Shown here piece by piece: positions 1 to 64,000 of a DNA stretch of 64,000 nucleotides. The stretch is taken from NCBI GenBank assembly GCA_020723305.1, contig DYJC01000011.1:1-64000 (forward strand), read 5' to 3'. The position numbers and the translations under genes are program-made. The DNA comes from Desulfosudis oleivorans. GTDB lineage: Bacteria > Desulfobacterota > Desulfobacteria > Desulfobacterales > SURF-7. The notes beneath the pieces are model-generated. The model was given only the letters and a program-made list of their open reading frames with translations. It ran no database searches and was not told the origin of the DNA. Position 1 is the stretch's first letter. Each line of letters starts with the position of its first letter.

Positions 1-2322
1 GCCATTGACGAAGCCCATTGCATATCCGAATGGGGTCATGATTTTCGGCCGTCCTATTTGAAATTGCCCTGGATGCGACAGGAATTAGCCAAACAAAATC
101 CGGAACTGAGTCTCATCTCCCTCACAGCAACAGCAGGGCAGCAGGTTGAAAAAGACATACGGAACATTCTTAAGCTTGCTGAGTCCGATGTTGTGCGTGA
201 TACGGTGGCGGACAGGGAACGTTTCAGTTTCCAGATTGTCACTGTCAATGATGGGGAGAGCAAAACAAAGGTTTTTCATAAAATACTGCTGAGTGATTTG
301 CCAAAGGCTCTCAAGCAAAATTCATTCTCTGAAATGCTTGATCGAACTAACAGTCGCAATGAAAAGGATGTCGGTATCGTATTCTGTATCTATGCAAATC
401 CGCATGGGAAAAGTACGGTAAAAGATGGAACATCGCACTATCTCTTTGAAACCATGCAAGATGTTGAACCAAATAAGGTTTATATGACCCGGCGCGGGAG
501 ATATCCCAAGTACGACCTTGGTGCATTTTCCAGCGGTAAGGTTCGAGTGTTTGCCAGCAAGCCGCCGACTTTGTGCCCTTATTGTCACTCTTATAATTAC
601 AACAGTCAGGGAAACGTTCCAATCAGAACAAATGACTATGACGATAATATGGATATGTTTGACCAGGAAGACGTTCCTTCAGTCAGGATTGCCGGGCAAA
701 AAATCTGTCTTCGGTGTGGCAAACGATTTTTTGATAATGATTTGAAACCATATAGTGTTAAAGCCTGGGAAAAGATTATCGGGACAAACCAGGTTGATTT
801 TAAGAACAGTCATTTAGACATTCTTATTGCCACCAAAGGGTTTGGTATGGGAATCGACAAAGGTAGCGTGCGATTTGTCATCCACACATCTCTTTCATCC
901 GGTATTGAATCCTGGTATCAGGAAGTCGGTCGCGCCGGGCGGGATAATGAACGCGCCCATATCGCTTTGATTGCTGATTCGCCTAGTGAGATATGCCGAA
1001 AAGAACTCGAAAACATGGACGGGGCAAAAAGGCCGTCATGCAGTTGGACAGGAAGATGTCAGCACAGCCGGAATTCTATTTGCGATTATGGCAAACAACA
1101 TATTTTTATCACTCGAAGTTATCCAGGTGCTGAAACAGATGCTGTTTACACACTGAAAGTGCTGGATAAATTATTGACAAGCTATGCCAAAACGACTGAA
1201 GAACCAATTAAAATTAAATTCTTGTATAGGACGGGTAGTATCAGCCGTCGTGAAATTGCACTTTATCGGCTGATGACATTGGGGCTGGTTAAAGATTATA
1301 TGGTTTCCTATGAAAACCCTCCCTGCTTTGAGGTAACGTTATGTTTGAAGGGATTACCTGACACCGAGGAAGATGTATGTCTTTGGAAAAATCGAATGCA
1401 AACCAAGCTGATTGCATATATGAGCCACAGGGATGATGACAAGAAAAATCCAATCAGTCTTAGTCGAATTAAGGATTACAGGCCATTATCCGATTTCCAG
1501 GCAAGAATAAATAATTTTGCAACACTGCCACAATTCCCGCATTTTTTTCAAACTGTTTATGAACACCTTCTCTTAATATTAGATCATGTTTACAAAGATG
1601 TTGTTAAGATGCGGTATGATATGCTGTGGAATCTTTTCAGTGTTGTTAGCAGCGAGAAGTGCCAGAGGAAAATAATTTTGCCACATTTTGAGAAAAAGGA
1701 CAGCGTAGAAGAAAACTATGAATGCGGGTGCTGCAATGTTTGTTCTCCAGAGCTGGATTTTCTTGATCGTGTCCGGCCAAGAAAGAAAAATCTGAGTGTG
1801 GAATCAACAAATCTTGAACTTGATGAACTGTTTAAGCGTAACGAGTTGGATATCGATAAGCTGAGAAAGATTTGTGAGGTATTTAGCGAATATCGTACCG
1901 CAACATACAGCAGAGCCCGCGCTGTGATAGAAGGCAATCCAAACAACCTCCCGGCTCTTTATCTTACAAGGGAATTTTCACCGCAGGCGGAATTGGGAGC
2001 CAACACTAGAAGGTTGTTGCGGACCGCTAACGAAAGGATGATTTCTCTTTTGCAATTGCGTGAGTTATTTAAAACTTCCGATCCACAGTTCAAACCTGAC
2101 CTTTTGCTACTTTTGAATGTCGAGGATACGACCTGCGATTCCCTGGAAGGATGGCAATTCCTGATAGAAGAAATTAGAAATTTGCGACATATAGATAATA
2201 TTCAGATTTTCGCGTTGTATGATTGTCTTGATTTTTTTGTCTTGATTGATGAGATTCTTCCGTCTGATACAGATAATTATCGAAGGAAAGCGGAAAAAAT
2301 GGAGGAAATACTGAATGCCTGA
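1..2322 (+). CDS. RecQ-family DNA helicase, 5'-partial, with zinc-finger insertion
   Basis: The gene enters from upstream of the window; the frame is open from base 1 and its first residues are the RecQ DEAH box (bases 7-18) followed by CISEWGHDFRP, a RecQ signature. About 773 residues are visible. Motifs V and VI are present (ATKGFGMGIDK near base 830, QEVGRAGRD near 920-950). Between motif III and motif V, where RecQ has only a short link, there is an insertion with paired cysteines (CPYC near 577, CLRC near 707) that looks like a zinc ribbon. A RecQ-type zinc-binding cluster follows (KCQRK, then CGCCNVC near 1725). The C-terminal 200 residues are not recognised. RecQ proteins are 3'-5' DNA unwinding enzymes. 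The next gene overlaps its stop by 8 bp, so the two are probably co-translated. The zinc insertion makes housekeeping RecQ unlikely; a DNA-modification or defence helicase (for example DpdF-like) is possible but not shown. Confidence 0.85.
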   Translation, partial: AIDEAHCISEWGHDFRPSYLKLPWMRQELAKQNPELSLISLTATAGQQVEKDIRNILKLAESDVVRDTVADRERFSFQIVTVNDGESKTKVFHKILLSDLPKALKQNSFSEMLDRTNSRNEKDVGIVFCIYANPHGKSTVKDGTSHYLFETMQDVEPNKVYMTRRGRYPKYDLGAFSSGKVRVFASKPPTLCPYCHSYNYNSQGNVPIRTNDYDDNMDMFDQEDVPSVRIAGQKICLRCGKRFFDNDLKPYSVKAWEKIIGTNQVDFKNSHLDILIATKGFGMGIDKGSVRFVIHTSLSSGIESWYQEVGRAGRDNERAHIALIADSPSEICRKELENMDGAKRPSCSWTGRCQHSRNSICDYGKQHIFITRSYPGAETDAVYTLKVLDKLLTSYAKTTEEPIKIKFLYRTGSISRREIALYRLMTLGLVKDYMVSYENPPCFEVTLCLKGLPDTEEDVCLWKNRMQTKLIAYMSHRDDDKKNPISLSRIKDYRPLSDFQARINNFATLPQFPHFFQTVYEHLLLILDHVYKDVVKMRYDMLWNLFSVVSSEKCQRKIILPHFEKKDSVEENYECGCCNVCSPELDFLDRVRPRKKNLSVESTNLELDELFKRNELDIDKLRKICEVFSEYRTATYSRARAVIEGNPNNLPALYLTREFSPQAELGANTRRLLRTANERMISLLQLRELFKTSDPQFKPDLLLLLNVEDTTCDSLEGWQFLIEEIRNLRHIDNIQIFALYDCLDFFVLIDEILPSDTDNYRRKAEKMEEILNA

Positions 2323-3202
2323 AATCACCAATAGAGAAAGAATTATAAAAAAACTTCGAGAGTTTGATGAGCGTATGGACGGGGCCATTACAGCTGCAAA
2401 AATATTGGCTGAGGTAAAAGCAGATGCACTACAAAAAAAAGACTTTTCAGAGGGCATCTGGCGGGAAATTATAGAAGCACAGGAATCTCTTCAAGATATT
2501 CATGTGGAATGGGACGATTTAAAATCGGATATTACAAAGGCAAGGGAGAGTCTAATTAACGAAATCCATCAGACCCTTATTAACCATCAAGAACTTGAAC
2601 TCTTGTCTCGGGAACATCAGAAGAAAACAGCGGTCGACCGTGAAACAATAATTGCACAGGCTAATCAATTGCAGCGATTATTGAATAGCTTGAGACAGGA
2701 CTTGGGGGTCGAAATTAAAGGAAATCTGAGCCAGGCAGAGAAATTAATTCAAATCAGGATTGATGAAATTGAAAAGGATTTTAGGGCGAAAATACAAGTT
2801 GCAGAAAGGGGAATAGAAGAAAAAACAGAAAAACTACATGACAGCTTGCATGGGGAAATGGAGGTTTTTAAGAAATATGTCAAGAAAGAATTGAGCGAGC
2901 ATCAACAAGGTGTTGAGCGAAATCTGACTGATTTTTTAAATAAACAAAATATCTTGGTACAGAACCTTACTCAGCAAATAGATGGTTTTCATCGTTCGGC
3001 CCAGACGCTGTCATCGCAACAGGGGCAATTGCAAATAGAAGTTGCAGGGCTGGAAGAAAAAATTACGAATCATTCAGCAAGACAAGATGCTGGAATTAGA
3101 CGTATTAGTGATGAAATGAGTGTGATTGCGCGACGATTGGAACAAGTCATAACACGATTACAAGACAGACCGTTATTGGGGCGCTATTTCAATAATATTT
3201 AA
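2315..3202 (+). CDS. Long coiled-coil protein coupled to the helicase
   Basis: A 295-residue protein whose ATG lies inside the last codons of the helicase gene (8-bp overlap), which implies translational coupling. It is rich in Glu, Lys, Gln and Leu, has almost no Pro or Cys, and reads as a nearly continuous heptad-type coiled coil from about residue 40 to residue 280. No signal peptide, membrane segment or catalytic motif is visible. The family is not recognised. Its position suggests that it forms a complex with the helicase, for example as a bridging or DNA-sensing partner, as coiled-coil subunits do in several defence systems; that role is inference from linkage alone. Confidence 0.8.
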   Translation: MPEITNRERIIKKLREFDERMDGAITAAKILAEVKADALQKKDFSEGIWREIIEAQESLQDIHVEWDDLKSDITKARESLINEIHQTLINHQELELLSREHQKKTAVDRETIIAQANQLQRLLNSLRQDLGVEIKGNLSQAEKLIQIRIDEIEKDFRAKIQVAERGIEEKTEKLHDSLHGEMEVFKKYVKKELSEHQQGVERNLTDFLNKQNILVQNLTQQIDGFHRSAQTLSSQQGQLQIEVAGLEEKITNHSARQDAGIRRISDEMSVIARRLEQVITRLQDRPLLGRYFNNI

Positions 3203-3299
3203 TCTGATAATCTATCACTATAAAGGTGGTAATCTTTTTTAAAAAGGAAAAAAGATTTCATATATCTGAGCCGGTGGCGGAATATAGAAAGTTTTTCCC

Positions 3300-3328
3300 T
3301 TGATTCAATTCACTGTTTTTCTTATAAT
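3300..3328 (+). promoter_or_regulatory. Predicted sigma70 promoter of the kinase-like gene
   Basis: TTGATT (3300-3305), a 17-bp spacer and a perfect TATAAT (3323-3328). It would give a 5' leader of roughly 220 nt before the ATG at 3557. Confidence 0.6.
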
Positions 3329-3486
3329 CGGATAAACATACACCTCAAACGATGCCAGATTCTCATCTCCATTCCAACTGATTCTCAATCTATTGATATG
3401 TAATCGGTTTTTTTTGTTTCAGGGGCTTTCTTTTCATACGATTTCTGATTCGTTGATTCATTTAACGAAATAAGACCGGAGACCAT

Positions 3487-3535
3487 ATTCGAATTCAAGA
3501 AAACATTTTTTACGATTGTTGAGAGGAATTCGAAT
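3487..3535 (+). repeat. 10-bp inverted repeat in the 5' leader
   Basis: ATTCGAATTC (3487-3496) and GAATTCGAAT (3526-3535) are exact reverse complements separated by 29 bp, ending about 10 bp before the ribosome binding site. It could be a leader hairpin or a protein-binding site. Confidence 0.55.
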
Positions 3536-3556
3536 GACAGGTGAAAGGAGCGGCTT

Positions 3557-4231
3557 ATGATGACCAAAAAAAGAACAATTCAGCAGATAGTCGAAGAACA
3601 GTCAAAGCGCTGGGAAAGGATGAAATCCAGTACAAAACACGACAGTCATGATGAAATTTCTGTTATTACCGTATCCAGGGAACCTGGAAGCGGAGGTAAA
3701 CTGATCGCGCAGAAGATTGCAGATAAGCTCGGCTTTGATCTGTTTCATCGGGAAGTGATTCATGAGATGGCGGAGAGTGCACAGGCAAAGAAAATGCTGT
3801 TGGAAACCCTGGATGAAAAAGGTTTGTCGGTGATCGAAGATCTGATCTCTTCCCTTGTGTATGACCGTTATTTGTGGCCGGACGAATATCTGAAACACCT
3901 TATGAAGGTTATTGGAACGATTGGAAAACATGGCAGAGCAGTAATTATGGGACGGGGAGCGAATTTTATCCTTCAGAAAGAGAGAGCTTTCCGGATCCGG
4001 GTGATTGCACCCCTGGATCGAAGAATCCAGAATGTAATGAAGGAATACGGCTCTTCGGAAGAAGAAACCAGAAGACGCGTTCTGCGAACCGAATCAGACC
4101 GTATGTCGTTTATTCGGAAATATTTTAATACCAGTATCACGGACCCGATGAATTATGATCTGATCATCAATACCGATACCATGAATCTGGATATGGCTGT
4201 TAAAGCTGTGACAGGTGCTTTGGGGAAATAG
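3557..4231 (+). CDS. Cytidylate kinase-like family protein
   Basis: A 224-residue soluble protein with a P-loop-like motif SREPGSGGK at residues 40-48, typical of the cytidylate-kinase-like family (PF13189), rather than the G-x4-GKS/T form of true CMP kinase. Later segments (KHGRAVIMGRGANF, then R-rich lid residues around 155-190 and LIINTDTMNLD) match the family. Members are predicted nucleotide-binding phosphotransferases; their substrates are mostly unknown. A strong AGGAG site precedes the start; ATG at 3557 and ATG at 3560 are both usable. It is transcribed alone and converges on the toxin-antitoxin pair, with a hairpin between them. Confidence 0.85.
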   Translation: MMTKKRTIQQIVEEQSKRWERMKSSTKHDSHDEISVITVSREPGSGGKLIAQKIADKLGFDLFHREVIHEMAESAQAKKMLLETLDEKGLSVIEDLISSLVYDRYLWPDEYLKHLMKVIGTIGKHGRAVIMGRGANFILQKERAFRIRVIAPLDRRIQNVMKEYGSSEEETRRRVLRTESDRMSFIRKYFNTSITDPMNYDLIINTDTMNLDMAVKAVTGALGK

Positions 4232-4238
4232 AAGGATA

Positions 4239-4272
4239 CGGTAGGGATGCCGTGTAGCTGGTATCCCTACCG
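4239..4272. terminator. Hairpin between convergent genes
   Basis: CGGTAGGGAT (4239-4248) pairs exactly with ATCCCTACCG (4263-4272). It lies between the stops of two convergent genes and probably acts in both directions. There is no strong T-tract immediately after it. Confidence 0.55.
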
Positions 4273-4297
4273 CTTCACGTCTGATACGATTGTGTGG

Positions 4298-4558
4298 TTA
4301 TTTTTTCAACCTATATGCTTCTCGCCGATGTCTAATTCTTAAAATCAATACTGTATCATCAACGATTGAATAAATTATTCGATAATCTCCAATCCGAAAT
4401 TTTCGCAGGCCTGAAAATTTTCCGGTTAATGCGGGAAAACTGTCTGCCTTATCAGGTAGTTCCTGTTCGATTTTTTGTAAAATTTTATCGGCTTGATTCT
4501 TATCTATTTTTTTTAGATCACGAGCGACTGTCTTTTTGAATGCAATCTTATAACTCAA
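4298..4558 (-). CDS. RelE/ParE-type toxin
   Basis: An 86-residue basic protein with the RelE-superfamily layout: an N-terminal helical hairpin (VARDLKKIDKNQADKIL), then beta strands carrying GLRKFRIGDYRIIY and a C-terminal IRHRREAYR. RelE-like toxins cut mRNA on the ribosome or, in the ParE branch, inhibit gyrase; the basic residues in the final strands fit either. The start overlaps the antitoxin gene by 11 bp, so the two form one operon. Length is normal for the family and the gene looks intact. Which branch it belongs to cannot be settled by reading. Confidence 0.9.
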   Translation of the reverse strand: MSYKIAFKKTVARDLKKIDKNQADKILQKIEQELPDKADSFPALTGKFSGLRKFRIGDYRIIYSIVDDTVLILRIRHRREAYRLKK

Positions 4559-4766
4559 GCTCTTTCCTCATATCTGCAAGAGAAACAACTGGATCAGAAG
4601 TATCGTGCAACCGATCAAAGGCAACTTGTAAGTCGGCAAGCTCATTTAAATATGTCTCCAAGGCTTTTTGAACATGAAAAGACTTTGGTCGCTCAGTTTC
4701 TAATGATATTTCAGATAGTTTTATAGCAAGGTTGTCAGGAATCCTTACTGAAATCGTGGTACTCAT
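4548..4766 (-). CDS. RelB/DinJ-like ribbon-helix-helix antitoxin
   Basis: A 72-residue protein opening with MSTTISVRIPDNLAIKLSEI, the beta-strand and helix of a ribbon-helix-helix DNA-binding domain, followed by an acidic C-terminal tail that should wrap the toxin. It is the first gene of the pair, preceded by a near-perfect AGGAGGTGA ribosome binding site. Such antitoxins neutralise the toxin and repress their own promoter, and an inverted repeat sits just upstream. Intact and typical in length. Confidence 0.88.
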   Translation of the reverse strand: MSTTISVRIPDNLAIKLSEISLETERPKSFHVQKALETYLNELADLQVAFDRLHDTSDPVVSLADMRKELEL

Positions 4767-4790
4767 AAATCACCTCCTGTGTCCTTATAT

Positions 4791-4824
4791 GTAATACAAA
4801 GTAAACGTTTTGCGAGTGTATTAC
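4791..4824 (-). promoter_or_regulatory. Inverted-repeat operator of the toxin-antitoxin operon
   Basis: GTAATAC (4791-4797) and GTATTAC (4818-4824) form a dyad 25 bp upstream of the antitoxin start. On the minus strand TTGTAA-17 bp-TACTTT overlaps the dyad and could be the promoter, which fits autorepression by the antitoxin. Confidence 0.5.
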
Positions 4825-4865
4825 AACTTTTTTCTTCATAAATGCCATATCTATTCAACATGTGA

Positions 4866-5687
4866 TCAGCGTGCCTGGGAATCAGCTTGTTCAATCATTT
4901 CATTGAGTATGTTCTGTAATCTGACCGCATGATTTGAAAAAATCCAGTCTATACCCCGGTTCAGTTCCCGGAACAGGACATTCCGGGAACTGATAAAACC
5001 CGTACCGGTTTTCTGGCCGATATTTCGATGTTTTTTCAATAGAAGGTTGGAAAGAAACAGATAATGACCGGATATTCCGCAATAGCGGTTTTTAAAAGCC
5101 AGCCGGCTCAAATGGATAAAATTCATTTCCGAGACCGGAAGGAATGCGGATTTGTGTACAAAAGTCAGGATGGAAAACATTTCAGGGCACAGGGACAAGA
5201 TATGGAAGTCTTTTTTGGGTGTTAAAGGGCTGAAAAGGGTTTTCAGCACCTGATTCTGATATTCCGGGTCCGGGTATGCCTCTTCTTTAATCTCCACCAT
5301 AAGATGGAGGGTTTTTCCATATTTTTGAATCACATCAGATAGCGAAGGAATCATCGGGAAATCCTGTTTAAGCTCATCCCGTGAGAGTTCGGAAATTCTG
5401 CGGCTTGTATGAAACAAACGGATCAGGGTTGGATCATGAGATACAACCGGATAAAGATCTTTTGTCCAGCGGATGTCAAACTCGATTCCCCATACGCCTG
5501 CCTTTTTTGCAATATCAAAGGCCTGCATGGTGTTTTCAATAACCGTCCGGTTATCGTGCTCTCCTCTGTGCGATATGATTTTACAGTCTTTCAGTTTTTC
5601 CAGTGTCGGGACCGGCTGAGGCCATCCGGCAAAAAACAGGTCGACGAGAAAGTGAAAACTGTTTTCAATCAAGGGGGAAACGGACAT
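4866..5687 (-). CDS. Glycerophosphodiester phosphodiesterase family protein
   Basis: A 273-residue TIM-barrel enzyme of the GDPD family, which hydrolyses glycerophosphodiesters to glycerol-3-phosphate and an alcohol. Counted from the chosen start, the catalytic HR pair is at residues 40-41, EN at 51-52, metal-binding E69 and D71 (IEFDIRW) and the second catalytic His at 84 (VVSHDPTL). A Glu corresponding to the last metal ligand is in MVEIKEE. No signal peptide is evident, so it is probably cytosolic. The ATG at 5687 has a GGAGA site; an in-frame TTG at 5717 would overlap the rhomboid gene but has no good site. It is the last gene of the minus-strand run after the rhomboid. Confidence 0.88.
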   Translation of the reverse strand: MSVSPLIENSFHFLVDLFFAGWPQPVPTLEKLKDCKIISHRGEHDNRTVIENTMQAFDIAKKAGVWGIEFDIRWTKDLYPVVSHDPTLIRLFHTSRRISELSRDELKQDFPMIPSLSDVIQKYGKTLHLMVEIKEEAYPDPEYQNQVLKTLFSPLTPKKDFHILSLCPEMFSILTFVHKSAFLPVSEMNFIHLSRLAFKNRYCGISGHYLFLSNLLLKKHRNIGQKTGTGFISSRNVLFRELNRGIDWIFSNHAVRLQNILNEMIEQADSQAR

Positions 5688-5713
5688 TGGATGTTTTCTC
5701 CTGGCCGCAAAAA

Positions 5714-6448
5714 TCAATGCAGTGTTGGTTTGTCATTGTCCTTTTTTTCACCATTGATTACCCGGAAGCGTGATTTTTTTTTCTTCAACCGCCATTCCAG
5801 ATAATGCATGTGCAGGCGGCTTACGCTGAAAAAATGGTCAGGGCCGATCCAGTAAATCCATCCAGCCAATATTCCCCCAAGATGGTATGCTCCATAAGGA
5901 TTTGCCTTGGCCAGAAAAGTCAGTGCCGTGACCAGTATTGTTCCATAACTGATATATTTTGCCTTGACCGGAATTACAAAGAACAACAGAATGCTGGTTT
6001 CCGGGTTGAGCAGACCAAAAATCACCACAAGTGAAAGAAGACTGGAAAGCATTCCCATAAACGGCTGATGAAAGCCGGCAACGGAACTGAGCAGCAATCC
6101 AAAGACAGCGCTTCCAAGCGCGGAGGTGTAGAAAAGGATCAGGAATCGTCTGGCGCCCAAAGAAGACTCGATTGAACCGGAAAAAAAGTAGAATACAATA
6201 CTGTTGATCAGGAATGCGATCGGTGCCGATGGATCATGAATAAACGGATGGGTAATGACCTGCCAGAATCGGAAATCCGGATGCTGCAAAGGGTAGAGCT
6301 GAAGAAACGCCACAACAGGAATATTCAGCCAGTGTTCGCAGACCAGCTCAATCACATAGATTACCCCGTAAACAATCAGAAGCTGCTTTCCCAGTTTTGT
6401 AAAATTGGAATCAAACCTGTACGATATCTGCATTGGCCCTTGTCTCAT
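5714..6448 (-). CDS. Rhomboid-family membrane protein, probably catalytically inactive
   Basis: A 244-residue polytopic membrane protein with about six hydrophobic segments. It has the rhomboid HxxGxxxG helix (HLGGILAG, His189) but the position of the catalytic GxSG motif reads GMLS (132-135), with Leu in place of the nucleophilic Ser. Rhomboids are intramembrane serine proteases; this one looks like a pseudoprotease, unless S135 or S136 takes over. ATG at 6448 has AGAGG five bases upstream; a GTG sits one codon before. It is 9 bp downstream of cooC and is followed by the phosphodiesterase gene. The C-terminus is basic and cytosolic in character. Confidence 0.8.
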   Translation of the reverse strand: MRQGPMQISYRFDSNFTKLGKQLLIVYGVIYVIELVCEHWLNIPVVAFLQLYPLQHPDFRFWQVITHPFIHDPSAPIAFLINSIVFYFFSGSIESSLGARRFLILFYTSALGSAVFGLLLSSVAGFHQPFMGMLSSLLSLVVIFGLLNPETSILLFFVIPVKAKYISYGTILVTALTFLAKANPYGAYHLGGILAGWIYWIGPDHFFSVSRLHMHYLEWRLKKKKSRFRVINGEKKDNDKPTLH

Positions 6449-6457
6449 CACAACCTC

Positions 6458-7222
6458 TTATTGCCTATCCTGTTTGATTGAATGGATCCGTTGGCAGATC
6501 GAATCAATGGCCGGAAGTTCTGCCGTCAGAGCTGATCCCTGAAAGCTTTCCATGAAAATCTGATCATTCTGCGGAATTCTTGCGATGATTTTTTCCTTGT
6601 CAAAATTGCCGGTCATGGTCTCCTCGATTCTGGGGTCCACCTTGTTCAGGATGAAAAAAAGGTTGACTTCTGCCTGTTCAGCCATCTCCTGAATTTTTTT
6701 TGACATCATCAGGGATTCATAGGTTGGATCGATCACGCCGAGAATCAGGTCGCATTCTGCATCCACTTTCCTGCCAAAGTGTTCGATGCCGGCCTCGGTA
6801 TCGACAATCACGATTTCGTTTTTTTCAACTGCCAGACTGGACAGAACCTGCTTGGACAACATTCCAATGGCACAGGCGCATCCTTCTCCAAAATGGTGGA
6901 TCTTTCCGATTACCGCAAGCCGGATTCCATTGGCTTCCGTAACACAGATCTCCGGCAGCTCATGGGTCTCTGTTTTCCGGCTGAATGGTTTACTATCCGA
7001 AGGAAAGGTCTGGTTCATTTTTTTCTTGAATGCCTGTTTCCCGCCCAGATTGCTCATCATGTCCTGGGGCAGGGGCATGCCGGCCAGCCGGTGCAGTCCA
7101 AAATTGGACTCATCCGCATCAACCAGCAGAACTTTGTATCCCATGGTATTCAGTTTTTTTGCAATCAGAACCGATAAGGTGCTTTTCCCGCTCCCGCCTT
7201 TGCCGCAAATCAATATTTTCAT
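6458..7222 (-). CDS. CooC-type nickel-insertion ATPase (CO dehydrogenase maturation)
   Basis: A 254-residue MinD/SIMIBI-class ATPase. The deviant Walker A is GKGGSGKS (7-14), VDADESN is the switch region and C115/C117 (EGCACAIG) form the CxC pair that CooC uses for dimerisation and metal binding. CooC proteins help put nickel into the C-cluster of CO dehydrogenase. No CODH gene is in the window. The start at 7222 (MKILICGKGG) fits the family; an ATG at 7234 is an alternative. The frame stays open further upstream only because it reads through a palindromic repeat, so that extension is not real. The end of that repeat supplies a -35 box for this gene. Confidence 0.88.
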   Translation of the reverse strand: MKILICGKGGSGKSTLSVLIAKKLNTMGYKVLLVDADESNFGLHRLAGMPLPQDMMSNLGGKQAFKKKMNQTFPSDSKPFSRKTETHELPEICVTEANGIRLAVIGKIHHFGEGCACAIGMLSKQVLSSLAVEKNEIVIVDTEAGIEHFGRKVDAECDLILGVIDPTYESLMMSKKIQEMAEQAEVNLFFILNKVDPRIEETMTGNFDKEKIIARIPQNDQIFMESFQGSALTAELPAIDSICQRIHSIKQDRQ

Positions 7223-7241
7223 GATCCAATTCATCCTTCCG

Positions 7242-7270
7242 TTAATACAAGTCAGGCGAGCTAATTTCAA
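7242..7270 (-). promoter_or_regulatory. Promoter of cooC using the repeat end as -35
   Basis: On the minus strand TTGAAA (7270-7265), a 17-bp spacer and TATTAA (7247-7242). The TTGAAA lies in the terminal inverted repeat of the element at 7258-7378; the -10 box is in unique sequence. The leader would be very short. Confidence 0.5.
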
Positions 7271-7378
7271 AACGTTCGAAATCGTCACACCGGCGAAAGC
7301 CGGTGTCCAGAAACACACTGAAAATATTGGATTCCGGCTTTCGCCGGAATGACAAAAACAGACTTTTGAAACTGGCTC
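7258..7378 (+). repeat. Palindromic TIR repeat, copy 1
   Basis: The element is bounded by imperfect terminal inverted repeats (GAGCTAATTTCAAAA and TTTTGAAACTGGCTC). The interior holds the pair CACCGGCGAAAGCCGGTGTCC and GGCTTTCGCCGGAATGAC. Translated on the minus strand it gives the familiar ESRNP...WTPAFAGVT string of dispersed bacterial repeats. Confidence 0.85.
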
Positions 7379-7392
7379 GGGCGTTTTAATTT

Positions 7393-8475
7393 CTATTGAA
7401 CGCCTTCCAGTTTTTGTAATAGATTCCTTGCATTTTCCATCGCCTTCCGGGCTTTTTGATTTTCCGGCGCCAGTGCAAGGGTTTTTTCCCACTCGGCTAT
7501 GGCTTTTTCCAGGTCTTCATTTACAAAAAAAGTAACGCCGCGTCGATAATGAATCTCGGATTGGTTTTGCATCGCGATTCTGAGATCGGATTTCAATCGA
7601 TCCATTTCTGTCAGCTCCATTGTGACCTGATTCAGCATTTTCATGGCCGGTATAAACTGTTTTTTCTTGAACAACAGCTTCCCCTGATAATAACAGGAAT
7701 AGTTATACAGTTTCATCACCTCCGGATCATCCGGTTTTTTTTCAACCATCTCCTGTGTAAGGGGAATGACCTTTTCATATTTTCCTTTTTCAAAAAGCTG
7801 TTTGGCCAGTGCCCGTTTCTGATCATCCTTTTCATCGTCCGGTTTTGACTTCACGCTAGTGATCGTTACTGTTTCCCGGCGGGGATGCTGTATCCATTTT
7901 TTTTCGAGGACCGGAAGATGGATCAGGCAGAGAGATGCTTCTCCTCCCTGTTTTTCGGCTGGGATAAAGTATTCAACCAGAAAAGCCAGGTCTGCATTAT
8001 TATAAACTTTTTCTGCTATGGTCCGGGGGGTATCCCCTTTTTGAATAGAATAGGTAAAATGGGTTTCCGGGTGGATTTTATTTTTCAGACTGTTCAGGGC
8101 TGCTTTATGTTCCGGGAAATAGCGCAACACGGTTAAGAATTCTTCACAGGCCGATGACCGGTCATGACGTTCCAGGGCAGCCGATCCCTTTTTGAAATGA
8201 TGATCTGCTTTTTTGAATATTTCATCTTTTACCATGTTTATTTTCAGTGATATTTTTTTGTTTTCAGTATCCAGTTGCCGGGCGATTTCAAGATAGCCGG
8301 CTGCAAGCTGAAGCTCGTCCTTTTGGATCAGGTTATCGGCCTTTTCCAGATAATAACCGGAACCGGATGCTCCTGAACCAGGTGATTCCGTGAATGTTTC
8401 TGAAAAATGTGCGCATCCCGCAGCCCAGAAAACAGACAGGAGGATGATGGGTATATGGTGAAGGCGCTGAATCAT
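7393..8475 (-). CDS. Lipoprotein with TPR repeats and a LysM domain
   Basis: A 360-residue predicted lipoprotein with a signal sequence ending in the lipobox WAAGC (Cys21). Helical TPR-like repeats run from about 40 to 140, a LysM-like peptidoglycan-binding segment (YSIQKGDTPRTIAEKVY) lies near 140-190, and more TPR-like helices fill 220-355 (RRGVTFFVNEDLEKAIAEWE). It probably sits in the periplasm on the cell wall and mediates protein-protein contacts. Its ATG overlaps the stop of the upstream lipoprotein gene by 4 bp, so the two are translationally coupled. The function is unknown beyond envelope association. The repeat element separates it from cooC. Confidence 0.82.
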   Translation of the reverse strand: MIQRLHHIPIILLSVFWAAGCAHFSETFTESPGSGASGSGYYLEKADNLIQKDELQLAAGYLEIARQLDTENKKISLKINMVKDEIFKKADHHFKKGSAALERHDRSSACEEFLTVLRYFPEHKAALNSLKNKIHPETHFTYSIQKGDTPRTIAEKVYNNADLAFLVEYFIPAEKQGGEASLCLIHLPVLEKKWIQHPRRETVTITSVKSKPDDEKDDQKRALAKQLFEKGKYEKVIPLTQEMVEKKPDDPEVMKLYNYSCYYQGKLLFKKKQFIPAMKMLNQVTMELTEMDRLKSDLRIAMQNQSEIHYRRGVTFFVNEDLEKAIAEWEKTLALAPENQKARKAMENARNLLQKLEGVQ

Positions 8476-9452
8476 TCTATTTTATGCTTTTGAAAAACCT
8501 TTAATAATGTTTCAAATTTCTTTTCATCCAGATCCAGGGATACCTGGGAACAATGAATTCCGTAAGGATTTGTAAAAAAAGGATTGTCACCTTCCTGATC
8601 CATGAATGCGCCTTGAAAGCCTTCTTTTTGTAGAATATGGACGATGAGTGAATTGTGATTTCCAGGTGGATAGAGGAAGAAGCCGCATCTTTTATTAAGA
8701 TTCTTGTCCATAAGGCCGGCTGCCTGTTCAACGGCTTTGCTCAGTTTCTGAAAATATCCATAAAAAGTGCTGTCTGAAGGGAACCGGTATACATCATTTT
8801 GTATCCTGCACTGAATCTGGATTCTGTTTTCCGACATCCGGGCGATCTGTTTCCAGTTCATCATTTTTTCTTTTCCAACCTGGTTCGGTGTGATGAAAAC
8901 AACTGCGGGGAACTGATATTTCCGGAGTATCGGAAAAGCATGATCATATATACTCTGATCTGTGCTGTCGATGATCAGAAGAACCGATTTTTTATGAGGG
9001 TTTTCCTTGAACTGGAAAAAAGAATATAGCTGGTCCAGAGAGATAACCTGAAAATCATTTTTTTTCAGATACGCCATCTGTTTTTCAAAAGGCAGTTCTG
9101 ATGCTTCTTTGGAAAAATCTCTGTAGGCAAGAACAGGTATGATCTGATATCCTTCCGGTGTAATTCCTCCCAGTTGATAAGGTGAAAGGGGAATGACAAT
9201 ATCCTGGCCGGGAATCACTGAATCCACCTGGTTAAAATCCAGTATCCGCCATTTTTCAGATGGATGTTTCAGATATTGCATGGCCAGTTGATCCGGAGAA
9301 TCCTCTTCCGTGGTATGGACGATGATGAAATCATCCAGTTTGCGTTCCCGCGGGATGGATGAACATGCGGAAAAAAGAAGGGGAATCAGTATGGTAAAAA
9401 TAAAGAGAATCACTAAAAATTGGAATTTAAATCGTAACATTCGGCCTTTCAT
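8472..9452 (-). CDS. Lipoprotein with LysM-like and degenerate polysaccharide-deacetylase domains
   Basis: A 326-residue predicted lipoprotein (lipobox LLFSAC, Cys30). Residues 40-90 resemble a LysM segment (IVHTTEEDSPDQLAMQYLK) and 103-320 have the NodB polysaccharide-deacetylase order, starting IIPVLAYRDF where active enzymes have PVLxYHxV. The metal-binding TFDDG is replaced by IIDSTD (Asp162 kept, second Asp is Ser) and the HxxxH metal site is not visible. It is probably a non-catalytic or altered deacetylase-fold protein acting at the cell wall. Two starts are possible: ATG 9452, or ATG 9440 with AAAGG upstream. Both overlap the cyclase gene end, and the stop overlaps the next lipoprotein start by 4 bp. 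Confidence 0.75.
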   Translation of the reverse strand: MKGRMLRFKFQFLVILFIFTILIPLLFSACSSIPRERKLDDFIIVHTTEEDSPDQLAMQYLKHPSEKWRILDFNQVDSVIPGQDIVIPLSPYQLGGITPEGYQIIPVLAYRDFSKEASELPFEKQMAYLKKNDFQVISLDQLYSFFQFKENPHKKSVLLIIDSTDQSIYDHAFPILRKYQFPAVVFITPNQVGKEKMMNWKQIARMSENRIQIQCRIQNDVYRFPSDSTFYGYFQKLSKAVEQAAGLMDKNLNKRCGFFLYPPGNHNSLIVHILQKEGFQGAFMDQEGDNPFFTNPYGIHCSQVSLDLDEKKFETLLKVFQKHKIE

Positions 9453-11154
9453 GAATATTCAAAACCTTAAATACCTCGATCGGTTGTGTTTTGCCTTTTA
9501 TGTTCTGGACCGGCAAAGCCTCGATCTCAATGATTCCCTCTATTATGGAAACGACATTCCTGCTGATGATAATTTCACCGGATCTGGCAAGTCCGTTCAG
9601 CCGGGATGCCACGTTGACACTATCGCCGATTACTGTATATTCCATCTTGGCTTGAGATCCGATGTTGCCTGAAACAACAATCCCGGTATCAATGCCTATG
9701 CCCACAGCAGCATACAATTTGTTATCAGTTTTGCTCGCTTCCTGCAACTTCTGCTGTAACCGGAATGCCGCCTTAACCGCTCTCTCCACATGATTTTTAC
9801 GATACACCGGGACACCGAAAACACCCAATACCGCGTCACCGACAAATTTATCAACATATCCACCGTATTCAAGAATGGCATTGGTCGCAATCTCAAAATA
9901 TTTATTCAGCATGGCAACCACCTGTTCCGGTTCCTTTGAATCGGAATAGGAGGTAAACCCTCTGATATCCGCAAAAAGAATAGTCGCTTCATTGCGATGC
10001 CCTTTCAACCAGGTGTTCTGGGGATTGGCCATGATCATTTCAAGGATTTCATTCCCGACATATTTTCCAAAGGATTCCTGCATCAGGGAGTTTTTCCAGA
10101 GTTTTTCGTTCATCTCATTGAAAGCTGTCGCGAGATTTCCCAGTTCATCATTCCGTTTCAGGATAACCTTGTGGCGATAATTGCCGTTGCTGGTTTCTCT
10201 GGTGGCAACCATCAGTTTTGAAATCGGTATGGAATATCGAAAACCCATAATGACCGACATGATGATACCCAGAAGGACAATCAACAGGGTGATGAAAATA
10301 ATGGAGGTTTCTTCTTTTTGGATCATTTCCTCGATAAAATCGATAGATACCCCAACGTGAACAAATCCAAGCGGTTTGTCTTGAAAATGAATTGCCCGGG
10401 TCAGATTGAGGATCTGACTGCCGTCATCCGGTGTATGAACAAAAAAATGGTCATTTCCTTTGCTGGTTTTTTTCCGGATTTTCTGAAACACATCCATTGG
10501 CCGGCCGATTTTTTGAGTATCGGTGTGTGCTTTTATTTTATTCTGATTATCCGTGATAAACGCATATTGGATTCCATCTACCTGGCCGGCATTTTTTACC
10601 AGTGTATTCAGTTGCAGGACATCGTCTTCAATCAGCGGAATCTTGGCGTTATTGTCAAAATAATTCAGACTCACCATGCCGATTTTCACAATCTGCTGGT
10701 ATAGGTTTTCTTTCTGGCGCTTTAAAAATACATAATTGAAAACCAGTGCAGTTAATGAAACGACAAATATCGTAGTCATGGATAACTGAAACCAGATCGG
10801 TATTTTCGGAGTCGGGAGCCTTTCTGTAAACGTGCCCCTGACTTTACCGACAAGTTCCCGAATGTTATCGGAAAGTGACGATACGGAAAGATTGTAATGC
10901 GCATTGACCTCTTTTACGAGTTCATTTTCCGAAGCATATCCCAACTCCACAATGATCAGGCCCAGCGGGATGGCTTTACCCATTTCAATCAGTTTTTCCT
11001 TTTGGGCAGACAATGCGGTCTCAAGCTGTTCGGCGGTAATGATCCCGCTTTTCAGAAGGACTTCGCCCAGTATCATGTCGTCATTGGAATGTCTGCGGAA
11101 TTTTTTGAACAATCGATTGGAGCGGATTGGTAAAAATGGAATTTTAAGATGCAT
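9427..11154 (-). CDS. Membrane class III adenylate/guanylate cyclase with MshEN-like N-terminus
   Basis: A 575-residue sensor cyclase. Residues 27-100 resemble the MshEN/GspE N-terminal domain (ILGEVLLKSGIITAEQLE, then ELGYASENELVKEV), which binds c-di-GMP in some proteins. Then come a transmembrane helix (120-143), a periplasmic sensor region (145-290), a second transmembrane helix (297-320), a HAMP domain and a class III cyclase domain (about 400-560). Both metal aspartates are present (FADIRGFT and VGDAVLG), with Lys in YVDKFVGD and Asp in TVIGDSVN, as in adenylate cyclases. It makes cAMP or a related nucleotide in response to an envelope signal. The frame extends upstream to 11307, but that stretch does not look coding. 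It overlaps the downstream lipoprotein gene. Confidence 0.85.
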   Translation of the reverse strand: MHLKIPFLPIRSNRLFKKFRRHSNDDMILGEVLLKSGIITAEQLETALSAQKEKLIEMGKAIPLGLIIVELGYASENELVKEVNAHYNLSVSSLSDNIRELVGKVRGTFTERLPTPKIPIWFQLSMTTIFVVSLTALVFNYVFLKRQKENLYQQIVKIGMVSLNYFDNNAKIPLIEDDVLQLNTLVKNAGQVDGIQYAFITDNQNKIKAHTDTQKIGRPMDVFQKIRKKTSKGNDHFFVHTPDDGSQILNLTRAIHFQDKPLGFVHVGVSIDFIEEMIQKEETSIIFITLLIVLLGIIMSVIMGFRYSIPISKLMVATRETSNGNYRHKVILKRNDELGNLATAFNEMNEKLWKNSLMQESFGKYVGNEILEMIMANPQNTWLKGHRNEATILFADIRGFTSYSDSKEPEQVVAMLNKYFEIATNAILEYGGYVDKFVGDAVLGVFGVPVYRKNHVERAVKAAFRLQQKLQEASKTDNKLYAAVGIGIDTGIVVSGNIGSQAKMEYTVIGDSVNVASRLNGLARSGEIIISRNVVSIIEGIIEIEALPVQNIKGKTQPIEVFKVLNIHERPNVTI

Positions 11155-11193
11155 AAGTAGTTTTTTTCTTCCCGGCAGAAACGGATTTTTTTT

Positions 11194-11228
11194 GCAATAC
11201 ACCCCGAATGGTTTGCCATTTGTATTAC
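11194..11228 (-). other. Nested hairpin in the cyclase 5' leader
   Basis: GCAATACA (11194-11201) pairs with TGTATTAC (11221-11228) apart from one wobble, and encloses a second hairpin AATGG/CCATT (11207-11220). It ends about 40 nt upstream of the cyclase ATG and has no terminator-type T-run on that strand. Confidence 0.4.
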
Positions 11229-11405
11229 CGGAATGGCCTGAGTCTCCGGCAAGGGCGGCATCAACATGTTTTGGAATCAATATATTGAATGCAACCCTGA
11301 GTGTCAATCCGGAAAAAACCGTCCTGTATTCAAGAAAGATCCTTGTTTATATCAAATTGGTTTTAGTGGATGTGTAAAAACATGCACTCGCTTGTCTGAA
11401 GCAAA

Positions 11406-11435
11406 TTGACATATGGGGTCAGTTTGCGATATTAT
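11406..11435 (+). promoter_or_regulatory. Predicted sigma70 promoter of the histidine kinase gene
   Basis: A perfect TTGACA (11406-11411), an 18-bp spacer and TATTAT (11430-11435), about 110 bp upstream of the ATG at 11544. Confidence 0.6.
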
Positions 11436-11543
11436 TCATCAGATGGTTCATCCTCCTCCCCGGAATCCATTATCGATATGGCAGAAAGTTTGTCAAAATA
11501 ATAAAATCAGGGGTACATCCATAACGTCTGTCCAGGAGATTGC

Positions 11544-13421
11544 ATGAAGAGAGAATTCAGTATCTCCCTTAAAATATGGCTCAGTTTGAGCATTCTTGTA
11601 TTCGGGTATATGATCTCCATGGTATTAGGCTTTGTGCTGGGCCAGAAAATGGAATTACGTCTGAATATCGCATCCGAGCATCTATTCCCGGCAACCCGGC
11701 AGAGTCAGCTCGCACTATTGGCATTTAAAGAACAGATAAAATATTATGATGATGCTGTTGTGCTGGGAGAGCCATCCTTTATCGATTCTGCTGAATACAA
11801 GGCCAACAATGTACGAAATGCCCTGGAGGTTATTATCAGCCTGGAGGGAATCCCGCAGGATAAAAAGAAAGCATTAAAAAAGACGCTGGATCGCTTTAAT
11901 GAATTTACTGCTTCTTCATTGACCGTATATACGAAATTAAGTTCCTTTCTGGACTCATCCGATAATTTTGAAGGCTACAACACCTCGGAAAAAGATATGC
12001 TGTTAAGAGGAAAAGCCTATAAGCTTGCCCAGGATACGAAGGATCTTCGAATTGAACTTACGAACTGGTCCAATGAATTTGCAGACCTGTTGAAAAGGGA
12101 GCTCGCAGATATCAGTCTGAGTACGATGCGGCAGCGGTATCTGGGGTTGATCGTTTTTTCTTTGGTTGTTGTAACCGCCTTGTCCCTGATTGCCATTATT
12201 GTGAAACGTTCCATCAGCCGGCCTTTGGAAAAGACATTCATGCTGGAAAAGGCTGTTGAACAATCCATCGATGGAATTGCCGTATCCGACCTGTCCGGAA
12301 AGATCAGTTTTGTCAATCAGGCATGGGCAAAAATGCATCAATACACCCAGTCAGACCTGATTGGAAAGCATATCTCCTTATTCTATTCAGAAGAGCATTT
12401 CCAAACCGATGCCATTCCTTTTCTGAAAAAAGTGGAACAGGAAGGTGCATATGCAGGAGAAATAAGACACAGGAAGCAGGATGGCGAAGAATTCATTTCA
12501 TTGATGACAGCCACCCTGATGAAGGAAAATGATCGTGAGCATACTAGATTGATGGCAGTTGCCAGAGATATTACCATCCGGAAACAGCAGGAAAAAGAAC
12601 TTCTGGAGGCAAAGGATAATGCGGAAGCAGCCAATCGGGCCTTGCAGGAGTCGCTTGAATTTATCAAGAGAACCCAGCAGCATCTGGTAGAGTCTGAAAA
12701 AATGGCTTCACTGGGTGGGCTCGTAGCCGGTGTTGCTCATGAAATCAACACACCTGTCGGGGTTGGTGTCACAGCCTCTTCCTTTCTTGAAGACAAGACA
12801 AAGGTTTTCAGTGAGAAGGTGAAAAACGGTGATCTGAAACGTTCCGATCTTGAAAAATATCTGGGTGTTGCCACAGAAGCCTCTTCCATTATCCATAAAA
12901 ATCTGAACCGGGCGGCGGACCTGATCAGAAGTTTCAAACAGGTTGCTGTGGATCAATCCGGAGAAGTGAAAAGGATGTTTAAATTAAAACAATATATTGA
13001 TGAACTGTTTATCAGTCTTCGTCCGAAACTGAAACGTACATCTCATCAAGTTCAGATTCACTGCCCTGACGACCTTGCCATTGACAGTTTCCCGGGTGTT
13101 TTTTCCCAGGTTATTACCAATTTGGTTTTTAACTCTCTAACCCATGGTTTTGAAGAAAAAGAAGAGGGCCTGATCACACTGGATATATGGGCGGAAGAGG
13201 GGGATCTCTTTGTCATCTATAAAGACAATGGGAAGGGGATGGAAGAAACAACGTTAAAAAAAATATTTGATCCATTTTTTACAACAAAAAGAGGTCAGGG
13301 CGGGACTGGTCTGGGCATGCATATTGTTTATAACCTTGTAACCATCACGCTGGGCGGGCAGATAACCTGTCAAAGTTCACCGGGAAACGGGACACAGTTT
13401 TCGATCCGGATACCGCTTTGA
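11544..13421 (+). CDS. Membrane sensor histidine kinase with a PAS domain
   Basis: A 625-residue sensor kinase. Transmembrane helices at 11-33 and 199-220 bracket a helical periplasmic sensor. A PAS domain follows at about 230-345 (GIAVSDLSGKISFVNQAW). A coiled linker leads to the phospho-acceptor His399 (AGVAHEINTPVG) and a HATPase domain with an N-box near LVFNSLTHGF, then DNGKGM, DPFFTTKRG and GTGLGMHI. It should autophosphorylate and pass phosphate to a response regulator, but no regulator gene adjoins it, so it is an orphan. The HEINTP motif places it with the NtrB/cyanobacterial-type kinases common in deltaproteobacteria. It has its own promoter. Confidence 0.92.
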   Translation: MKREFSISLKIWLSLSILVFGYMISMVLGFVLGQKMELRLNIASEHLFPATRQSQLALLAFKEQIKYYDDAVVLGEPSFIDSAEYKANNVRNALEVIISLEGIPQDKKKALKKTLDRFNEFTASSLTVYTKLSSFLDSSDNFEGYNTSEKDMLLRGKAYKLAQDTKDLRIELTNWSNEFADLLKRELADISLSTMRQRYLGLIVFSLVVVTALSLIAIIVKRSISRPLEKTFMLEKAVEQSIDGIAVSDLSGKISFVNQAWAKMHQYTQSDLIGKHISLFYSEEHFQTDAIPFLKKVEQEGAYAGEIRHRKQDGEEFISLMTATLMKENDREHTRLMAVARDITIRKQQEKELLEAKDNAEAANRALQESLEFIKRTQQHLVESEKMASLGGLVAGVAHEINTPVGVGVTASSFLEDKTKVFSEKVKNGDLKRSDLEKYLGVATEASSIIHKNLNRAADLIRSFKQVAVDQSGEVKRMFKLKQYIDELFISLRPKLKRTSHQVQIHCPDDLAIDSFPGVFSQVITNLVFNSLTHGFEEKEEGLITLDIWAEEGDLFVIYKDNGKGMEETTLKKIFDPFFTTKRGQGGTGLGMHIVYNLVTITLGGQITCQSSPGNGTQFSIRIPL

Positions 13422-13545
13422 AAAGATTGAATTAACAAGAAACAAACAGGTGATGATTCTTGACTTACCTTATCCCTTATAATAGTCTTTCCGCGACAGA
13501 AGGTACAGCGATAACCAATGAATATTTCAACAAGAGCGGGCAATC

Positions 13546-15261
13546 ATGAATACCAACAAGGCATCGGAACACCGTGGGGAAAAACTGGTGAATCTTCTTT
13601 GTGAAGAAGAGAAGAATATGCAATTGAAACAACTGGCCATGAGCTTGCCGGATATCATCCTGAATGATCGCCAGCTTTGTGATCTTGAGCTTCTTGCAAC
13701 CGGGGCTTTTTCTCCTCTGGAAGGATTTATGAACCGGTCAGACTATGAATCGGTTCTGGATCGGATGCGGTTGCAGAACAATCTTCTCTGGCCGGTTCCG
13801 GTGTGTCTGGATATTACGGAAAGTATCGCCCGCAGTATTGAATCCGGACAATCGGTTGCCCTGCGAGATCCTGAGGGATTCCTTCTGGCAGTGATGCATG
13901 TGGAAGATAAATGGCGTGCGGATAAAAAAAAAGAAGCAGAGACCGTATACGGAACCATGGATATTGATCATCCAGGAGTTGATTATCTACTTAATATTTC
14001 AGGTGATTTTTATATTGGCGGCCAGTTGGAAGTGATCAGCCTGCCATTGCATTTTGATTTTAAGCAGCTTCGCCAGACACCAAGGGAAATAAGGGATATC
14101 TATAAAAAAATGGGATGGAAGAGGGTCGTCGGATTTCAGACAAGGCATCCCATACATCGGCCCCAGTTTGAAATGACCCTTCATGCAATGCGTGCAACCA
14201 AAGCCAATTTATTGATCATGCCTGTCTCCGGAATGACCAAACCAGGGGATTTTGATCATTATACACGGGTTCGGTGTTATCGAAAGGTAACCCATCATTA
14301 TCCGCCGGACTCCTATCTCCTGAATTTATTGCCGTTGGCCATGCGGATGGCCGGCCCCAGAGAAGCGGTGCTTCACACAATCATCTCAAAAAATTACGGA
14401 TGTACCCATTTTATTGTCGGTCATGGTCATGCTGTACCGGATCAGTCTCCAAAGGGTGTGCAATATTATCAAAATGATGAACCGAGAAAGCTTGCCTCGG
14501 ATCTGTCCAAAGAGATCGGTGTCACCATTGTTCCGTTTGAAGAGATGTTGTATCTTCCTTTTGAGGATGAGTATCGTTTTGCGAGCCAGATAAAGGAGGG
14601 TACGGAATCCATCTCTCTTTCCGGAACCGATATACGGAAACGGGTGATTGCAGGGAAAAAGATTCCCTCTTGGGCTACATTTGATGATGTTTCAAATGAA
14701 CTCAGAAAGGCATACCCACCGCCACGAAAACAGGGGTTTACTGTTTTTATGACCGGATTGTCCGGAGCAGGCAAATCCACCATTGCCAAAGTTCTGTATT
14801 CAAAATTTCTGGAAATCGGAGAACGGCCGGTAACCTTGCTGGATGGGGATATTGTCCGGATGAATCTTTCCAGTGAATTGAAGTTTTCCAAGGAACATCG
14901 GGATATTAACGTCCGTCGGATCGGTTTTGTCGCCAGCGAGATTACCAAAAACAGGGGGATTGCGATCTGTGCCCCGATTGCACCATATAAAAAGACCCGA
15001 TCGGAAATACGAAAAGTTATCGAAGCATATGGAGGGTTTATTGAGGTCCATGTGGCAACGCCCATTGAAGAATGTGAAAAAAGGGATCGGAAAGGGATGT
15101 ATGCCAAAGCCAGGGCCGGCCTTATCAAAGGGTTCACCGGTATTGATGACCCCTATGAAATTCCGGAAAATGCGGAAGTCCGTATCAATACAACCAGCCT
15201 GACCCCTGGGGAAGCTGCGCAGGAAATTCTGCTGTTCCTGGGTCAAAAGGGGTATATCTGA
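13546..15261 (+). CDS. Bifunctional ATP sulfurylase / APS kinase with altered sulfurylase motifs
   Basis: A 571-residue fusion. Residues 30-390 are an ATP sulfurylase domain (LLATGAFSPLEGFM, AMRMAGPREAVLH, CTHFIVG) and 395-571 an APS kinase domain with P-loop GLSGAGKS (404-411), LLDGD and CAPIAPYKKTR. Together they would make APS and then PAPS for sulfation. Two catalytic motifs of the sulfurylase are unusual: QxRNPxHxxH reads QTRHPIHRPQ (198-207), so the Asn and the second His are changed, and GRDHAGPG reads GHGHAVPD (292-299). The kinase part looks intact. It may therefore be mainly an APS kinase, or the sulfurylase may use a variant site. It is transcribed alone, between a histidine kinase and a cell-wall hydrolase. 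Confidence 0.85.
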   Translation: MNTNKASEHRGEKLVNLLCEEEKNMQLKQLAMSLPDIILNDRQLCDLELLATGAFSPLEGFMNRSDYESVLDRMRLQNNLLWPVPVCLDITESIARSIESGQSVALRDPEGFLLAVMHVEDKWRADKKKEAETVYGTMDIDHPGVDYLLNISGDFYIGGQLEVISLPLHFDFKQLRQTPREIRDIYKKMGWKRVVGFQTRHPIHRPQFEMTLHAMRATKANLLIMPVSGMTKPGDFDHYTRVRCYRKVTHHYPPDSYLLNLLPLAMRMAGPREAVLHTIISKNYGCTHFIVGHGHAVPDQSPKGVQYYQNDEPRKLASDLSKEIGVTIVPFEEMLYLPFEDEYRFASQIKEGTESISLSGTDIRKRVIAGKKIPSWATFDDVSNELRKAYPPPRKQGFTVFMTGLSGAGKSTIAKVLYSKFLEIGERPVTLLDGDIVRMNLSSELKFSKEHRDINVRRIGFVASEITKNRGIAICAPIAPYKKTRSEIRKVIEAYGGFIEVHVATPIEECEKRDRKGMYAKARAGLIKGFTGIDDPYEIPENAEVRINTTSLTPGEAAQEILLFLGQKGYI

Positions 15262-15341
15262 AATCTGTCTTGGAGAGACAAATTAAGAAATACGACTTGT
15301 AACCCTTCATGCCGATTCAAAATATGGTATACACAAATGTA

Positions 15342-15370
15342 TTGACACACAAAATTTCTTCAGATAAAGT
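15342..15370 (+). promoter_or_regulatory. Predicted promoter of the NlpC/P60 gene
   Basis: TTGACA (15342-15347), a 17-bp spacer and TAAAGT (15365-15370), about 50 bp upstream of the ATG at 15419. Confidence 0.5.
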
Positions 15371-15418
15371 CAGGGCAAAAAATAGATTCCGATTGTTTTC
15401 AGAAAGTTAATTTTGCTT

Positions 15419-16978
15419 ATGCCTTTTACAAGACTATTACATTCTCTTACGGTTCTTCTCGCGTCGCTGATTATAATGGTGCAGCCATCTGCCGTTGCTG
15501 CGGCCAATAAGACGAAGCTTGATAAAAAGCCTTCTTTTCAGGGTTCCAAAAAAAATAAATCCAAAAGCGTAAAAGAAAGCAAATCCAAATCCGGAAAAGC
15601 GAATAAAAAGGTCAGTGCAAAAAAAAGTAAGTCGAAATCCGAAAAAGCAAATAAGAAGGTCACTGCAAAAAAAGGCAACTCCAAATCCGTAAAAGAAAAG
15701 AAAACTGCTTTTACAAAAGCCAAAAACAAACAATCTGCGAAAATAAACAAATCGGTTTATGCAAAAGGGAAAAACTCCAAAACCGCCAAAGCGAATAAGG
15801 CTGTTTACTCGAAAGCGAAGAAATCCAGATCAAAACAATCCATCCATGCGAAAAGAATTAAAAACGGGAACTCTAAAAAATATCAGACCAAAAATTCAGA
15901 ATGGCTGAAATCCAAATATCTGATAGCAGACTCCATCCAGATGACGGATGATTCTCAATGGAATGATGAAGATGTCGAAGCCAGACTTTATGAAGAAGCG
16001 GAAAAGCTTTTGGGAATTCCCTATCGTCCGGGTGGTGCCGGGTTAAGAGGAACGGATTGTTCCGGACTGACCAGACAGATTTATGCCAACCTGTTCGGCA
16101 TCAATATTCCTCATAATTCCAGAGACCAAAACCGTCTTCCTATCCTGAAAGATGTATCATCCGATGATCTCCAGCCCGGCGACCTGATTTTTTGGGGTCC
16201 GGGGAAAAAACGCATTAATCATGTGGGAATTTATCTGGATGATGGAAAGTTCATTCATGCTTCCAGAAGATCCGGAGTTACCATCTCCAGCCTTTCGGAA
16301 AGTTACTGGCGAAATCGTTTTATCGGTTCCAAACGGGTCAAGGGATTGGCTTCTTACGCAGACAGCATCCGGGCAGCATCTCAAATGGAAGAGGATTTCT
16401 ATGTGCCCACAGATCAGACATTTGAAGTGGGTTACAACACAACACTATTCAGTGATATCACGAATTTGAAGATCGGTGCTTTTATGGAATTCAATCAAGG
16501 TGAAGCAGCGGCCGATTGGGACTACGTTGGTTTGAACCCATCGTACCGGTCTTATGATATGGATTTCCGCAAAGGAGCCTGGGTTTCAACCCATACCAGA
16601 ATTATGGATTGGTTAGCCATTTCTCCATCCCTGGGATATGTTGACGGATACTCATCCTTATATGATAAAGACGGCACAAGACAGATCCTGGGGTTAGGGG
16701 CTCAGATGTCACCACTCAATTCAAGATGGTCACTCATTATGTCTGCGGCATACAGTACGATGCCGGATGAACCATTGGAATGGTCAACTCTCTACCACAG
16801 TGACTGGAAAATGCTGGACATGACTTTTGGGTTCAGTTACACCTTTACCGACTTGCTGAGGTTATCCGTAACCGGAACCAGGGCAGCATCTGGCCAGGAG
16901 CTTGATGATAGCCAACAGCGTTTGAACGAACAATTAAGGCTGGATGATATTCTTTTCCGGTTTGATTTGGGGTTCTAA
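15419..16978 (+). CDS. Secreted NlpC/P60 peptidase fused to a C-terminal beta-barrel-like domain
   Basis: A 519-residue exported protein. Residues 1-29 are a signal peptide ending near VAAANK. Residues 31-165 form a Lys/Ser/Ala-rich low-complexity linker with repeats such as KSKSEKANKK. An NlpC/P60 domain covers 188-308, with catalytic Cys214 (GTDCSGL), His268 (INHVGIY) and His280. Residues 330-519 consist of alternating amphipathic strands rich in Tyr, Trp and Gly and end in Phe (RFDLGF), the usual signature of an outer-membrane beta-barrel. The protein probably cuts peptidoglycan stem peptides while anchored in the outer membrane, with the basic linker contacting the wall or LPS. A TTG two codons earlier is in frame; the ATG is preferred. 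Confidence 0.85.
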   Translation: MPFTRLLHSLTVLLASLIIMVQPSAVAAANKTKLDKKPSFQGSKKNKSKSVKESKSKSGKANKKVSAKKSKSKSEKANKKVTAKKGNSKSVKEKKTAFTKAKNKQSAKINKSVYAKGKNSKTAKANKAVYSKAKKSRSKQSIHAKRIKNGNSKKYQTKNSEWLKSKYLIADSIQMTDDSQWNDEDVEARLYEEAEKLLGIPYRPGGAGLRGTDCSGLTRQIYANLFGINIPHNSRDQNRLPILKDVSSDDLQPGDLIFWGPGKKRINHVGIYLDDGKFIHASRRSGVTISSLSESYWRNRFIGSKRVKGLASYADSIRAASQMEEDFYVPTDQTFEVGYNTTLFSDITNLKIGAFMEFNQGEAAADWDYVGLNPSYRSYDMDFRKGAWVSTHTRIMDWLAISPSLGYVDGYSSLYDKDGTRQILGLGAQMSPLNSRWSLIMSAAYSTMPDEPLEWSTLYHSDWKMLDMTFGFSYTFTDLLRLSVTGTRAASGQELDDSQQRLNEQLRLDDILFRFDLGF

Positions 16979-17095
16979 CCAAAACGCATTTCCATCCATC
17001 TATCGTGGTAATAAATCGAAAAAACATCATACTGAATTATTAACCCGTTAAATATATACAAGAATTTGTCGTGCCGGATGGATATGGTCATTCAG

Positions 17096-17130
17096 CGACG
17101 CCTTCAGGCAATATATGCCTGAAGGTGTCG
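17096..17130. terminator. Hairpin between convergent genes
   Basis: A 35-bp near-perfect palindrome: CGACGCCTTCAGGCA pairs with TGCCTGAAGGTGTCG. It lies between the stop of the NlpC gene and that of the convergent 17150 gene. The T-run is weak on both strands, so termination is inferred. Confidence 0.55.
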
Positions 17131-17149
17131 ATAGTCTGAAAGATGATTC

Positions 17150-17473
17150 TTAGCGCTGAGCGGATCGGGGAGCTTTTCCAGCCAGCGGATTGTATAGTTT
17201 GATGATGGCAACTTTCATGACATCCAGGGTTTTCATCTGACTGATGATATCCAGGAGTTTGTTCTCAGCCTCAGCCGGCAGAACATAGGCATTGGATGAA
17301 TCAATCTCAAGATCCGGAAAGCCTTTGGATAATTTTTTTTGTTCTTTTTCCGAAACCTTCACTTGAATCACTTTTTTTCCCCCAATGTCCTTGACCTGGC
17401 CGGCCAGCCCGGCACCTTCGATTACTTGCATTTTTTTGTCATCCAGGAACAGGTTGATTAGATAATCCGACAT
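17150..17473 (-). CDS. Hypothetical protein (107 residues)
   Basis: The product is not recognised. It is a soluble protein beginning MSDYLINLFLDDKKMQV, with alternating strands and helices, an internal KVSEKEQKKL segment and a basic C-terminal tail. It has no signal peptide, cysteines or metal motif. The ATG at 17473 has an AGGAG site eight bases upstream; a GTG three codons earlier is less likely. It is monocistronic, convergent with the NlpC gene. Its good ribosome binding site and flanking hairpin suggest a real gene. Confidence 0.65.
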   Translation of the reverse strand: MSDYLINLFLDDKKMQVIEGAGLAGQVKDIGGKKVIQVKVSEKEQKKLSKGFPDLEIDSSNAYVLPAEAENKLLDIISQMKTLDVMKVAIIKLYNPLAGKAPRSAQR

Positions 17474-17739
17474 AATATACACTCCTTTTTTTTAATGGTT
17501 GAGTTCAAATAAAATCGGTTGTTAATTATTTTCATGGTCTTTTATTCGGAATTTGCGTGTTTGTCAAGAACACATGATGCGGAAAACAGGATAAAGCGGA
17601 GACAGGCTCTGCTGGGAAGCAACCTGTCAAGGAATAGCCGGATGTGGGGGGGCAAAAAGCCGCATTGTATTGTTGAAAACCACAGGCCATCCGCCTTGGG
17701 CAGATGGCCTTCTTCTTTACTGAATAGTGTTTTTAACAA

Positions 17740-18339
17740 TTAATCATCGGTTTCTGCGACGATCTGTTTTAATTTTTCTGCGATTCTTTCCTTATCCTCC
17801 GCAGCCTCCATTTCCTTTGTAACAATGGTCATGCATCCCAAAGATAGATGGATTTGATCGGTTTGAAACGATTCAATGGATGCCTGATCTTTCAGCCATA
17901 CAGCCCGGCCTTTCTCAAACAATAATTTATAGACGGCTTCGGTATTGCCTTTTTTTCGCGTTTCCTGCCGTATTTTTTTCCTGGAGCTGAAAAGCTCCTT
18001 TTTATCCACAACCTTTTTCTGGATGTAGATATAATTATCCGCATAGTCATATTCCCGGCGATCAATAACACTGTTCCGAAAAGCGCCGCTGATTTCAGCG
18101 GGAGCACATTTCATCAACCTTGTAAATTGCTTGCTGACAAATTCATACCAGATTGTTTTATTGCTGCCATGCCATGCCGCCAAATAGATAATGGCCGGCA
18201 TATCAATCTCATCCAGCAGTTGGAGCCGGTTGATGTAAAGGGCTACTTTCTCTTTTAATTCCTGGCTATAATCCCCGTTTAAAATTTTTCCATAATATTG
18301 ATCCGGATTTATCCTATCCATTGATATATCATTTGTCAT
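17740..18339 (-). CDS. Hypothetical protein, possibly with a divergent PAS-like fold
   Basis: A 199-residue cytosolic protein. The middle (IWYEFVSKQFTRLMKCAP) and C-terminal strands (SIESFQTDQIHLSLGCMTIV) loosely resemble sensory PAS-type proteins; a charged helical segment rich in Lys lies between. This resemblance is weak and the family is not recognised. ATG at 18339 is preferred for its AGGGG site; a GTG two codons upstream is possible. It is divergent from the REC-PAS-HisKA gene and shares its 370-bp upstream region, which may mean a functional link. Confidence 0.65.
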   Translation of the reverse strand: MTNDISMDRINPDQYYGKILNGDYSQELKEKVALYINRLQLLDEIDMPAIIYLAAWHGSNKTIWYEFVSKQFTRLMKCAPAEISGAFRNSVIDRREYDYADNYIYIQKKVVDKKELFSSRKKIRQETRKKGNTEAVYKLLFEKGRAVWLKDQASIESFQTDQIHLSLGCMTIVTKEMEAAEDKERIAEKLKQIVAETDD

Positions 18340-18711
18340 GTCCACCCCTTATGGCTCCGAAATAGATTTATCACTGCAAAGTCTTGTATCGTTATTCGCA
18401 TATCAAGTCAAGTTTGTGCTGCCATGATTGTTCCCATTATTCATGATAGTTGTATTTTTTTAAAAATGTTTTCTTGACAATCGGATGGTATTTCTTTATT
18501 TTTAACATATTGATAATTCACAATCTATGAAAAGGGTATCTGTCTTGCCTGATCAGGTCCAAAAAAATTGAGGTTTCTCAACATTATTTTCAAAAAGGTT
18601 CACAACTCTCTATAGCCTACATTTTTTTAATAACCGATAAAAGATATAAAGCCCTGTTATGGTTCTTGTTCCGTGTTAGATTTCTATATCCGATAGTGCT
18701 GGAGATACAGT
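18340..18711. other. AT-rich divergent intergenic region
   Basis: No gene is seen. Apart from the promoter at 18474-18502 nothing definite is visible in this AT-rich stretch. Confidence 0.5.
18474..18502 (+). promoter_or_regulatory. Predicted promoter of the REC-PAS-HisKA gene
   Basis: A perfect TTGACA (18474-18479), a 17-bp spacer and TATTTT (18497-18502). The 5' leader would be about 200 nt. Confidence 0.55.
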
Positions 18712-20040
18712 ATGGTTGAAAGGGATAAAAAACGGTTTACTGACAATGATGAACTTCTGTTTGCTCAAGAGGAGTCAACTGGTGACAATGAGCTTGAAAA
18801 TGAAACGGAAAAGCCATGGAAAATCATCATCGCAGACGATCAAGAAGAAATCCACAGCGTTACAAAGCTTGTTTTGGATGATTTTACATTCCAGGATCGT
18901 GGGTTACAATTTTTAAGTGCATATTCAGGAGAAGAAACCAAAAGGTTTGTCCGGGAAAATGGAGATGTCGCATTTATCCTTCTGGATGTCGTAATGGAAA
19001 CAGATAACGCGGGTCTGGAGGTCGTCCGATATATCCGTGAAGAATTGAAGAATACCATTGTTCAGATTGTTTTGAATACCGGTCAGCCAGGTCAGGCACC
19101 GGAACAGGAAGTCATTACCCGTTACGATATTAACGATTATAAATCCAAAACCGAATTCAATGCCAGAAAACTGCTGACTTCTGTTACCGCATCTCTGCGT
19201 GCGTACAGCATATCCCACAATCTTCATCAGGCAAATCTGAAACTCAGCCGGTATCAGAACCATCTGGAAGAGCTGGTAAAGGAACGTACGGCAGAACTGG
19301 AAGAAACGAATCAGAAACTTAAAATTGAGATAGAGGAACGGATCAAGGTGGAAAAGGAGCTTCAACAAAGCAATGAAGTTCAAAGTAATATTCTTTCTGC
19401 CTCACCCATAGGGATCTGCCTGGTTAAAAATAAAACCATTGAATGGATTAATGATGAGATGGTTAAGATGTTCGGTTTTTCTTCAAAAGATGAATATAAG
19501 GGAAAAAGTATACAGATTTTTTATCCTTCTGATAATGAATATAAACGGGTTAAGGCCGTTATCAAAGAAAACCTGAAGGCAAACAAGCCTATTCAGGTGG
19601 ATGTGATTTTTCAACGTAAGGATCAAAGCACATTTTCCGGAAATTTGAAAATCAGCAGTCGTGATATGTTTAACTACATGGATCAATCTGTCATCACCAT
19701 ATCGGACATTACGTGGAGAATGCAGGCTGAGCAGGACCGAATTCAAAAAGAAAGACTTCAAGGTGCCCTTGAAATGTCGGGTAGCGTTTGTCATGAACTG
19801 AATCAACCCCTGCAATATGTTTCAGGGGCTACGGAGATTTTGCTCATGGATCTCCCTGAAGATGATCCATTGCAAGAGACCATGCGAAAAATTAAATCTC
19901 AGGTGGACCGGATGGGGTCTATTACAAAAAAATTGATGGGGATAACGAGTTACAAAACCAGGGAATACGTTGGTGGCCGGCAGATAATTGATATTGATAA
20001 GGCTTCTGAATTTAATATGAATGATATTGAGAATAAATAA
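18712..20040 (+). CDS. REC-PAS-HisKA signalling protein lacking a HATPase domain
   Basis: A 442-residue cytosolic protein. A receiver domain covers about 36-155, with acidic D42/D43, phospho-acceptor Asp92 (ILLDVVME) and conserved Lys144. A coiled coil (KERTAELEETNQKLKIEIEE) at 185-220 leads to a PAS domain (225-335) and then a HisKA-type dimerisation helix with His361 (GSVCHELNQPLQ). The protein stops about 80 residues later without the N, G1 and G2 boxes of a HATPase domain. It cannot autophosphorylate alone; it may accept phosphate from another kinase and relay it via His361. The stop is clean and the next gene is convergent, only 5 bp away. Confidence 0.85.
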   Translation: MVERDKKRFTDNDELLFAQEESTGDNELENETEKPWKIIIADDQEEIHSVTKLVLDDFTFQDRGLQFLSAYSGEETKRFVRENGDVAFILLDVVMETDNAGLEVVRYIREELKNTIVQIVLNTGQPGQAPEQEVITRYDINDYKSKTEFNARKLLTSVTASLRAYSISHNLHQANLKLSRYQNHLEELVKERTAELEETNQKLKIEIEERIKVEKELQQSNEVQSNILSASPIGICLVKNKTIEWINDEMVKMFGFSSKDEYKGKSIQIFYPSDNEYKRVKAVIKENLKANKPIQVDVIFQRKDQSTFSGNLKISSRDMFNYMDQSVITISDITWRMQAEQDRIQKERLQGALEMSGSVCHELNQPLQYVSGATEILLMDLPEDDPLQETMRKIKSQVDRMGSITKKLMGITSYKTREYVGGRQIIDIDKASEFNMNDIENK

Positions 20041-20045
20041 GTAAT

Positions 20046-21599
20046 TTATTCCATCGAATGAATTTTTACAGAAGGAAAAAGAGAAGGATCCGTATGAGGA
20101 AAAAATCCGGCAGCACTGAACCGGTTCATAAAATCCTGGTTAACATTCAGTTCCATATAGGTTACCCGATCTTTAATCCTGGAAATTTCCTCCATCGCAT
20201 TCCGGTCTGAGAGAAGCATTGACGCTCCCTCCAGGGAACTATTCCCCAGTACGATATAGCGCTCTATCGGTAAATCAGGCAGCATCCCAATGGATATAGC
20301 GGATTTTGGATCAATAAATGAACCGAATGTTCCTGCTACATAAAAAGTGGAAAGCTCTTTCAGATGAATTCCGACCGAAGCTGAAATAGTTTCAAGTATG
20401 GTGTACATGGCAGCCTTGGACCGTGACAAGCTATCCAGGTCTGTCTGATGGATGATCAGGTCCTGGTTTGTAGCAGATTCCTTTCCAGGGACCAGTGTAA
20501 AGGCTAAACCATGAACCGTTTTTTTGATATGGGAGCCCGCTACGGAAGGGTTTAATTTTCCCCTGATGTCCATCATACCCGAAAGGAAGAGCTGTGCGGC
20601 AAAATCGATCAGGCCTGATCCGCAAATGCCGATGGGCGGGGTATCACCGATTGTATGAATATGGATCGCCCGTGTTATCGGATCAATTTTTACCTTATCG
20701 ATAACGCCTGGCCCGGCCATCATTCCCATTTTTGTGACACCGCTTTCCAAGGCCGGACCGGCAGCACCGGCACAGGCGATCAGCCAGTTCTTATTGCCAA
20801 TCACAACTTCAGCGTTTGTCCCTACATCAACCAGGATGGCTGTCTCATCTCTTTCATATATCTTGGAAAACAGGATCCCTGAAATCAGATCTCCACCAAA
20901 ATAGCTTCCGATATTTGGAAAAACAAATACCCTGCCGGATGGGTTGATGTGAATCCCCAGCTTTTGTGCTTCCATTGTATCCGGAGCATTGGTTACGGGG
21001 ATATAAGGTTCCCGGATGATGTAGTGCGGTTTTATACCCATGAAAAGATGTGTCATGGTTGTATTGCCGGCGATGGACATCAGATAAATGTTTTCCGGTT
21101 TGAGATTACAGGAATGACAGATGGTGGATATCTCACGATTGAGTTTGCTGATAATCAAATGATTCAGCTCCTTCAACCCCTGATCTGTAGATGCGAAATG
21201 AATCCTGGTTAATATGTCCGGTCCAACGGATATTTGCGGGTTGTCAAATGATGTTTCGGATAACGATTGACCGGTCACCAGATTAATCATACGAATCACA
21301 ACCCTGGTCGTACCAAGATCAACTGCTATACCGGCAATCGTGGATGGGTCGTCAGGGTCTGATATATCCGTTAGTATCCAGCGGTCATAATTTTTAAAAA
21401 GAATACAATGGATATTATATTTACAGAAACGGATAAGATCCGGCAGTTTTTTCAGCAGGAATAAATCAATATCAATCTGATTCGTATTCAGTTGTTTTTT
21501 TAACTTTGAAATCAGGCGATCCGCGTCAGCAGTGTTATCTAGAATCGTTGGAAGGGGAAGGGATACGGTTGTGATCCATCTTTGGTTTATATCTTTCAT
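20046..21599 (-). CDS. ASKHA-domain protein (RACo/RamA-like corrinoid activator family) without 2Fe-2S domain
   Basis: A 517-residue protein. Residues 88-500 match the DUF4445/ASKHA domain of reductive activators of corrinoid proteins: AVDLGTTRV, IAGNTTMTHLFMG, FPNIGSYFGGDLI, LVDVGTNAEVV, GICGSGLIDFAA and AGTFGSFIDP. These proteins use ATP to drive electrons to the Co(II) form of corrinoid methyl-carrier proteins. Most have an N-terminal 2Fe-2S ferredoxin domain; here the 88-residue N-terminus contains only two Cys and no such cluster motif, so electrons must come from a partner or the role differs. ATG at 21599 follows the MBL gene stop by 11 bp. The operon order is CooC, PrmA-like, MBL, ASKHA. 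Confidence 0.85.
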   Translation of the reverse strand: MKDINQRWITTVSLPLPTILDNTADADRLISKLKKQLNTNQIDIDLFLLKKLPDLIRFCKYNIHCILFKNYDRWILTDISDPDDPSTIAGIAVDLGTTRVVIRMINLVTGQSLSETSFDNPQISVGPDILTRIHFASTDQGLKELNHLIISKLNREISTICHSCNLKPENIYLMSIAGNTTMTHLFMGIKPHYIIREPYIPVTNAPDTMEAQKLGIHINPSGRVFVFPNIGSYFGGDLISGILFSKIYERDETAILVDVGTNAEVVIGNKNWLIACAGAAGPALESGVTKMGMMAGPGVIDKVKIDPITRAIHIHTIGDTPPIGICGSGLIDFAAQLFLSGMMDIRGKLNPSVAGSHIKKTVHGLAFTLVPGKESATNQDLIIHQTDLDSLSRSKAAMYTILETISASVGIHLKELSTFYVAGTFGSFIDPKSAISIGMLPDLPIERYIVLGNSSLEGASMLLSDRNAMEEISRIKDRVTYMELNVNQDFMNRFSAAGFFPHTDPSLFPSVKIHSME

Positions 21600-21610
21600 A
21601 ATCAATCAAA

Positions 21611-22450
21611 CTACAACTGAAAAGTCATATCCCATGCAACAGCAAAGCAATCCAGATTATAGTTTCGATTTTTTATGATTTTTTTACAATCTTTTTCGAT
21701 TTGATCCATTTCCGAGTCTGTTCGTTCCTGGTTGATATGGAATAAACCAAGCTGTTTTACTCCTGCGTCATGTGCCAGATCCAGGGCATCTATATAAGTG
21801 GAGTGACCCCATTCGATCTGTTTTTTATATTCTTCAGGTGTATATTCGGCATCGTGAATCAGCAGATCCGCATCAGAACAGAATTCAAGATAGGCGGACC
21901 GCTCAAGACCTCCAAAGTGAATGTACCCTAACTCATTATCGGTTAAAAAAATAAATGTTTTACCTTCTTCTGTAAACTTATAGCCACACCCACCGTTTGG
22001 ATGACTTAACCGGATTGGGGTCACAGTTACAGAACCGATATCAAATTGATTCGGGCATCCGTCCTTATATACAATTTTAGCACTCAACTCATTGTATTTT
22101 TTTGGGAAATTTGGCGGAGCCAGCAGCTTTGTTATCATTTTTTCTGCATATTGTTTTGGAAACGGACAGCGGAATATATCGATTTCCGTTTCCTTAATGA
22201 ACAACGGTTTGAAAAAGGGGAATCCAATCAGATGGTCCCAATGAGCATGGGTAAAAATAATGTTGTATTGATATCTCTTTTCTTCAATCAATTGGTTGCC
22301 AAGCCTTCGTATTCCAGTTCCGGCGTCAATAATGATGATATCGTCGCTTTTGGTTCTGATTTCCAAACAGGTCGTATCTCCGCCATATTTATTGAAATTT
22401 TTTCCGGAAACAGGAATAGAGCCTCTCGACCCCCAGCATTTGATAAGCAT
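21611..22450 (-). CDS. MBL-fold metallohydrolase (RNase Z / cyclic phosphodiesterase-like)
   Basis: A 279-residue metallo-beta-lactamase-fold protein. It opens GSRGSIPVSGKNFNKYGG, which is typical of the PhnP/RNase Z-like group. The metal motif HxHxDH is THAHWDHLIG (His68, His70, Asp72, His73), and later ligands are the His in LSHPNGG, the Asp in LLIHDAEY and the His in FHINQERTD. It should bind two metal ions and hydrolyse a phosphodiester or similar bond; the substrate is not known. Cytosolic. It is in the four-gene run with the PrmA-like and ASKHA genes, which suggests a shared process. Confidence 0.87.
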   Translation of the reverse strand: MLIKCWGSRGSIPVSGKNFNKYGGDTTCLEIRTKSDDIIIIDAGTGIRRLGNQLIEEKRYQYNIIFTHAHWDHLIGFPFFKPLFIKETEIDIFRCPFPKQYAEKMITKLLAPPNFPKKYNELSAKIVYKDGCPNQFDIGSVTVTPIRLSHPNGGCGYKFTEEGKTFIFLTDNELGYIHFGGLERSAYLEFCSDADLLIHDAEYTPEEYKKQIEWGHSTYIDALDLAHDAGVKQLGLFHINQERTDSEMDQIEKDCKKIIKNRNYNLDCFAVAWDMTFQL

Positions 22451-22470
22451 GAGTTACCTTTCAGGTTGAA

Positions 22471-23343
22471 TTATAGATTGATTGTTGTTCCTAAAAAAGT
22501 ATGCCATACACCATCTCGATCCCAGGTTTTTATCATTTTTACAGGGAGTCTTTTTAATTGATCCGCGACTATTCTTGCTTCGCTACGTAATAAGCCGGAC
22601 AGAATAAAATAGCGGAACGTAAGAAAAGCCTCTGTTTTTATCAGATTTTTCATCACATCATAATGGATGTTCGATATCATGAGGTCTAGTGGTTTGTCCA
22701 TGAATTCTTCGGCTCGTCCACGTACCACGATTATTTTTTCTTCCAGCCGGTTCAAACATACATTATTATGAGCGGTTTTTGCAGCCAGATAGTTGAAATC
22801 CACTGCGAGGGCTTTCTTGCAGCCTAATTTTGCTGCTGCTATCGCAAGAAGTCCTGTTCCTGTTCCTACGTCCAGAATTGATTCTATTTTTCCATCATAC
22901 CATAAAGTGATGAGTGCTTCAAGGCAGTCGTTTGTGGTTGGATGGTTTCCGGTGCCAAACACAAGTCCAGGGTCAAGAATAATTTCAAGATCATTTGTTG
23001 TTACGCTGTTCTGATTTTGTTTTTCCCAAGGGGGGATAATGATAAAACGATTCACACGAAAGGTTGTTATTTTATCACCATGCCACTCTTCATAGGTCAT
23101 TGTATATTTATCGAGAAATTGTATATCAGGCAGAATGGCGATCTGCTTTTCGATAAAATGATCAGCAGACTCGGAAAAGAACAGAAAGGAAAAGCCATCC
23201 TCTTCCCAGTTACCCAGAAAATGATTCGCCGAATCTGTTGCCTTGCATGGCAGATGCCCCTTGAGGTAATAGATATGAAGATCTTTTTGTGGCAACGAAT
23301 CTGGTGTGTAAATCATTCTGTTTTGTATTGTTGATTCAGGCAT
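22471..23343 (-). CDS. PrmA-like protein (ribosomal protein L11) methyltransferase
   Basis: A 290-residue class I SAM methyltransferase. The PrmA signature GLVFGTGNHPTT (126-137) and the SAM-binding loop LDVGTGTGLLAIAAA (157-171) are clear. The catalytic-region motif normally reading NILA/NPPY is SNIHYDVM. PrmA trimethylates L11. The N-terminal region (1-115) is more divergent than usual, and the gene sits in a corrinoid/nickel-maturation type operon, so another protein substrate is possible. The start is 9 bp downstream of the CooC stop. The gene looks intact. Confidence 0.82.
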   Translation of the reverse strand: MPESTIQNRMIYTPDSLPQKDLHIYYLKGHLPCKATDSANHFLGNWEEDGFSFLFFSESADHFIEKQIAILPDIQFLDKYTMTYEEWHGDKITTFRVNRFIIIPPWEKQNQNSVTTNDLEIILDPGLVFGTGNHPTTNDCLEALITLWYDGKIESILDVGTGTGLLAIAAAKLGCKKALAVDFNYLAAKTAHNNVCLNRLEEKIIVVRGRAEEFMDKPLDLMISNIHYDVMKNLIKTEAFLTFRYFILSGLLRSEARIVADQLKRLPVKMIKTWDRDGVWHTFLGTTINL

Positions 23344-23352
23344 ATTGCTTTT

Positions 23353-24102
23353 TTACGGAATGATTTTATCAAATATTTGAAATGCAGCTTGAATCGCGTT
23401 GTTGTTCTCCGGTATCTCAACGGTCGGTGTTCCATTCAGATCAAATTCATAGACAGCGTTATCTTCAGGGATTGTTCCGGCAAACTCCAGATTTTCGCCT
23501 TTGATTAAATCCAATACCACATGAGATGGAGCTTCTTTGCATTGATTGATAATCAGATAACTTTTTTCAACACCGATATTGAGGGTTTTTGCCAATTGAT
23601 GAATCCGAATGGCGGCCTGAAGCCCTCGCCTGGATGTGTCTGTGACCGTAAGAAGAACATCCACGTTTTTGGTCGTAAAACGGCTGATATGCTCCATGCC
23701 TGCTTCATTATCCATAACAATATATCGATAATTACCGGATAGTTTTTCCAGAAAACCGGTCAGAAGTGTGTTTGCCGCACAATAGCAGCCGGATCCTTCC
23801 GGTTGACCCATGACAATCAGATCATATCCCTCTGCTTCGGAAATAGCCTGTTCAAGCTTCATGGACATAAAAACATCTTTTGTCATGCCGCTCGGGACGA
23901 TTCCTTTTTTCATCTCTTCCCTTGCGTTACCCAGTGTATCAGACACTTCCAGCCCAAGAACTTCATTTAAATTTGCATTGCTGTCCGCATCCACTGCCAA
24001 TACAGGCTTTTTCCCTCTGCTGACGAGGTATTTAATGAGCATCCCGGCAACGGTCGTTTTGCCTGTGCCTCCTTTTCCGGCAAGTGCAATTGAAAAGGGC
24101 AT
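23353..24102 (-). CDS. CooC-type nickel-insertion ATPase, second copy
   Basis: A 249-residue SIMIBI ATPase with Walker A GKGGTGKTT (9-17), VDADSNANL and the CxC pair C106/C108 (GSGCYCAAN). It has the same architecture as the copy at 6458-7222 but diverges clearly, so the two are distinct paralogues. This type often goes with CODH/acetyl-CoA synthase gene clusters. The ATG at 24102 with GAGGAAA upstream is preferred to the GTG at 24117. It heads the run CooC, PrmA-like, MBL and ASKHA, which fits maturation or reactivation of a metal- or corrinoid-dependent methyl-transfer system. Confidence 0.9.
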   Translation of the reverse strand: MPFSIALAGKGGTGKTTVAGMLIKYLVSRGKKPVLAVDADSNANLNEVLGLEVSDTLGNAREEMKKGIVPSGMTKDVFMSMKLEQAISEAEGYDLIVMGQPEGSGCYCAANTLLTGFLEKLSGNYRYIVMDNEAGMEHISRFTTKNVDVLLTVTDTSRRGLQAAIRIHQLAKTLNIGVEKSYLIINQCKEAPSHVVLDLIKGENLEFAGTIPEDNAVYEFDLNGTPTVEIPENNNAIQAAFQIFDKIIP

Positions 24103-24383
24103 AAAAAGTTTCCTCACTTTACGTATAATTAATTATTGAAAAAAATTCATTCAACCTAAAATAGCTAAGATGAACAGTCAAGTAAGTTTTTACAACCATC
24201 TGTGTTTTCTATTCAGTATCGAGGATATTAAATTTTGTTGTTGGGTTCTCGGTTGCTTATGTTGTCTGACCTTTCTTGACATCGTTTGGTTATTGTCTTA
24301 AAAAGAGCTTTCTGATAATTCCCATGTATGCAGGATTATACAGGGCTATCAAAATTTTTAACAACATAAAATGAAAAAATATG

Positions 24384-24524
24384 AGTCAATTACAAAACTA
24401 TCAAAAGGCGTCACACCGGCGAAAGCCAGTGTCCAGAAAGGAGCCATAATACTGGATAGCGCTACGCTTCACTGCGTGTCCGGCTTTCGCCGGAATGACA
24501 ATAATGTACTTTTGAAATTAGCTC
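24384..24524 (+). repeat. Palindromic TIR repeat, copy 2
   Basis: 141 bp, same layout as the copy at 7258: ends GAGTCAATTACAAAA and TTTTGAAATTAGCTC, core GTCACACCGGCGAAAGCC ... CCGGCTTTCGCCGGAATGAC. It has a longer central part (TGGATAGCGCTACGCTTCAC). Confidence 0.85.
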
Positions 24525-24540
24525 ATACGTTATTTATAAT
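24512..24540 (+). promoter_or_regulatory. Promoter of acyl-CoA dehydrogenase using the repeat end as -35
   Basis: TTGAAA (24512-24517), a 17-bp spacer and a perfect TATAAT (24535-24540). The -35 is part of the right terminal repeat of copy 2. The ribosome binding site AAGGAG and the ATG at 24564 follow directly. Confidence 0.6.
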
Positions 24541-24563
24541 ATAATTAAGGAGACAAAAGAAAA

Positions 24564-26408
24564 ATGGCACAGTTAATCGCAGATCGTCGGGATGTTGATT
24601 TTGTTCTTTTTGAACAGATGGAAGCAGGAGAGCTTTCTAAAAATAAAAAATTTACGGAATTTGATAAAAAGACAATTGATCTGATCGTTTCAGAAGCTCG
24701 CAACCTTGCAATCAAGGAAATATTACCCACTCAAAAACCAGGAGATGAAGGATGCCGGTTGGAAGATGGAAAAGTATTGGTCCCGGAATCTTTTCATAAG
24801 ATCAATAAGCTGTATAATGAAGGGGAATGGCTTGCGATGACGGATGCCCCTGAATGGGGAGGACAAGGGATGCCGAAGCTTGTATCCCTTGCAGCCAATG
24901 AATATTTTCATGGTGCCAACGCTGCATTCATGCTTTATCACAGCCTGAGCCATGGAGCCGCAAAACTGATAGAAACTTTCGGAACGGACAAGCAAAAGGA
25001 ACAGGTCTTGAAGAAAATGTATGCCGGTAAATGGTCCGGAACCATGCTTCTTACCGAACCGGAAGCTGGATCGGATTTGGGGGCTCTGACAACTTCCGCC
25101 AAAAGAAATGATGACGGAACCTATTCCATTACAGGGTCTAAAATCTTTATTTCAGGCGGAGAGCAGAATATGGTGGAAAATATCATTCATCCAACGCTTG
25201 CAAGAATTGAAGGAGCACCGGAGGGTAGCAGGGGAATATCTCTTTTCATGGTTCCAAAATTTCGTATTCATGATGATGGCAGTATCGGCCAATTCAATGA
25301 TGTGGTTTGTACCGGAATTGAAGAAAAAATGGGATTGCATGGTAATGCTACCTGTTCTCTTACTCTGGGAGGAAAGGGACAATGTATCGGGACTCTTCTG
25401 GGAGAAGAGAACAAAGGACTGTATGCCATGTTTCAGATGATGAACGAAGCGCGTCAGTTTGTTGGTCTTGAAGGGTTTGCGGTGTCCACTGCAGCTTATA
25501 TGTATGCATTGAATTATGCCAGGGAAAGAATTCAAAGCAAAAACATCATGAAACCCAAAGAAGGGTCTGTGGCCATCATACAGCATCCGGATGTCCGGCG
25601 ACAATTGATGATCATGAAAGCGTATGTCGATGGAATGAGAAGCCTGATTTACTATACCGGGAGATGCTATGATCGTATGGCTTTGGCTCAAAGTGATGAA
25701 GAAAAAAAGAGAATAAGCGGAATCATTGAAGTGCTGACTCCGATTGTCAAAGGCTATATTTCCGATCGAGCTCTTGATGTCACCAACCATGCTGTTCAGG
25801 TCTATGGCGGATATGGCTATATTCAAGAATACCCGGTGGAGCAACTCATGAGAGATTGCCGGATTTTCATGATATATGAGGGTACCAACGGTATTCAGGC
25901 CATGGACATGCTTGGACGAAAACTGGGAATGAACAATGGAAAAACTTTCATGGATTTTCTGGGTGAGATTCGTACAGGCATCAGCAATTCAAAAGAAATT
26001 CAAGGTATTGAAGCGTTATCAAAAAAAGTGGAGGAAGTTTTCAATAAAGTCAGTCAAGTCGCGCTGACGTTGGGGAAAAAAGCGATGTCCGAGAAGGTGG
26101 AAGTCGCTTATGCATTTGCTCATCCTTTCCTTGAAGTTATTGGAGATTTAACAATGGCCTGGATGCTTTTGTGGCGGGCGACGGTCGCAGCGCCTAAGCT
26201 GGAGAAATTGGCAGGAAGTTTGAGCCCGAATGATATCATCGCAAAGGCGTCACAAAATAAAGATGCTGCATTCTATGATGGCCAACTCAAAACAGCGCAA
26301 TTTTTTATTAACACCATATTGCCCATAACCATGGGGAAATTGGATGCGATAGAAATGACGGATGGGGCGGCTGTTGAGATGCTGGATTCGTCATTTGGAA
26401 GTAAGTAG
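24564..26408 (+). CDS. Acyl-CoA dehydrogenase, long DmdC-like form
   Basis: A 614-residue FAD enzyme, longer than classical acyl-CoA dehydrogenases (about 380) and matching the 600-residue group that includes 3-methylmercaptopropionyl-CoA dehydrogenase. Visible motifs are MLLTEPEAGSDLG (FAD/substrate loop), GSKIFISGGEQ, QVYGGYGYIQEYPVEQ and the catalytic-Glu segment IYEGTNGIQAMD; a helical C-terminal domain of about 130 residues follows. It would dehydrogenate an acyl-CoA to the enoyl-CoA and pass electrons to ETF. The exact substrate cannot be read. It is transcribed from a promoter partly made by a repeat element and is followed by a phasin-like gene. Confidence 0.92.
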   Translation: MAQLIADRRDVDFVLFEQMEAGELSKNKKFTEFDKKTIDLIVSEARNLAIKEILPTQKPGDEGCRLEDGKVLVPESFHKINKLYNEGEWLAMTDAPEWGGQGMPKLVSLAANEYFHGANAAFMLYHSLSHGAAKLIETFGTDKQKEQVLKKMYAGKWSGTMLLTEPEAGSDLGALTTSAKRNDDGTYSITGSKIFISGGEQNMVENIIHPTLARIEGAPEGSRGISLFMVPKFRIHDDGSIGQFNDVVCTGIEEKMGLHGNATCSLTLGGKGQCIGTLLGEENKGLYAMFQMMNEARQFVGLEGFAVSTAAYMYALNYARERIQSKNIMKPKEGSVAIIQHPDVRRQLMIMKAYVDGMRSLIYYTGRCYDRMALAQSDEEKKRISGIIEVLTPIVKGYISDRALDVTNHAVQVYGGYGYIQEYPVEQLMRDCRIFMIYEGTNGIQAMDMLGRKLGMNNGKTFMDFLGEIRTGISNSKEIQGIEALSKKVEEVFNKVSQVALTLGKKAMSEKVEVAYAFAHPFLEVIGDLTMAWMLLWRATVAAPKLEKLAGSLSPNDIIAKASQNKDAAFYDGQLKTAQFFINTILPITMGKLDAIEMTDGAAVEMLDSSFGSK

Positions 26409-26561
26409 TTGATTTTTTAAAAAAAATGTTTTAAACTTGACGTAAAGGCAGATCAGAAATCAGAGCAAGCGATGGCATTCTCTTGCAGGGAAGATCTATG
26501 ATGCTTCATGCAGGGAGTATAGATAAAAAGTATACCGAAATCTCAGAAAAGGAGGACTGGC

Positions 26562-26885
26562 ATGACCGACCTTATGAGTGTTGTAAAAAAAACGATGATG
26601 ACAGGTATTGGACTTGCCTTGAAAACAAAGGATGAGGTTGAAGATTGGGCGAGAGATTTGGTAACCCGCGGTGAAGTTACTGAAAATGAGGGTGAAAAAT
26701 TTATTGATGAGCTTTTAAAACGCTATGATGAAGCCAGAGAAAATCTTGAAACAAGGATTGAAAAAGTAACTCAGGATATTATTACAAAAGCAAAGGTTGC
26801 ATCCAGTGAAGAAGTTGCGGCACTTCGAAAAGAGATTGAAGAGTTGAAAAAAGAGAATGCCCGGTTGTCCCATCCTGACAGGTAG
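26562..26885 (+). CDS. Phasin-like coiled-coil protein
   Basis: A 107-residue helical protein resembling the PhaF/phasin-superfamily proteins: MTDLMSVVKKTMMTGIGLAL, then a KDEVEDWARDLVTRGEVTEN helix pair and a C-terminal leucine-zipper-like coil (EEVAALRKEIEELKKENARL). Phasin-family proteins coat polyhydroxyalkanoate granules, but short ones like this are widespread in bacteria without known granules. An AGGAGG site is six bases upstream. The gap to the UbiB-type kinase gene is 17 bp, so the two probably form an operon; the pairing suggests membrane-lipid or quinone-related work. Confidence 0.82.
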   Translation: MTDLMSVVKKTMMTGIGLALKTKDEVEDWARDLVTRGEVTENEGEKFIDELLKRYDEARENLETRIEKVTQDIITKAKVASSEEVAALRKEIEELKKENARLSHPDR

Positions 26886-26902
26886 CAGGCTATTTCAATA
26901 CG

Positions 26903-28597
26903 ATGCTGAGCATACAAAAAATTGGTGTGATTGGTCGCACCTACCGTCATTTTAATCGTTATCGTCAGATTCTATCTGCTTTTTTCAAATACGGTTTTGG
27001 TGACCTGCTAAGCCTGCTCAAGATTGATCAGTATATCGAAGCCGGCTTGCAGATCATTTCTAGAAATCGGCGTGATCGTGTTGAAAAATTAACCCGGGCG
27101 GAGAGGGCTCGGATGGTTTTCGAAGAACTTGGACCGACTTTTATAAAACTGGGACAAATTCTTTCCACAAGGCCGGATTTAATCCCTGCTGAATTCGTAG
27201 AAGAACTGTCAAAACTTCAGGATAAGGTTCCACCTTTTCCGTATCTTCATGTACAAGAAATCATAAAGAAGGAATTGGGACATGAGCCGCTGGAGATTTT
27301 TTTATCATTTGAAGAATCCCCGCTTGCATCCGCATCCATTGGTCAGGTACATCGAGCACGTTTAAAGGGCAACGAAAATGTTGTCGTAAAGGTTCAGCGC
27401 CCTGCCATAAGAAATTTAATAGAAATCGATCTTGAGATCATGCTGCATCTTGCAACATTGCTGGAGAAGAACATCGAAGAGATGTCTCTCTATCGTCCGG
27501 TAAAAATTGTTGAAGAATTTGCAAGCACTCTTGAAAAAGAAATCGATTATACGATTGAAGCGACGAACATGGAAAGGTTTGGCAGGCTTTTTCACAAAGA
27601 CCCCACCGTGTACATCCCAAAAGTTTATCGCGAGACGACAACTGCCAACGTTCTTACCATGGAATACATTGAGGGAATCAAGGCTTCTGAGCTGGATAAG
27701 CTGAAACAGGCAAACCTGAACCCCAAGGTAATCACCTCCCGTGGTGTGAACCTTACCTTAAAACAGGTTTTTACATATGGTTTTTTTCATGCAGATCCAC
27801 ATCCGGGTAATTTTTTTATTTTACCGGGAAATATTATTGGATTGATCGATTTTGGTATGGTTGGTGTTGTAGATCGGCACACCCGTGAAATTTTTGTCGA
27901 TCTTCTGGATAGTGTTGTCCACCGGAATGCGCCGGTTGCAGCGCAAGCCCTTCTTAAATTGACAAGCTACGATGAAGAACCGGATATCCATTACCTCGAA
28001 AAAGAGTTATCCGATTTTATGGGAAGGCATTTATATAAGCCCCTGAAAGAGATAGAACTTGGAAAGTTGATGCAGAATCTCGTTGAATTGATGTTTCATC
28101 ATAAACTTGTTCTTCCGCCGGATATTTATCTGATGATCAAAGCGCTGGCAACAGTCGAGGGGGTAGCCAAAAGACTGGATCCGAATTTTGATATGGTGGC
28201 ACAGACAGCACCTTTTATCGCCAGAGTCAAATTTGCCCGGACATATCCGCAGCGAATTGCTTCAGACCTTATTGACTTTGCGGGCGAGATGAATACATTT
28301 GTTCAGCAATTTCCAAAAGATCTTCTGGAAATTTCAAGGCTTCTGCGGCGTGGGAAGTTTAATATACAAATGGAGCACCGGGGGCTGGATAAACTGATCG
28401 CAGCCCAGCATCAAACAAATAACCGGCTTTCCTTTTCCATTATCATTGCAGCGCTTCTTGTCGGATCAGCATTGATTGTGATTTCAGATACGCCACCACT
28501 GCTGTATGGCATTTCTTTAATCGGGATTATTGGTTTTCTTGCAGCTGCTGTAATGGGCATCTGGCTCCTGATCGCGATTTTCCGCAAGGGCTTGTAG
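26903..28597 (+). CDS. ABC1/AarF/UbiB-family atypical kinase
   Basis: A 564-residue protein of the UbiB/ADCK family. The family signature KxGQ is in FIKLGQILSTRPDLIP, the Ala-rich loop is ASASIGQVHRA, the VVKVQRP strand carries the nucleotide-binding Lys, and the catalytic region reads FFHADPHPGNFF, with the metal site IGLIDFGMVG. Two hydrophobic helices close to the C-terminus (FSIIIAALLVGSALIVI and ISLIGIIGFLAAAVMGI) anchor it in the membrane. Family members are ATPases needed for quinone synthesis or lipid handling. It follows the phasin-like gene and converges on the polyferredoxin gene. Confidence 0.92.
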   Translation: MLSIQKIGVIGRTYRHFNRYRQILSAFFKYGFGDLLSLLKIDQYIEAGLQIISRNRRDRVEKLTRAERARMVFEELGPTFIKLGQILSTRPDLIPAEFVEELSKLQDKVPPFPYLHVQEIIKKELGHEPLEIFLSFEESPLASASIGQVHRARLKGNENVVVKVQRPAIRNLIEIDLEIMLHLATLLEKNIEEMSLYRPVKIVEEFASTLEKEIDYTIEATNMERFGRLFHKDPTVYIPKVYRETTTANVLTMEYIEGIKASELDKLKQANLNPKVITSRGVNLTLKQVFTYGFFHADPHPGNFFILPGNIIGLIDFGMVGVVDRHTREIFVDLLDSVVHRNAPVAAQALLKLTSYDEEPDIHYLEKELSDFMGRHLYKPLKEIELGKLMQNLVELMFHHKLVLPPDIYLMIKALATVEGVAKRLDPNFDMVAQTAPFIARVKFARTYPQRIASDLIDFAGEMNTFVQQFPKDLLEISRLLRRGKFNIQMEHRGLDKLIAAQHQTNNRLSFSIIIAALLVGSALIVISDTPPLLYGISLIGIIGFLAAAVMGIWLLIAIFRKGL

Positions 28598-28606
28598 CAG
28601 TTTTTT

Positions 28607-29512
28607 CTATTCTTTGTTCAATTCTGTTTTTAACAGTTCAATATCCAGGGGAAGCAGTTTATTCGGATCTTTGTATAGTGTAAGCGCACCTGCCGGACAT
28701 TGTTCAACGCAAAGCTCACACCCCATACAGGCATTGATATCATATGAAAAAGTATTTTTGTCGACTTTTATTGCTTCAAAGGGACAGATCTTCTCGCACT
28801 GTCCGCAAAGCGTACACAAATCCGGGTCGTGTTTTATAGAATAGCCGGAAGGCGCATACTGAGAAATATTGGGATCAATTTTACGGGACAGTTTGGTCGC
28901 CTCGATTTCAACGCAGCATTTGGGGCAGCAATTACAGATAATCCCGGTGATTCCACCGGTAGCTACTTTTAAAAACGCATTTGTGACATGACCGGTCTTC
29001 CTGGACTCTCTGATAATGTCAAGCGCTTCTTCCTGGGTGATCTGAATGGCATTGTATTTTTCCTTACAGTGCTCAAGCCAGATGGGCGCAAAATCCTCTC
29101 CAATGGCAATACATTTTCTCAACGGCGTGCATCGTTCCGGCCCTTTCTGGTTCAGTGCACAGGGGCAATCCATTGTGGCGATCAATTTCGGGTTTCGGAT
29201 CAGTATTTTGGTGGCATATTTGAAGGGAAGTACCCGTTTATTCTTATCTGTGCCAAGATCGATGTCTTCGTTCAGGCTTAAAATTTTGGTCACATCACCT
29301 GTTGAGAGAATTTTTGAATGATAACGGTTAAAAACAGCATTTGGAATCACTTTGATCGGTTTAAACCAGGATAAGAGCAGTACGGTTGTTTTTGTCAGAA
29401 GCCGCGCTCCTGCAACATAAGTTTTGTGAAAGTAAAAATAGCAGAAATTGTGTATCGCCCTGTCAATTCTCCATCCATGTCTTTTTATGATATCTTTTGA
29501 GGATTGTTTCAT
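28607..29512 (-). CDS. Cys-rich protein with C-terminal 2x[4Fe-4S] ferredoxin domain
   Basis: A 301-residue protein. The N-terminus has a hydrophobic stretch (LLTKTTVLLLSWFKPI). A Cys-rich module lies in the middle (MDCPCALNQKG, RCTPLRKC, GIICNCCPKCC), and the C-terminus holds two classical clusters (CTLCGQCEKICPF and CMGCELCVEQCPAG). It is probably a membrane-associated electron carrier. The Cys-rich module recurs in the SDR-ferredoxin fusion at 30918-32720. ATG at 29512 is preferred, with AGGAG upstream; the TTG at 29533 is unlikely. It may be co-regulated with the thiolase and SDR genes upstream of it, although a terminator lies between. Confidence 0.87.
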   Translation of the reverse strand: MKQSSKDIIKRHGWRIDRAIHNFCYFYFHKTYVAGARLLTKTTVLLLSWFKPIKVIPNAVFNRYHSKILSTGDVTKILSLNEDIDLGTDKNKRVLPFKYATKILIRNPKLIATMDCPCALNQKGPERCTPLRKCIAIGEDFAPIWLEHCKEKYNAIQITQEEALDIIRESRKTGHVTNAFLKVATGGITGIICNCCPKCCVEIEATKLSRKIDPNISQYAPSGYSIKHDPDLCTLCGQCEKICPFEAIKVDKNTFSYDINACMGCELCVEQCPAGALTLYKDPNKLLPLDIELLKTELNKE

Positions 29513-29565
29513 CTGGATTTTCTCCTGGAGCAATACGATGTTTCATACTGATATTATAAAAGGAA

Positions 29566-29642
29566 AAAGTGCCTGAAGTATTCAGGTGTGTGATGTCAGC
29601 CAGTTGTTTATGGTTTGATAACTGAATAACCAAAGGCACTTT
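29566..29642 (-). terminator. Terminator after the thiolase gene
   Basis: On the minus strand AAAGTGCCT (29642-29634) pairs with AGGCACTTT (29574-29566), followed by TTCCTTTT. The loop is long and contains a second small palindrome CTGAAGTATTCAG (29573-29585). Confidence 0.55.
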
Positions 29643-29650
29643 ACTCCCTC

Positions 29651-30874
29651 TTACCGCTTGAAAATATGAAGAGCCATTGCCGCAGCGTCAACGCCGAGAA
29701 TGCCTCCTCCATTATGCGTCATTCCAACTTTTGGGTTGGCTACCTGCCGTTTGCCTGCGTTACCTCGAAGCTGTTGGACAATTTCGTGAATTTGTCCTAG
29801 ACCGGTTGCTCCGATGGGATGGCCTTTTGATGCAAGGCCTCCTGACGTATTGGATGGTTTTCTGCCATTCAACTCCAGCCATCCCTCGTCAATAGATCGA
29901 GGAGCATCTTCTCCGGGAATAATGCCAAGTTCGATCAGCGTGATAATCTCGGAAGGAGAGGTTGCATCATGAACCTCTATGAGATCAATATCTTCAGGGC
30001 TGATTCCGGCTGCTTCAAATGCCTTTGGTCCCAGTCTTTTTGTGAGTGTGTCTCCCAGATCATGACTTACTCTTCCGCTTCCAACCACGGAAGCTTCCAC
30101 CCATATGGGGGTAGTAGTGAATTGGGAGGCTTTTTCTTTGGAGCAGATGATCGCAGCGGCAGCCCCATCGCAAATGGGCGAACACATCAATTTTGTTAAA
30201 GGAAAAGATATATCTCCGGAGTTGATCACTTCTTCGATAGTCACTTCTTTTTGATACTGGGCATGTGGATTCAGGGCACCGTTTTTATGGCTTTTCACGG
30301 CAATCTTGGCAAAGTGTTCTTGTGTCAGACCATATCGTTCCATATAGGTTCTTGTGTAGTAGGCATACATATCCATGAAAATGCTTTTGCTTTTTCCACT
30401 CTCGGCAGACATGATGCTTTCATTTTTTCCCTGTTTTTTCATAAAATCTTCTAAAAACCGGGTGACATTTTCAATATCAACGGCAGTACCCAAGGCAAGG
30501 AAAGATTTCATTTTATCCTTGTCGTATAGCTTTTCAAATCCAACGACGAGTACGCAGTCATACATACCGGCACCGACAGCAGTATAGGCAAGATTAAAAG
30601 CCGAAGATGAACTTGCACAGGCATTTTCAATATTATACATCGGGATCGTATCAATGCCCATCGCGCTCAGTGTAACCTGTGCTTTGATCTGCTCCTGTCC
30701 GGTCATGATGCCGGGAGCAGCAGAACCGACATATGCAGCTTCGAGCATGGCCTTGTCAATGCCGGCATCCTTGAGCGTTTCGGTCACGGATTCACGAACC
30801 AGATCTTTTATGCCTTTTTCCGGGTATTTTCCGAATTTAATCATTCCAGCGCCAACAATTGCTACATCTCGCAT
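29651..30874 (-). CDS. Thiolase-family acetyl-CoA acetyltransferase (SCP2/lipid-transfer type)
   Basis: A 407-residue thiolase-fold enzyme. The catalytic Cys is in NIENACASSSSAF, the HDATSPSEI segment carries the His that replaces the NEAF region in the SCP2-thiolase branch, and the C-terminus has SGGLASKGHPIGATG and THNGGGILG. Such enzymes cleave or form 3-oxoacyl-CoA in fatty-acid or steroid-side-chain metabolism. ATG at 30874 (MRDVAIVGAG) has an AAAGGAG site; upstream in-frame codons are not needed. It is 43 bp downstream of the SDR-ferredoxin gene and probably co-transcribed with it. Confidence 0.92.
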   Translation of the reverse strand: MRDVAIVGAGMIKFGKYPEKGIKDLVRESVTETLKDAGIDKAMLEAAYVGSAAPGIMTGQEQIKAQVTLSAMGIDTIPMYNIENACASSSSAFNLAYTAVGAGMYDCVLVVGFEKLYDKDKMKSFLALGTAVDIENVTRFLEDFMKKQGKNESIMSAESGKSKSIFMDMYAYYTRTYMERYGLTQEHFAKIAVKSHKNGALNPHAQYQKEVTIEEVINSGDISFPLTKLMCSPICDGAAAAIICSKEKASQFTTTPIWVEASVVGSGRVSHDLGDTLTKRLGPKAFEAAGISPEDIDLIEVHDATSPSEIITLIELGIIPGEDAPRSIDEGWLELNGRKPSNTSGGLASKGHPIGATGLGQIHEIVQQLRGNAGKRQVANPKVGMTHNGGGILGVDAAAMALHIFKR

Positions 30875-30917
30875 GAAATACTCCTTTATTGAAAACAATA
30901 GTTGTTTATATTTTCTT

Positions 30918-32720
30918 TCAAGATACTTTGATAAAAGATTTAAGACGATTTTTTACATCTTCCACATAGTTCGGGTTGTTGAGTGAAATATCAACCGCAT
31001 TATTTGGGCAGGTTGTCTTGCACCTTCCGCATCCAACGCAGTGATCCAGATGGAGGGAAGCCCCATTTTGAATAACGATATTATCAAAAATGCAGGTTTC
31101 AATGCACGCTCCGCATCCGACACAGTTTTGATTTACACGGACATACAGACCCTCAACAGGTTTAAACAGCTTATTCTGATGCTCAGGCGAATGCTTGTAA
31201 TATCCCATCATGCAGCAGCAGTGACAGCAGAAGCAGACACTGAAAAGCTCCTTGGTATCCGGAGTCAGAAAACCGAGGTTATCCACATTTACTTTTCCGG
31301 TCATGGGGATCAGACCTAAGCCAACCGCTCTTTTCACATGGGCATGAGCCTGTTCTCCGGTCACTTTTCTTCCGAGTCCCGGAGGGAGTTTTTTGGCTGT
31401 TTCTCCCATGAACATGCAACCCACTTCATTTGTAAAGTTTTTACACTGATAACCGGTACGGCAGATGCATGTGTCCATGATTATGTGGTAGGAGTACGTA
31501 TCGATCATATCATCCAGAACCTGCTGCGGCAGTATTTCATTTACGGTTTCCCCCAGACTCTGATTGACCTCAACGATTTTCGGAGCTTTATCCACAATAT
31601 TTTTATTGATGGGCAGATAGCTCATGTTGTTTTTTTTGGGGTCTGTAACGGGTATGATATTTCTTAAAAATGGTGTCTTTTCTATGGCATAAAAAAGAGC
31701 ATTCAGGCCCTGAAGACTGAGCTTGGTCAGCCATGGTGTTGTATAAAGAAAGGTAAGAAGGGCCTGCTTCGGAGTATCCTTTGCATCCCTTTTCCGGGAT
31801 TCCACAAATTGCATGAATGCTTCTTTTGAAGTATGTTTCGGTTGCCAGTCCGCGGCTTTTTTAAATTTTTCCGTATTGCAGAATATTGTATACTCACTCA
31901 TGCTCACCCAGCCTTCACTGGCAGGGAACAGATGAAGTTTAAAAGCAATATTTGCAACCAGTTTCAAAATCAGAATCGGCAATGGAATGACAATGGCTCC
32001 GGTGGCCTTGAAACACCATCTTGTGGAGACCGCGTCATCGCCCGCAACATTGTAAATGCCCGGAAGGTTTTTGACAAAAGGAAGATACATGGCTTCGCCG
32101 AGGTCTTCTTCGCTGATCATCTGGTTATGTGTTGTTCTTCCTGCAGGCAGTGCAGAAATTTTCATCGACCATAAGTCTGAAAACATGTTGTTGATGTTCG
32201 GCCCGACCAAAAGCCCAGCCCGGAGGATGGTAAGCGTGATGTCCGGATGATCCTTGAAAAAGTTGTTTACAAAATTTTCGACATCTATTTTGCTGGAGTT
32301 ATAGTAATTGTCTTCATTCCGTGTCAGTTCGGAATCCTCTTTGAACCCTAAAATATTGTCTCTATGAGATCCGTAGGCGGTCATGCTGCTGGTATAGATT
32401 ACTTTTTTTACCTTGTTTGCAGCGCAGGCTTCAAACACATTTTTAGATCCATTGATATTGATATCAAGGGTTTTTTCTTTGTCATGTATTTCTCCGACAA
32501 TAAAGGCAAGATGGTAGACTGTGTCCACTCCCTTGAACAATTCGAACATTTTTTTGCTTCTGATGTCTTCCCGATAGTATGTGAGCTTGTCAAATCCACC
32601 GGTCCAGGGCCGCCTGCCGATCCCGATAATCTCTTCGACTTCAGGGTCTGCCTGGAGCTTTGGTAGCAATGTTAAAGCAAAATAACTTGTAACTCCCGTG
32701 ATGGCTACTTTTTTCCCCAT
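30918..32720 (-). CDS. SDR (NAD-dependent epimerase/dehydratase) fused to a Cys-rich ferredoxin module
   Basis: A 600-residue fusion. Residues 1-310 form an extended SDR domain: nucleotide-binding ITGVTSYFALTLL (glycine motif degenerate, GxxSxxA), YHLAFIVGE, TSSMTAYG and catalytic YxxxK in YYNSSK. The second half has the Cys-rich module (DTCICRTGYQC, CMFMGE, SVCFCCHCCC) and two [4Fe-4S] motifs (CVGCGACIETC and CVGCGRCKTTC). It may couple NAD(P)-dependent oxidation or reduction of a CoA or steroid-like substrate to low-potential electrons. It is transcribed with the thiolase. This fusion is uncommon; the frame is continuous with no sign of a sequencing joint. Confidence 0.85.
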   Translation of the reverse strand: MGKKVAITGVTSYFALTLLPKLQADPEVEEIIGIGRRPWTGGFDKLTYYREDIRSKKMFELFKGVDTVYHLAFIVGEIHDKEKTLDININGSKNVFEACAANKVKKVIYTSSMTAYGSHRDNILGFKEDSELTRNEDNYYNSSKIDVENFVNNFFKDHPDITLTILRAGLLVGPNINNMFSDLWSMKISALPAGRTTHNQMISEEDLGEAMYLPFVKNLPGIYNVAGDDAVSTRWCFKATGAIVIPLPILILKLVANIAFKLHLFPASEGWVSMSEYTIFCNTEKFKKAADWQPKHTSKEAFMQFVESRKRDAKDTPKQALLTFLYTTPWLTKLSLQGLNALFYAIEKTPFLRNIIPVTDPKKNNMSYLPINKNIVDKAPKIVEVNQSLGETVNEILPQQVLDDMIDTYSYHIIMDTCICRTGYQCKNFTNEVGCMFMGETAKKLPPGLGRKVTGEQAHAHVKRAVGLGLIPMTGKVNVDNLGFLTPDTKELFSVCFCCHCCCMMGYYKHSPEHQNKLFKPVEGLYVRVNQNCVGCGACIETCIFDNIVIQNGASLHLDHCVGCGRCKTTCPNNAVDISLNNPNYVEDVKNRLKSFIKVS

Positions 32721-32825
32721 TGTGTTTTACTCCATAATTTAATGAAAAATACCTTCATGGTGTTTCACGAGTACGTATTCACAACGATTATGTTGTTACT
32801 TCAAATTGACTCTCAGGTCAAGAAA

Positions 32826-32883
32826 AAAAACCATCATTTCTATCGGGCTTTTGTAACCGCCCAATTAGAAATGATGGTTTTGA
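32826..32883 (-). terminator. Strong intrinsic terminator after the pyruvate carboxylase gene
   Basis: AAAACCATCATTTCTA (32828-32843) pairs exactly with TAGAAATGATGGTTTT (32867-32882), with an inner GGGC/GCCC. On the minus strand the stem runs into TTTTTTTTCTT. It lies about 100 bp after the carboxylase stop. Confidence 0.85.
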
Positions 32884-32985
32884 TTAAAATAACCTTATTT
32901 ATCAGTAAGTAATGTTATTAAGGGTTGTCTGGCTGCAAATAGAGTATGAGGATTATATGTATAGTTAATGTATAAAATTGTTCCT

Positions 32986-35900
32986 TCACGCAAGGAGTGC
33001 CCCACAACCCGGACAGAATCGGAAGGATTCTTCTTTAATCGGTGCCTGGCAGCCGGCGCATTTTTTGGGTACATGACCCAAAACCACCAGCAACTCGCCT
33101 TCCCGAACCGGCACCATTTTTTTATCGTCTTTAAAATCCGCGGTTTTGAGTACCCTTTCAACGATGCCGTCCATGGGGGCCAGTACCGCTTTTTCTTGTT
33201 TCATGATGGTTATGTTGAACAATTCCTCGCCTTTTTTTACAACATCTCCGGGTTTTACGTACATAACCCATAGATCACCGGTACTTGGTGACCCCACATG
33301 GCCGGGATTGGTACTATCCACGATTTCCATGGTTCCGCCCTTGGCGGCGATGGACTCGGCCACTTTGACGGGATAGGTAAAGGTCTCATCGTCCAGTTCG
33401 TACCGCACCAGGCTCATTCCTTGCAGATCGGCCGTACCGATATCCAGAATCATCATCCGATGGGGCTTGCCGTCGCTGTCGTTGAAATACAGTTCACGAT
33501 CAGGTGTGAGTCCCTCGAACCATACATCCAATGGCAGCTGATTGGGGTTGCCGAATTCTTGGCGAAAACGGATGGTTTTCAGGGCGTCACCCGGATGATT
33601 GAGATACATCACCAGCTCTTCCTCCGTTGGTTCCCGTTCGATCTGACGGGTTAAGCCGGCGCGCTCCGCGGCAACATCCATTTCGACAAGGGATGACAAG
33701 GGTGATGTTTGGGTACGTTGACTCAGGGCCTGCCGATATTTATCGCCGAAAACACTTTCGTACACCCAATCCGGCGGAAAATTAAGGGGCAACCGGCCAA
33801 ACTTTCCCATCAGGAGATCCCGGAAAGCGTCGTTGCTTTCCTTGTAAAGCATGAGACGTTCCTTTTTCAATTCTTGGTTCAATCGCTCTTCGGGAACACC
33901 GGCCACGGATTCCAGCACCCACAGGAGGTGACGGACCTCTTCCTCACCGCCCCGCTGAAAAGCGTGGGTTACAGCCAGAAAGGCGGTATTCCAGGTGATC
34001 TGGGATCCGGGCGTAACATCATGATAGCGGACGATGCGGCGCGTTCCGGCCAAAAACCGTAACATATAAGGAAGAAGATGGATATAGCCTTGCTTCATGG
34101 CGCCTTCCTGGGATGAGGAAGTGGCGCCACCGGGCATGCCGTGGGAAACGACGTCATGGTCGATTCCGCGAAAATATGGGGCCGTGTATCTATCGTAATA
34201 CGGCATGATCTGCTTGAGTACGAAATGACAGGTTCGGATCATCTCCTTGTTCAGGGAAGTTTTCAGCCCCATTTCTTCTTCAATATAGGCGGCAGTGGAA
34301 AGGACTTCCCCTTGACCATACCAGCGAACGGCTGCGCCGATGGCCGTATCCACGATATGCGCCCCGGCTTGGGCGGCTGCCCCGCAGGCTGGTACAAAAA
34401 GGCCGTCGGTGAAATGACGGTGATAATGGATTACCAGTTCAGGATATTTTTCCCGTATGGCCGTGACCAAAGCGCGCATGAAACGTGGCGGACAAACTCC
34501 GGCCATGTCTTTAAGCCCGATAATGAATTGGAGCACGGCCTGATTCCTTGGAAGACCACTGACATGGGCTACCATGTCCACCATGGCATCGACTACTTTC
34601 ATGTAGTGGGGGACGTCGAACCCTTCAGCCCAGGATAGGGATACAGCCGGCTCAAACACATTTCCATGCGAATTCATAACCACTTCCGCCAGCGGATACA
34701 TGTTTTCCACATGATTCAAAAAATCAAAACAGCGGATGACATCGTGAAGCTCACAGATTTTCTCACCGGTTAATTGCATCAGATTCCGGGGCTGGGGTTT
34801 ATAGCCGAGCAGATTGGTTGATCGGACCAGAATTTGCTTCAATGTGGTCGGAGCAAACTGGTTCCAGCTCCTGGCCTCATTAAAAGGATAGGTCATGTTG
34901 GCCATCATGGCCACATGAAAATGGGCGCCGCCGCCGTTCTCAATTGAAAAAAAACCGCAGCGGTCCAGATAGGGACCGATCAAGGCATCCTCGGCCAGGC
35001 GGAAACGATTGCCGCTGTTGGATTGGGTGATGTCCCGCGGCGTGGTATCCGTAAAATGAATGCGGTCGGAATCGCGAATATAATCCAGCAACGCTTTGCG
35101 ATCTCCCCGCGGATAAACCGCTTTTATTTCTGCCCGATCAAGCACCGGAAGAACCGGTGCAAAAGGAGACAGTCGCTTGTCTCCGGGTCCCCGGTATTCT
35201 CCCAACTGAACGAAAGGATTATACCCCCTTGCGGAAATTTCAGCCACGAGTCGGCTGGCGCGCACTGCTTCCGGCTCCACATCACGATAGTACAATAGAT
35301 CCGGCGCAGTTTCGATAAAGCGTGTATCATATTCCGCGGATCGAAAGCGGGGATTGTTGATGATCCGGCGATGAAAGGGAATAGTGGTCTTCAGCCCGCC
35401 TACGATATATTCGTTCAAGGCTCGGTCCATAATGGCAAGGGTCTTGTTCCAATCCCGGCCATACGCGATAAGCAGGGCTGCTGCAGAATCATAGTGGGGT
35501 GGAAAGGCATAGCCGCCTGAAATACACGAGTCGAGCCGTACGCCCGGTCCGCCGGGAGAGATATAACGGGTGATCAAACCAGAGTTGGGCGCAAAGCCGT
35601 TACGGGGATCCTCGCAGTTGATTCTGACCTGAACTGCATGGCAAACCGGCAAGGTCCGCGCCGGACTGAAACGCAGGGCGGCGCCGAAGGCAACGGCAAT
35701 CTGCTCCTCCACCAGGTCTAAACCATAACGGCATTCGGTTATACCGTGCTCCACCTGCAGCCGGGTGTTCACCTCGATAAGATATTCATTCCCACCGGCA
35801 TCCACTAAGAATTCCACAGTAGCCAGCGAGTGATACCCGACCTCTTTAATGAGCTTGACGGCATATTCCTTTAACCTGGAACGGCGTTCTTCGGTCATCC

Positions 35901-36672
35901 CGGGCCAGGGTGAAGGGGTAATCTCCACAAGTTTTTGGTGATTGCGCTGAACCGTACAATCCCTTTCATCAAAAGCAAAAACATTCCCATAGCGATCCGC
36001 AATCACCTGAATCTCGATGTGCCGCACTGAAGTCAGCAATTTTTCAACAAATAAGCGCGGATTGCCGAAGGATGCCTGGGCCAGGGTAGAGGCCTTCACA
36101 AAGGCGTTTTCCAGCTGCTCCATACTATAGACCTCATAAATGCCGCGGCCGCCGCCCCCGCCTTCGGCCTTGAGCATCACCGGCAGTCCCATATCCAACG
36201 ATACTTGCCGAGCCTCGGCGATATCCACCGCGCCATAGGATCCCGGCACAACGGGGATATCAAGAGTGCGGGCCAGCTCCCTGACCTTAACCTTATTGCC
36301 CAACAAACGCATGGCCGTAGCGGAAGGACCGATAAAAAGCAGGTCGGCCTCCTTGCATTTTTGCGGAAAACCGGAATCTTCCGAAGCAAATCCCCAGCCT
36401 GGATGCACGGCCGCGATTTTATGCTTTTTGGCCAATGCAATGATGCGGTCGATGGCCAGGTAGGCTCTTGGATTCTCTCCCAAAAGGATCAATTCCTGGG
36501 CTCCGGCGGTAAACGGTGCGGTTTTGTCCGCATCAGTTACGGTCAGCACGGGAACAGCGTTAAATACCTCCCGGATGGATCGCATGATACGTCGGGCGGT
36601 AATCCCCCGGTTGGCCACCAGGATTTTCTTCCCGCGGATTTCGGCTGCAACTTGTTCAAATGTTTTTATCAT
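32986..36672 (-). CDS. Pyruvate carboxylase-type biotin enzyme with C-terminal zinc ribbon
   Basis: A 1228-residue single-chain carboxylase. Residues 1-460 are biotin carboxylase (AEGGGGGRGIY at 169-179, NTRLQVEHG at 302-310). A carboxyltransferase domain starts near 535 with TDTTPRDITQS, and keeps the carbamylated-Lys motif GLKDMAG and the metal pair HYHRH. The biotinyl domain lies at about 1130-1195, and a short zinc ribbon (CAGC, CPGC) ends the protein. It would make oxaloacetate from pyruvate and bicarbonate. Departures from typical enzymes are MKQEK at the biotin Lys instead of MKM, SHGMPGGATSSSQ instead of SHEMPGGQ, and the zinc ribbon. Its start overlaps the truncated purC stop by 4 bp. 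Base composition is visibly GC-richer than the flanks. Confidence 0.88.
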   Translation of the reverse strand: MIKTFEQVAAEIRGKKILVANRGITARRIMRSIREVFNAVPVLTVTDADKTAPFTAGAQELILLGENPRAYLAIDRIIALAKKHKIAAVHPGWGFASEDSGFPQKCKEADLLFIGPSATAMRLLGNKVKVRELARTLDIPVVPGSYGAVDIAEARQVSLDMGLPVMLKAEGGGGGRGIYEVYSMEQLENAFVKASTLAQASFGNPRLFVEKLLTSVRHIEIQVIADRYGNVFAFDERDCTVQRNHQKLVEITPSPWPGMTEERRSRLKEYAVKLIKEVGYHSLATVEFLVDAGGNEYLIEVNTRLQVEHGITECRYGLDLVEEQIAVAFGAALRFSPARTLPVCHAVQVRINCEDPRNGFAPNSGLITRYISPGGPGVRLDSCISGGYAFPPHYDSAAALLIAYGRDWNKTLAIMDRALNEYIVGGLKTTIPFHRRIINNPRFRSAEYDTRFIETAPDLLYYRDVEPEAVRASRLVAEISARGYNPFVQLGEYRGPGDKRLSPFAPVLPVLDRAEIKAVYPRGDRKALLDYIRDSDRIHFTDTTPRDITQSNSGNRFRLAEDALIGPYLDRCGFFSIENGGGAHFHVAMMANMTYPFNEARSWNQFAPTTLKQILVRSTNLLGYKPQPRNLMQLTGEKICELHDVIRCFDFLNHVENMYPLAEVVMNSHGNVFEPAVSLSWAEGFDVPHYMKVVDAMVDMVAHVSGLPRNQAVLQFIIGLKDMAGVCPPRFMRALVTAIREKYPELVIHYHRHFTDGLFVPACGAAAQAGAHIVDTAIGAAVRWYGQGEVLSTAAYIEEEMGLKTSLNKEMIRTCHFVLKQIMPYYDRYTAPYFRGIDHDVVSHGMPGGATSSSQEGAMKQGYIHLLPYMLRFLAGTRRIVRYHDVTPGSQITWNTAFLAVTHAFQRGGEEEVRHLLWVLESVAGVPEERLNQELKKERLMLYKESNDAFRDLLMGKFGRLPLNFPPDWVYESVFGDKYRQALSQRTQTSPLSSLVEMDVAAERAGLTRQIEREPTEEELVMYLNHPGDALKTIRFRQEFGNPNQLPLDVWFEGLTPDRELYFNDSDGKPHRMMILDIGTADLQGMSLVRYELDDETFTYPVKVAESIAAKGGTMEIVDSTNPGHVGSPSTGDLWVMYVKPGDVVKKGEELFNITIMKQEKAVLAPMDGIVERVLKTADFKDDKKMVPVREGELLVVLGHVPKKCAGCQAPIKEESFRFCPGCGALLA

Positions 36673-37334
36673 ACTGTCACTCCTAATTCAAACTTGGTGT
36701 CGGCAATGATTATTCCCCTCGATTCGGCAAACTCAGCGGCAAAAGTATATAATCGTAAGCTCAGATCCTTAACTTTTTGGGCGATTTCCTTCCCGACTAA
36801 ATCCACAGCTTTGCTTAAAGAAATATTTTCGTCGTGCCGGCCCGGCCCGGCCTTGGTGGAAGGAGTGAAAAGAGGTTCCGGAAGCTTGTCGGCTTCAGCC
36901 AGACCTGATGTTAATGAGATTCCGCACACAGAGCCCGTATGGCAATATTCCTTCCAACCGGAACCCACAAGATAACCGCGGACGATCGCTTCAATAGGCA
37001 ATGGTTCCGCTTTTTTCACCAAAACAGTGCGGCCCCGCAAAGCCTCGCAAACGCGCTCGGCATGACCGTGCCAATCGCTACTGTTCACCGGATCGATATC
37101 CACTAAGTGGTTTGGAACAATATGGGTGGTTTGGTCAAACCAAAAATTTGACATCCTTGTAAGAATTTCTCCTTTGCCGGGTACCGGCGTCGGTAAAACA
37201 TGATCAAAGGCGGAAATACGATCACAGGCCACGATGATTAAATGCCGTTTATCTTCAACACGATAGACATCCCGGACTTTTCCCCGCCGGACAAGCGGAT
37301 ATTTTATACCCTCTGACTGAAACAAGGTTTGCAT
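36669..37334 (-). CDS. purC: SAICAR synthase (PurC), C-terminally truncated
   Basis: A 221-residue protein of the longer SAICAR synthase type (usually about 290-300 residues). The N-terminal body is well kept: RRGKVRDVY, ACDRISAFDHVLP, IEAIVRGYLVGSGWKEY and GPGRHDENIS. It stops just after GIIIADTKFELG, so the following segment with the conserved DEVLTPDSSRFW loop and the last helices, about 70 residues, is absent. The stop overlaps the carboxylase start (ATGA, 36669-36672), and no continuation is seen in other frames. It is probably inactive as SAICAR synthase, or has been repurposed. ATG at 37334 is preferred over ATG at 37352. It lies between gamma-carbonic anhydrase and pyruvate carboxylase. 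Confidence 0.82.
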   Translation of the reverse strand: MQTLFQSEGIKYPLVRRGKVRDVYRVEDKRHLIIVACDRISAFDHVLPTPVPGKGEILTRMSNFWFDQTTHIVPNHLVDIDPVNSSDWHGHAERVCEALRGRTVLVKKAEPLPIEAIVRGYLVGSGWKEYCHTGSVCGISLTSGLAEADKLPEPLFTPSTKAGPGRHDENISLSKAVDLVGKEIAQKVKDLSLRLYTFAAEFAESRGIIIADTKFELGVTV

Positions 37335-37389
37335 AATTCTATTTTTCTCCATACCTGTTTATTGCGGTTTTTCTTCTCTCCTATTATTG

Positions 37390-38022
37390 TTAATCGCATG
37401 ATCGATTTGTCAGAATCCCACCTGAATTCCAGTTTGCATCCATCGAAACAGTAATTTGTATCTGTTGTTTTTCGAGATTCGATTGAGATACCTCCGTTAA
37501 AAACAGGTTGGTTTTACGTACGTTGGCAGCAAATCCCGATTGCTTATCTGTAACCGGCATCAACCTGCGTGCGGCTTCGGCATCGCAGATCGCCGTCATG
37601 GAAGGCACTAACACGCCTTTGGGAATAGATGTATCCTGAACCAGCGCCTGATGCATCACAACAGACCCGTCATCTATGGACGCGTTGAACACCACGCTGT
37701 TGAATCCGACAAAGCAGCCAGCACCGATCTCACATGGACCATGAATCACCGCAGCGTGAGCCAGCGAAGAGCCTCTGCCGATTTTTACACCGGTCCCTCC
37801 CAGAGCATGAATAATGACCCCGTCCTGGATATTGGCTTCCATCTCAATGACAATTGCCCGGACCTTGCCGTCCGGTCCGGGCTCATCGGATCGGATCACG
37901 GCATTCGGCCCGATGAAAACCCGCTCTCCGATATCCAGGTTACCGATAAGAACAGCCGATGGATGAACATAAGCAGATGTTGCGATCCGGGGCATTTGCC
38001 CGGCATGGTTTTTTTGAAGCAT
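37390..38022 (-). CDS. Gamma-class carbonic anhydrase family protein
   Basis: A 210-residue left-handed beta-helix protein with hexapeptide repeats (VHPSAVLIGNLDIG, VFIGPNAVIRSDE). The three zinc-ligand histidines of the gamma class are in place (VIIHALGG and LAHAAVIHGP), so it may hydrate CO2 to bicarbonate. Residues 165-210 are an unrecognised C-terminal tail. A GGAGGGAAATC site fixes the start at 38022. It is first in the run with truncated purC and pyruvate carboxylase, and supplying bicarbonate to the carboxylase is a natural role. A leader with a terminator-like hairpin precedes it. CaiE/PaaY-type acyltransferase relatives share the fold, so catalysis is not proven. Confidence 0.85.
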   Translation of the reverse strand: MLQKNHAGQMPRIATSAYVHPSAVLIGNLDIGERVFIGPNAVIRSDEPGPDGKVRAIVIEMEANIQDGVIIHALGGTGVKIGRGSSLAHAAVIHGPCEIGAGCFVGFNSVVFNASIDDGSVVMHQALVQDTSIPKGVLVPSMTAICDAEAARRLMPVTDKQSGFAANVRKTNLFLTEVSQSNLEKQQIQITVSMDANWNSGGILTNRSCD

Positions 38023-38356
38023 GATTTCCCTCCAAATCCTTACCTTATGGGACACTCGAATCTATCCGCTGCATCTTTTCCTGATTTCTTATCGCCGGCA
38101 AAAAAAAAGGCCATATTCGCTTTACGAAACGAATACGGCCTTCCATTTCTTTCACACCCCCTGCCCAATAGGCCTGGGGCCCTACGAACTCTCCGGCGAT
38201 GCACTTTAATATTGTGCTTATCATCCTTCCAGCAGGATTTGCCGAGGCACTCCCTGTCAGAAAGATAATGATCAGCCTTTACAAATATTCGCTAAAAATG
38301 TCAACCAAAAACTGAAAGTAATAACAATATGGTTATTATATCATTTCAAAATTATA
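38023..38356 (-). other. Leader region of the carbonic anhydrase operon
   Basis: No gene is seen in these 334 bases. On the minus strand a TTGACA (38304-38299) with a weak -10 (TAAAGG, 38281-38276) could start a leader of about 250 nt. It holds several possible stems, including CCCC/GGGG around 38164-38185, and then the T-tailed hairpin at 38107-38142. It does not match a riboswitch class that I can recognise. Confidence 0.45.
38100..38142 (-). terminator. Attenuator-like terminator upstream of the carbonic anhydrase gene
   Basis: AAGGCC-A-TATTCG pairs with CGAATA-C-GGCCTT (38107-38142). On the minus strand the stem is followed by a run of nine T. It ends about 78 nt before the ATG at 38022, inside the presumed leader, so it would stop transcription before the operon unless prevented. 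Confidence 0.6.
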
Positions 38357-38725
38357 CTATCTGTATTTAGAAACCGACTCTAACGTAAAGATAATCACAC
38401 GCTCACCGGTAATCGTACTGATATCGGTGTGCAGGCTTTTTACTTTGATTCCTGTAATGGTCTCTACAGCTTCTTCCAGCAATGGGCGCCCTTGCTCAAG
38501 CAATGTTATCCGGATGCGTTTGATCAATTCACGCCCGTCATTTTGTTTTGATGCATCGGCCAACCGGTGCTCAGCCTGGGTCAGCACCCCCTTTAGACGT
38601 ACCAAAACCATATCATCGATAATGTAGGCTTTTGTCTCCAGAGGACCGCGGCCCATATATTCCTTTTCAAACTTGATTACAGCTTCGCTGATTTCAGCCT
38701 CGACCTGACCTTTGGATTTATTCAT
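38357..38725 (-). CDS. DUF2294 / MpsC-like domain protein
   Basis: A 122-residue cytosolic protein matching DUF2294 (MpsC-like): the strongly conserved block is KFEKEYMGRGPLETKAYIID, followed by MVLVRLKGVLTQAE and a C-terminal strand DISTITGERVIIFTLE. In staphylococci the mpsC gene accompanies mpsAB, which has been linked to membrane potential and bicarbonate uptake; the biochemical role of the domain itself is not known. It is complete. It lies upstream of the carbonic anhydrase leader on the same strand, which makes a link with inorganic carbon plausible, though the leader separates the two. Confidence 0.82.
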   Translation of the reverse strand: MNKSKGQVEAEISEAVIKFEKEYMGRGPLETKAYIIDDMVLVRLKGVLTQAEHRLADASKQNDGRELIKRIRITLLEQGRPLLEEAVETITGIKVKSLHTDISTITGERVIIFTLESVSKYR

Positions 38726-38793
38726 TTATCTTGTATTCCCCTTTTGCTTTGAAAACGATTGTAAAATTGAGCAGCTTATATTGTTTTAGATAG

Positions 38794-39696
38794 CTATGAT
38801 CTTCCCCGAATGCCATTGGTGATCAGACTCAGATAGTCATTCCAGAGGGTGTTTGGATGGACATCTTTTTCGATCATCGGCAGGTAATTCAAACTTTCCA
38901 TCGCCCCGATTAAAAAAGTTGCGGCAATTTTAGGATCAATTTTTTTAATCAGTCCGTCGGCAATACATTTTTCAATATCCGATTCCAATGGACTTCGAAT
39001 TGAAATATAGGTTTGTTCTCCCAGATACTGGAGTTTCGGATCCGGGTCTTCCATGGCTTCTTTGCATAATTGAATGATGGAACAGAATTCAGATAAGACC
39101 GGCAATACAGTTCGGGCTCTCTGCTCAAGACGCTCCAGAGGGTTTTTAATTTTTCTCAGTTTTTCCCAGCCCTCTGAAAAAAGTTCACTGAATATTCTGG
39201 GAACACATTCCAGCAGAAGCTCTTTTTTATCAGAGAAGTAGAAATAAAATGTGCCTTTACCCACGTTCATTGTTTTTACAACATCGCTGATCTTTGTTTC
39301 CTTATAACCTTTTTCTCTAAAAAGCCTGCAACCTACATCAAGAATCGACTCTCTCGTCTTTATACCTTGCGACTTTTTTGGATTACTGCTTTTTAAGGTT
39401 TTCTGGGTAGTTTTTGGAAACGAGTTATTGGTGGTGTCGCCAAACACCTCTGGATCCACTGTTTCCATGCTTTCCATCTCTGCTTGAATGGCTACCAGGG
39501 GCAATCCCTGCATTTTCGTTTTTTTAATAAATGCAAGTTTTTTGATATGAGATTCATCATAATAAGACATGGTTTTTCCGGTTTTTGTCGGAGGATGAAG
39601 CAGTCCCTTTTGAAGATAAAAGTGGATTGTTCTCCGCGGTATATCCGAAATACGTTCCAACTCCGCTATCCGAACCCATTTTGAACGATTCTTCAT
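38794..39696 (-). CDS. Double-HTH regulator: MerR-type N-terminus fused to TetR domain
   Basis: A 300-residue regulator with two DNA-binding domains. Residues 7-70 are a MerR-type winged helix (ISDIPRRTIHFYLQKGLLHP, then SYYDESHIKKLAFI). After a Ser/Thr/Lys linker, residues 112-160 are a TetR helix-turn-helix (RESILDVGCRLFREKGYKET, VGKGTFYFYFSDKKELL), followed by a helical ligand-binding C-terminus to residue 295. TetR proteins usually repress until a ligand binds. It is divergent from the ferredoxin-nitroreductase gene, and a palindrome lies in that gene's promoter. Fusion of two HTH families in one chain is unusual; the frame is continuous. Confidence 0.88.
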   Translation of the reverse strand: MKNRSKWVRIAELERISDIPRRTIHFYLQKGLLHPPTKTGKTMSYYDESHIKKLAFIKKTKMQGLPLVAIQAEMESMETVDPEVFGDTTNNSFPKTTQKTLKSSNPKKSQGIKTRESILDVGCRLFREKGYKETKISDVVKTMNVGKGTFYFYFSDKKELLLECVPRIFSELFSEGWEKLRKIKNPLERLEQRARTVLPVLSEFCSIIQLCKEAMEDPDPKLQYLGEQTYISIRSPLESDIEKCIADGLIKKIDPKIAATFLIGAMESLNYLPMIEKDVHPNTLWNDYLSLITNGIRGRS

Positions 39697-40005
39697 GTTG
39701 TTACCTTTTAATTAGGATCAATAAAAACATATGGACTTTATCTATATTTAGCTATTAACTATACATATATTAGATATTTTATAAAATTACAAGTATTGAA
39801 AATCAATGATAATTACTTATCGAAATATATATAATATTATTAATGTTTATAACTATTTGATAAATTTTTTCATTTTAAATGATTCATCAATTTTCAATTT
39901 CATGAAAAAGTTTTTCTCTTTTTTCTTGACTGTATAGTCAGTTCGATTTATAGTTTTGGAAAATTTTTACAAAGATAAACTCAATTCTTAAAATGGAGCC
40001 TGAAA
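39697..40005. other. AT-rich divergent intergenic region with operator
   Basis: 309 bases, very AT-rich, without a gene. The only clear element is the promoter/operator at 39926-39954. Confidence 0.5.
39926..39954 (+). promoter_or_regulatory. Promoter with TGACT-N4-AGTCA operator
   Basis: TTGACT (39926-39931), a 17-bp spacer and TATAGT (39949-39954). The perfect dyad TGACTGTATAGTCA (39927-39940) covers the -35 and half of the spacer, a typical TetR-family repression site. It drives the ferredoxin-nitroreductase gene at 40006. Confidence 0.65.
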
Positions 40006-41046
40006 ATGCTTTTTGAAAAATACAGGTTAGTCGCTATGCCGCCCGCAAAGTGGGCTGAGCTGATAGTTGATCATGAAAAGTGCAATGGTTGTGGACGTTG
40101 CGTAAAAGCTTGCCCGGTTGGACTTTTGGAAGTGTATAATAACGTTTCCAGATCCAATTATCGTTATGATGCATTTCGATGCCTCACTTGCGAGAATTGT
40201 GCAGTGGTATGCCCTGAAGGAGCGATCCGAATTGAAAGAGACTATCGTGTACCAAAAGGTTTCTGGAAAAATGAGAATCTTTTTACAAGCACAAAAACAT
40301 TACCGGATCCATTTGGAAAAAATCATGGAGCCGAATTTGAGTCATATCAGGATAAGCTGACAGAAGTGGAGCGGGTTATTTACAAGAGACGCAGCAATCG
40401 TCTTTTTAAGAAAAAACAGGTTAAGCCGGAGCTGATCCATCGAATCATTGAAGCTGGAAGGTTTGCTCCGTCTGCAGGCAACAACCAGCCATGGAAATTT
40501 GTGGTTATCCAAGACCCAAAAGTGTTATATGAACTTAACCTCAGGAGTAAAAATACACTGAGGTTTTTCAGCCGTCTCTGCATACCGGATACATGGATGG
40601 ATAAGCGTACTCCAGGCGATAAAAAAGCAAAATTGAAAAGATGGCAAAGGTGGCTTCTCTGGATACTGGTATGGTTTGTCGGAGGGGATGCAGATCAGCG
40701 AGCCCATGGCGGCTTGAATGCAGTTACAAGCGATCCGGATTTTGAGATTTTTTTTAATGCACCAACCATGATTATCTTTCTGGCAGACAAACGGGCGATT
40801 GGCGGAACAAAACTGGACATTGGCTTGTGCGCGCAAAACATGGTTCTTACCGCCCATTCTTTAGGCCTGGGGACCTGCTATGTCGATCTGATTACAAAAG
40901 CTCTCCAGTATGATAAAAAATTCAGCAAAAGGCTGGGTGTCGCCTATCCTTTTGAGGTTGTGACCTCCCTTGCCATTGGCTACCCACAAGGGAAAATCGA
41001 TGGGATTGTCAGACGGGAAAAGCCCAGGGTAATCTGGATCAAATAG
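40006..41046 (+). CDS. Ferredoxin-nitroreductase fusion
   Basis: A 346-residue protein. Residues 20-85 hold two [4Fe-4S] motifs (CNGCGRCVKACPVG and CLTCENCAVVCPEGA). Residues 125-340 are a nitroreductase-type FMN domain (YKRRSNRLF for FMN phosphate contacts, RFAPSAGNNQPWKFVV, and LGLGTCYVDL near the end). Such fusions reduce unknown small molecules or use FMN in anaerobic electron transfer. A GGAG site precedes the ATG. It stands opposite the MerR-TetR regulator gene and has the operator in its promoter, so it is probably that regulator's target. The inducing ligand is unknown. Confidence 0.88.
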   Translation: MLFEKYRLVAMPPAKWAELIVDHEKCNGCGRCVKACPVGLLEVYNNVSRSNYRYDAFRCLTCENCAVVCPEGAIRIERDYRVPKGFWKNENLFTSTKTLPDPFGKNHGAEFESYQDKLTEVERVIYKRRSNRLFKKKQVKPELIHRIIEAGRFAPSAGNNQPWKFVVIQDPKVLYELNLRSKNTLRFFSRLCIPDTWMDKRTPGDKKAKLKRWQRWLLWILVWFVGGDADQRAHGGLNAVTSDPDFEIFFNAPTMIIFLADKRAIGGTKLDIGLCAQNMVLTAHSLGLGTCYVDLITKALQYDKKFSKRLGVAYPFEVVTSLAIGYPQGKIDGIVRREKPRVIWIK

Positions 41047-41064
41047 GTTTCAATACGGTTTTGT

Positions 41065-41991
41065 TTAGCCCAGGATCTCAATCTGTTTTGCAATCAAGGG
41101 CCAGATCTCCGCTTGTGATTCCTTGCTGACGATCATTCCGATATGATCATAGTCTTTGGAAAAGCCGGTTTTTTCTCCTATAATGGTAAACTTTTTTTGT
41201 TTGCTGCCAATATGGTTATACAGTATTTCGCAACCTGCCGGCGGGTCATTTTTATCCGCAGCAGCTGCAAAGCAGCAGACAGGAATCTGAATCTGCTTCA
41301 GGCCTTCCCAGTATGAAATTCCTTCAGAGTTAACCCATTTACCCCTAAATTTTTTCCATTCAATAACCTCGATCATTGCACCGGCAGCTTCCACTTCCGG
41401 TCCCATCCCGAAAAAAGGAGCTGGAAAATTGCCGAGCATTTTTAGAATCCCCTTGCACAGCCAGGCAAGGGGAGGGATTTTCAGGAAACCCTCACCTCTG
41501 CTGATCTGGCTTCCAAAGGTGAGTATCCCGCGGATCGGTTCCTGGTCGAGCCATTTGCAGGAAAGAGATGCCAGGAGGTAAACACCGCCAAAAGAGTGGC
41601 AAATCCACGTAACCGGAGTCTGGGTTTTCTGATAAACAAAATCCTGTATGGCCGGGATATCAAAACGAATCTGTTGTTCAGCCGTTATGGAGGAAAACTC
41701 TTTTCCTTTTGGTGAGAGACCATGCCCTCTGAGTTCCGGAATCCATATGTCAAATCCATTGTCCGCCAGGTAACTTCCCAGACCAATGCCTTTGGGTGAT
41801 ATCCAGAAGTTTCGCATGGAATAGGTGCCATGGAGAAGGATGATCGGCAGGGATTTTCCCTGGTGATTTTGTTGCTCAATATGACTCACCGCTATTTCTG
41901 CATTGTCTTTGGTTTGAATCCAATGGACGTTGACAGGAATATCTCCCAGTTTTTGAAATTCTGCTTTTATCGGGTTGCTTTTATTTTGCAT
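41065..41991 (-). CDS. Alpha/beta hydrolase
   Basis: A 308-residue alpha/beta-hydrolase-fold protein. The oxyanion region is ILLHGTYSMRNFW, the nucleophile elbow GxSxG is altered to CHSFGG (so CHSFG keeps the Ser nucleophile), and the likely acid and His lie in AAADKNDPPAG and DYDHIGMI. The segment LRGHGLSPKG is typical of lipase/esterase or polyhydroxyalkanoate-depolymerase-like members. No signal peptide is visible, so it is cytosolic. The ATG at 41991 is chosen; an in-frame TTG at 42021 lies upstream. The substrate is unknown. It is convergent with the nitroreductase gene. Confidence 0.85.
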   Translation of the reverse strand: MQNKSNPIKAEFQKLGDIPVNVHWIQTKDNAEIAVSHIEQQNHQGKSLPIILLHGTYSMRNFWISPKGIGLGSYLADNGFDIWIPELRGHGLSPKGKEFSSITAEQQIRFDIPAIQDFVYQKTQTPVTWICHSFGGVYLLASLSCKWLDQEPIRGILTFGSQISRGEGFLKIPPLAWLCKGILKMLGNFPAPFFGMGPEVEAAGAMIEVIEWKKFRGKWVNSEGISYWEGLKQIQIPVCCFAAAADKNDPPAGCEILYNHIGSKQKKFTIIGEKTGFSKDYDHIGMIVSKESQAEIWPLIAKQIEILG

Positions 41992-42061
41992 CAGAAAAGT
42001 ACCCCGTATCCCGCATCTCAAAATGCGGTCGCCGGAAAGATGATCATCGCCCTGTACCTGT

Positions 42062-42730
42062 TTATTTGACCACAGTGGCGTTTTTCTTTAAGGTACTCAT
42101 TGCTTTGGTCAGTTCCAGCAATACGCCAAGACCCTCCTTGACTTCATCGTCGAATCCAGCTGTGATCATTCCCATCAAACCGACTTTTTTGCTGTTGGAA
42201 AGGTCTATATTGGCCGGTAATTCCGCCGCCTTTTCCAGAAATTCCATGGCCCTGGGATCGGACAGCTTCTTGGCGAGCCCCAGCAGTGCCACCATAACAT
42301 CCCCGATTTTATCGATATCTTCAGCGTTATAAGAGGATGCAATTTTAGCGCGCACATCCATCATGGACTTGATGATTCTGAATACGCCCCTACGTTCCAG
42401 ATCATCCAGATGAGCGATGATTTGGGGAACGGCTGATTTCATTAATGGCTCTAGATCCCTGACGAATTCAATGATGCTGGACATCTGCCGCAAAGCGAAA
42501 ATCAGGTCCCTGGTGCTGCGCATGGTTTGTTTGATGAGCAGAAAAAGATCATCCAGCTCAAATCCGGCTTCGACTTCCTGTAATTCGTTGATTACGAGTT
42601 GCACGGCCGTATTGCTCAAAGGAACCATGTCATCTTTCAATTCCTTGATGCTTTGTCCGAATTTGATGACCGGAACGATGTGTGATTCCAAATACTCCAG
42701 TTTCTGAAGGATCAATTCTTCATTTGTCAT
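42062..42730 (-). CDS. DUF1641 domain protein, SQR partner
   Basis: A 222-residue helical, acidic protein with the DUF1641 pattern (FELDDLFLLIKQTMRSTRDL, LEFLEKAAELPANIDLS, GMITAGFDDEVKEGLGVLLE). DUF1641 proteins are regularly encoded next to SQR-like flavoproteins and are assumed to form part of that complex or help anchor it. Its start lies 9 bp after the SQR stop, which agrees with that. No enzymatic motif is known. Confidence 0.87.
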   Translation of the reverse strand: MTNEELILQKLEYLESHIVPVIKFGQSIKELKDDMVPLSNTAVQLVINELQEVEAGFELDDLFLLIKQTMRSTRDLIFALRQMSSIIEFVRDLEPLMKSAVPQIIAHLDDLERRGVFRIIKSMMDVRAKIASSYNAEDIDKIGDVMVALLGLAKKLSDPRAMEFLEKAAELPANIDLSNSKKVGLMGMITAGFDDEVKEGLGVLLELTKAMSTLKKNATVVK

Positions 42731-42739
42731 GCCCGCCTC

Positions 42740-43990
42740 CTATTCAATGTCTATGCGCGGCCAGTTTTTCCCGGCCATATTCATCTGAGGCTCAAGGGGC
42801 ATTTCCTGACCCGTCAGCAGCATATTCCAGTAAACCCATTTGAACATCATTTTGCCCCAGTAGTTGATATAACTTTCGCCGACCAGATCAAAAGGCCCAA
42901 GACCCGGGAAAGGAAATTTACCGGGCAGCGGTTCGGTCTTGTAGTTAAAGTCAAACAGATAAGCCTTATCATAACCGGAAACGATGAAACAAGTGGAATG
43001 GCCGTCATAAGAAGGTTTGGGTGCCTGGCCTTCGATTTCCAGAATCAGATTCTCGACAACGATTTCTGCCTCATAGTGCGCCACTGAACCGGCCTTGGAG
43101 GTGGGAACATTGGTGGCGTCGCCGACTACATAAATATTGTCATATTTTTCGGCTTTGAGGGTGTGATGGTTGGTCTTAACATAGCCCATGCCGTCTCCCA
43201 AGCCGGAGTCATCGACAAATTCAGCACCGAGATTGGGCATGGTGGAAACCAGGAGGTCATATTGAACTGATTCACCTTTGGCGGAATGTATAATCCCATT
43301 TTCCGGGTCCACTGAGGCCAAATCAAAATTCGGGGTGACTTTGATGTTTTTTTCATTGGCGGCCACACTCAATATTTTCGTGGCAATAGGTTTGGTGAAA
43401 ATACCGGTGTTGGGTGTTACAAATTCAATTTCAATATCTTTACGGACGCCGTTTTTGGCAAAAAACCAATCGGCCATAAAGATGAATTCCATTGGCACGA
43501 CCGGGCATTTGTGCGGCATCTCGGCAATGTTGAAGACCAAGCGTCCGGATTTAAAGTATTTCATCTTTTTATGCAATGCTACCGCGCTTTCCAGGGTGAA
43601 AAAAGTATGCTCCTTGCGCTGGGGATCCGGTTTCCATGTATCCAAGCCGTCGATTTCCTGGGGAGCGATGCGGCATCCTGTGGCGATTACCAGCCAGTCA
43701 TAATTATAGCTGCCGTTTTTGCATTCGACTTTGCGGGCATCTGGATCGACTGCAACCACTTCATCCAGAATGAAATTAACACCCTTGGGGATGAAGTCTC
43801 GTTTGGGTTTCATGCAATCCGCAGCCGTATAGATACCGAATGGGATAAACAACCATCCTGGTTGGTAGTGATGCATTTCGTCATTGTCAATGATGGTGAT
43901 TTGCCATTCAAGGGGATTCAACTCCTTCCTCAATTTTGCGGCAACCATGGTTCCGCCGGCACCGGAACCTAAAATCAATATTTTTTTCAT
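42740..43990 (-). CDS. sqr: Sulfide:quinone oxidoreductase-type flavoprotein
   Basis: A 416-residue pyridine-nucleotide-disulfide-type flavoprotein. The FAD Rossmann motif is ILILGSGAGGTMVA at the N-terminus and the second FAD motif is IYVVGDATNVPTSKAG. Three cysteines fit the SQR redox site (AADCMKPK, PHKCPVVP, STCFIVSG). A C-terminal amphipathic region (YWGKMMFKWVYWNMLL) would dock it to the membrane. It would oxidise sulfide with electrons passed to quinone; some SQR-like proteins in strict anaerobes have other donors. AGGAGG precedes the ATG at 43990. It is in an operon with DUF1641. Two palindromes lie upstream. Confidence 0.88.
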   Translation of the reverse strand: MKKILILGSGAGGTMVAAKLRKELNPLEWQITIIDNDEMHHYQPGWLFIPFGIYTAADCMKPKRDFIPKGVNFILDEVVAVDPDARKVECKNGSYNYDWLVIATGCRIAPQEIDGLDTWKPDPQRKEHTFFTLESAVALHKKMKYFKSGRLVFNIAEMPHKCPVVPMEFIFMADWFFAKNGVRKDIEIEFVTPNTGIFTKPIATKILSVAANEKNIKVTPNFDLASVDPENGIIHSAKGESVQYDLLVSTMPNLGAEFVDDSGLGDGMGYVKTNHHTLKAEKYDNIYVVGDATNVPTSKAGSVAHYEAEIVVENLILEIEGQAPKPSYDGHSTCFIVSGYDKAYLFDFNYKTEPLPGKFPFPGLGPFDLVGESYINYWGKMMFKWVYWNMLLTGQEMPLEPQMNMAGKNWPRIDIE

Positions 43991-44110
43991 TAAATTCCTC
44001 CTGTTAGGCAACGCCCTTTTCCCGGTTATTCAATTTTTGTTATGCGCCTGCTGTTCGGCAGGTAGTTCATTTGTCTTTCTTTTTCAATAGATCACTATAT
44101 ATAACAAGAT

Positions 44111-44157
44111 AATCTATATAAAGAGCATATAGATTGAATTTGCTGACAAATTTGTCA
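44111..44157 (-). promoter_or_regulatory. Two palindromes in the SQR upstream region
   Basis: AATCTATAT (44111-44119) and ATATAGATT (44127-44135) form an exact dyad, and TGACAAATTTGTCA (44144-44157) is a perfect 14-bp palindrome. The second overlaps a minus-strand TTGACA (44158-44153), a possible -35 for sqr. Both look like regulator-binding sites. Confidence 0.5.
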
Positions 44158-44289
44158 AGAGATATTTCACATTGTGGTACTTGAAGGTAAATGAATTTGT
44201 TGTGGATAAAGCCGATGACATGATATATCCATTTCTGGCGGTTCACTTTAATTTGTCGACTCAAGCATACCCTTGAAGAAGGAAAACAA

Positions 44290-44556
44290 ATGGCTTATAC
44301 ATATCTTCTTGATATTTATCAATTTTTGAATCAACGGTTGACAGCGGCAAAGGCTCAATTGACGGATTATGAAAAAGAAGATCCGCTCAAGCACGCTATT
44401 GATGGCCGGATCAATGCATTGCTAGATATAAAGGCATACTTAAGCCGAAATTTTGATGTAAAACTGCCCCGACGTATCTACAAACAGCTTTGTCTCAATC
44501 AGGAACTTTTTGAGGATAACGAAGCTCACACCACGGTCGTCAGTCGTGAGCCATGA
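44290..44556 (+). CDS. Hypothetical protein (88 residues)
   Basis: A small, mostly helical cytosolic protein opening MAYTYLLDIYQFLNQRL, with a charged second helix and a short C-terminal tail. The family is not recognised. A GAAGGA site lies seven bases before the ATG, which supports translation. It is divergent from the SQR operon and shares its palindrome-bearing upstream region. Confidence 0.6.
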   Translation: MAYTYLLDIYQFLNQRLTAAKAQLTDYEKEDPLKHAIDGRINALLDIKAYLSRNFDVKLPRRIYKQLCLNQELFEDNEAHTTVVSREP

Positions 44557-44765
44557 TGCTGATATGGAAGTTTTTGGCAGCTGCTGCACTATCCGATCCT
44601 GTGATGGTGGTTGTCCGCTTTTGATGGTGGCCAATTTATTTTTGATTGCAAAACGAATAAAAAAAAGTTCATTGTCTATCAATCATCACTTGACACAAAC
44701 CATGATAGAATGAAAGTAACACTCGATGTTCAAATTTTAAATATTTATACAGGTTCAGGATAATT

Positions 44766-45626
44766 ATGAAAAATCAGGTAAGAGCGATTTTATGCCCTCA
44801 TTGCGGAAAGATTACCGATATTGCCGAGGCACGCTGTATCTGGTGCGGTGGCGCAACCGGATATCCTGCAAGGCTGAAAAAACGATGGATCAATGCCCTC
44901 AATGATTCTGAGATGCTGATACAGGGAGTGATGTTTCTGAATATCGGAATGTTTATTCTTTCCCTGTTTTTAAATTCCAGTATTCCGGAAATTACCCTGA
45001 ATCCTTTTACTGCATTATCTCCGGATACGTACAGCCTTTTGTTGCTCGGTGCAACCGGGACGGAGCCCGTTAATAATATTGATCTCTGGTGGTCTCTTGG
45101 CTGGTTGACTTTTCTTTCCGCAAACTATCTTCATGGAGGAATCCTTCACATCCTGTTCAACATGGTGGCCTTAAAACAGATTGCTCCTGTTGTTGTCCGG
45201 GAATATGGGGTGTATCGTTTCCTTATCATTTACAGTATCGGCGGTGTAATCGGGTTTTATTTGTCATACCTGGCTGGTATTTCTTTGACCATTGGCGCTT
45301 CTTCCGCAATTTGCGGTTTATTGGGAGCGCTTCTTTTTTTTGGATGGAGCAGGGGAGGGCAGTATGGGAATCTGGTATTCAAACAGATAAGCTCATGGAT
45401 TCTGATGCTTTTTATTTTTGGTTTTTTAATGTCAGGGATCAACAATTGGGGGCATCTGGGTGGTATTCTGGGTGGGGCTGCCCTGGGTTGGATTCTGGGC
45501 TACCGTGAAAAAAGACCGGAGACTCGTCTGGATCGATTTGTGTCAGGGATCATTGCTGTGATTACCTTGCTGGTGCTGGGCTGGAGTATGGTTACAGGAA
45601 CCCTGGTGCGGTATGGTAATATATGA
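44766..45626 (+). CDS. Rhomboid-family intramembrane serine protease with zinc ribbon
   Basis: A 286-residue membrane protein. The N-terminal zinc ribbon has CPHC at 10-13 and CIWC at 24-27. About seven membrane segments follow. The rhomboid signature HGGILHILFNM, the catalytic Ser in IGASSAICG (GxSx form) and the catalytic His in WGHLGGILGG are all present, so unlike the rhomboid at 5714 this one should be active. It would cleave substrate membrane helices. Its stop overlaps the start of the dihydrouridine synthase gene by 4 bp. No function can be inferred from that pairing. Confidence 0.9.
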   Translation: MKNQVRAILCPHCGKITDIAEARCIWCGGATGYPARLKKRWINALNDSEMLIQGVMFLNIGMFILSLFLNSSIPEITLNPFTALSPDTYSLLLLGATGTEPVNNIDLWWSLGWLTFLSANYLHGGILHILFNMVALKQIAPVVVREYGVYRFLIIYSIGGVIGFYLSYLAGISLTIGASSAICGLLGALLFFGWSRGGQYGNLVFKQISSWILMLFIFGFLMSGINNWGHLGGILGGAALGWILGYREKRPETRLDRFVSGIIAVITLLVLGWSMVTGTLVRYGNI

Positions 45627-46588
45627 TCACGTCTAACCCGATTTTTTATTTGGCACCAATCCAAGGTATAACCAATTCAGTATACAGAAATATTTTTTCA
45701 CAATTTTTCAATGGATTTGATCTGGCAGTCGCTCCTTTCCTATCCACCACCCAGGGGAAAAAAATCAGCCGCTCCTACATTAAAGACGTTCTCCCGGAAA
45801 ATAATACAGGTTTACCGATCGTTCCTCAGTTGATGAGCAACCAGGGAGAAGACTTTATCCATCTTGCCGTCATATTATTTGATCTTGGATATGATACGGT
45901 GAACTGGAACCTGGGTTGCCCGTTTCCCATGGTAGCCAAAAAAAAACGCGGCTCCGGACTGCTGCCCTATCCGGAACAGATTGACTCTTTTTTATCCCAT
46001 GTGATTCCGAGAATACCCGGACAGATTTCAATAAAGTGTCGTCTTGGAAGAAATCAGGATGATGAGATTTTTCGATTGATCCCTGTGTTTAACCGATATC
46101 CGCTGAAAGAGGTGATGATTCATCCGCGTACCGGTACTCAGATGTATGAGGGACCGGTCAACATTGACCGGTTTGAAACCTGTCTTGAACAAATATACCA
46201 CCCGGTTGTTTACAACGGTGATATCCGATGCCTGAATGACTTTCTGGTTTTGTCAAATCGCCTGAAAAAAGTGGACAGATGGATGATCGGAAGGGGCGCG
46301 CTGATCAATCCTTTTCTTCCGGAAATCCTGAAAAAAAAGGAAGATTCCATTACAGGGAAATTACAAAAAATAAAAGAGTTCCATGATTCCTTACTTGAAC
46401 AAAATAAGGCGTATATGAGTGGTCCGACACATGTCCTTGATAAAATGAAGGGGTTCTGGTACTACCTTTCACAGGCTTTTCAGAATCCGGATCTGATATT
46501 TAAAAAATTAAAAAAAACAAAATCCTTAGACAAGTTTGAAAAAATGGTATCGGATTTTTTTGATCATGAAGCTGTTCTACTGATTTGA
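45623..46588 (+). CDS. tRNA-dihydrouridine synthase family protein
   Basis: A 321-residue FMN TIM-barrel enzyme. It starts with the FMN-binding APIQGITNSVYR; the catalytic Cys is in WNLGCPFPMVAKKKRGSGLL and the RNA/FMN-binding strand is SIKCRLGRN, followed by IHPRTGTQMYEG and YNGDI. It reduces uridines to dihydrouridine in tRNA using NADPH; the specific position cannot be read, and it is closest in feel to DusC-like members. It overlaps the rhomboid gene by 4 bp and is followed 22 bp later by the LUD gene. Confidence 0.9.
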   Translation: MITSNPIFYLAPIQGITNSVYRNIFSQFFNGFDLAVAPFLSTTQGKKISRSYIKDVLPENNTGLPIVPQLMSNQGEDFIHLAVILFDLGYDTVNWNLGCPFPMVAKKKRGSGLLPYPEQIDSFLSHVIPRIPGQISIKCRLGRNQDDEIFRLIPVFNRYPLKEVMIHPRTGTQMYEGPVNIDRFETCLEQIYHPVVYNGDIRCLNDFLVLSNRLKKVDRWMIGRGALINPFLPEILKKKEDSITGKLQKIKEFHDSLLEQNKAYMSGPTHVLDKMKGFWYYLSQAFQNPDLIFKKLKKTKSLDKFEKMVSDFFDHEAVLLI

Positions 46589-46610
46589 ATTGTATGGAAA
46601 GGAAGGCAAT

Positions 46611-47264
46611 ATGCAAAATCCCATTGGACATTACTGGATGATCCGGCTTGGCGAGGTGAAACAGGCACTGGAAACAAACCATTTTAGAGCCTATGTTGCT
46701 GAGAACTCTGTGGAAGCAAAAAGAATTGTGCTGGAGGAGATTATTCCGGAGATTGCACCAAAAACCGTTTCCTGGGGAGGTTCCATGACCTTTACGGAAT
46801 CCGGTATCTATGAATCGATCTGCAATAACAGGAACATCACTGTTCTGGATACGTTTGATAAAAATATTTCCAAGGAAGAATCACTGGAGCGGCGCAGGCA
46901 GGCGTTGATGGTGGACCTTTTTATCACCGGTACCAATGCGATTACCGAAACCGGAAAACTGGTCAATCTGGATATGATCGGGAATCGTGTGGCCGGCATA
47001 ACCTTTGGGCCCAAAAATGTCATCATACTGGCAGGCAGAAATAAAATTGTCCCGGATATTGAAGAGGCGATTTACAGAATTAAAAATTATACGGCACCGG
47101 CGAATGTGATGCGGCTGGATAAAAAGACTCCTTGCTTACAGACATCCCATTGTGAAGAGTGCAACAGCACGGAACGGATTTGTAATTCCTGGACCATAAC
47201 CGAGAAATCCTTTCCCAAGGGTAGAATCCGGGTTGTCCTGATCAATGAAGATCTGGGGATTTGA
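46611..47264 (+). CDS. LUD-domain protein (LutC/YkgG family)
   Basis: A 217-residue protein with the LUD fold: SWGGSMTFTESGIYE, DLFITGTNAITETGKLVNLD and NRVAGITFGPKNVIILAGRNK are diagnostic. LUD proteins in lactate-utilisation complexes associate with Fe-S oxidoreductases; stand-alone copies like this have unknown roles. The C-terminus has four cysteines (TPCLQTSHCEECNSTERIC), which could bind a metal or cluster. The start at 46611 has GGAAGG upstream; an in-frame TTG at 46590 is less likely. It converges on rpsA. Confidence 0.88.
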   Translation: MQNPIGHYWMIRLGEVKQALETNHFRAYVAENSVEAKRIVLEEIIPEIAPKTVSWGGSMTFTESGIYESICNNRNITVLDTFDKNISKEESLERRRQALMVDLFITGTNAITETGKLVNLDMIGNRVAGITFGPKNVIILAGRNKIVPDIEEAIYRIKNYTAPANVMRLDKKTPCLQTSHCEECNSTERICNSWTITEKSFPKGRIRVVLINEDLGI

Positions 47265-47282
47265 TGCCGGGAGCCGTAATTT

Positions 47283-48755
47283 CTATTTCGACTTTTCCTT
47301 ATTCCGGAATGCCTGTTGCAGTTTTTCGCCAAGCGAACCGGTCTGACTGGATGATGCATCTGCTTTGTAACTTTGCCAGTCTTCAACATCGGACGCATCC
47401 GCAGGAACAAGGGTTATCCTGCGATCTTTCATATTGACCTCTTCCACCTGGACATGGATTTCATCACCGGATTTGAGTTTATCGATTCCCGAGGCATCAT
47501 AGGCTTTACTGATTTTGGACTTATGCAACAGGCCGGTAATCCCGGGCTCCAGGATAACAAACAGACCAAAGGTTTCCCTTCTTTCTACTTTTCCGGTGAC
47601 TGTTTTCCCGGCCGGATACTTGTCCTTGACATCAATCCATGGATCTCCTTCTGCATCTTTGATGCTCAGGGAGATTCTTTTTTTTGCAGGATCAATCTCC
47701 TTGATCAATACGGAAACCATGTCGCCGGGGCTGACCACATCCTGAGCTTTGTTAACCCTTTTGGTGTAACTCATTTCGCTGATATGCACCAAACCTTCGG
47801 TTCCAGGAGCGAGTTCAACAAATGCGCCAAAATCCAGGCATCGTGTCACCCGTCCTTTGATCATGTCACCGATGGCAAACTTTTCAATGGCCGTATCCCA
47901 GGGATCACCACCTGCCTGCTTCAGCGAAAGTGCAATTTTCAGTTTATTCTTGGAATCCTGTTTTTCAACCTTAATCACTTTTACTTTTACAAGCTCACCT
48001 TCTTTTACAACTTCTTTCGGGTGATCAATCCGCGACCAGGAGAGTTCGGAAATGTGGATCATTCCCTCGATACCCGGGAACAGTTCAACAAAAGCGCCAA
48101 AATCCATAAGCTTGATGATATGTCCTTCAAGGATAATATCAACGGCAAGATCCGATAGAAATTGATTCCGTGCATCCTTTAAATCCATTTCCATAAAATT
48201 TCGTCTTGAAACAACAATGTTTCTCCCGTTTTCCTCAATCCGGCTGATCATGAACCGGTAGGTGTTTCCGACAAAATCTTCCGGTTTGGTTACAAATTTA
48301 AGATCCATCTGACTGAGGGGGCAGAATGCGGATTTTTTCATGATTTCAACACGGAAACCGCCTTTGCATATCTCCGTGACTTTACCGTCCACCGGAATTT
48401 TATTTTTTTGAGCATCATAAAGTGCCTGTTCCCCTGAATCTCCGGAAAGGGATTTGGAAAGCCGGATTTCACTTTCAGAAGAATGCACCACATAAAGATC
48501 CAGTACATCCCCCTTTGCATACGGGAACTCACCATCATCATTCAACAGCTCTTTTTTTTCAACAACACCATCCACTTTTGTTCCGGTGTTGATAAAAACC
48601 GAATCCATACCAATCTCGATGATTTTTCCTTTGATTTTATCACCGACCTGTATCTCTTCGTTCATTCCCTCATCATATGATTCAAGAAGCTTGGCAAAGT
48701 CTTCTTCGTCTTCATTATTCGTATTTTCCAATTCATCATCAAATTGATCATTCAT
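47283..48755 (-). CDS. rpsA: 30S ribosomal protein S1
   Basis: A 490-residue protein with an acidic N-terminus and five S1 OB-fold repeats, with boundaries near residues 37-105, 120-185, 205-275, 290-362 and 378-448. Repeats three and four have the best signatures ([40 protein letters not shown]). S1 binds mRNA on the small ribosomal subunit and starts translation of structured messages. E. coli S1 has six repeats and about 557 residues; the five-repeat form is known in other lineages. A GGGAGA site precedes the ATG. The region of repeats one and two is more divergent. Confidence 0.88.
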
Positions 48756-49149
48756 GAAAAGATCTCCCGGATAGAAATGTTTTTACAGAAAATTTCAGCC
48801 AGCAATATATGCCCTAATGCTGTAATGGGTCAACAGGTATCTTCCGAAGCATTATTCTCTTATTTCCAGCCGGATCAGATGGATGAAATAATTCCTTGCA
48901 AATTTTGAGGTGTTGCGATTAAATCATTCCAGATTACCAGAGCCAATTTCATAACGATGAAAAACCGTCACACCGGCGAAGGCCGGTGTCCAGAAAAGAA
49001 TTGAAAATACTGGATAGCACTTTACTTCTCTGGATTCCGGCCTTCGCCGGAATGACAATAACAGACTTTTGAAATTGGCTCACCAGATATGAAATCCGGA
49101 GATGCCTGTCGGCATTTTCATCCGGATACCAGATAACCAGGGAGTATGA
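48756..49149. other. Divergent intergenic region with repeat copy 3
   Basis: 394 bases without a gene between rpsA and map. The palindromic repeat fills 48940-49081. No confident promoter was found on either side. Confidence 0.5.
48940..49081 (+). repeat. Palindromic TIR repeat, copy 3
   Basis: 142 bp with ends GAGCCAATTTCATAA and TTTTGAAATTGGCTC, and the core CACCGGCGAAGGCCGGTGTCC ... CCGGCCTTCGCCGGAATGAC. It has a longer centre, like copy 2. Confidence 0.85.
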
Positions 49150-50043
49150 ATGACCATGAAACAAAAACAGGAAAGAATCGGACGTAATGAACTTTGCTTT
49201 TGCGGCAGCGGGAAAAAATTTAAAAAATGCTGTGCAATGCAAAATCATGAAGCATTGGGTTCGATTCAAAAACACTATCTGGACAGGTTCGGCATCCGGT
49301 TGAAAAACGAGAAGGATATCGAGTTTTTGAGAAGAGCCGGAAAACTGGTCTCCGATACCCTTTCTCTGGTGGAATCCGCCATTCATCCGGGAATGACAAC
49401 AGAAGAGATCAATACACTTGTGCATGATTACACCATAAAAAACCACGCAATACCAGCTCCTTTGAATTACAAAGGATTTCCCAAAAGTGTTTGCACCTCT
49501 GTTAATGATGTTATCTGTCATGGTATTCCCGGTGACCGGATTTTGAAGGATGGAGATATTATCAATGTTGATGTTACTTCAGTTCTCGATGGTTATTTTG
49601 CGGATGCAAGCCGTACTTTTTTTGTCGGAACACCGGGTCAGGATGCCGTCAAGATTGTGAATGTTGCCGGAAACAGTCTGAAAACCTCGCTGGAATTGGC
49701 CCGGCCCGGAAATCGTATCGGAGATCTGGGATGGGCTATTCAAAGGTATGCGGAAGGGCAGGGGTGTTCGGTTGTCCGGGAATTTGTCGGGCATGGAATC
49801 GGGTTTGAGTTTCATGAAGCTCCCCAGGTTCCTCATTTTGGCAGAAAAGGAACCGGGGTTGAACTGGTTCCCGGAATGGTGTTTACAATTGAGCCCATGA
49901 TCAATCTGGGCGATTATAAGCTGAAAATTCTGGAAGACAAGTGGACGGCAATCACAGCCGACGGGTCGCTCTCAGCGCAGTTTGAACAGACGATTCTGAT
50001 CACGGACACCGGATATGAGAGTTTAACGCCTTACGATCTGTAA
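49150..50043 (+). CDS. map: Methionine aminopeptidase type I with SEC-C zinc motif
   Basis: A 297-residue enzyme. Residues 10-30 hold a SEC-C motif (GRNELCFCGSGKKFKKCC), found in a subgroup of MetAPs where it helps dock on the ribosome. The catalytic domain keeps the five metal ligands: Asp in IINVDVTSVLDG, Asp in GYFADASRTF, His in FVGHGIG, Glu in FTIEPMI and Glu near FEQTILIT. It removes the initiator methionine from new proteins. A GGGAG site precedes ATG 49150; ATG 49156 is also in frame. A repeat element ends 68 bp upstream. Confidence 0.93.
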   Translation: MTMKQKQERIGRNELCFCGSGKKFKKCCAMQNHEALGSIQKHYLDRFGIRLKNEKDIEFLRRAGKLVSDTLSLVESAIHPGMTTEEINTLVHDYTIKNHAIPAPLNYKGFPKSVCTSVNDVICHGIPGDRILKDGDIINVDVTSVLDGYFADASRTFFVGTPGQDAVKIVNVAGNSLKTSLELARPGNRIGDLGWAIQRYAEGQGCSVVREFVGHGIGFEFHEAPQVPHFGRKGTGVELVPGMVFTIEPMINLGDYKLKILEDKWTAITADGSLSAQFEQTILITDTGYESLTPYDL

Positions 50044-50153
50044 TGTGGGGGACGCCCTTTGCATCTTTATATTTTCATTCCGGACAGTGGTAAAACATAG
50101 AAATCATTTATTCCAAACGCTAAATATAAAAATATAAAGAATGTCCTTAAAGT

Positions 50154-50555
50154 TTAATTTAGCCAGTTTTCCAGATGCAGATCAGCAACTCTTTCGAATT
50201 CTTTGGTGTTGTTAGTCACCAATGTCATATCTTGTGATCGGGCAAGACCTGCTATTAGAAGATCATAAGGGCCTATTGATATCCCTTTCTTTTCAAGTTG
50301 TGCACGAATAGCTGCGGCTTCAATAGCAGCGGAACGGTCCAGGTCAATAATGTTCAATGGCAGAAGGAATTTGTCAAGGGCATCCTCGGAACGTTGCCTG
50401 AATTGACTTTTTTCAACCCCGTATTGAAGCTCAAAGAGTGTGATTGTGGAAATTGCAACATCCTGTGGTGAATGCTTCCGGAATTTCTCAAGAATCTCTG
50501 GCGAGTGTTTTTTTATGAGGTATATGCAAATATTGGTATCAAGCAGATAGCGCAT
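50154..50555 (-). CDS. vapC: VapC-type PIN-domain toxin
   Basis: A 133-residue PIN-domain ribonuclease. The acidic active site is complete: Asp in LLDTNICIY, Glu in TLFELQYGVEK, Asp in GPYDLLIAGLA and Asn/Asp region VTNNTKEFERV. VapC toxins cleave specific tRNAs or rRNA. Its start overlaps the antitoxin stop by one base. It is of normal length and apparently functional. Confidence 0.93.
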   Translation of the reverse strand: MRYLLDTNICIYLIKKHSPEILEKFRKHSPQDVAISTITLFELQYGVEKSQFRQRSEDALDKFLLPLNIIDLDRSAAIEAAAIRAQLEKKGISIGPYDLLIAGLARSQDMTLVTNNTKEFERVADLHLENWLN

Positions 50556-50785
50556 CAGATAGATTCTCTTTTCTGCATGCCGGGTTGATTGCGACCGTCC
50601 TTCATAAAATCTTCTGGAAACTCATTGAGCGATTCAAACAGCGGGTCCCAAGTCGTTTCTATGGGCTCGAGTATAACATGACTGCCTTTTTTGAATATTT
50701 TTACCTCATTTCCAGGGATTCTGAATTCCTTGGGCAGCCTTACCGCTTGAGAACTCCCATTCTGAAACAATTTTGCTGTTACCAT
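50555..50785 (-). CDS. vapB: VapB-type AbrB-fold antitoxin
   Basis: A 76-residue protein. Residues 1-45 form an AbrB/SpoVT swapped-hairpin DNA-binding domain (AKLFQNGSSQAVRLPKEFRI). The acidic tail (WDPLFESLNEFPEDFM) is the usual VapC-binding segment. A GGAGGAG site lies just before the ATG at 50785. It should neutralise VapC and repress the operon through the dyad just upstream. Confidence 0.9.
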   Translation of the reverse strand: MVTAKLFQNGSSQAVRLPKEFRIPGNEVKIFKKGSHVILEPIETTWDPLFESLNEFPEDFMKDGRNQPGMQKRESI

Positions 50786-50801
50786 TTTATCTCCTCCAGA
50801 T

Positions 50802-50845
50802 ATCATCTATACTTTTAGTATATACACAGATGATCTTTAAATCAA
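50802..50845 (-). promoter_or_regulatory. vapBC promoter with nested operator dyads
   Basis: On the minus strand TTGATT (50845-50840), 17 bp and TATACT (50822-50817). Nested dyads ATCATCT/AGATGAT (50802-50808, 50828-50834) and TATAC/GTATA (50808-50822) cover the -10 box, as expected for VapBC autorepression. Confidence 0.65.
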
Positions 50846-50979
50846 TTATTATTTCATCTTGCTGCCAGGGCAGGGAGCGAGGAGACCTGATGTTATGGAG
50901 AAAATAGGGGCTCTGTTGGTTGGACAACACGCTCTTTTTCACCCGCATTATACAATACTTTTACAACTTTCCCCTTTTT

Positions 50980-52920
50980 TCATGGATACAATACGTCAAT
51001 AAAACATGCGGCACTGCTGTCTCCGCTGGAAACAGCAACCCCATCGTCATCCGTATTGTCATCGATTGTCTCGGACAGACTCAACCGGAGACTGTTATAG
51101 AGATTGAGCCTTCCTCCGGACAGAACCTTGTTTTCAAAAGCAGGAAGTTGATCCACACCATTGATCAGGGAATTTTTTACCTGGGCGCTGGAAAGACCGG
51201 GAGTGTGACTCCATAGTAATCCGGCAGCGCCGGTAACAAAAGGTGTCGCTTCGGAAGTTCCGCTGAGAAACTGGTAATGATCGGAAGCCGGGTCCGGATA
51301 ATTTATATCCACGGCGAGAATGGTCAGGTCATCTATATCCCAGCCATCGTCCTGATTGCTTGCATCTGTGCTGAAACGAAAACGGATATAGGCTGTTGCC
51401 GCATTATTTAAATCGGTTATGACCGAAGCAGCATCTGCCCAGGCAGGATAGGTTCCGCTGATCCCATCATCAAAATGTTTTTTGCTGCCGGTGAGGGAAA
51501 CAACATCAACCGATTGATTTGTCCATGGCCCGTCCAAAGAGGTTGACGTTTCCAGGTACAATATATCATTATTGCTTTCCGAGCTTCCTCGAATCGCAAA
51601 CGTCAGGATCGCCGCGCCTCTTTCTGTAAGATAGATCACCGGAGATGTGGCTGTGGTTTCCCTATTTGGAAAATAATCAACAGAAGGGCTGTCTGTCAGG
51701 TATGCCGGCGAGAGTGAAACCCGTGCCCATGATCCGGTGAGGGTCCAGCCGTCGGCGCTGGTGTCAAATGTGGAACTCCATACTGTTTCCCGGTTGGGAT
51801 AGGATGAATAGACATTGCTGCCGGGAGCGGCAAGATCAACCGTGGTTGCCCCATAAACCGACCAGTCCGGAAGCTGATCATCCTGATCCGAAGCAGCAAC
51901 CGTAATGATATTGTTCAGATCATATCCTCCGGGGTAAATCATGTCATCCAGCGCCTGGGCGTCATTGTCAAACCCCTGATTTCCGGAAGCGGCCACATAC
52001 AAAAGGCCCGCACTGTCGGCAGCGGAAATGGCATCATACTCACCTTGCAGATATCCGGATTCTCCAAAGCTGGCGTTAATGATCTTTGCATGGTTTGCGA
52101 CAGCATATTCAATGGCGCTGATTTCATCCGAAGTATTCCCGGTTCCGCTGGTGTTCAGAAATTTCAGTATCATGAGTTTTGCCGACCAGCAGACACCGGT
52201 TATGCCGACAGAATTGTTACCCTGGGCAGCAATCACACCTGCCACATGCGTACCATGATCGTTTGAATCCGAAACATCATTGTTGTCATCCACAAAATTC
52301 CATCCATGTATATCATCAATAAAACCGTTTTGATCGTCATCAATTCCGTTACCGGCGATTTCACCGGGGTTGGTCCACAGATTGTTTTTGATATCCGGAT
52401 GATTCAGGTCGATACCCGAGTCAATAATGGCAATAATGACATTGGAACAGTCTGTTGTGGTTTCCCATGCTTCCAGTGCATCGATATCCGCGTTTTCGGT
52501 TCCGGGGATATTGTTTACGGATTGCCCGGTATTCTGCAATGGCCACAGGGTGGTAAAAAAAGGATCATTCGGCGGGGAGAGTGCCATAGCCCTCCGGATA
52601 TAATTGGGTTCCACCCACTCTACATTTGGATCACTCCTGAATATGTCAAGCGCATCATTCACCGGAATACTATCCGGAATACCGATATGTTCGGCATCAA
52701 TGATCTTGAATTTTTTGATTGTCATGGCTCCAATCGTCTTCTTCAAGGCAGATGCGGTTTTCCGATGGGTGCCGGGTTTGTATTTTACAATCAGTTCATG
52801 ACGAAAAGGAACCGGATTGCTGATGATTTGTGAACTTTCGAAAGGTGTGACAGATTCTCCGGATATGGGGAAAAAGACAGTCAGGGTGAAAAACAGAGAA
52901 GTGAGAAGTAATTTTTTCAT
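50980..52920 (-). CDS. Secreted S8 (subtilisin-like) serine protease with inserted domain
   Basis: A 646-residue exported protease. A signal peptide occupies 1-22, a propeptide-like region runs to about 105 and the catalytic domain starts near 140. The triad is complete: IIDSGID (Asp), NDHGTHVAG (His) and LSGTSEATP (Ser, with SEATP in place of SMATP). Between DLAAPGSN and the Ser motif there is an insertion of roughly 150 residues (WTLTGSWARV ... DGWDIDDLTI) that resembles a jelly-roll/MAM-like domain. Acidic DDDQNG segments may bind calcium. The C-terminal tail ends SAACFIDVLYP, a short form reminiscent of the CFI-box tails of secreted proteins. It is monocistronic. Confidence 0.9.
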   Translation of the reverse strand: MKKLLLTSLFFTLTVFFPISGESVTPFESSQIISNPVPFRHELIVKYKPGTHRKTASALKKTIGAMTIKKFKIIDAEHIGIPDSIPVNDALDIFRSDPNVEWVEPNYIRRAMALSPPNDPFFTTLWPLQNTGQSVNNIPGTENADIDALEAWETTTDCSNVIIAIIDSGIDLNHPDIKNNLWTNPGEIAGNGIDDDQNGFIDDIHGWNFVDDNNDVSDSNDHGTHVAGVIAAQGNNSVGITGVCWSAKLMILKFLNTSGTGNTSDEISAIEYAVANHAKIINASFGESGYLQGEYDAISAADSAGLLYVAASGNQGFDNDAQALDDMIYPGGYDLNNIITVAASDQDDQLPDWSVYGATTVDLAAPGSNVYSSYPNRETVWSSTFDTSADGWTLTGSWARVSLSPAYLTDSPSVDYFPNRETTATSPVIYLTERGAAILTFAIRGSSESNNDILYLETSTSLDGPWTNQSVDVVSLTGSKKHFDDGISGTYPAWADAASVITDLNNAATAYIRFRFSTDASNQDDGWDIDDLTILAVDINYPDPASDHYQFLSGTSEATPFVTGAAGLLWSHTPGLSSAQVKNSLINGVDQLPAFENKVLSGGRLNLYNSLRLSLSETIDDNTDDDGVAVSSGDSSAACFIDVLYP

Positions 52921-53254
52921 ATGTCAGATGCTTACCGAATGCTGAAAATGTTGAAATCCGTGGTTTCAATTCATCGCAGGGTGAATCGAAGGCATTATAA
53001 TTAATTCGATTTAAAACTTTATCACAGAGCAAGCACAATTTCAATTACCATCACGTGATATTATTTTGAAAATAGTTGATATGATCAGCCGGGTGTAATC
53101 AAAACTGTTGGGTAATCGAAACCCAACTCTTATAATTGCAACCTGATCAGCCACAGGTTTTGACTTCGAAAGTCTTTTGAGTTATGAAGCATGAAGTTGA
53201 ATATCATGATTGCGATGAAAATTGAAAAACATATTCTATCGATGGAAGGCCCCC
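52921..53254. other. Divergent intergenic region
   Basis: No gene in 334 bases. It contains the promoter/operator at 53107-53136 and a small hairpin GACTTCGAAAGTC (53162-53174). Confidence 0.5.
53107..53136 (+). promoter_or_regulatory. Promoter with overlapping dyad
   Basis: TTGGGT (53108-53113), 17 bp and TATAAT (53131-53136). The dyad GTTGGGT/ACCCAAC (53107-53113, 53121-53127) covers the -35 box and the spacer, so a repressor site is likely. The gene at 53255 is downstream. Confidence 0.5.
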
Positions 53255-54244
53255 ATGTTTAAAATCTCTGCCATATTAATGGTCTGTTTCTGGATCTCCC
53301 TCTCGTCCCTGTATGCTTCAGAGAAGGTATTTACAGCAGAGCATTCCTACGAAGTTTCCGATAATGAATCCAAAAATGATGCCGGAAGAATCTGTTTTCG
53401 ATATGCAAAACAGAAGCTTCAGACCGAGGCGGTTGAATTTTTGATGAAAGAAAGATCAGAAGAGATGGAAGCGTTTGCCAGGAACGATGTTGAGCAATTT
53501 TGTGCTCTTCTGATTGAGGTTAAAACAAAATCGGAAAATTGGGAATACACGGATAACAGATTTTCATTGCATATGGTCGTTGAATCAACAATTGATCCGG
53601 AGGTTCTGGTAAAAAGGATTTCTTCTTTTGAACAGGATGTTGAGTTGAAAAAAAAGATTGGAAAAGATCAGGATCAATTAAAAATTCTTGAAAATAATTA
53701 TCTTGCCCTTGAAAAACAGATATCTTCCGCAAATGAGGAGAAGGTTGTCCCGCTTCGAAAAGAAAGGCAGATTATTTTTTCGGAAATCGAAAGGCTTGAA
53801 AAAATACAATACGAAATTTCATCCAAAACAAAATTGGTATCTGAAAATATCTCAACCGGAATGACCATTGAGGAGCTGATCACGATTGCAGGTCAACCCC
53901 GATCAACCGCAACCTGCGAGAAGCCGGATTTTTTAAATTATGGAGATATATGGGTACGGATCGATAACGGGATTGTCGTTGGTAAAATTCCCGTGGATAA
54001 ATGGTCCGGGCCCTGCAATCGATATACTTCTGCCGAAAAAGGTTCAGATTCAGCCGGCAAAACAAAAGCGTTGGAAGATGAGGATACAATTGAAAAGCTC
54101 AACTATTCAATTATATTAAAAACAGGTCAGACCATTAAAACATCGTCTTATTATAAAGTGGATGATGTGATCTATTATAAAAAATATGGTGGTATCATCG
54201 GTATTGAAGAAGAAAAGGTTGAGACAATCGAAGAGATTAAATAA
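53255..54244 (+). CDS. Exported coiled-coil protein with SmpA/BamE-like segment
   Basis: A 329-residue protein with a signal peptide (MFKISAILMVCFWISLSSLYA). The first half is an unrecognised domain with conserved-looking acidic helices, followed by a coiled coil at about 130-190. Residues 195-250 resemble the SmpA/BamE repeat (ISTGMTIEELITIAGQPRST, then NYGDIWVRIDNGIVVGKI), which often occurs in envelope lipoproteins. The C-terminus (YKVDDVIYYKKYGGIIGIEE) is a short beta-rich tail. It is probably periplasmic. ATG at 53255 is chosen for its GGAAGG site. The stop lies only 2 bp from that of the convergent lat gene. Confidence 0.75.
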   Translation: MFKISAILMVCFWISLSSLYASEKVFTAEHSYEVSDNESKNDAGRICFRYAKQKLQTEAVEFLMKERSEEMEAFARNDVEQFCALLIEVKTKSENWEYTDNRFSLHMVVESTIDPEVLVKRISSFEQDVELKKKIGKDQDQLKILENNYLALEKQISSANEEKVVPLRKERQIIFSEIERLEKIQYEISSKTKLVSENISTGMTIEELITIAGQPRSTATCEKPDFLNYGDIWVRIDNGIVVGKIPVDKWSGPCNRYTSAEKGSDSAGKTKALEDEDTIEKLNYSIILKTGQTIKTSSYYKVDDVIYYKKYGGIIGIEEEKVETIEEIK

Positions 54245-54246
54245 GC

Positions 54247-55572
54247 TTACTTTTTTAAGCTTGTTCCTTCTGATAAAAGAACCTTCCTGATAATATCGAT
54301 CCCCATTTGTATCTCATCCCCTGTTACAATCAGGTGAGGCCGAAAACGGATACCCTGATTGCCGCAACCCAGAACCAGAAATTTTTCATCAAAAAGGCGC
54401 TGTTTAAACAGATTTCGTTTGTTTTTGTCCGGCAGGTCAAAAGCACACATCAGACCCAGACCCCTAGGATTTGACACTATATCCGGATACTCATTTGCGA
54501 TCTTTGTGATTTCCGATAACAGAAGGCTCCCTTGAATCCGTGCGTTTTCCAAAAGGTCATTCTCCTGAATAATTTTCAGGATATGGGTAAACCTCAGCAT
54601 GTCGGTCAGATTGCCGCCAAAGGTTGAGTTGATCCGGCTGGATTCCTTGAATACATGATGTTCCACTTCATCCACCCTTCTGGATACCAGGATTCCGCAG
54701 ACCTGGGATTTTTTACCAAAACAGATGATATCCGGTATCATATCCATGTGTTCATATGCCCAGAATTTACCGGTAAGGCCAACCCCGGTCTGAACCTCAT
54801 CCAGAATAAACAGGATCTCATTTTCATCACAGATCTGCCGCAGGGTATGGAAAAATTCTTTCCGGAAATGGTTATCGCCGCCTTCCCCCTGGATGGGCTC
54901 AATAATCAAACCGGCTATCTCTTTTCCATGCTTGGAAATGGCCTTGTGAATCTGTTTGACGGCTTTTTTTTCGTTTTGCTTGGTCTGGTTCAAATTTTCT
55001 TCGGATAAGGGGAAAAAAAGCTTGGGGTTGAGGATTCTCGGCCAGTCAAATTTTGGGAAATACTCAGTTTTTCTGGGATCACTTGTATTGGTGAGGGAGA
55101 GGGTATACCCGGTTCTTCCATGAAACGACTGCTGAAAATGGATGATTTTTGAACCAATAGGTTTTTTATATCCTTTCTGGAAGTTTTTTCGAACCTTCCA
55201 GTCAAATGCTGTTTTCAGCGCATTTTCAACAGCCAGGGCACCGCCATCAATAAAAAAGGCATACGGCAGTTCCTTGGGAATACCGAATTGATCAAAGGTA
55301 TCGACAAACTCAGCCATGGTGATGGTGTAGGCGTCTGAATTGGAGGGTTTCTGTATGGCCAGCCTTCCGAACTCTTCTTTCACTTCCACCAGTTTCGGAT
55401 GATTGAATCCAACAGCCATGGAGGCAAACATGGAAAAAAAATCAAGGTACCTGGCGCCGGTAATTTTATCCACCAGCCATGAGCCTGATGAGTTTTCAAG
55501 GTCAACAATGATATCCAGTCCGTCCGCCAGAATGTGTTTGGCCAGATTTTTTTTTACATCTTTGGGGAACAT
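54247..55572 (-). CDS. lat: L-lysine 6-transaminase (Lat-like)
   Basis: A 441-residue class III PLP aminotransferase. The sequence follows the L-lysine-epsilon-aminotransferase group: FFSMFASMAVGFNHPKL, FIDGGALAVENALKTAFDWK, HFQQSFHGRTGYTLSLTNT and the PLP lysine in CFGKKSQVCG, plus IRFRPHL. It would transfer the epsilon-amino group of lysine to 2-oxoglutarate, giving 2-aminoadipate semialdehyde. The aldehyde dehydrogenase upstream in the same operon (15 bp gap) would oxidise that to 2-aminoadipate. Confidence 0.9.
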   Translation of the reverse strand: MFPKDVKKNLAKHILADGLDIIVDLENSSGSWLVDKITGARYLDFFSMFASMAVGFNHPKLVEVKEEFGRLAIQKPSNSDAYTITMAEFVDTFDQFGIPKELPYAFFIDGGALAVENALKTAFDWKVRKNFQKGYKKPIGSKIIHFQQSFHGRTGYTLSLTNTSDPRKTEYFPKFDWPRILNPKLFFPLSEENLNQTKQNEKKAVKQIHKAISKHGKEIAGLIIEPIQGEGGDNHFRKEFFHTLRQICDENEILFILDEVQTGVGLTGKFWAYEHMDMIPDIICFGKKSQVCGILVSRRVDEVEHHVFKESSRINSTFGGNLTDMLRFTHILKIIQENDLLENARIQGSLLLSEITKIANEYPDIVSNPRGLGLMCAFDLPDKNKRNLFKQRLFDEKFLVLGCGNQGIRFRPHLIVTGDEIQMGIDIIRKVLLSEGTSLKK

Positions 55573-55587
55573 GATTTTCCTCTTTTT

Positions 55588-57120
55588 TTATAATTCAAAT
55601 TTGATTCCCTGGGCCAGAGGAAGCTGATCGCCAAAATTGACAGCAATGGTTTGACGCCGCATATAGGCTTTCCAGGCATCTGAGCCGGCTTCACGGCCGC
55701 CGCCGGTCTCTTTTTCACCTCCGAATGCGCCTCCGATCTCCGCACCGGATGTGCCCATGTTTACATTGGCGATACCGCAATCTGATCCACATGGGGAAAG
55801 AAACTCCTCTGCGGTTTGAATGCTGTTTGTGAAAATGGAGGAAGATAATCCCTGTTTGACCGAGTTTTGAATCCGGATGGCATTTGAGATGTGTCCGGAA
55901 TATTGGATCAGATACAATATGGGTGCAAACGTTTCCTCCTGGACTATGGGAAAATGATTTTCAGCCATCACAAGGGCGGGTTCGACATAGCAATTGGACT
56001 TGTAGGAGGAACCGGTTAATACTTTCCCCCCCCGGATAATTTTTCCCCCCTGTTTTTTCACCTGTTCCAGGGCGGTTGTAAAACATAAAACCGCTTCCTT
56101 GTCGATCAACGGGCCTACATGAACGGACTCATCCAGCGGATCACCGACTTTGAGGCTTGCGTATGCTTTGATCAATGCTTTTTTTACCGTATCAAAAATG
56201 GATTCATGGATGATCAGCCGTCTGATGGTCGTACACCGTTGTCCGGCAGTACCGACCGCCCCGAATACAATGGCGGGAACAGCCAGTTTCAGGTTGGCAT
56301 CCGGAGCCAGGATCACTGCATTGTTACCTCCCAGTTCCAGGATCGATTTTCCGAACCGGTTTGCCAGAACCGTTGCAACATGTCGTCCGGTTGGAATGGA
56401 ACCGGTGAATGAAACCAGTGGAATCCGATGATCCTGGATGATTTTTTCCCCAATGGTTTTTCCTTTTCCGATCACAAGAGAAAAGATACCTTCCGGCAGA
56501 CCTTCGGCCTTTACAATCGGTCCGATGATTTTCTGGATGGCGATTGCGGTCAGCGGAACCTTTGAGGACGGCTTCCAGAGAATTACATCCCCGCAAACCG
56601 CAGCGATCATTGCATTCCATGCCCAGACAGCTGCCGGAAAGTTAAAGGCGGTCAGAACACCAACCACTCCCAGGGGCTGATACTGTTCAACCATTTTATG
56701 CTGCTCCCGCTCTGAGGCAATGGTCCGGCCATACAGCATTCTGGATTGACCGACCGCAAAATCGCAGATATCAATCATCTCCTGAACCTCTCCCCATCCT
56801 TCCTGAAGGGATTTGCCCATTTCATAGGAGATCAGTCTGCCTAAGGGGGTTTTGTGTTTTCTCAATTCGATTCCAATTTTGCGGATCAGCTCTCCCCGTT
56901 TAGGCGAAGGAACCATCCGCCAGTGAAGAAAAGCGCGCTGGGCAACTTCTATGATCTGCTCGAACGCTTCAGAAGAACAGGGCTGAATTGCAGCAATCGG
57001 CTTGGCATCAACAGGGGATGACACCATGAGCCGGTCCTGTTCGGATGCAGATAGCCATTGGCTTCCGGAGGATGCTCCGGAGTTGACTTTTTCAATACCC
57101 AATTGTGCCGGAAAGTCCAT
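55588..57120 (-). CDS. Aldehyde dehydrogenase, ALDH7-like (2-aminoadipate semialdehyde dehydrogenase)
   Basis: A 510-residue NAD(P)-dependent aldehyde dehydrogenase. The folding matches the ALDH7 group: TAFNFPAAVWAWN, WKPSSKVPLT, the Glu in LELGGNNAVIL, the catalytic Cys in GTAGQRCTTIRR and ETFAPILY. Together with Lat it completes conversion of lysine to 2-aminoadipate. The ATG at 57120 has a clear GGAGGG site; a TTG at 57174 would begin inside repeat copy 4 and is not preferred. The pair is transcribed on the minus strand. Confidence 0.92.
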   Translation of the reverse strand: MDFPAQLGIEKVNSGASSGSQWLSASEQDRLMVSSPVDAKPIAAIQPCSSEAFEQIIEVAQRAFLHWRMVPSPKRGELIRKIGIELRKHKTPLGRLISYEMGKSLQEGWGEVQEMIDICDFAVGQSRMLYGRTIASEREQHKMVEQYQPLGVVGVLTAFNFPAAVWAWNAMIAAVCGDVILWKPSSKVPLTAIAIQKIIGPIVKAEGLPEGIFSLVIGKGKTIGEKIIQDHRIPLVSFTGSIPTGRHVATVLANRFGKSILELGGNNAVILAPDANLKLAVPAIVFGAVGTAGQRCTTIRRLIIHESIFDTVKKALIKAYASLKVGDPLDESVHVGPLIDKEAVLCFTTALEQVKKQGGKIIRGGKVLTGSSYKSNCYVEPALVMAENHFPIVQEETFAPILYLIQYSGHISNAIRIQNSVKQGLSSSIFTNSIQTAEEFLSPCGSDCGIANVNMGTSGAEIGGAFGGEKETGGGREAGSDAWKAYMRRQTIAVNFGDQLPLAQGIKFEL

Positions 57121-57423
57121 TTTTCCCTCCGGAATCAAGTTTTCAGGATGGTTTGACTTTTGATCCAATTTCAAAATGATTTAAAAGCGTCACATCGGCG
57201 AAAACCGGTGTCCAGCATTACCAAAATATTCTGGATGCCGGTTTCCACCGGCATGACGAAAAAAGCCGGAGCTTTCGTTCAGACATTTATTTTACAAGAC
57301 ATTGTATTTATATGCTTCTCGTGGCAGTTTGTTTGCTTTAATTATATCGTCAGGATAACCGGCTGTCAAGAAAAGGATCAATCGAAAGGATCAATTTATT
57401 GTAAAAAGGAGATGGATTCACGG
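57121..57423. other. Intergenic region with repeat copy 4
   Basis: 303 bases, containing the repeat at 57162-57273; otherwise no clear feature. Confidence 0.5.
57162..57273 (+). repeat. Palindromic TIR repeat, copy 4 (decayed)
   Basis: About 112 bp. The left end GATCCAATTTCAAAA and the core CACATCGGCGAAAACCGGTGTCC ... GCCGGTTTCCACCGGCATGAC are clear, but the right terminal repeat is no longer recognisable. It is the most diverged copy. Confidence 0.75.
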
Positions 57424-59466
57424 CTATTTCCATTCGGATTCAATCTCCAGGAATTTGTGATTGGATCCGCGTAATATATGCATGACAATTGCCTTTGGTT
57501 TTTCCGAGTTCAGTTGTTCCATAGTCTTCCTGAACTGGCTGACATTTGTGATGGATTGGCTGTTGATTTCGATGATCAGATCATCAACGGATAGTTCTCC
57601 AAGTGCCGCCCAACTTCCGGGCTCCACTTCTTCCACAATTACGCCTTGCTGATCCAGGGGCCACTGGAGATCGATTTTTTTCATAAACCAGAGATCGCGC
57701 ACCGTAAATTCATAATTGTCATCCTGATATTTTTCCATTTCACGGGCGGGTTCGGGTGAACGCGGCAATGTCACGGAAACAACCATTTTCTCATTGTTCC
57801 GGATGATATCCAGATTGACGGTTGAATCGATCCGGTATTGACGTATCATACTGGAAAAGACTTCAGAATCTTCCGGAAAGGCTGCCGGGATTTTTTCACC
57901 ATCCAGTCCGATAACAAGATCGCCAACAGTAAGGCCCGCATTTTGACAAAATTTTTCATCCAGGAGCCTCGTGATACGAACCCCGGTCAGATCCGGCATT
58001 TTCATAATCTGTGCGATTTCTCTTGTGATGACCTGGGTGTTCATAGGTATCCACGCTTTCCTGACTTCGCGACCCTCGTCACTGGTTTTTTGAATACCAA
58101 CCGGAATAACACTGATGTAGGACTGACCATCGCGGGTCGCTTCAATCAGTGTGGGAACCGGTTCTGTTTTGTCTCTTGTAAGATCACGGGTGAGGGAAAG
58201 AAACTGTTTTATGTTTGGAATCGGCGTATTGTTAATTTTTTTAATAATATCTTTGGGCATGACAACTGGTTTGGCCAATCCGCTGGGCCCTCCGGGTCTG
58301 ACCGATGTCACCAGAACACCATCCTGGTTTTTGAGCTTCAGTTTCTTACTGGCTTCAGAAGAAATGTCCCGGATTGTAATTCCCCATGGTTTTGATTCAA
58401 TTGTTTCCGGCTCTGCGGGTTCACGCAGGGATGGCGTCACCAGTAGAACAACACGGTCTTTGTTTCGTAATACTTCAGCCTGAATGGGTTTTCCAATCGG
58501 CAGGTTGGCAGTCATCTGGTGGAAAAGCGGCATTTCCTCATAGTAGTGGAGCTTGACAGGATGCTCTCCGATCTTCAACAATATGTCGCCTGATTTGAAT
58601 CCGGCATTTTCTGCAGGAGACTCCTGAATCACTCCGCTGATGATTCCGCCATTTTTGATCTTCGAATATTTTAACAGGGGTTGAACTTCTATACCCAGAT
58701 AACTTCTGGTTACGGTTCCCTTTTTTTTCAATTGGATAGCAACCTCTTTTGCCAGGTTGGACGGGATCGCACCACTGAGCCCGAACACAATCTCATTGAT
58801 ACCGATTATTTCACCTTTCAGGTTTACAAGCGGTCCACCGGAATTTCCCGGATATATTGCCGCATCATGACCGATCCATAATACAAAGCTGCCCACATCC
58901 TCACCATCCAGGCTGAAGGTGTATTGATCTTTTCGATAGGATTTTGGGATGGTCATGCCGATATTGCTGATCACACCAAAAGTCACGGATTGGGATAGTG
59001 ATATCGGACTTCCCATGGCAATGATTTTTTCACCGACGTTTACCAAAGAAGAATCACCAAACGTAGCAAAGGGATAAATCCTGTCTTTCTCCGATCGAAG
59101 GCGAATGATGGCAATATCCGATAATGCATCTGTGCCGATAATTTCAGCTTCGATTTCTTCATTATCCGAAAGCGTACATCTCAGCCGAACAGCATGCCCG
59201 ACAACATGGTGGTTGGTGATGATGTGACCGTTCGGTGAGATTATGGTGCCGCTTCCCGTAAATTCATTTTTGATTTCTCTGCCTGCATTGTAAGAGGTGG
59301 AGAGGGCATGAATTTTAACCAAAGCGGGTTTCACCATTCTGATTGCCTGGTCAATGGACTCGCGGTCAGGGGTTGCGGTGGTATCAGCGTAACAGGGATG
59401 CAGGCAGGCAACATAGATTATGAATAGAATTGCCAAGAACGGAATACTGGATTTGATATGGCTCAC
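57424..59466 (-). CDS. HtrA/DegP-type serine protease with several PDZ domains
   Basis: A 680-residue exported protease. After the signal sequence (SIPFLAILFIIYVACLHPCYA), a trypsin-like domain has a full triad: His87 (ITNHHVV), Asp117 (LSDIAII) and Ser209 (PGNSGGP). About four PDZ-like domains follow (for example GIISGVIQESPAENAGFKSG, RLLDEKFCQNAGLTVGD, GVIVEEVEPGSWAALGELS). DegP-family proteins degrade or hold misfolded envelope proteins; four PDZ domains is more than the usual two. The GTG at 59466 with GGGAGC upstream is favoured; GTG at 59502 overlaps the upstream gene stop by 4 bp. It is coupled to a degenerate HtrA-like gene. Confidence 0.88.
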   Translation of the reverse strand: MSHIKSSIPFLAILFIIYVACLHPCYADTTATPDRESIDQAIRMVKPALVKIHALSTSYNAGREIKNEFTGSGTIISPNGHIITNHHVVGHAVRLRCTLSDNEEIEAEIIGTDALSDIAIIRLRSEKDRIYPFATFGDSSLVNVGEKIIAMGSPISLSQSVTFGVISNIGMTIPKSYRKDQYTFSLDGEDVGSFVLWIGHDAAIYPGNSGGPLVNLKGEIIGINEIVFGLSGAIPSNLAKEVAIQLKKKGTVTRSYLGIEVQPLLKYSKIKNGGIISGVIQESPAENAGFKSGDILLKIGEHPVKLHYYEEMPLFHQMTANLPIGKPIQAEVLRNKDRVVLLVTPSLREPAEPETIESKPWGITIRDISSEASKKLKLKNQDGVLVTSVRPGGPSGLAKPVVMPKDIIKKINNTPIPNIKQFLSLTRDLTRDKTEPVPTLIEATRDGQSYISVIPVGIQKTSDEGREVRKAWIPMNTQVITREIAQIMKMPDLTGVRITRLLDEKFCQNAGLTVGDLVIGLDGEKIPAAFPEDSEVFSSMIRQYRIDSTVNLDIIRNNEKMVVSVTLPRSPEPAREMEKYQDDNYEFTVRDLWFMKKIDLQWPLDQQGVIVEEVEPGSWAALGELSVDDLIIEINSQSITNVSQFRKTMEQLNSEKPKAIVMHILRGSNHKFLEIESEWK

Positions 59467-59498
59467 GATTGCTCCCGAATAATGTTCAAATGTGTGAA

Positions 59499-60290
59499 TC
59501 ACTCTGGTGTGGCTGCTCCAACCTCTGGTGCCTGAGCGGCAATCTCCATGATATCTTCTGCCGGCAGAATCACAAAAATAGCTGCCGGAAAAGTGTTACC
59601 GGACTGATTATACCGGATCAGCATATTACCAATCCAGTCGCCGTTTTCTGAGAAAAGAGGAGATCCCAGCTCCCTTGTAAAAAATGGAATATATACGGTT
59701 CGGGGTTTTTTAACAATTGCATGGATTCTGTCCAGGGAGATCGTCGCTGTGTGACTTCCCAGTTTCCCAAGCCTGCCAAGGGAAAAAACAAGATCCATGA
59801 TTTCAGGTTTGCCTTGTTTAACAGCACCAATGGAATGGAGCGGAAGATCAACCTTTTTTGCCGGTCTGATAAATGCAAGATCCAGATCGCGGTCCCGCAA
59901 TACAATCATGCCTGGTATCTCTTTTCCATCCGATAGAATAATTTTGATATCTCCCAGCTCGGATTCAAGTTTCATTTGTGAGCCGGATTGGCGTTTGATA
60001 TTTTCTTCGGCCATTTTATCCGGTTCTGTTGTGTTCAGGGAGATCAGGGTCAGACCCGAAGGGGACAGAACGGTTCCGGTTGTTTCGGTTTTTGACTCGC
60101 TGTTTTTCTTTTCGTTTCCGTTCATGAACAAACGGAATTTGATGATCAATGTAACTCTTACAACAGCATCCTGATGTTTATTGAAAATTGCACGGCCGGC
60201 AGCAGCAATTTCATCAGCAGCGGAAAGTGTTGAAAACATGGTGAAATAAGTTGTAAGGATAAGAATTCCTATACTTTTTTTGAATAACAT
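59499..60290 (-). CDS. Degenerate HtrA-like protein (probable pseudoprotease)
   Basis: A 263-residue exported protein with a signal peptide (MLFKKSIGILILTTYFTMFS). It follows the trypsin-like HtrA fold: GTVLSPSGLTLISL at the His site, DLDLAFIRP at the Asp site and RELGSPLFSENGDWIG at the Ser site. The His is absent, the Asp is kept (Asp137) and the Ser nucleophile is Leu208 (ELGSPL for GNSGGPL), so it should not be a protease. No PDZ domain follows. It lies directly upstream of the active HtrA gene and is probably its partner or regulator. ATG at 60290 is chosen; the upstream frame has no signal peptide. Confidence 0.78.
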   Translation of the reverse strand: MLFKKSIGILILTTYFTMFSTLSAADEIAAAGRAIFNKHQDAVVRVTLIIKFRLFMNGNEKKNSESKTETTGTVLSPSGLTLISLNTTEPDKMAEENIKRQSGSQMKLESELGDIKIILSDGKEIPGMIVLRDRDLDLAFIRPAKKVDLPLHSIGAVKQGKPEIMDLVFSLGRLGKLGSHTATISLDRIHAIVKKPRTVYIPFFTRELGSPLFSENGDWIGNMLIRYNQSGNTFPAAIFVILPAEDIMEIAAQAPEVGAATPE

Positions 60291-60619
60291 GCAATAAGCC
60301 TTCTGGTTGAAATAAATATTGAATGAATTCCATACGATTGAATCATGGTAATGGACGCGAATATATTTGTCATAGGGCGTTGTGTCAAGCCGGAAGATTG
60401 GAAAATACCAGACCGACAGCGTTATGTTTTTCTTCTCTTGTCCGGTAATGTTGATTCGAGCCAATTTCAAAACTGTTAAAAAATGTCACACCGGCGAAGG
60501 TCAGTGCCCCAAAAAGAGCCGAAAATACTGAATATAGTTTTCGCCGGAACGACAACAACAGACTTTTGAAATTGGCTCATTCATATGCGTTTTGATAGGA
60601 ATAGTCAGGGATAGTGAAT
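60291..60619. other. Divergent intergenic region with repeat copy 5
   Basis: 329 bases between the HtrA-like and TerB-DnaJ genes. It holds the repeat at 60458-60577 and no other obvious feature. Confidence 0.5.
60458..60577 (+). repeat. Palindromic TIR repeat, copy 5
   Basis: 120 bp with terminal repeats GAGCCAATTTCAAAA and TTTTGAAATTGGCTC, which are exact inverted repeats of each other. The inner core CACCGGCGAAGGTCAGTGCC ... GTTTTCGCCGGAACGAC is partly decayed. Confidence 0.88.
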
Positions 60620-61372
60620 ATGGGCTGGATGGGAAAGCTTGTCGGCGGTGCCATTGGATTTGTATTGGGGGGCCCCTTAGGTGCTGTTGCCGGCGCAACG
60701 TTCGGGCATGCATTCGATACCAGTGAGGATCGATATCTTTCGGACGGAAACCGTTTATTGTCATCAGGAGAAACATCGCAGCTTACTTTTTTTGTAGCAG
60801 CATTTTCAATGATCGCAAAGCTTGCCAGGGTGGATGGCCGGATATCAGAAGAAGAGATCGATTCCATCCGGGCAGTTATGGTAAAAGATTTAAATCTGGA
60901 TATACAGGGCCAGAATATTGCCATTCGGATTTTCAATGCGGCAATCCAGTCACCGGAACCATTCAACGAATTTGCAGCCCAGTTTTTCAAACAGTTTCAA
61001 ACACAACCGCAGTTACTTGAATTAATGATTGATATTTTGCTGCGGGTTTCCGTAGCAGACGACCGGATGAACCAACAAGAAGAAAATCTCATACTGGAGG
61101 CTGTAAGAATTTTCCGTTTTCATCCGGATGCTTATCAACGTATTAAATCCAGATATGTAGATGATTTCCAAAAATATTATGCGATTTTGAACAGTGAAAA
61201 AACAGATTCCAATGAGCAGATCAAAAAACAGTACCGGAAACTGGTCTTTGAGTACCATCCGGATAAAATCATATCCAAAGGACTGCCGGAGGAGTTCACG
61301 AAGTTTGCAAATGAGAAATTTCGTGAGATACAGGAAGCTTATGAAAAGATTCGAAAGGAAAGGGGGATATAG
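60620..61372 (+). CDS. DjlA-like co-chaperone (TerB and DnaJ domains)
   Basis: A 250-residue protein. The glycine-rich hydrophobic N-terminus (GKLVGGAIGFVLGGPLGAVA) is a DjlA-type membrane anchor, residues 60-170 form a TerB-like helical domain (AKLARVDGRISEEEIDSI, VADDRMNQQEENLI), and the C-terminus is a J domain with the HPD motif (YHPDK). DjlA-type proteins recruit DnaK to the inner membrane. The ATG at 60620 is preferred to GTG 60614, with AGGGA upstream. It is convergent with mtaB, whose stop lies 3 bp away. Confidence 0.9.
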   Translation: MGWMGKLVGGAIGFVLGGPLGAVAGATFGHAFDTSEDRYLSDGNRLLSSGETSQLTFFVAAFSMIAKLARVDGRISEEEIDSIRAVMVKDLNLDIQGQNIAIRIFNAAIQSPEPFNEFAAQFFKQFQTQPQLLELMIDILLRVSVADDRMNQQEENLILEAVRIFRFHPDAYQRIKSRYVDDFQKYYAILNSEKTDSNEQIKKQYRKLVFEYHPDKIISKGLPEEFTKFANEKFREIQEAYEKIRKERGI

Positions 61373-61375
61373 AGG

Positions 61376-62707
61376 TTATGATTCCACTGTACCCAGAACT
61401 GAAACGGAATCAATCTGTTCGATAATTTTTGTTTGGATTATCTTTTTCTTCAATGAATCCGGTCCTTCAAATAATACCGTTATGTAATTGGATGTCATTC
61501 CTTTTAACAAATTGGTTTTTTTATCCCTGGTTTCCTCGGCCAGAACATCCACGATTCGGCCGATGAATTTTTCTAAAAACAGGTTTTTCTTCTGGATTCC
61601 CAGATTCCTTATTTTTTGACACCGTTCTTTAATCGTCGGCTGGGAAACCGGATTTGGATATAGGGCCGCAGGAGTTCCTTGTCTTGACGAATAGGGGAAA
61701 ACATGCAGATAGGATATTGGAAGCGCCTGGATAAGCTCATATGTGTTTTGAAAAGCGCTCCGGTTTTCGCCCGGAAAACCGACCAGAATATCCACCCCGA
61801 TAGAAACATCCGGAATTGTTTGATGGATGAAGGAGATCAGGCTGCTGAACTGTTCACCTGAATAGGGGCGTCTCATTTTTTTCAGGATTGTATCGTCTCC
61901 GCTTTGAAGGGGGATATGAAAATGCTTGCACAACCTTGAGGAGGAAGCAACCAATTCAATGATGTCTGTTGTCAGTTCATGCGGTTCGATGGAAGAGAGG
62001 CGAACCCGTTCTATTGTACTTCTGTTATCTATCACTTTAAGAAGCTTATACAGAGAATTTTTTCCGGTTGGAAAATCTTTTCCATAGCACCCTAAGTGAA
62101 TTCCGGTCAGGACAACCTCCTTGTACCCAGCGGCTGAAAAAAGTTCAATCTTCTGAAGCACATCATCCGCAGGCATGCTCCTGCTCCGTCCCCGTGTATA
62201 GGGGACAATACAGTAGGTGCAAAATGCATCGCATCCATCCTGTATTTTTAAAAACGGTCTTGTCCGGCTGCCGGAGATACCCACCATGGTCTGCTTGAAA
62301 ATCTGTTCCCGGTTGATATCCGGGATAATCACAAGGGGAGAATCCGGTTTTTGTTTTCCGGCGGTTGAAAGGAGCGCCTGGGGAATGCGGTGCTTGAGAG
62401 CTGATCCGATAATATCATGGATTCCGTTAATCTGTTTCAGCTCTTCTGCGCTGTTTTGCGCATAGCAGCCTGTTACCACAATCCTTGCATCCGGATTGGA
62501 TCGTATTGCATGACGTATGGACTGACGGGATTGCATGGAGGCTTTTTGGGTTACAGTGCAGGTATTGATGATGACAACATCCGCTTCTTCATCTGCCTGA
62601 ATGGACAGCCAGTCCGATTCTTTGAGAAACTGGCCGATTGCATCGGATTCAAACTGATTCACTTTGCAGCCCAGGGTGATGATTTTATACTTGCACTTTT
62701 GATTCAT
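61376..62707 (-). CDS. mtaB: tRNA t6A37 methylthiotransferase MtaB
   Basis: A 443-residue radical-SAM methylthiotransferase. The N-terminal cluster cysteines are in TLGCKVNQFESD, NTCTVTQ and TGCYAQN. The radical SAM cluster is CDAFCTYCIVPYTRGRSRS, followed by the SAM/barrel motifs LTGIHLGCYG and SSIEPHEL and a C-terminal TRAM-like domain. MtaB adds the 2-methylthio group to t6A37 in tRNAs. Its start overlaps the mnmA stop by 4 bp (ATGA, 62704-62707), and the pair forms a tRNA-modification operon. An ATG at 62725 would overlap further and is less likely. Confidence 0.95.
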   Translation of the reverse strand: MNQKCKYKIITLGCKVNQFESDAIGQFLKESDWLSIQADEEADVVIINTCTVTQKASMQSRQSIRHAIRSNPDARIVVTGCYAQNSAEELKQINGIHDIIGSALKHRIPQALLSTAGKQKPDSPLVIIPDINREQIFKQTMVGISGSRTRPFLKIQDGCDAFCTYCIVPYTRGRSRSMPADDVLQKIELFSAAGYKEVVLTGIHLGCYGKDFPTGKNSLYKLLKVIDNRSTIERVRLSSIEPHELTTDIIELVASSSRLCKHFHIPLQSGDDTILKKMRRPYSGEQFSSLISFIHQTIPDVSIGVDILVGFPGENRSAFQNTYELIQALPISYLHVFPYSSRQGTPAALYPNPVSQPTIKERCQKIRNLGIQKKNLFLEKFIGRIVDVLAEETRDKKTNLLKGMTSNYITVLFEGPDSLKKKIIQTKIIEQIDSVSVLGTVES

Positions 62708-63786
62708 AGGGCCTGGGTTATCCATCCTCCGCCAATAACTTCGTTCTTGTTGTAGAAAACAGCTCCTTGTCCCGGTGTTACCGAGAGCTGGGATGTCTGG
62801 AAACGAATTGTGAATTGTTTTGTATCATCGGTATCGATTGTCGCCGGAGCCGGCTTGTGCTGATATCTGATTTTTACGCTGCAAGTGATCGGAAACGGTG
62901 ACGGTTCGATAGTCCAGTTGACATCTTTCACTATGCAAGCGGATGAATAGAGATCCTGTTTTCCGCCTACGATGATTCTGTTGTTTTCTGTGTCCAGTCG
63001 CAATACATAATATGGTTCTGAAGATGGACAGTTTATTCCCTTTCTCTGCCCAATCGTAAAATAGTGAAGCCCCTTATGCTCACCCAGAATGTTGTCGTTC
63101 TTGTCAACGATGATGCCGGGTTTGAAAAGAATGTTCTGGTTATGCAGAAAATCGATATACGATTTTCCATGGATAAAGCAGATGTCCTGGCTCTCTTTAT
63201 CCGTGACAGGCTTCAATCTGTTTTCCATTGCGATTTTTTTTACCATGGATTTATGCATCGATCCCAATGGGAAACACGCATCAGCCAGTTGCGCCTGAGA
63301 AAGAAAGGCAAGAAAATAGGATTGATCCTTTTGTGGGTCGTCCCCTTTAAACAAGTGGGGTGCATCATTCCGGTCCAGTTGTTTTTTTACATAATGACCG
63401 GTTGCAAGCTGACTGGCACCGATAGATTTTGCATATTTAAGGAGTATACCGAATTTGATCTGAGGATTGCAGACCAGGCATGGATTGGGTGTCTGTCCCT
63501 GTAAATATGAGGAAGTGAAGTATTGGACAACCTTTTCCTGAAATTCTTTTCTGCAGTCCAGAATGGTGATGGGAATGCCGAGCTGATCCTCAACTGTTTT
63601 TATTTTTTTTTGTATAGGATGATTGTTCAAATATCGGGATGCCCGGTCTGGTTGATCGATCAACTCCGTTTCAAACCCGGTGATAAAATGGATTCCGATT
63701 ACATCATAGCCTTCCTGTTTCAACAGAAAGGCCGTGGTCAGGGAATCAACACCCCCGCTGATCGCTACCGCAACCCTTGGTTTCAT
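62704..63786 (-). CDS. mnmA: tRNA 2-thiouridylase MnmA
   Basis: A 360-residue enzyme of the TrmU/MnmA family. The pyrophosphatase-loop motif is AISGGVDS (8-15), the first catalytic Cys is in TPNPCLVCN, the second is in SQDICFI, and TGHYVK, FTIGQRKGI and the C-terminal beta domain are all present. It thiolates the wobble uridine of Lys, Glu and Gln tRNAs using sulfur from a carrier. It precedes mtaB. The NIL/ferredoxin gene is immediately upstream, so the three are probably co-transcribed. Confidence 0.95.
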   Translation of the reverse strand: MKPRVAVAISGGVDSLTTAFLLKQEGYDVIGIHFITGFETELIDQPDRASRYLNNHPIQKKIKTVEDQLGIPITILDCRKEFQEKVVQYFTSSYLQGQTPNPCLVCNPQIKFGILLKYAKSIGASQLATGHYVKKQLDRNDAPHLFKGDDPQKDQSYFLAFLSQAQLADACFPLGSMHKSMVKKIAMENRLKPVTDKESQDICFIHGKSYIDFLHNQNILFKPGIIVDKNDNILGEHKGLHYFTIGQRKGINCPSSEPYYVLRLDTENNRIIVGGKQDLYSSACIVKDVNWTIEPSPFPITCSVKIRYQHKPAPATIDTDDTKQFTIRFQTSQLSVTPGQGAVFYNKNEVIGGGWITQAL

Positions 63787-64000
63787 TTAAAAAAAAGCTT
63801 CAGAGGTGGGTTGAACCTTCATTGCCCGGGTGGGGCAGGCAGGGACACACAACTCACATACGCTGCATTTCTGGATATTGAAATCAATACTCAGATCCGA
63901 TCGTTTCACAGACAGTGCCCCGGTAGGGCACACGGCAGTACAGGCCCCGCAATGGACGCACTTCTCCTTATCACGGTTCACTTCCTGGGATGCGTTTTGA
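63787..64000 (-). CDS. NIL-type 4Fe-4S ferredoxin protein, 5'-partial
   Basis: The frame is open to the window edge (71 residues seen) and the N-terminus lies beyond base 64000. Two [4Fe-4S] motifs are present: CVHCGACTAVCPTGALS and CSVCELCVPACPTRAM. The sequence resembles the C-terminal half of NIL-domain ferredoxins (about 130-140 residues), a group linked to homocysteine synthesis from aspartate semialdehyde. A GTG at 63981 could be read as a start but would cut the protein at the domain border. It lies directly upstream of mnmA, stop to start 0 bp. Confidence 0.8.
   Translation of the reverse strand, partial: QNASQEVNRDKEKCVHCGACTAVCPTGALSVKRSDLSIDFNIQKCSVCELCVPACPTRAMKVQPTSEAFF

Follow-up and report, generated by a model that had tools for sequence, protein, structure and literature searches.

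The first two genes of the window, a stretch of 64,000 nucleotides from a contig of Desulfosudis oleivorans, probably belong to a little-described immune system, since here a RecQ motor is combined with a predicted nuclease domain and a recurring rod-shaped partner on an island beside a known anti-phage system. On balance, we favour the view that the two genes form a DNA-targeting immune module of two components, a nuclease-helicase effector and a coiled-coil scaffold or regulator. RecQ is the textbook caretaker of the genome; if our reading is true, a RecQ branch with its own nuclease and a rod partner represents a new immune use of this motor.

In the window, the helicase frame is open from the first base and has no start codon. 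A sequence-only reading had described it as a RecQ-like helicase with a DEAH box, a motif VI and a C4 insert, all of which are borne out by the motif positions in Table 1, and had placed the upstream part of the locus outside the window. We have retrieved this part: the gene's first portion forms the end of another contig of the same genome (C47; G000:C47:131658-132956). The end of C47 and the start of the window (contig C36) share an in-frame overlap of 9 bp, and synteny across the join is unbroken in all three of the other congeneric genomes. Put together from the two contigs by overlap and synteny, the joined helicase would comprise 1203 amino acids. Its C47-encoded part matches DUF559 above the cut-off (5.8e-8) alongside DEAD (1.1e-13), and the N-terminus is predicted to be a DNA-cutting domain of the DUF559/PD-(D/E)XK type. 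Across the family, a D..E(I/V)(D/E)G pattern lies ahead of Walker A in 16 of 25 helicases, a count that omits a dubious match in L187; its absence from nine counts against the nuclease-helicase reading, and DUF559, looked for in L106, L182 and L189, gave no match there.

Table 1. Features of the helicase/coiled-coil locus and the edges of the insertion that carries it (window positions unless a contig is named).
Feature	Position	Strand	Basis or remark
Helicase 3' part, P0001, 773 aa	1..2322	+	residues 431-1203 of the joined protein; Pfam Helicase_C 3.2e-8
Motif II DEAH, then CISEWG	7..18	+	motif pattern table
C4 zinc-ribbon-like insert, CPYC (574-585) to CLRC (706-717)	574..717	+	conserved position in L106, L107, L108, L113
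Motif V TKGFGMG (832-852) and motif VI QEVGRAGR (919-942)	832..942	+	sequence
RecQ zinc-binding-like region, residues 536-581	1606..1743	+	Pfam RecQ_Zn_bind 21.5 bits, below cut-off 25
C-terminal extension, fold unknown, common to the closest family members	1744..2319	+	alignment A1
GGAGG, probable ribosome-binding site of the partner gene	2301..2305	+	9 bases 5' of the partner ATG
Coiled-coil partner P0002, 295 aa	2315..3202	+	8-bp overlap with helicase; heptad z 4.9; helical model
Insertion right edge	3286..3287	.	sequence aligns with the G080 empty site again from 3287
Insertion left edge	C47:128929, outside the window		alignment to empty site

The C4 insert, which lies between the DEAH box and motifs V and VI, may bind metal. 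In a pattern search, the same motif appeared at the same place in four other family members, whereas the 22 ordinary RecQ rows were all without it; one of these rows (L016) is a misread frame and unable to show it. We therefore do not regard the insert as a chance feature. The earlier statement that housekeeping RecQs lack the insertion thus holds; as a distinguishing mark, the insert does set the window protein apart from ordinary RecQs, but being present in only 5 of 25 members, it is not a mark of the family. When compared with the PDB, a profile of the C-terminal extension yielded only matches with E values of 0.06-1, mostly to RecQ/WRN zinc regions, and thus no solved relative by sequence outside the RecQ zinc region. 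The structural model of the window helicase, aligned with 23 ordinary RecQs, has a mean pLDDT of 52 and is unreliable for the insert and the C-terminus.

In a phylogenetic tree, 25 relatives from several phyla split from 20 ordinary RecQs with a support of 99/93.7, four long rows being left out; in a first tree with the long branches kept, the ordinary RecQ group was supported at only 57/47. One of the searches for relatives matched 43 genomes, of which stretches of 12 were examined, and a second matched 10, of which 8 were examined and 5 judged to hold family members. We left out ordinary RecQ frames (L178, L175), a misread frame (L016), sequences open at both ends (L177) or ending with the contig (L181), a broken Thermus copy (L109), a near copy of L193 (L195) and three incomplete entries (L116, L121, L122), while L114 and L190, in which a helicase fragment is accompanied by a partner, count towards the partner statistics and not the tree.

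The overlapping coiled-coil gene of the sequence-only reading was likewise found as described. A single-sequence prediction models its product as helical over nearly the full length (mean pLDDT 69), and Pfam, NCBIfam and PADLOC return only weak coiled-coil-type matches for it. Co-occurrence of the two genes had been set beforehand as the test that could speak against a module, and the outcome was the opposite. Downstream DNA is readable in 24 family members (the window's included); in 22 of them the helicase is immediately followed by a coiled-coil gene and in the other two such a gene lies nearby, and ordinary RecQ loci are without such a partner gene. Because coiled coils are alike by composition, we counted this pairing by coiled-coil character and left common descent across subgroups aside. 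Among 33 family partners, the heptad z score has a median of 7.4 and a minimum of 3.1, compared with a median of 0.4 and a maximum of 3.7 (L059) for 48 genes downstream of ordinary RecQs; these controls are the loci, among 80 taken from a contig scan dominated by ordinary RecQ, whose next frame lies on the same strand and has 100 amino acids or more. The control was repeated with overlapping frames kept, candidates being same-strand frames of at least 100 amino acids that start -110 to +150 bp from the RecQ end: 74 loci were readable, 48 had a candidate frame, and none reached a z of at least 3. A terminal membrane helix is likely in 16 of 24 family partners and is lacking in that of the window. 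In L179, for instance, a 342-residue coiled-coil frame with a heptad z of 7.9 and a terminal hydrophobic stretch overlaps the helicase.

Together with a two-gene PDC-M47/PD-T4-4 system, the helicase/coiled-coil pair fills a 7.3-kb insertion that is absent from all three congeneric genomes, which have empty sites, and that appears to be young. The PDC-M47 genes (PADLOC matches: PDC-M47A 1.9e-204, PDC-M47B 4.4e-37) encode an AAA_15 ATPase and a 182-residue protein and end 346 bp before the helicase start; they share the island with the window pair, but form a separate system. This location and the empty sites support the defence module suggested by the sequence-only reading, with a role that we infer from gene context.

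In the mechanism that we propose, the large subunit combines a DUF559-type (PD-(D/E)XK) nuclease with a RecQ-type helicase that bears a C4 insert and a C-terminal extension. It would engage invading DNA at ends, gaps or replication intermediates, unwind it by ATP-driven movement of the helicase and cut it with the attached nuclease. The small subunit, presumably a long coiled-coil rod translated from the overlapping start, could oligomerize and hold the helicase, thereby restraining or positioning it. Where the rod carries a membrane helix, it may bring the helicase to the membrane, the site of phage DNA entry, while the window's rod, having none, would be cytosolic. This recurring tail anchor makes membrane placement a directly testable idea. 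As a comparison of working principle only, the tail-anchored relatives resemble Zorya, in which the membrane-anchored ZorA has a coiled-coil tail and ZorD is a helicase-nuclease; the helicase of Zorya, however, is of the SNF2 type and not of the RecQ type. Weak matches of the partners of L180 and L182 to ZorA models (1.7e-8 and 8.2e-8) may reflect coiled-coil composition, and no MotA/ExbB motor part was reported in scans of the family partners.

Family members are found in Pseudomonadota, Chloroflexota, Deinococcota, Bacteroidota, Rhodothermota and Thermomicrobiota as well as in the window's own group, and on plasmids of Thermomicrobium, Thermus, Deinococcus, Haliscomenobacter, Salinibacter, Rhodothermus and E. 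coli. The spread over plasmids of these seven genera would also suit a repair or replicon-maintenance module, in which a specialized RecQ and a structural partner are retained on plasmids and some chromosomes for purposes other than immunity. ParB-like genes directly upstream of L107 and L113, housekeeping-looking neighbours at L106 and L113, and degraded relatives within the order of the window point in the same direction. Yet the window pair lies within a young insertion with PDC-M47 genes, relatives are distributed patchily (13 of 389 genomes in the class of the window's genome), and defence-type genes, including BREX, DISARM-type, reverse-transcriptase and PD-T4-4-type genes, lie near 10 of 27 loci, a figure that refers to family loci alone; the other 17 have no defence hit or fall outside the scan, and several of their neighbourhoods look housekeeping. 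We therefore consider a maintenance role unlikely.

Slightly less likely still is a toxin-antitoxin-like arrangement, in which an unbound nuclease-helicase is harmful to host DNA and its coiled-coil partner restrains it until infection, as RqlI does RqlH. RqlHI/PsyrTA resembles the window pair in that a RecQ-type helicase outside the housekeeping clade forms an operon with a small partner, and RqlH, in which a PRTase domain is attached to a RecQ-family helicase, is reported to be genotoxic when RqlI, encoded in the same operon, is missing (PMC4670107). The tight overlap of the helicase and partner genes favours such an arrangement, and so does L194 on the E. coli plasmid pLAO18, where a related RecQ follows a DprA gene, as in RqlHI/PsyrTA, and precedes a gene whose coiled-coil product has a membrane helix, as in the window family. 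The same study, however, locates the toxicity of RqlH in its PRTase domain (PMC4670107), a domain that Pfam does not recognize in the window part, the C47 part, L113, L106 or L107 (reporting up to E 0.1 for the C47 part and the relatives). Moreover, the window's partner is a coiled coil instead of a DprA-type protein, and its helicase has a nuclease domain and a C4 insert in addition. We reject identity with PsyrTA/RqlHI, as these proteins show no PRTase and the island no DprA-type partner.

That the window protein is simply a variant of ordinary RecQ, beside which another gene lies by chance, is highly improbable. The family does have a RecQ core, and all six complete relatives scanned pass the RecQ family cut-off of at least 219.8 bits (TIGR00614; 223.6-289.6 bits, compared with 153.4 for the window fragment alone), but none scores the minimum of 640.2 bits set for the equivalog DNA helicase RecQ (TIGR01389; 240-301 bits, window part 158.7), which the ordinary RecQ that the same genome also encodes exceeds with 750.8 bits; furthermore, relatives in different phyla share the pairing, which ordinary RecQ loci lack. 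Least probable of all is that the window protein is DpdF, the RecQ-like helicase of the 7-deazapurine-in-DNA (Dpd) system and an early lead: PADLOC names it so (best match, 8.8e-46), but this name is uninformative, because a PADLOC DpdF model also gives the genome's ordinary RecQ 776.9 bits, while the scores with the curated NF041063 (104.6 for the window part, 137-188 for the six complete relatives, 201.7 for the ordinary RecQ) fall far below its cut-off of 550 bits, and the island holds no other dpd genes, its remaining two being PDC-M47A and B.

To return to the immune module, searches of the open-licence literature brought up no RecQ/coiled-coil or DUF559-RecQ defence pair, and PADLOC yielded no name for one, although it may bear a name elsewhere. 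Annotation hides the family, as the records carry generic names ('DEAD/DEAH box helicase' or 'RecQ family helicase') and PADLOC offers DpdF. No relatives were found in the viral contigs scanned; 26 phage records match the L113 helicase, none of them covering 80% of it, and the matches listed comprise the RecQ core only. More tentatively, the family could constitute a widespread immune system, whose rod, whether anchored by its tail or cytosolic, holds a PD-(D/E)XK-RecQ protein against incoming DNA, and which may have left a degraded-helicase descendant in the window's order, an immune motor turned structural protein. One lineage of this order keeps a degraded helicase together with a coiled-coil partner: the helicase is without most catalytic motifs, and the rod has 493-1205 residues. 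If real, this branch would show what remains of such a system once the motor is lost.

We describe a nuclease-RecQ helicase and its coiled-coil partner, their domain order and pairing, the island that carries them and the matching empty sites of related genomes, and we lean moderately towards regarding the pair as a nuclease-helicase defence system.

Features of the island (window positions unless prefixed with C47, another contig of the same genome)
Feature	Position	Strand	Remark
AAA_15 ATPase, island gene 1	C47:129366-130763		PADLOC PDC-M47A 1.9e-204, PD-T4-4_A 6.8e-155
182-aa protein, island gene 2	C47:130763-131311		PADLOC PDC-M47B 4.4e-37
Nuclease-helicase, island gene 3	C47:131658 to window 2322		
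3' part of helicase gene	1-2322	+	frame open from base 1
Insert cysteines CPYC	574-585	+	read from sequence
Insert cysteines CLRC	706-717	+	read from sequence
Helicase motif V	832-852	+	3' of insert cysteines
Helicase motif VI	919-942	+	3' of insert cysteines
Coiled-coil partner gene, 295 aa, island gene 4	2315-3202	+	8-bp overlap with helicase frame

The sequence-only reading had coupled the helicase to the partner gene by 8 bp, and had noted an extra cysteine insertion ahead of motif V (here the C4 insert) and a long C-terminus without a recognised domain. The frames and cysteines bear this out, and Pfam finds no known domain over the last 190 helicase residues. Within the window part, Pfam identifies Helicase_C (3.2e-8), while RecQ_Zn_bind stays sub-threshold (21.5 vs 25 bits). 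The partner gives only weak matches in Pfam, NCBIfam and PADLOC, and a single-sequence prediction models it as almost all helical (pLDDT 69, pTM 0.28).

The window begins at the start of contig C36, and the upstream part of the helicase, correctly expected beyond it, was recovered at the end of C47: with the N-terminal portion of the Thermomicrobium roseum relative as query, we found in this genome a frame ending at the last base of that contig. C47 ends with the same 9 bases that open C36, the reading frames agree, and the joined helicase has 1203 aa. As sole evidence for the junction, this overlap would be weak. C47 and C36 are very probably neighbours, because in all three of the other genus members compared (G080, G363, G143) the MFS-transporter-like gene lying before the island on C47 runs directly into the sequence following the pair, which resumes from a kinase-like gene in G080, from ~4.27 kb in G363 and from ~4.9 kb in G143. 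The alignment to G080 breaks off at C47:128929 and restarts at C36:3287, so that the window's genome carries ~7.3 kb extra, with a G+C of 0.396-0.408 vs 0.426-0.439 in the flanks. Just past the island lies a small protein that by eye is RelE/ParE-like (4298-4558, minus strand), also present in G363 after the MFS gene.

At its N-terminus the helicase has a domain that matches DUF559, a family of the PD-(D/E)XK fold, above cut-off (5.8e-8), and MTES_1575 below cut-off (3.9e-8); a pattern search finds in it DFAIDGPTKLAMEVDG, the D..ExD pattern of PD-(D/E)XK nucleases. Upstream in the island lies the two-gene defence system PDC-M47/PD-T4-4; PD-T4-4 was identified in a functional anti-phage screen, according to PMC9519451.

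Across 25 family helicases, a D..E(I/V)(D/E)G pattern precedes Walker A in 16. Among the members scanned with Pfam, DUF559 passes its cut-off in the C47 part and in L113, L171, L172, L173 and L180 and falls short of it in L185; L106, L107, L182 and L189 show no DUF559. MTES_1575 matches L107 weakly, and the N-terminal nuclease-type domain is missing from the alignment in L106 and L108. Since the C4 insert is present in just 5/25, the wider hallmark looks like the nuclease fusion rather than the zinc insert. The gene immediately before the helicase is ParB-like in Thermus thermophilus AA1-1 (L107:9461-10357; ParB_N 1e-26, Pfam) and in G029 (L113:5077-6096; 4.3e-7). On the E. coli plasmid pLAO18 (L194:2576-8720), by eye phage-like, a DprA gene is followed by a RecQ protein of 1558 aa that carries a nuclease-type pattern, and then by a coiled coil that has a membrane helix, adjoining primase, DnaB-like helicase and ligase genes.

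The check on co-occurrence of the two genes favours the pair: excluding L181, which ends with its contig, 22 of 24 helicases are directly followed by a same-strand coiled-coil gene (-98 to +102 bp, varying with start choice), and in the other two it lies nearby, behind a transposase gene (L107) or 778 bp away (L184). Heptad periodicity, scored as z against shuffled sequences, has a median of 7.4 over 33 partners (minimum 3.1, one cut by its contig) and is 7.9 for the partner of L179, vs a median of 0.4 and a maximum of 3.7 for 48 genes downstream of ordinary RecQ. A second control, run with no overlap filter, covered 74 readable loci of ordinary RecQ, 48 of them with a testable frame, and none of these frames reached a z of 3. 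A strongly hydrophobic 19-mer (2.2 or more, Kyte-Doolittle) occurs within the last 60 residues of 16/24 partners; the other eight include those of the window, L108 and L113, and that of L171, which is cut by its contig.

In genomes of the order to which the window belongs, eight loci (L110-L112, L115, L117-L120) carry a degraded relative of 609-911 aa, truncated at the 5' end in L115, and downstream of it a gene for a coiled coil of 493-1205 aa (z 6.8-12.6). GxGKS is kept only in L112, with other letters in L110, L117, L118 and L119 (L111, L115 and L120 are unalignable there), and DEAH only in L118, replaced by DKAH (L110), DNVH (L112), DDAH (L117) and DRAH (L119), with L111 and L120 aligning poorly. 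QxxGRxGR is intact in 0/7 alignable members, several scores there being near zero. These relatives lack the family-type C4 insert, and L112, the sole one scanned, has no Pfam nuclease match.

The C-terminal 440 aa match 13/389 genomes of the class, the window's own included. A profile of this extension (E 0.001) hits 10/400 genomes in the phylum of an Anaerolinea genome and 43/395 in that of an Azovibrio genome, many of these matches being short and falling on the zinc region of RecQ frames 600-800 aa long. Plasmid records hold members from Thermomicrobium, Thermus, Deinococcus, Haliscomenobacter, Salinibacter, Rhodothermus and E. coli. The closest sequence found is a contig-end fragment in G282 (68% identity over 263 residues); a partner gene with 55% identity to that of the window overlaps it by 8 bp. 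The nearest tree row is L113 (37.6% over 1155 aligned residues). A first tree of family helicases and ordinary RecQs (49 rows) is disturbed by long branches, supports the ordinary RecQs at only 57/47 and places the window helicase and L113 among degraded rows. A second tree, omitting L112, L117, L105 and L033, sets 20 ordinary RecQs on one side of a branch (99/93.7). The best tree splits the five C4-insert rows between two places, a single clade not being rejected (p-AU 0.469). The window's genome holds a second unusual RecQ (L105, C1 near 357958-359031), a 1754-aa frame with an exonuclease-like region (by eye) before the RecQ core and no C4 insert by pattern search.

Identity with RqlHI/PsyrTA, which combines a PRTase and a DprA-type partner, is rejected: Pfam finds no PRTase in the window part, the C47 part, L113, L106 or L107, and the island lacks a DprA-type partner. 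The suggested kinship with DpdF also fell: neither the window part nor any of six complete relatives reaches the curated NCBIfam cut-off for DpdF. They likewise fail that for the RecQ equivalog, and all six complete relatives pass that for the RecQ family. 'RecQ' is absent from the main text of four defence papers (PMC12458937, PMC12839542, PMC13092281, PMC10853773), and we found no such pair described in the searchable open-licence literature; other papers may hold one.

A setting near defence genes, which the sequence-only reading had proposed to check, is seen in part of the family. Of 27 loci (the 25 in the tree, L114 and L190), with neighbors scanned in part, 10 have defence-type genes nearby: PDC-M47 (window), BrxC (L190, 1876 bits), DrmD-like (L185, 2.1e-127), PDC-S02 (L189, 1.5e-28), a defence-type reverse transcriptase (L187, 5.2e-96), DrmA (4.3e-181) with a DUF1998 gene by annotation (L191), DpdE/DrmD-like (L107, 2.7e-162), a helicase with a PRTase end (L108; SngC 3.3e-33, PsyrT 2.9e-17) and, by annotation, a type I restriction subunit with a methyltransferase (L192) and a CARF protein (L193). 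In one scan, 7/10 neighbor proteins had no match at 1e-10, and several of the other 17 loci, such as L106, have housekeeping-looking neighbors. This proximity supports a defence role of the pair without proving it. RecQ-type motors are ATP-driven 3'-5' DNA helicases and DUF559-type domains predicted nucleases; the coiled coil would bind the helicase, the pair would attack incoming DNA, and membrane-anchored members would act at the cell envelope. In Rhodothermus marinus (L193:13352-16967), another coiled-coil-like frame adjoins a further large frame on the opposite strand, next to the CARF gene, and the two may make up a second pair, of another kind.
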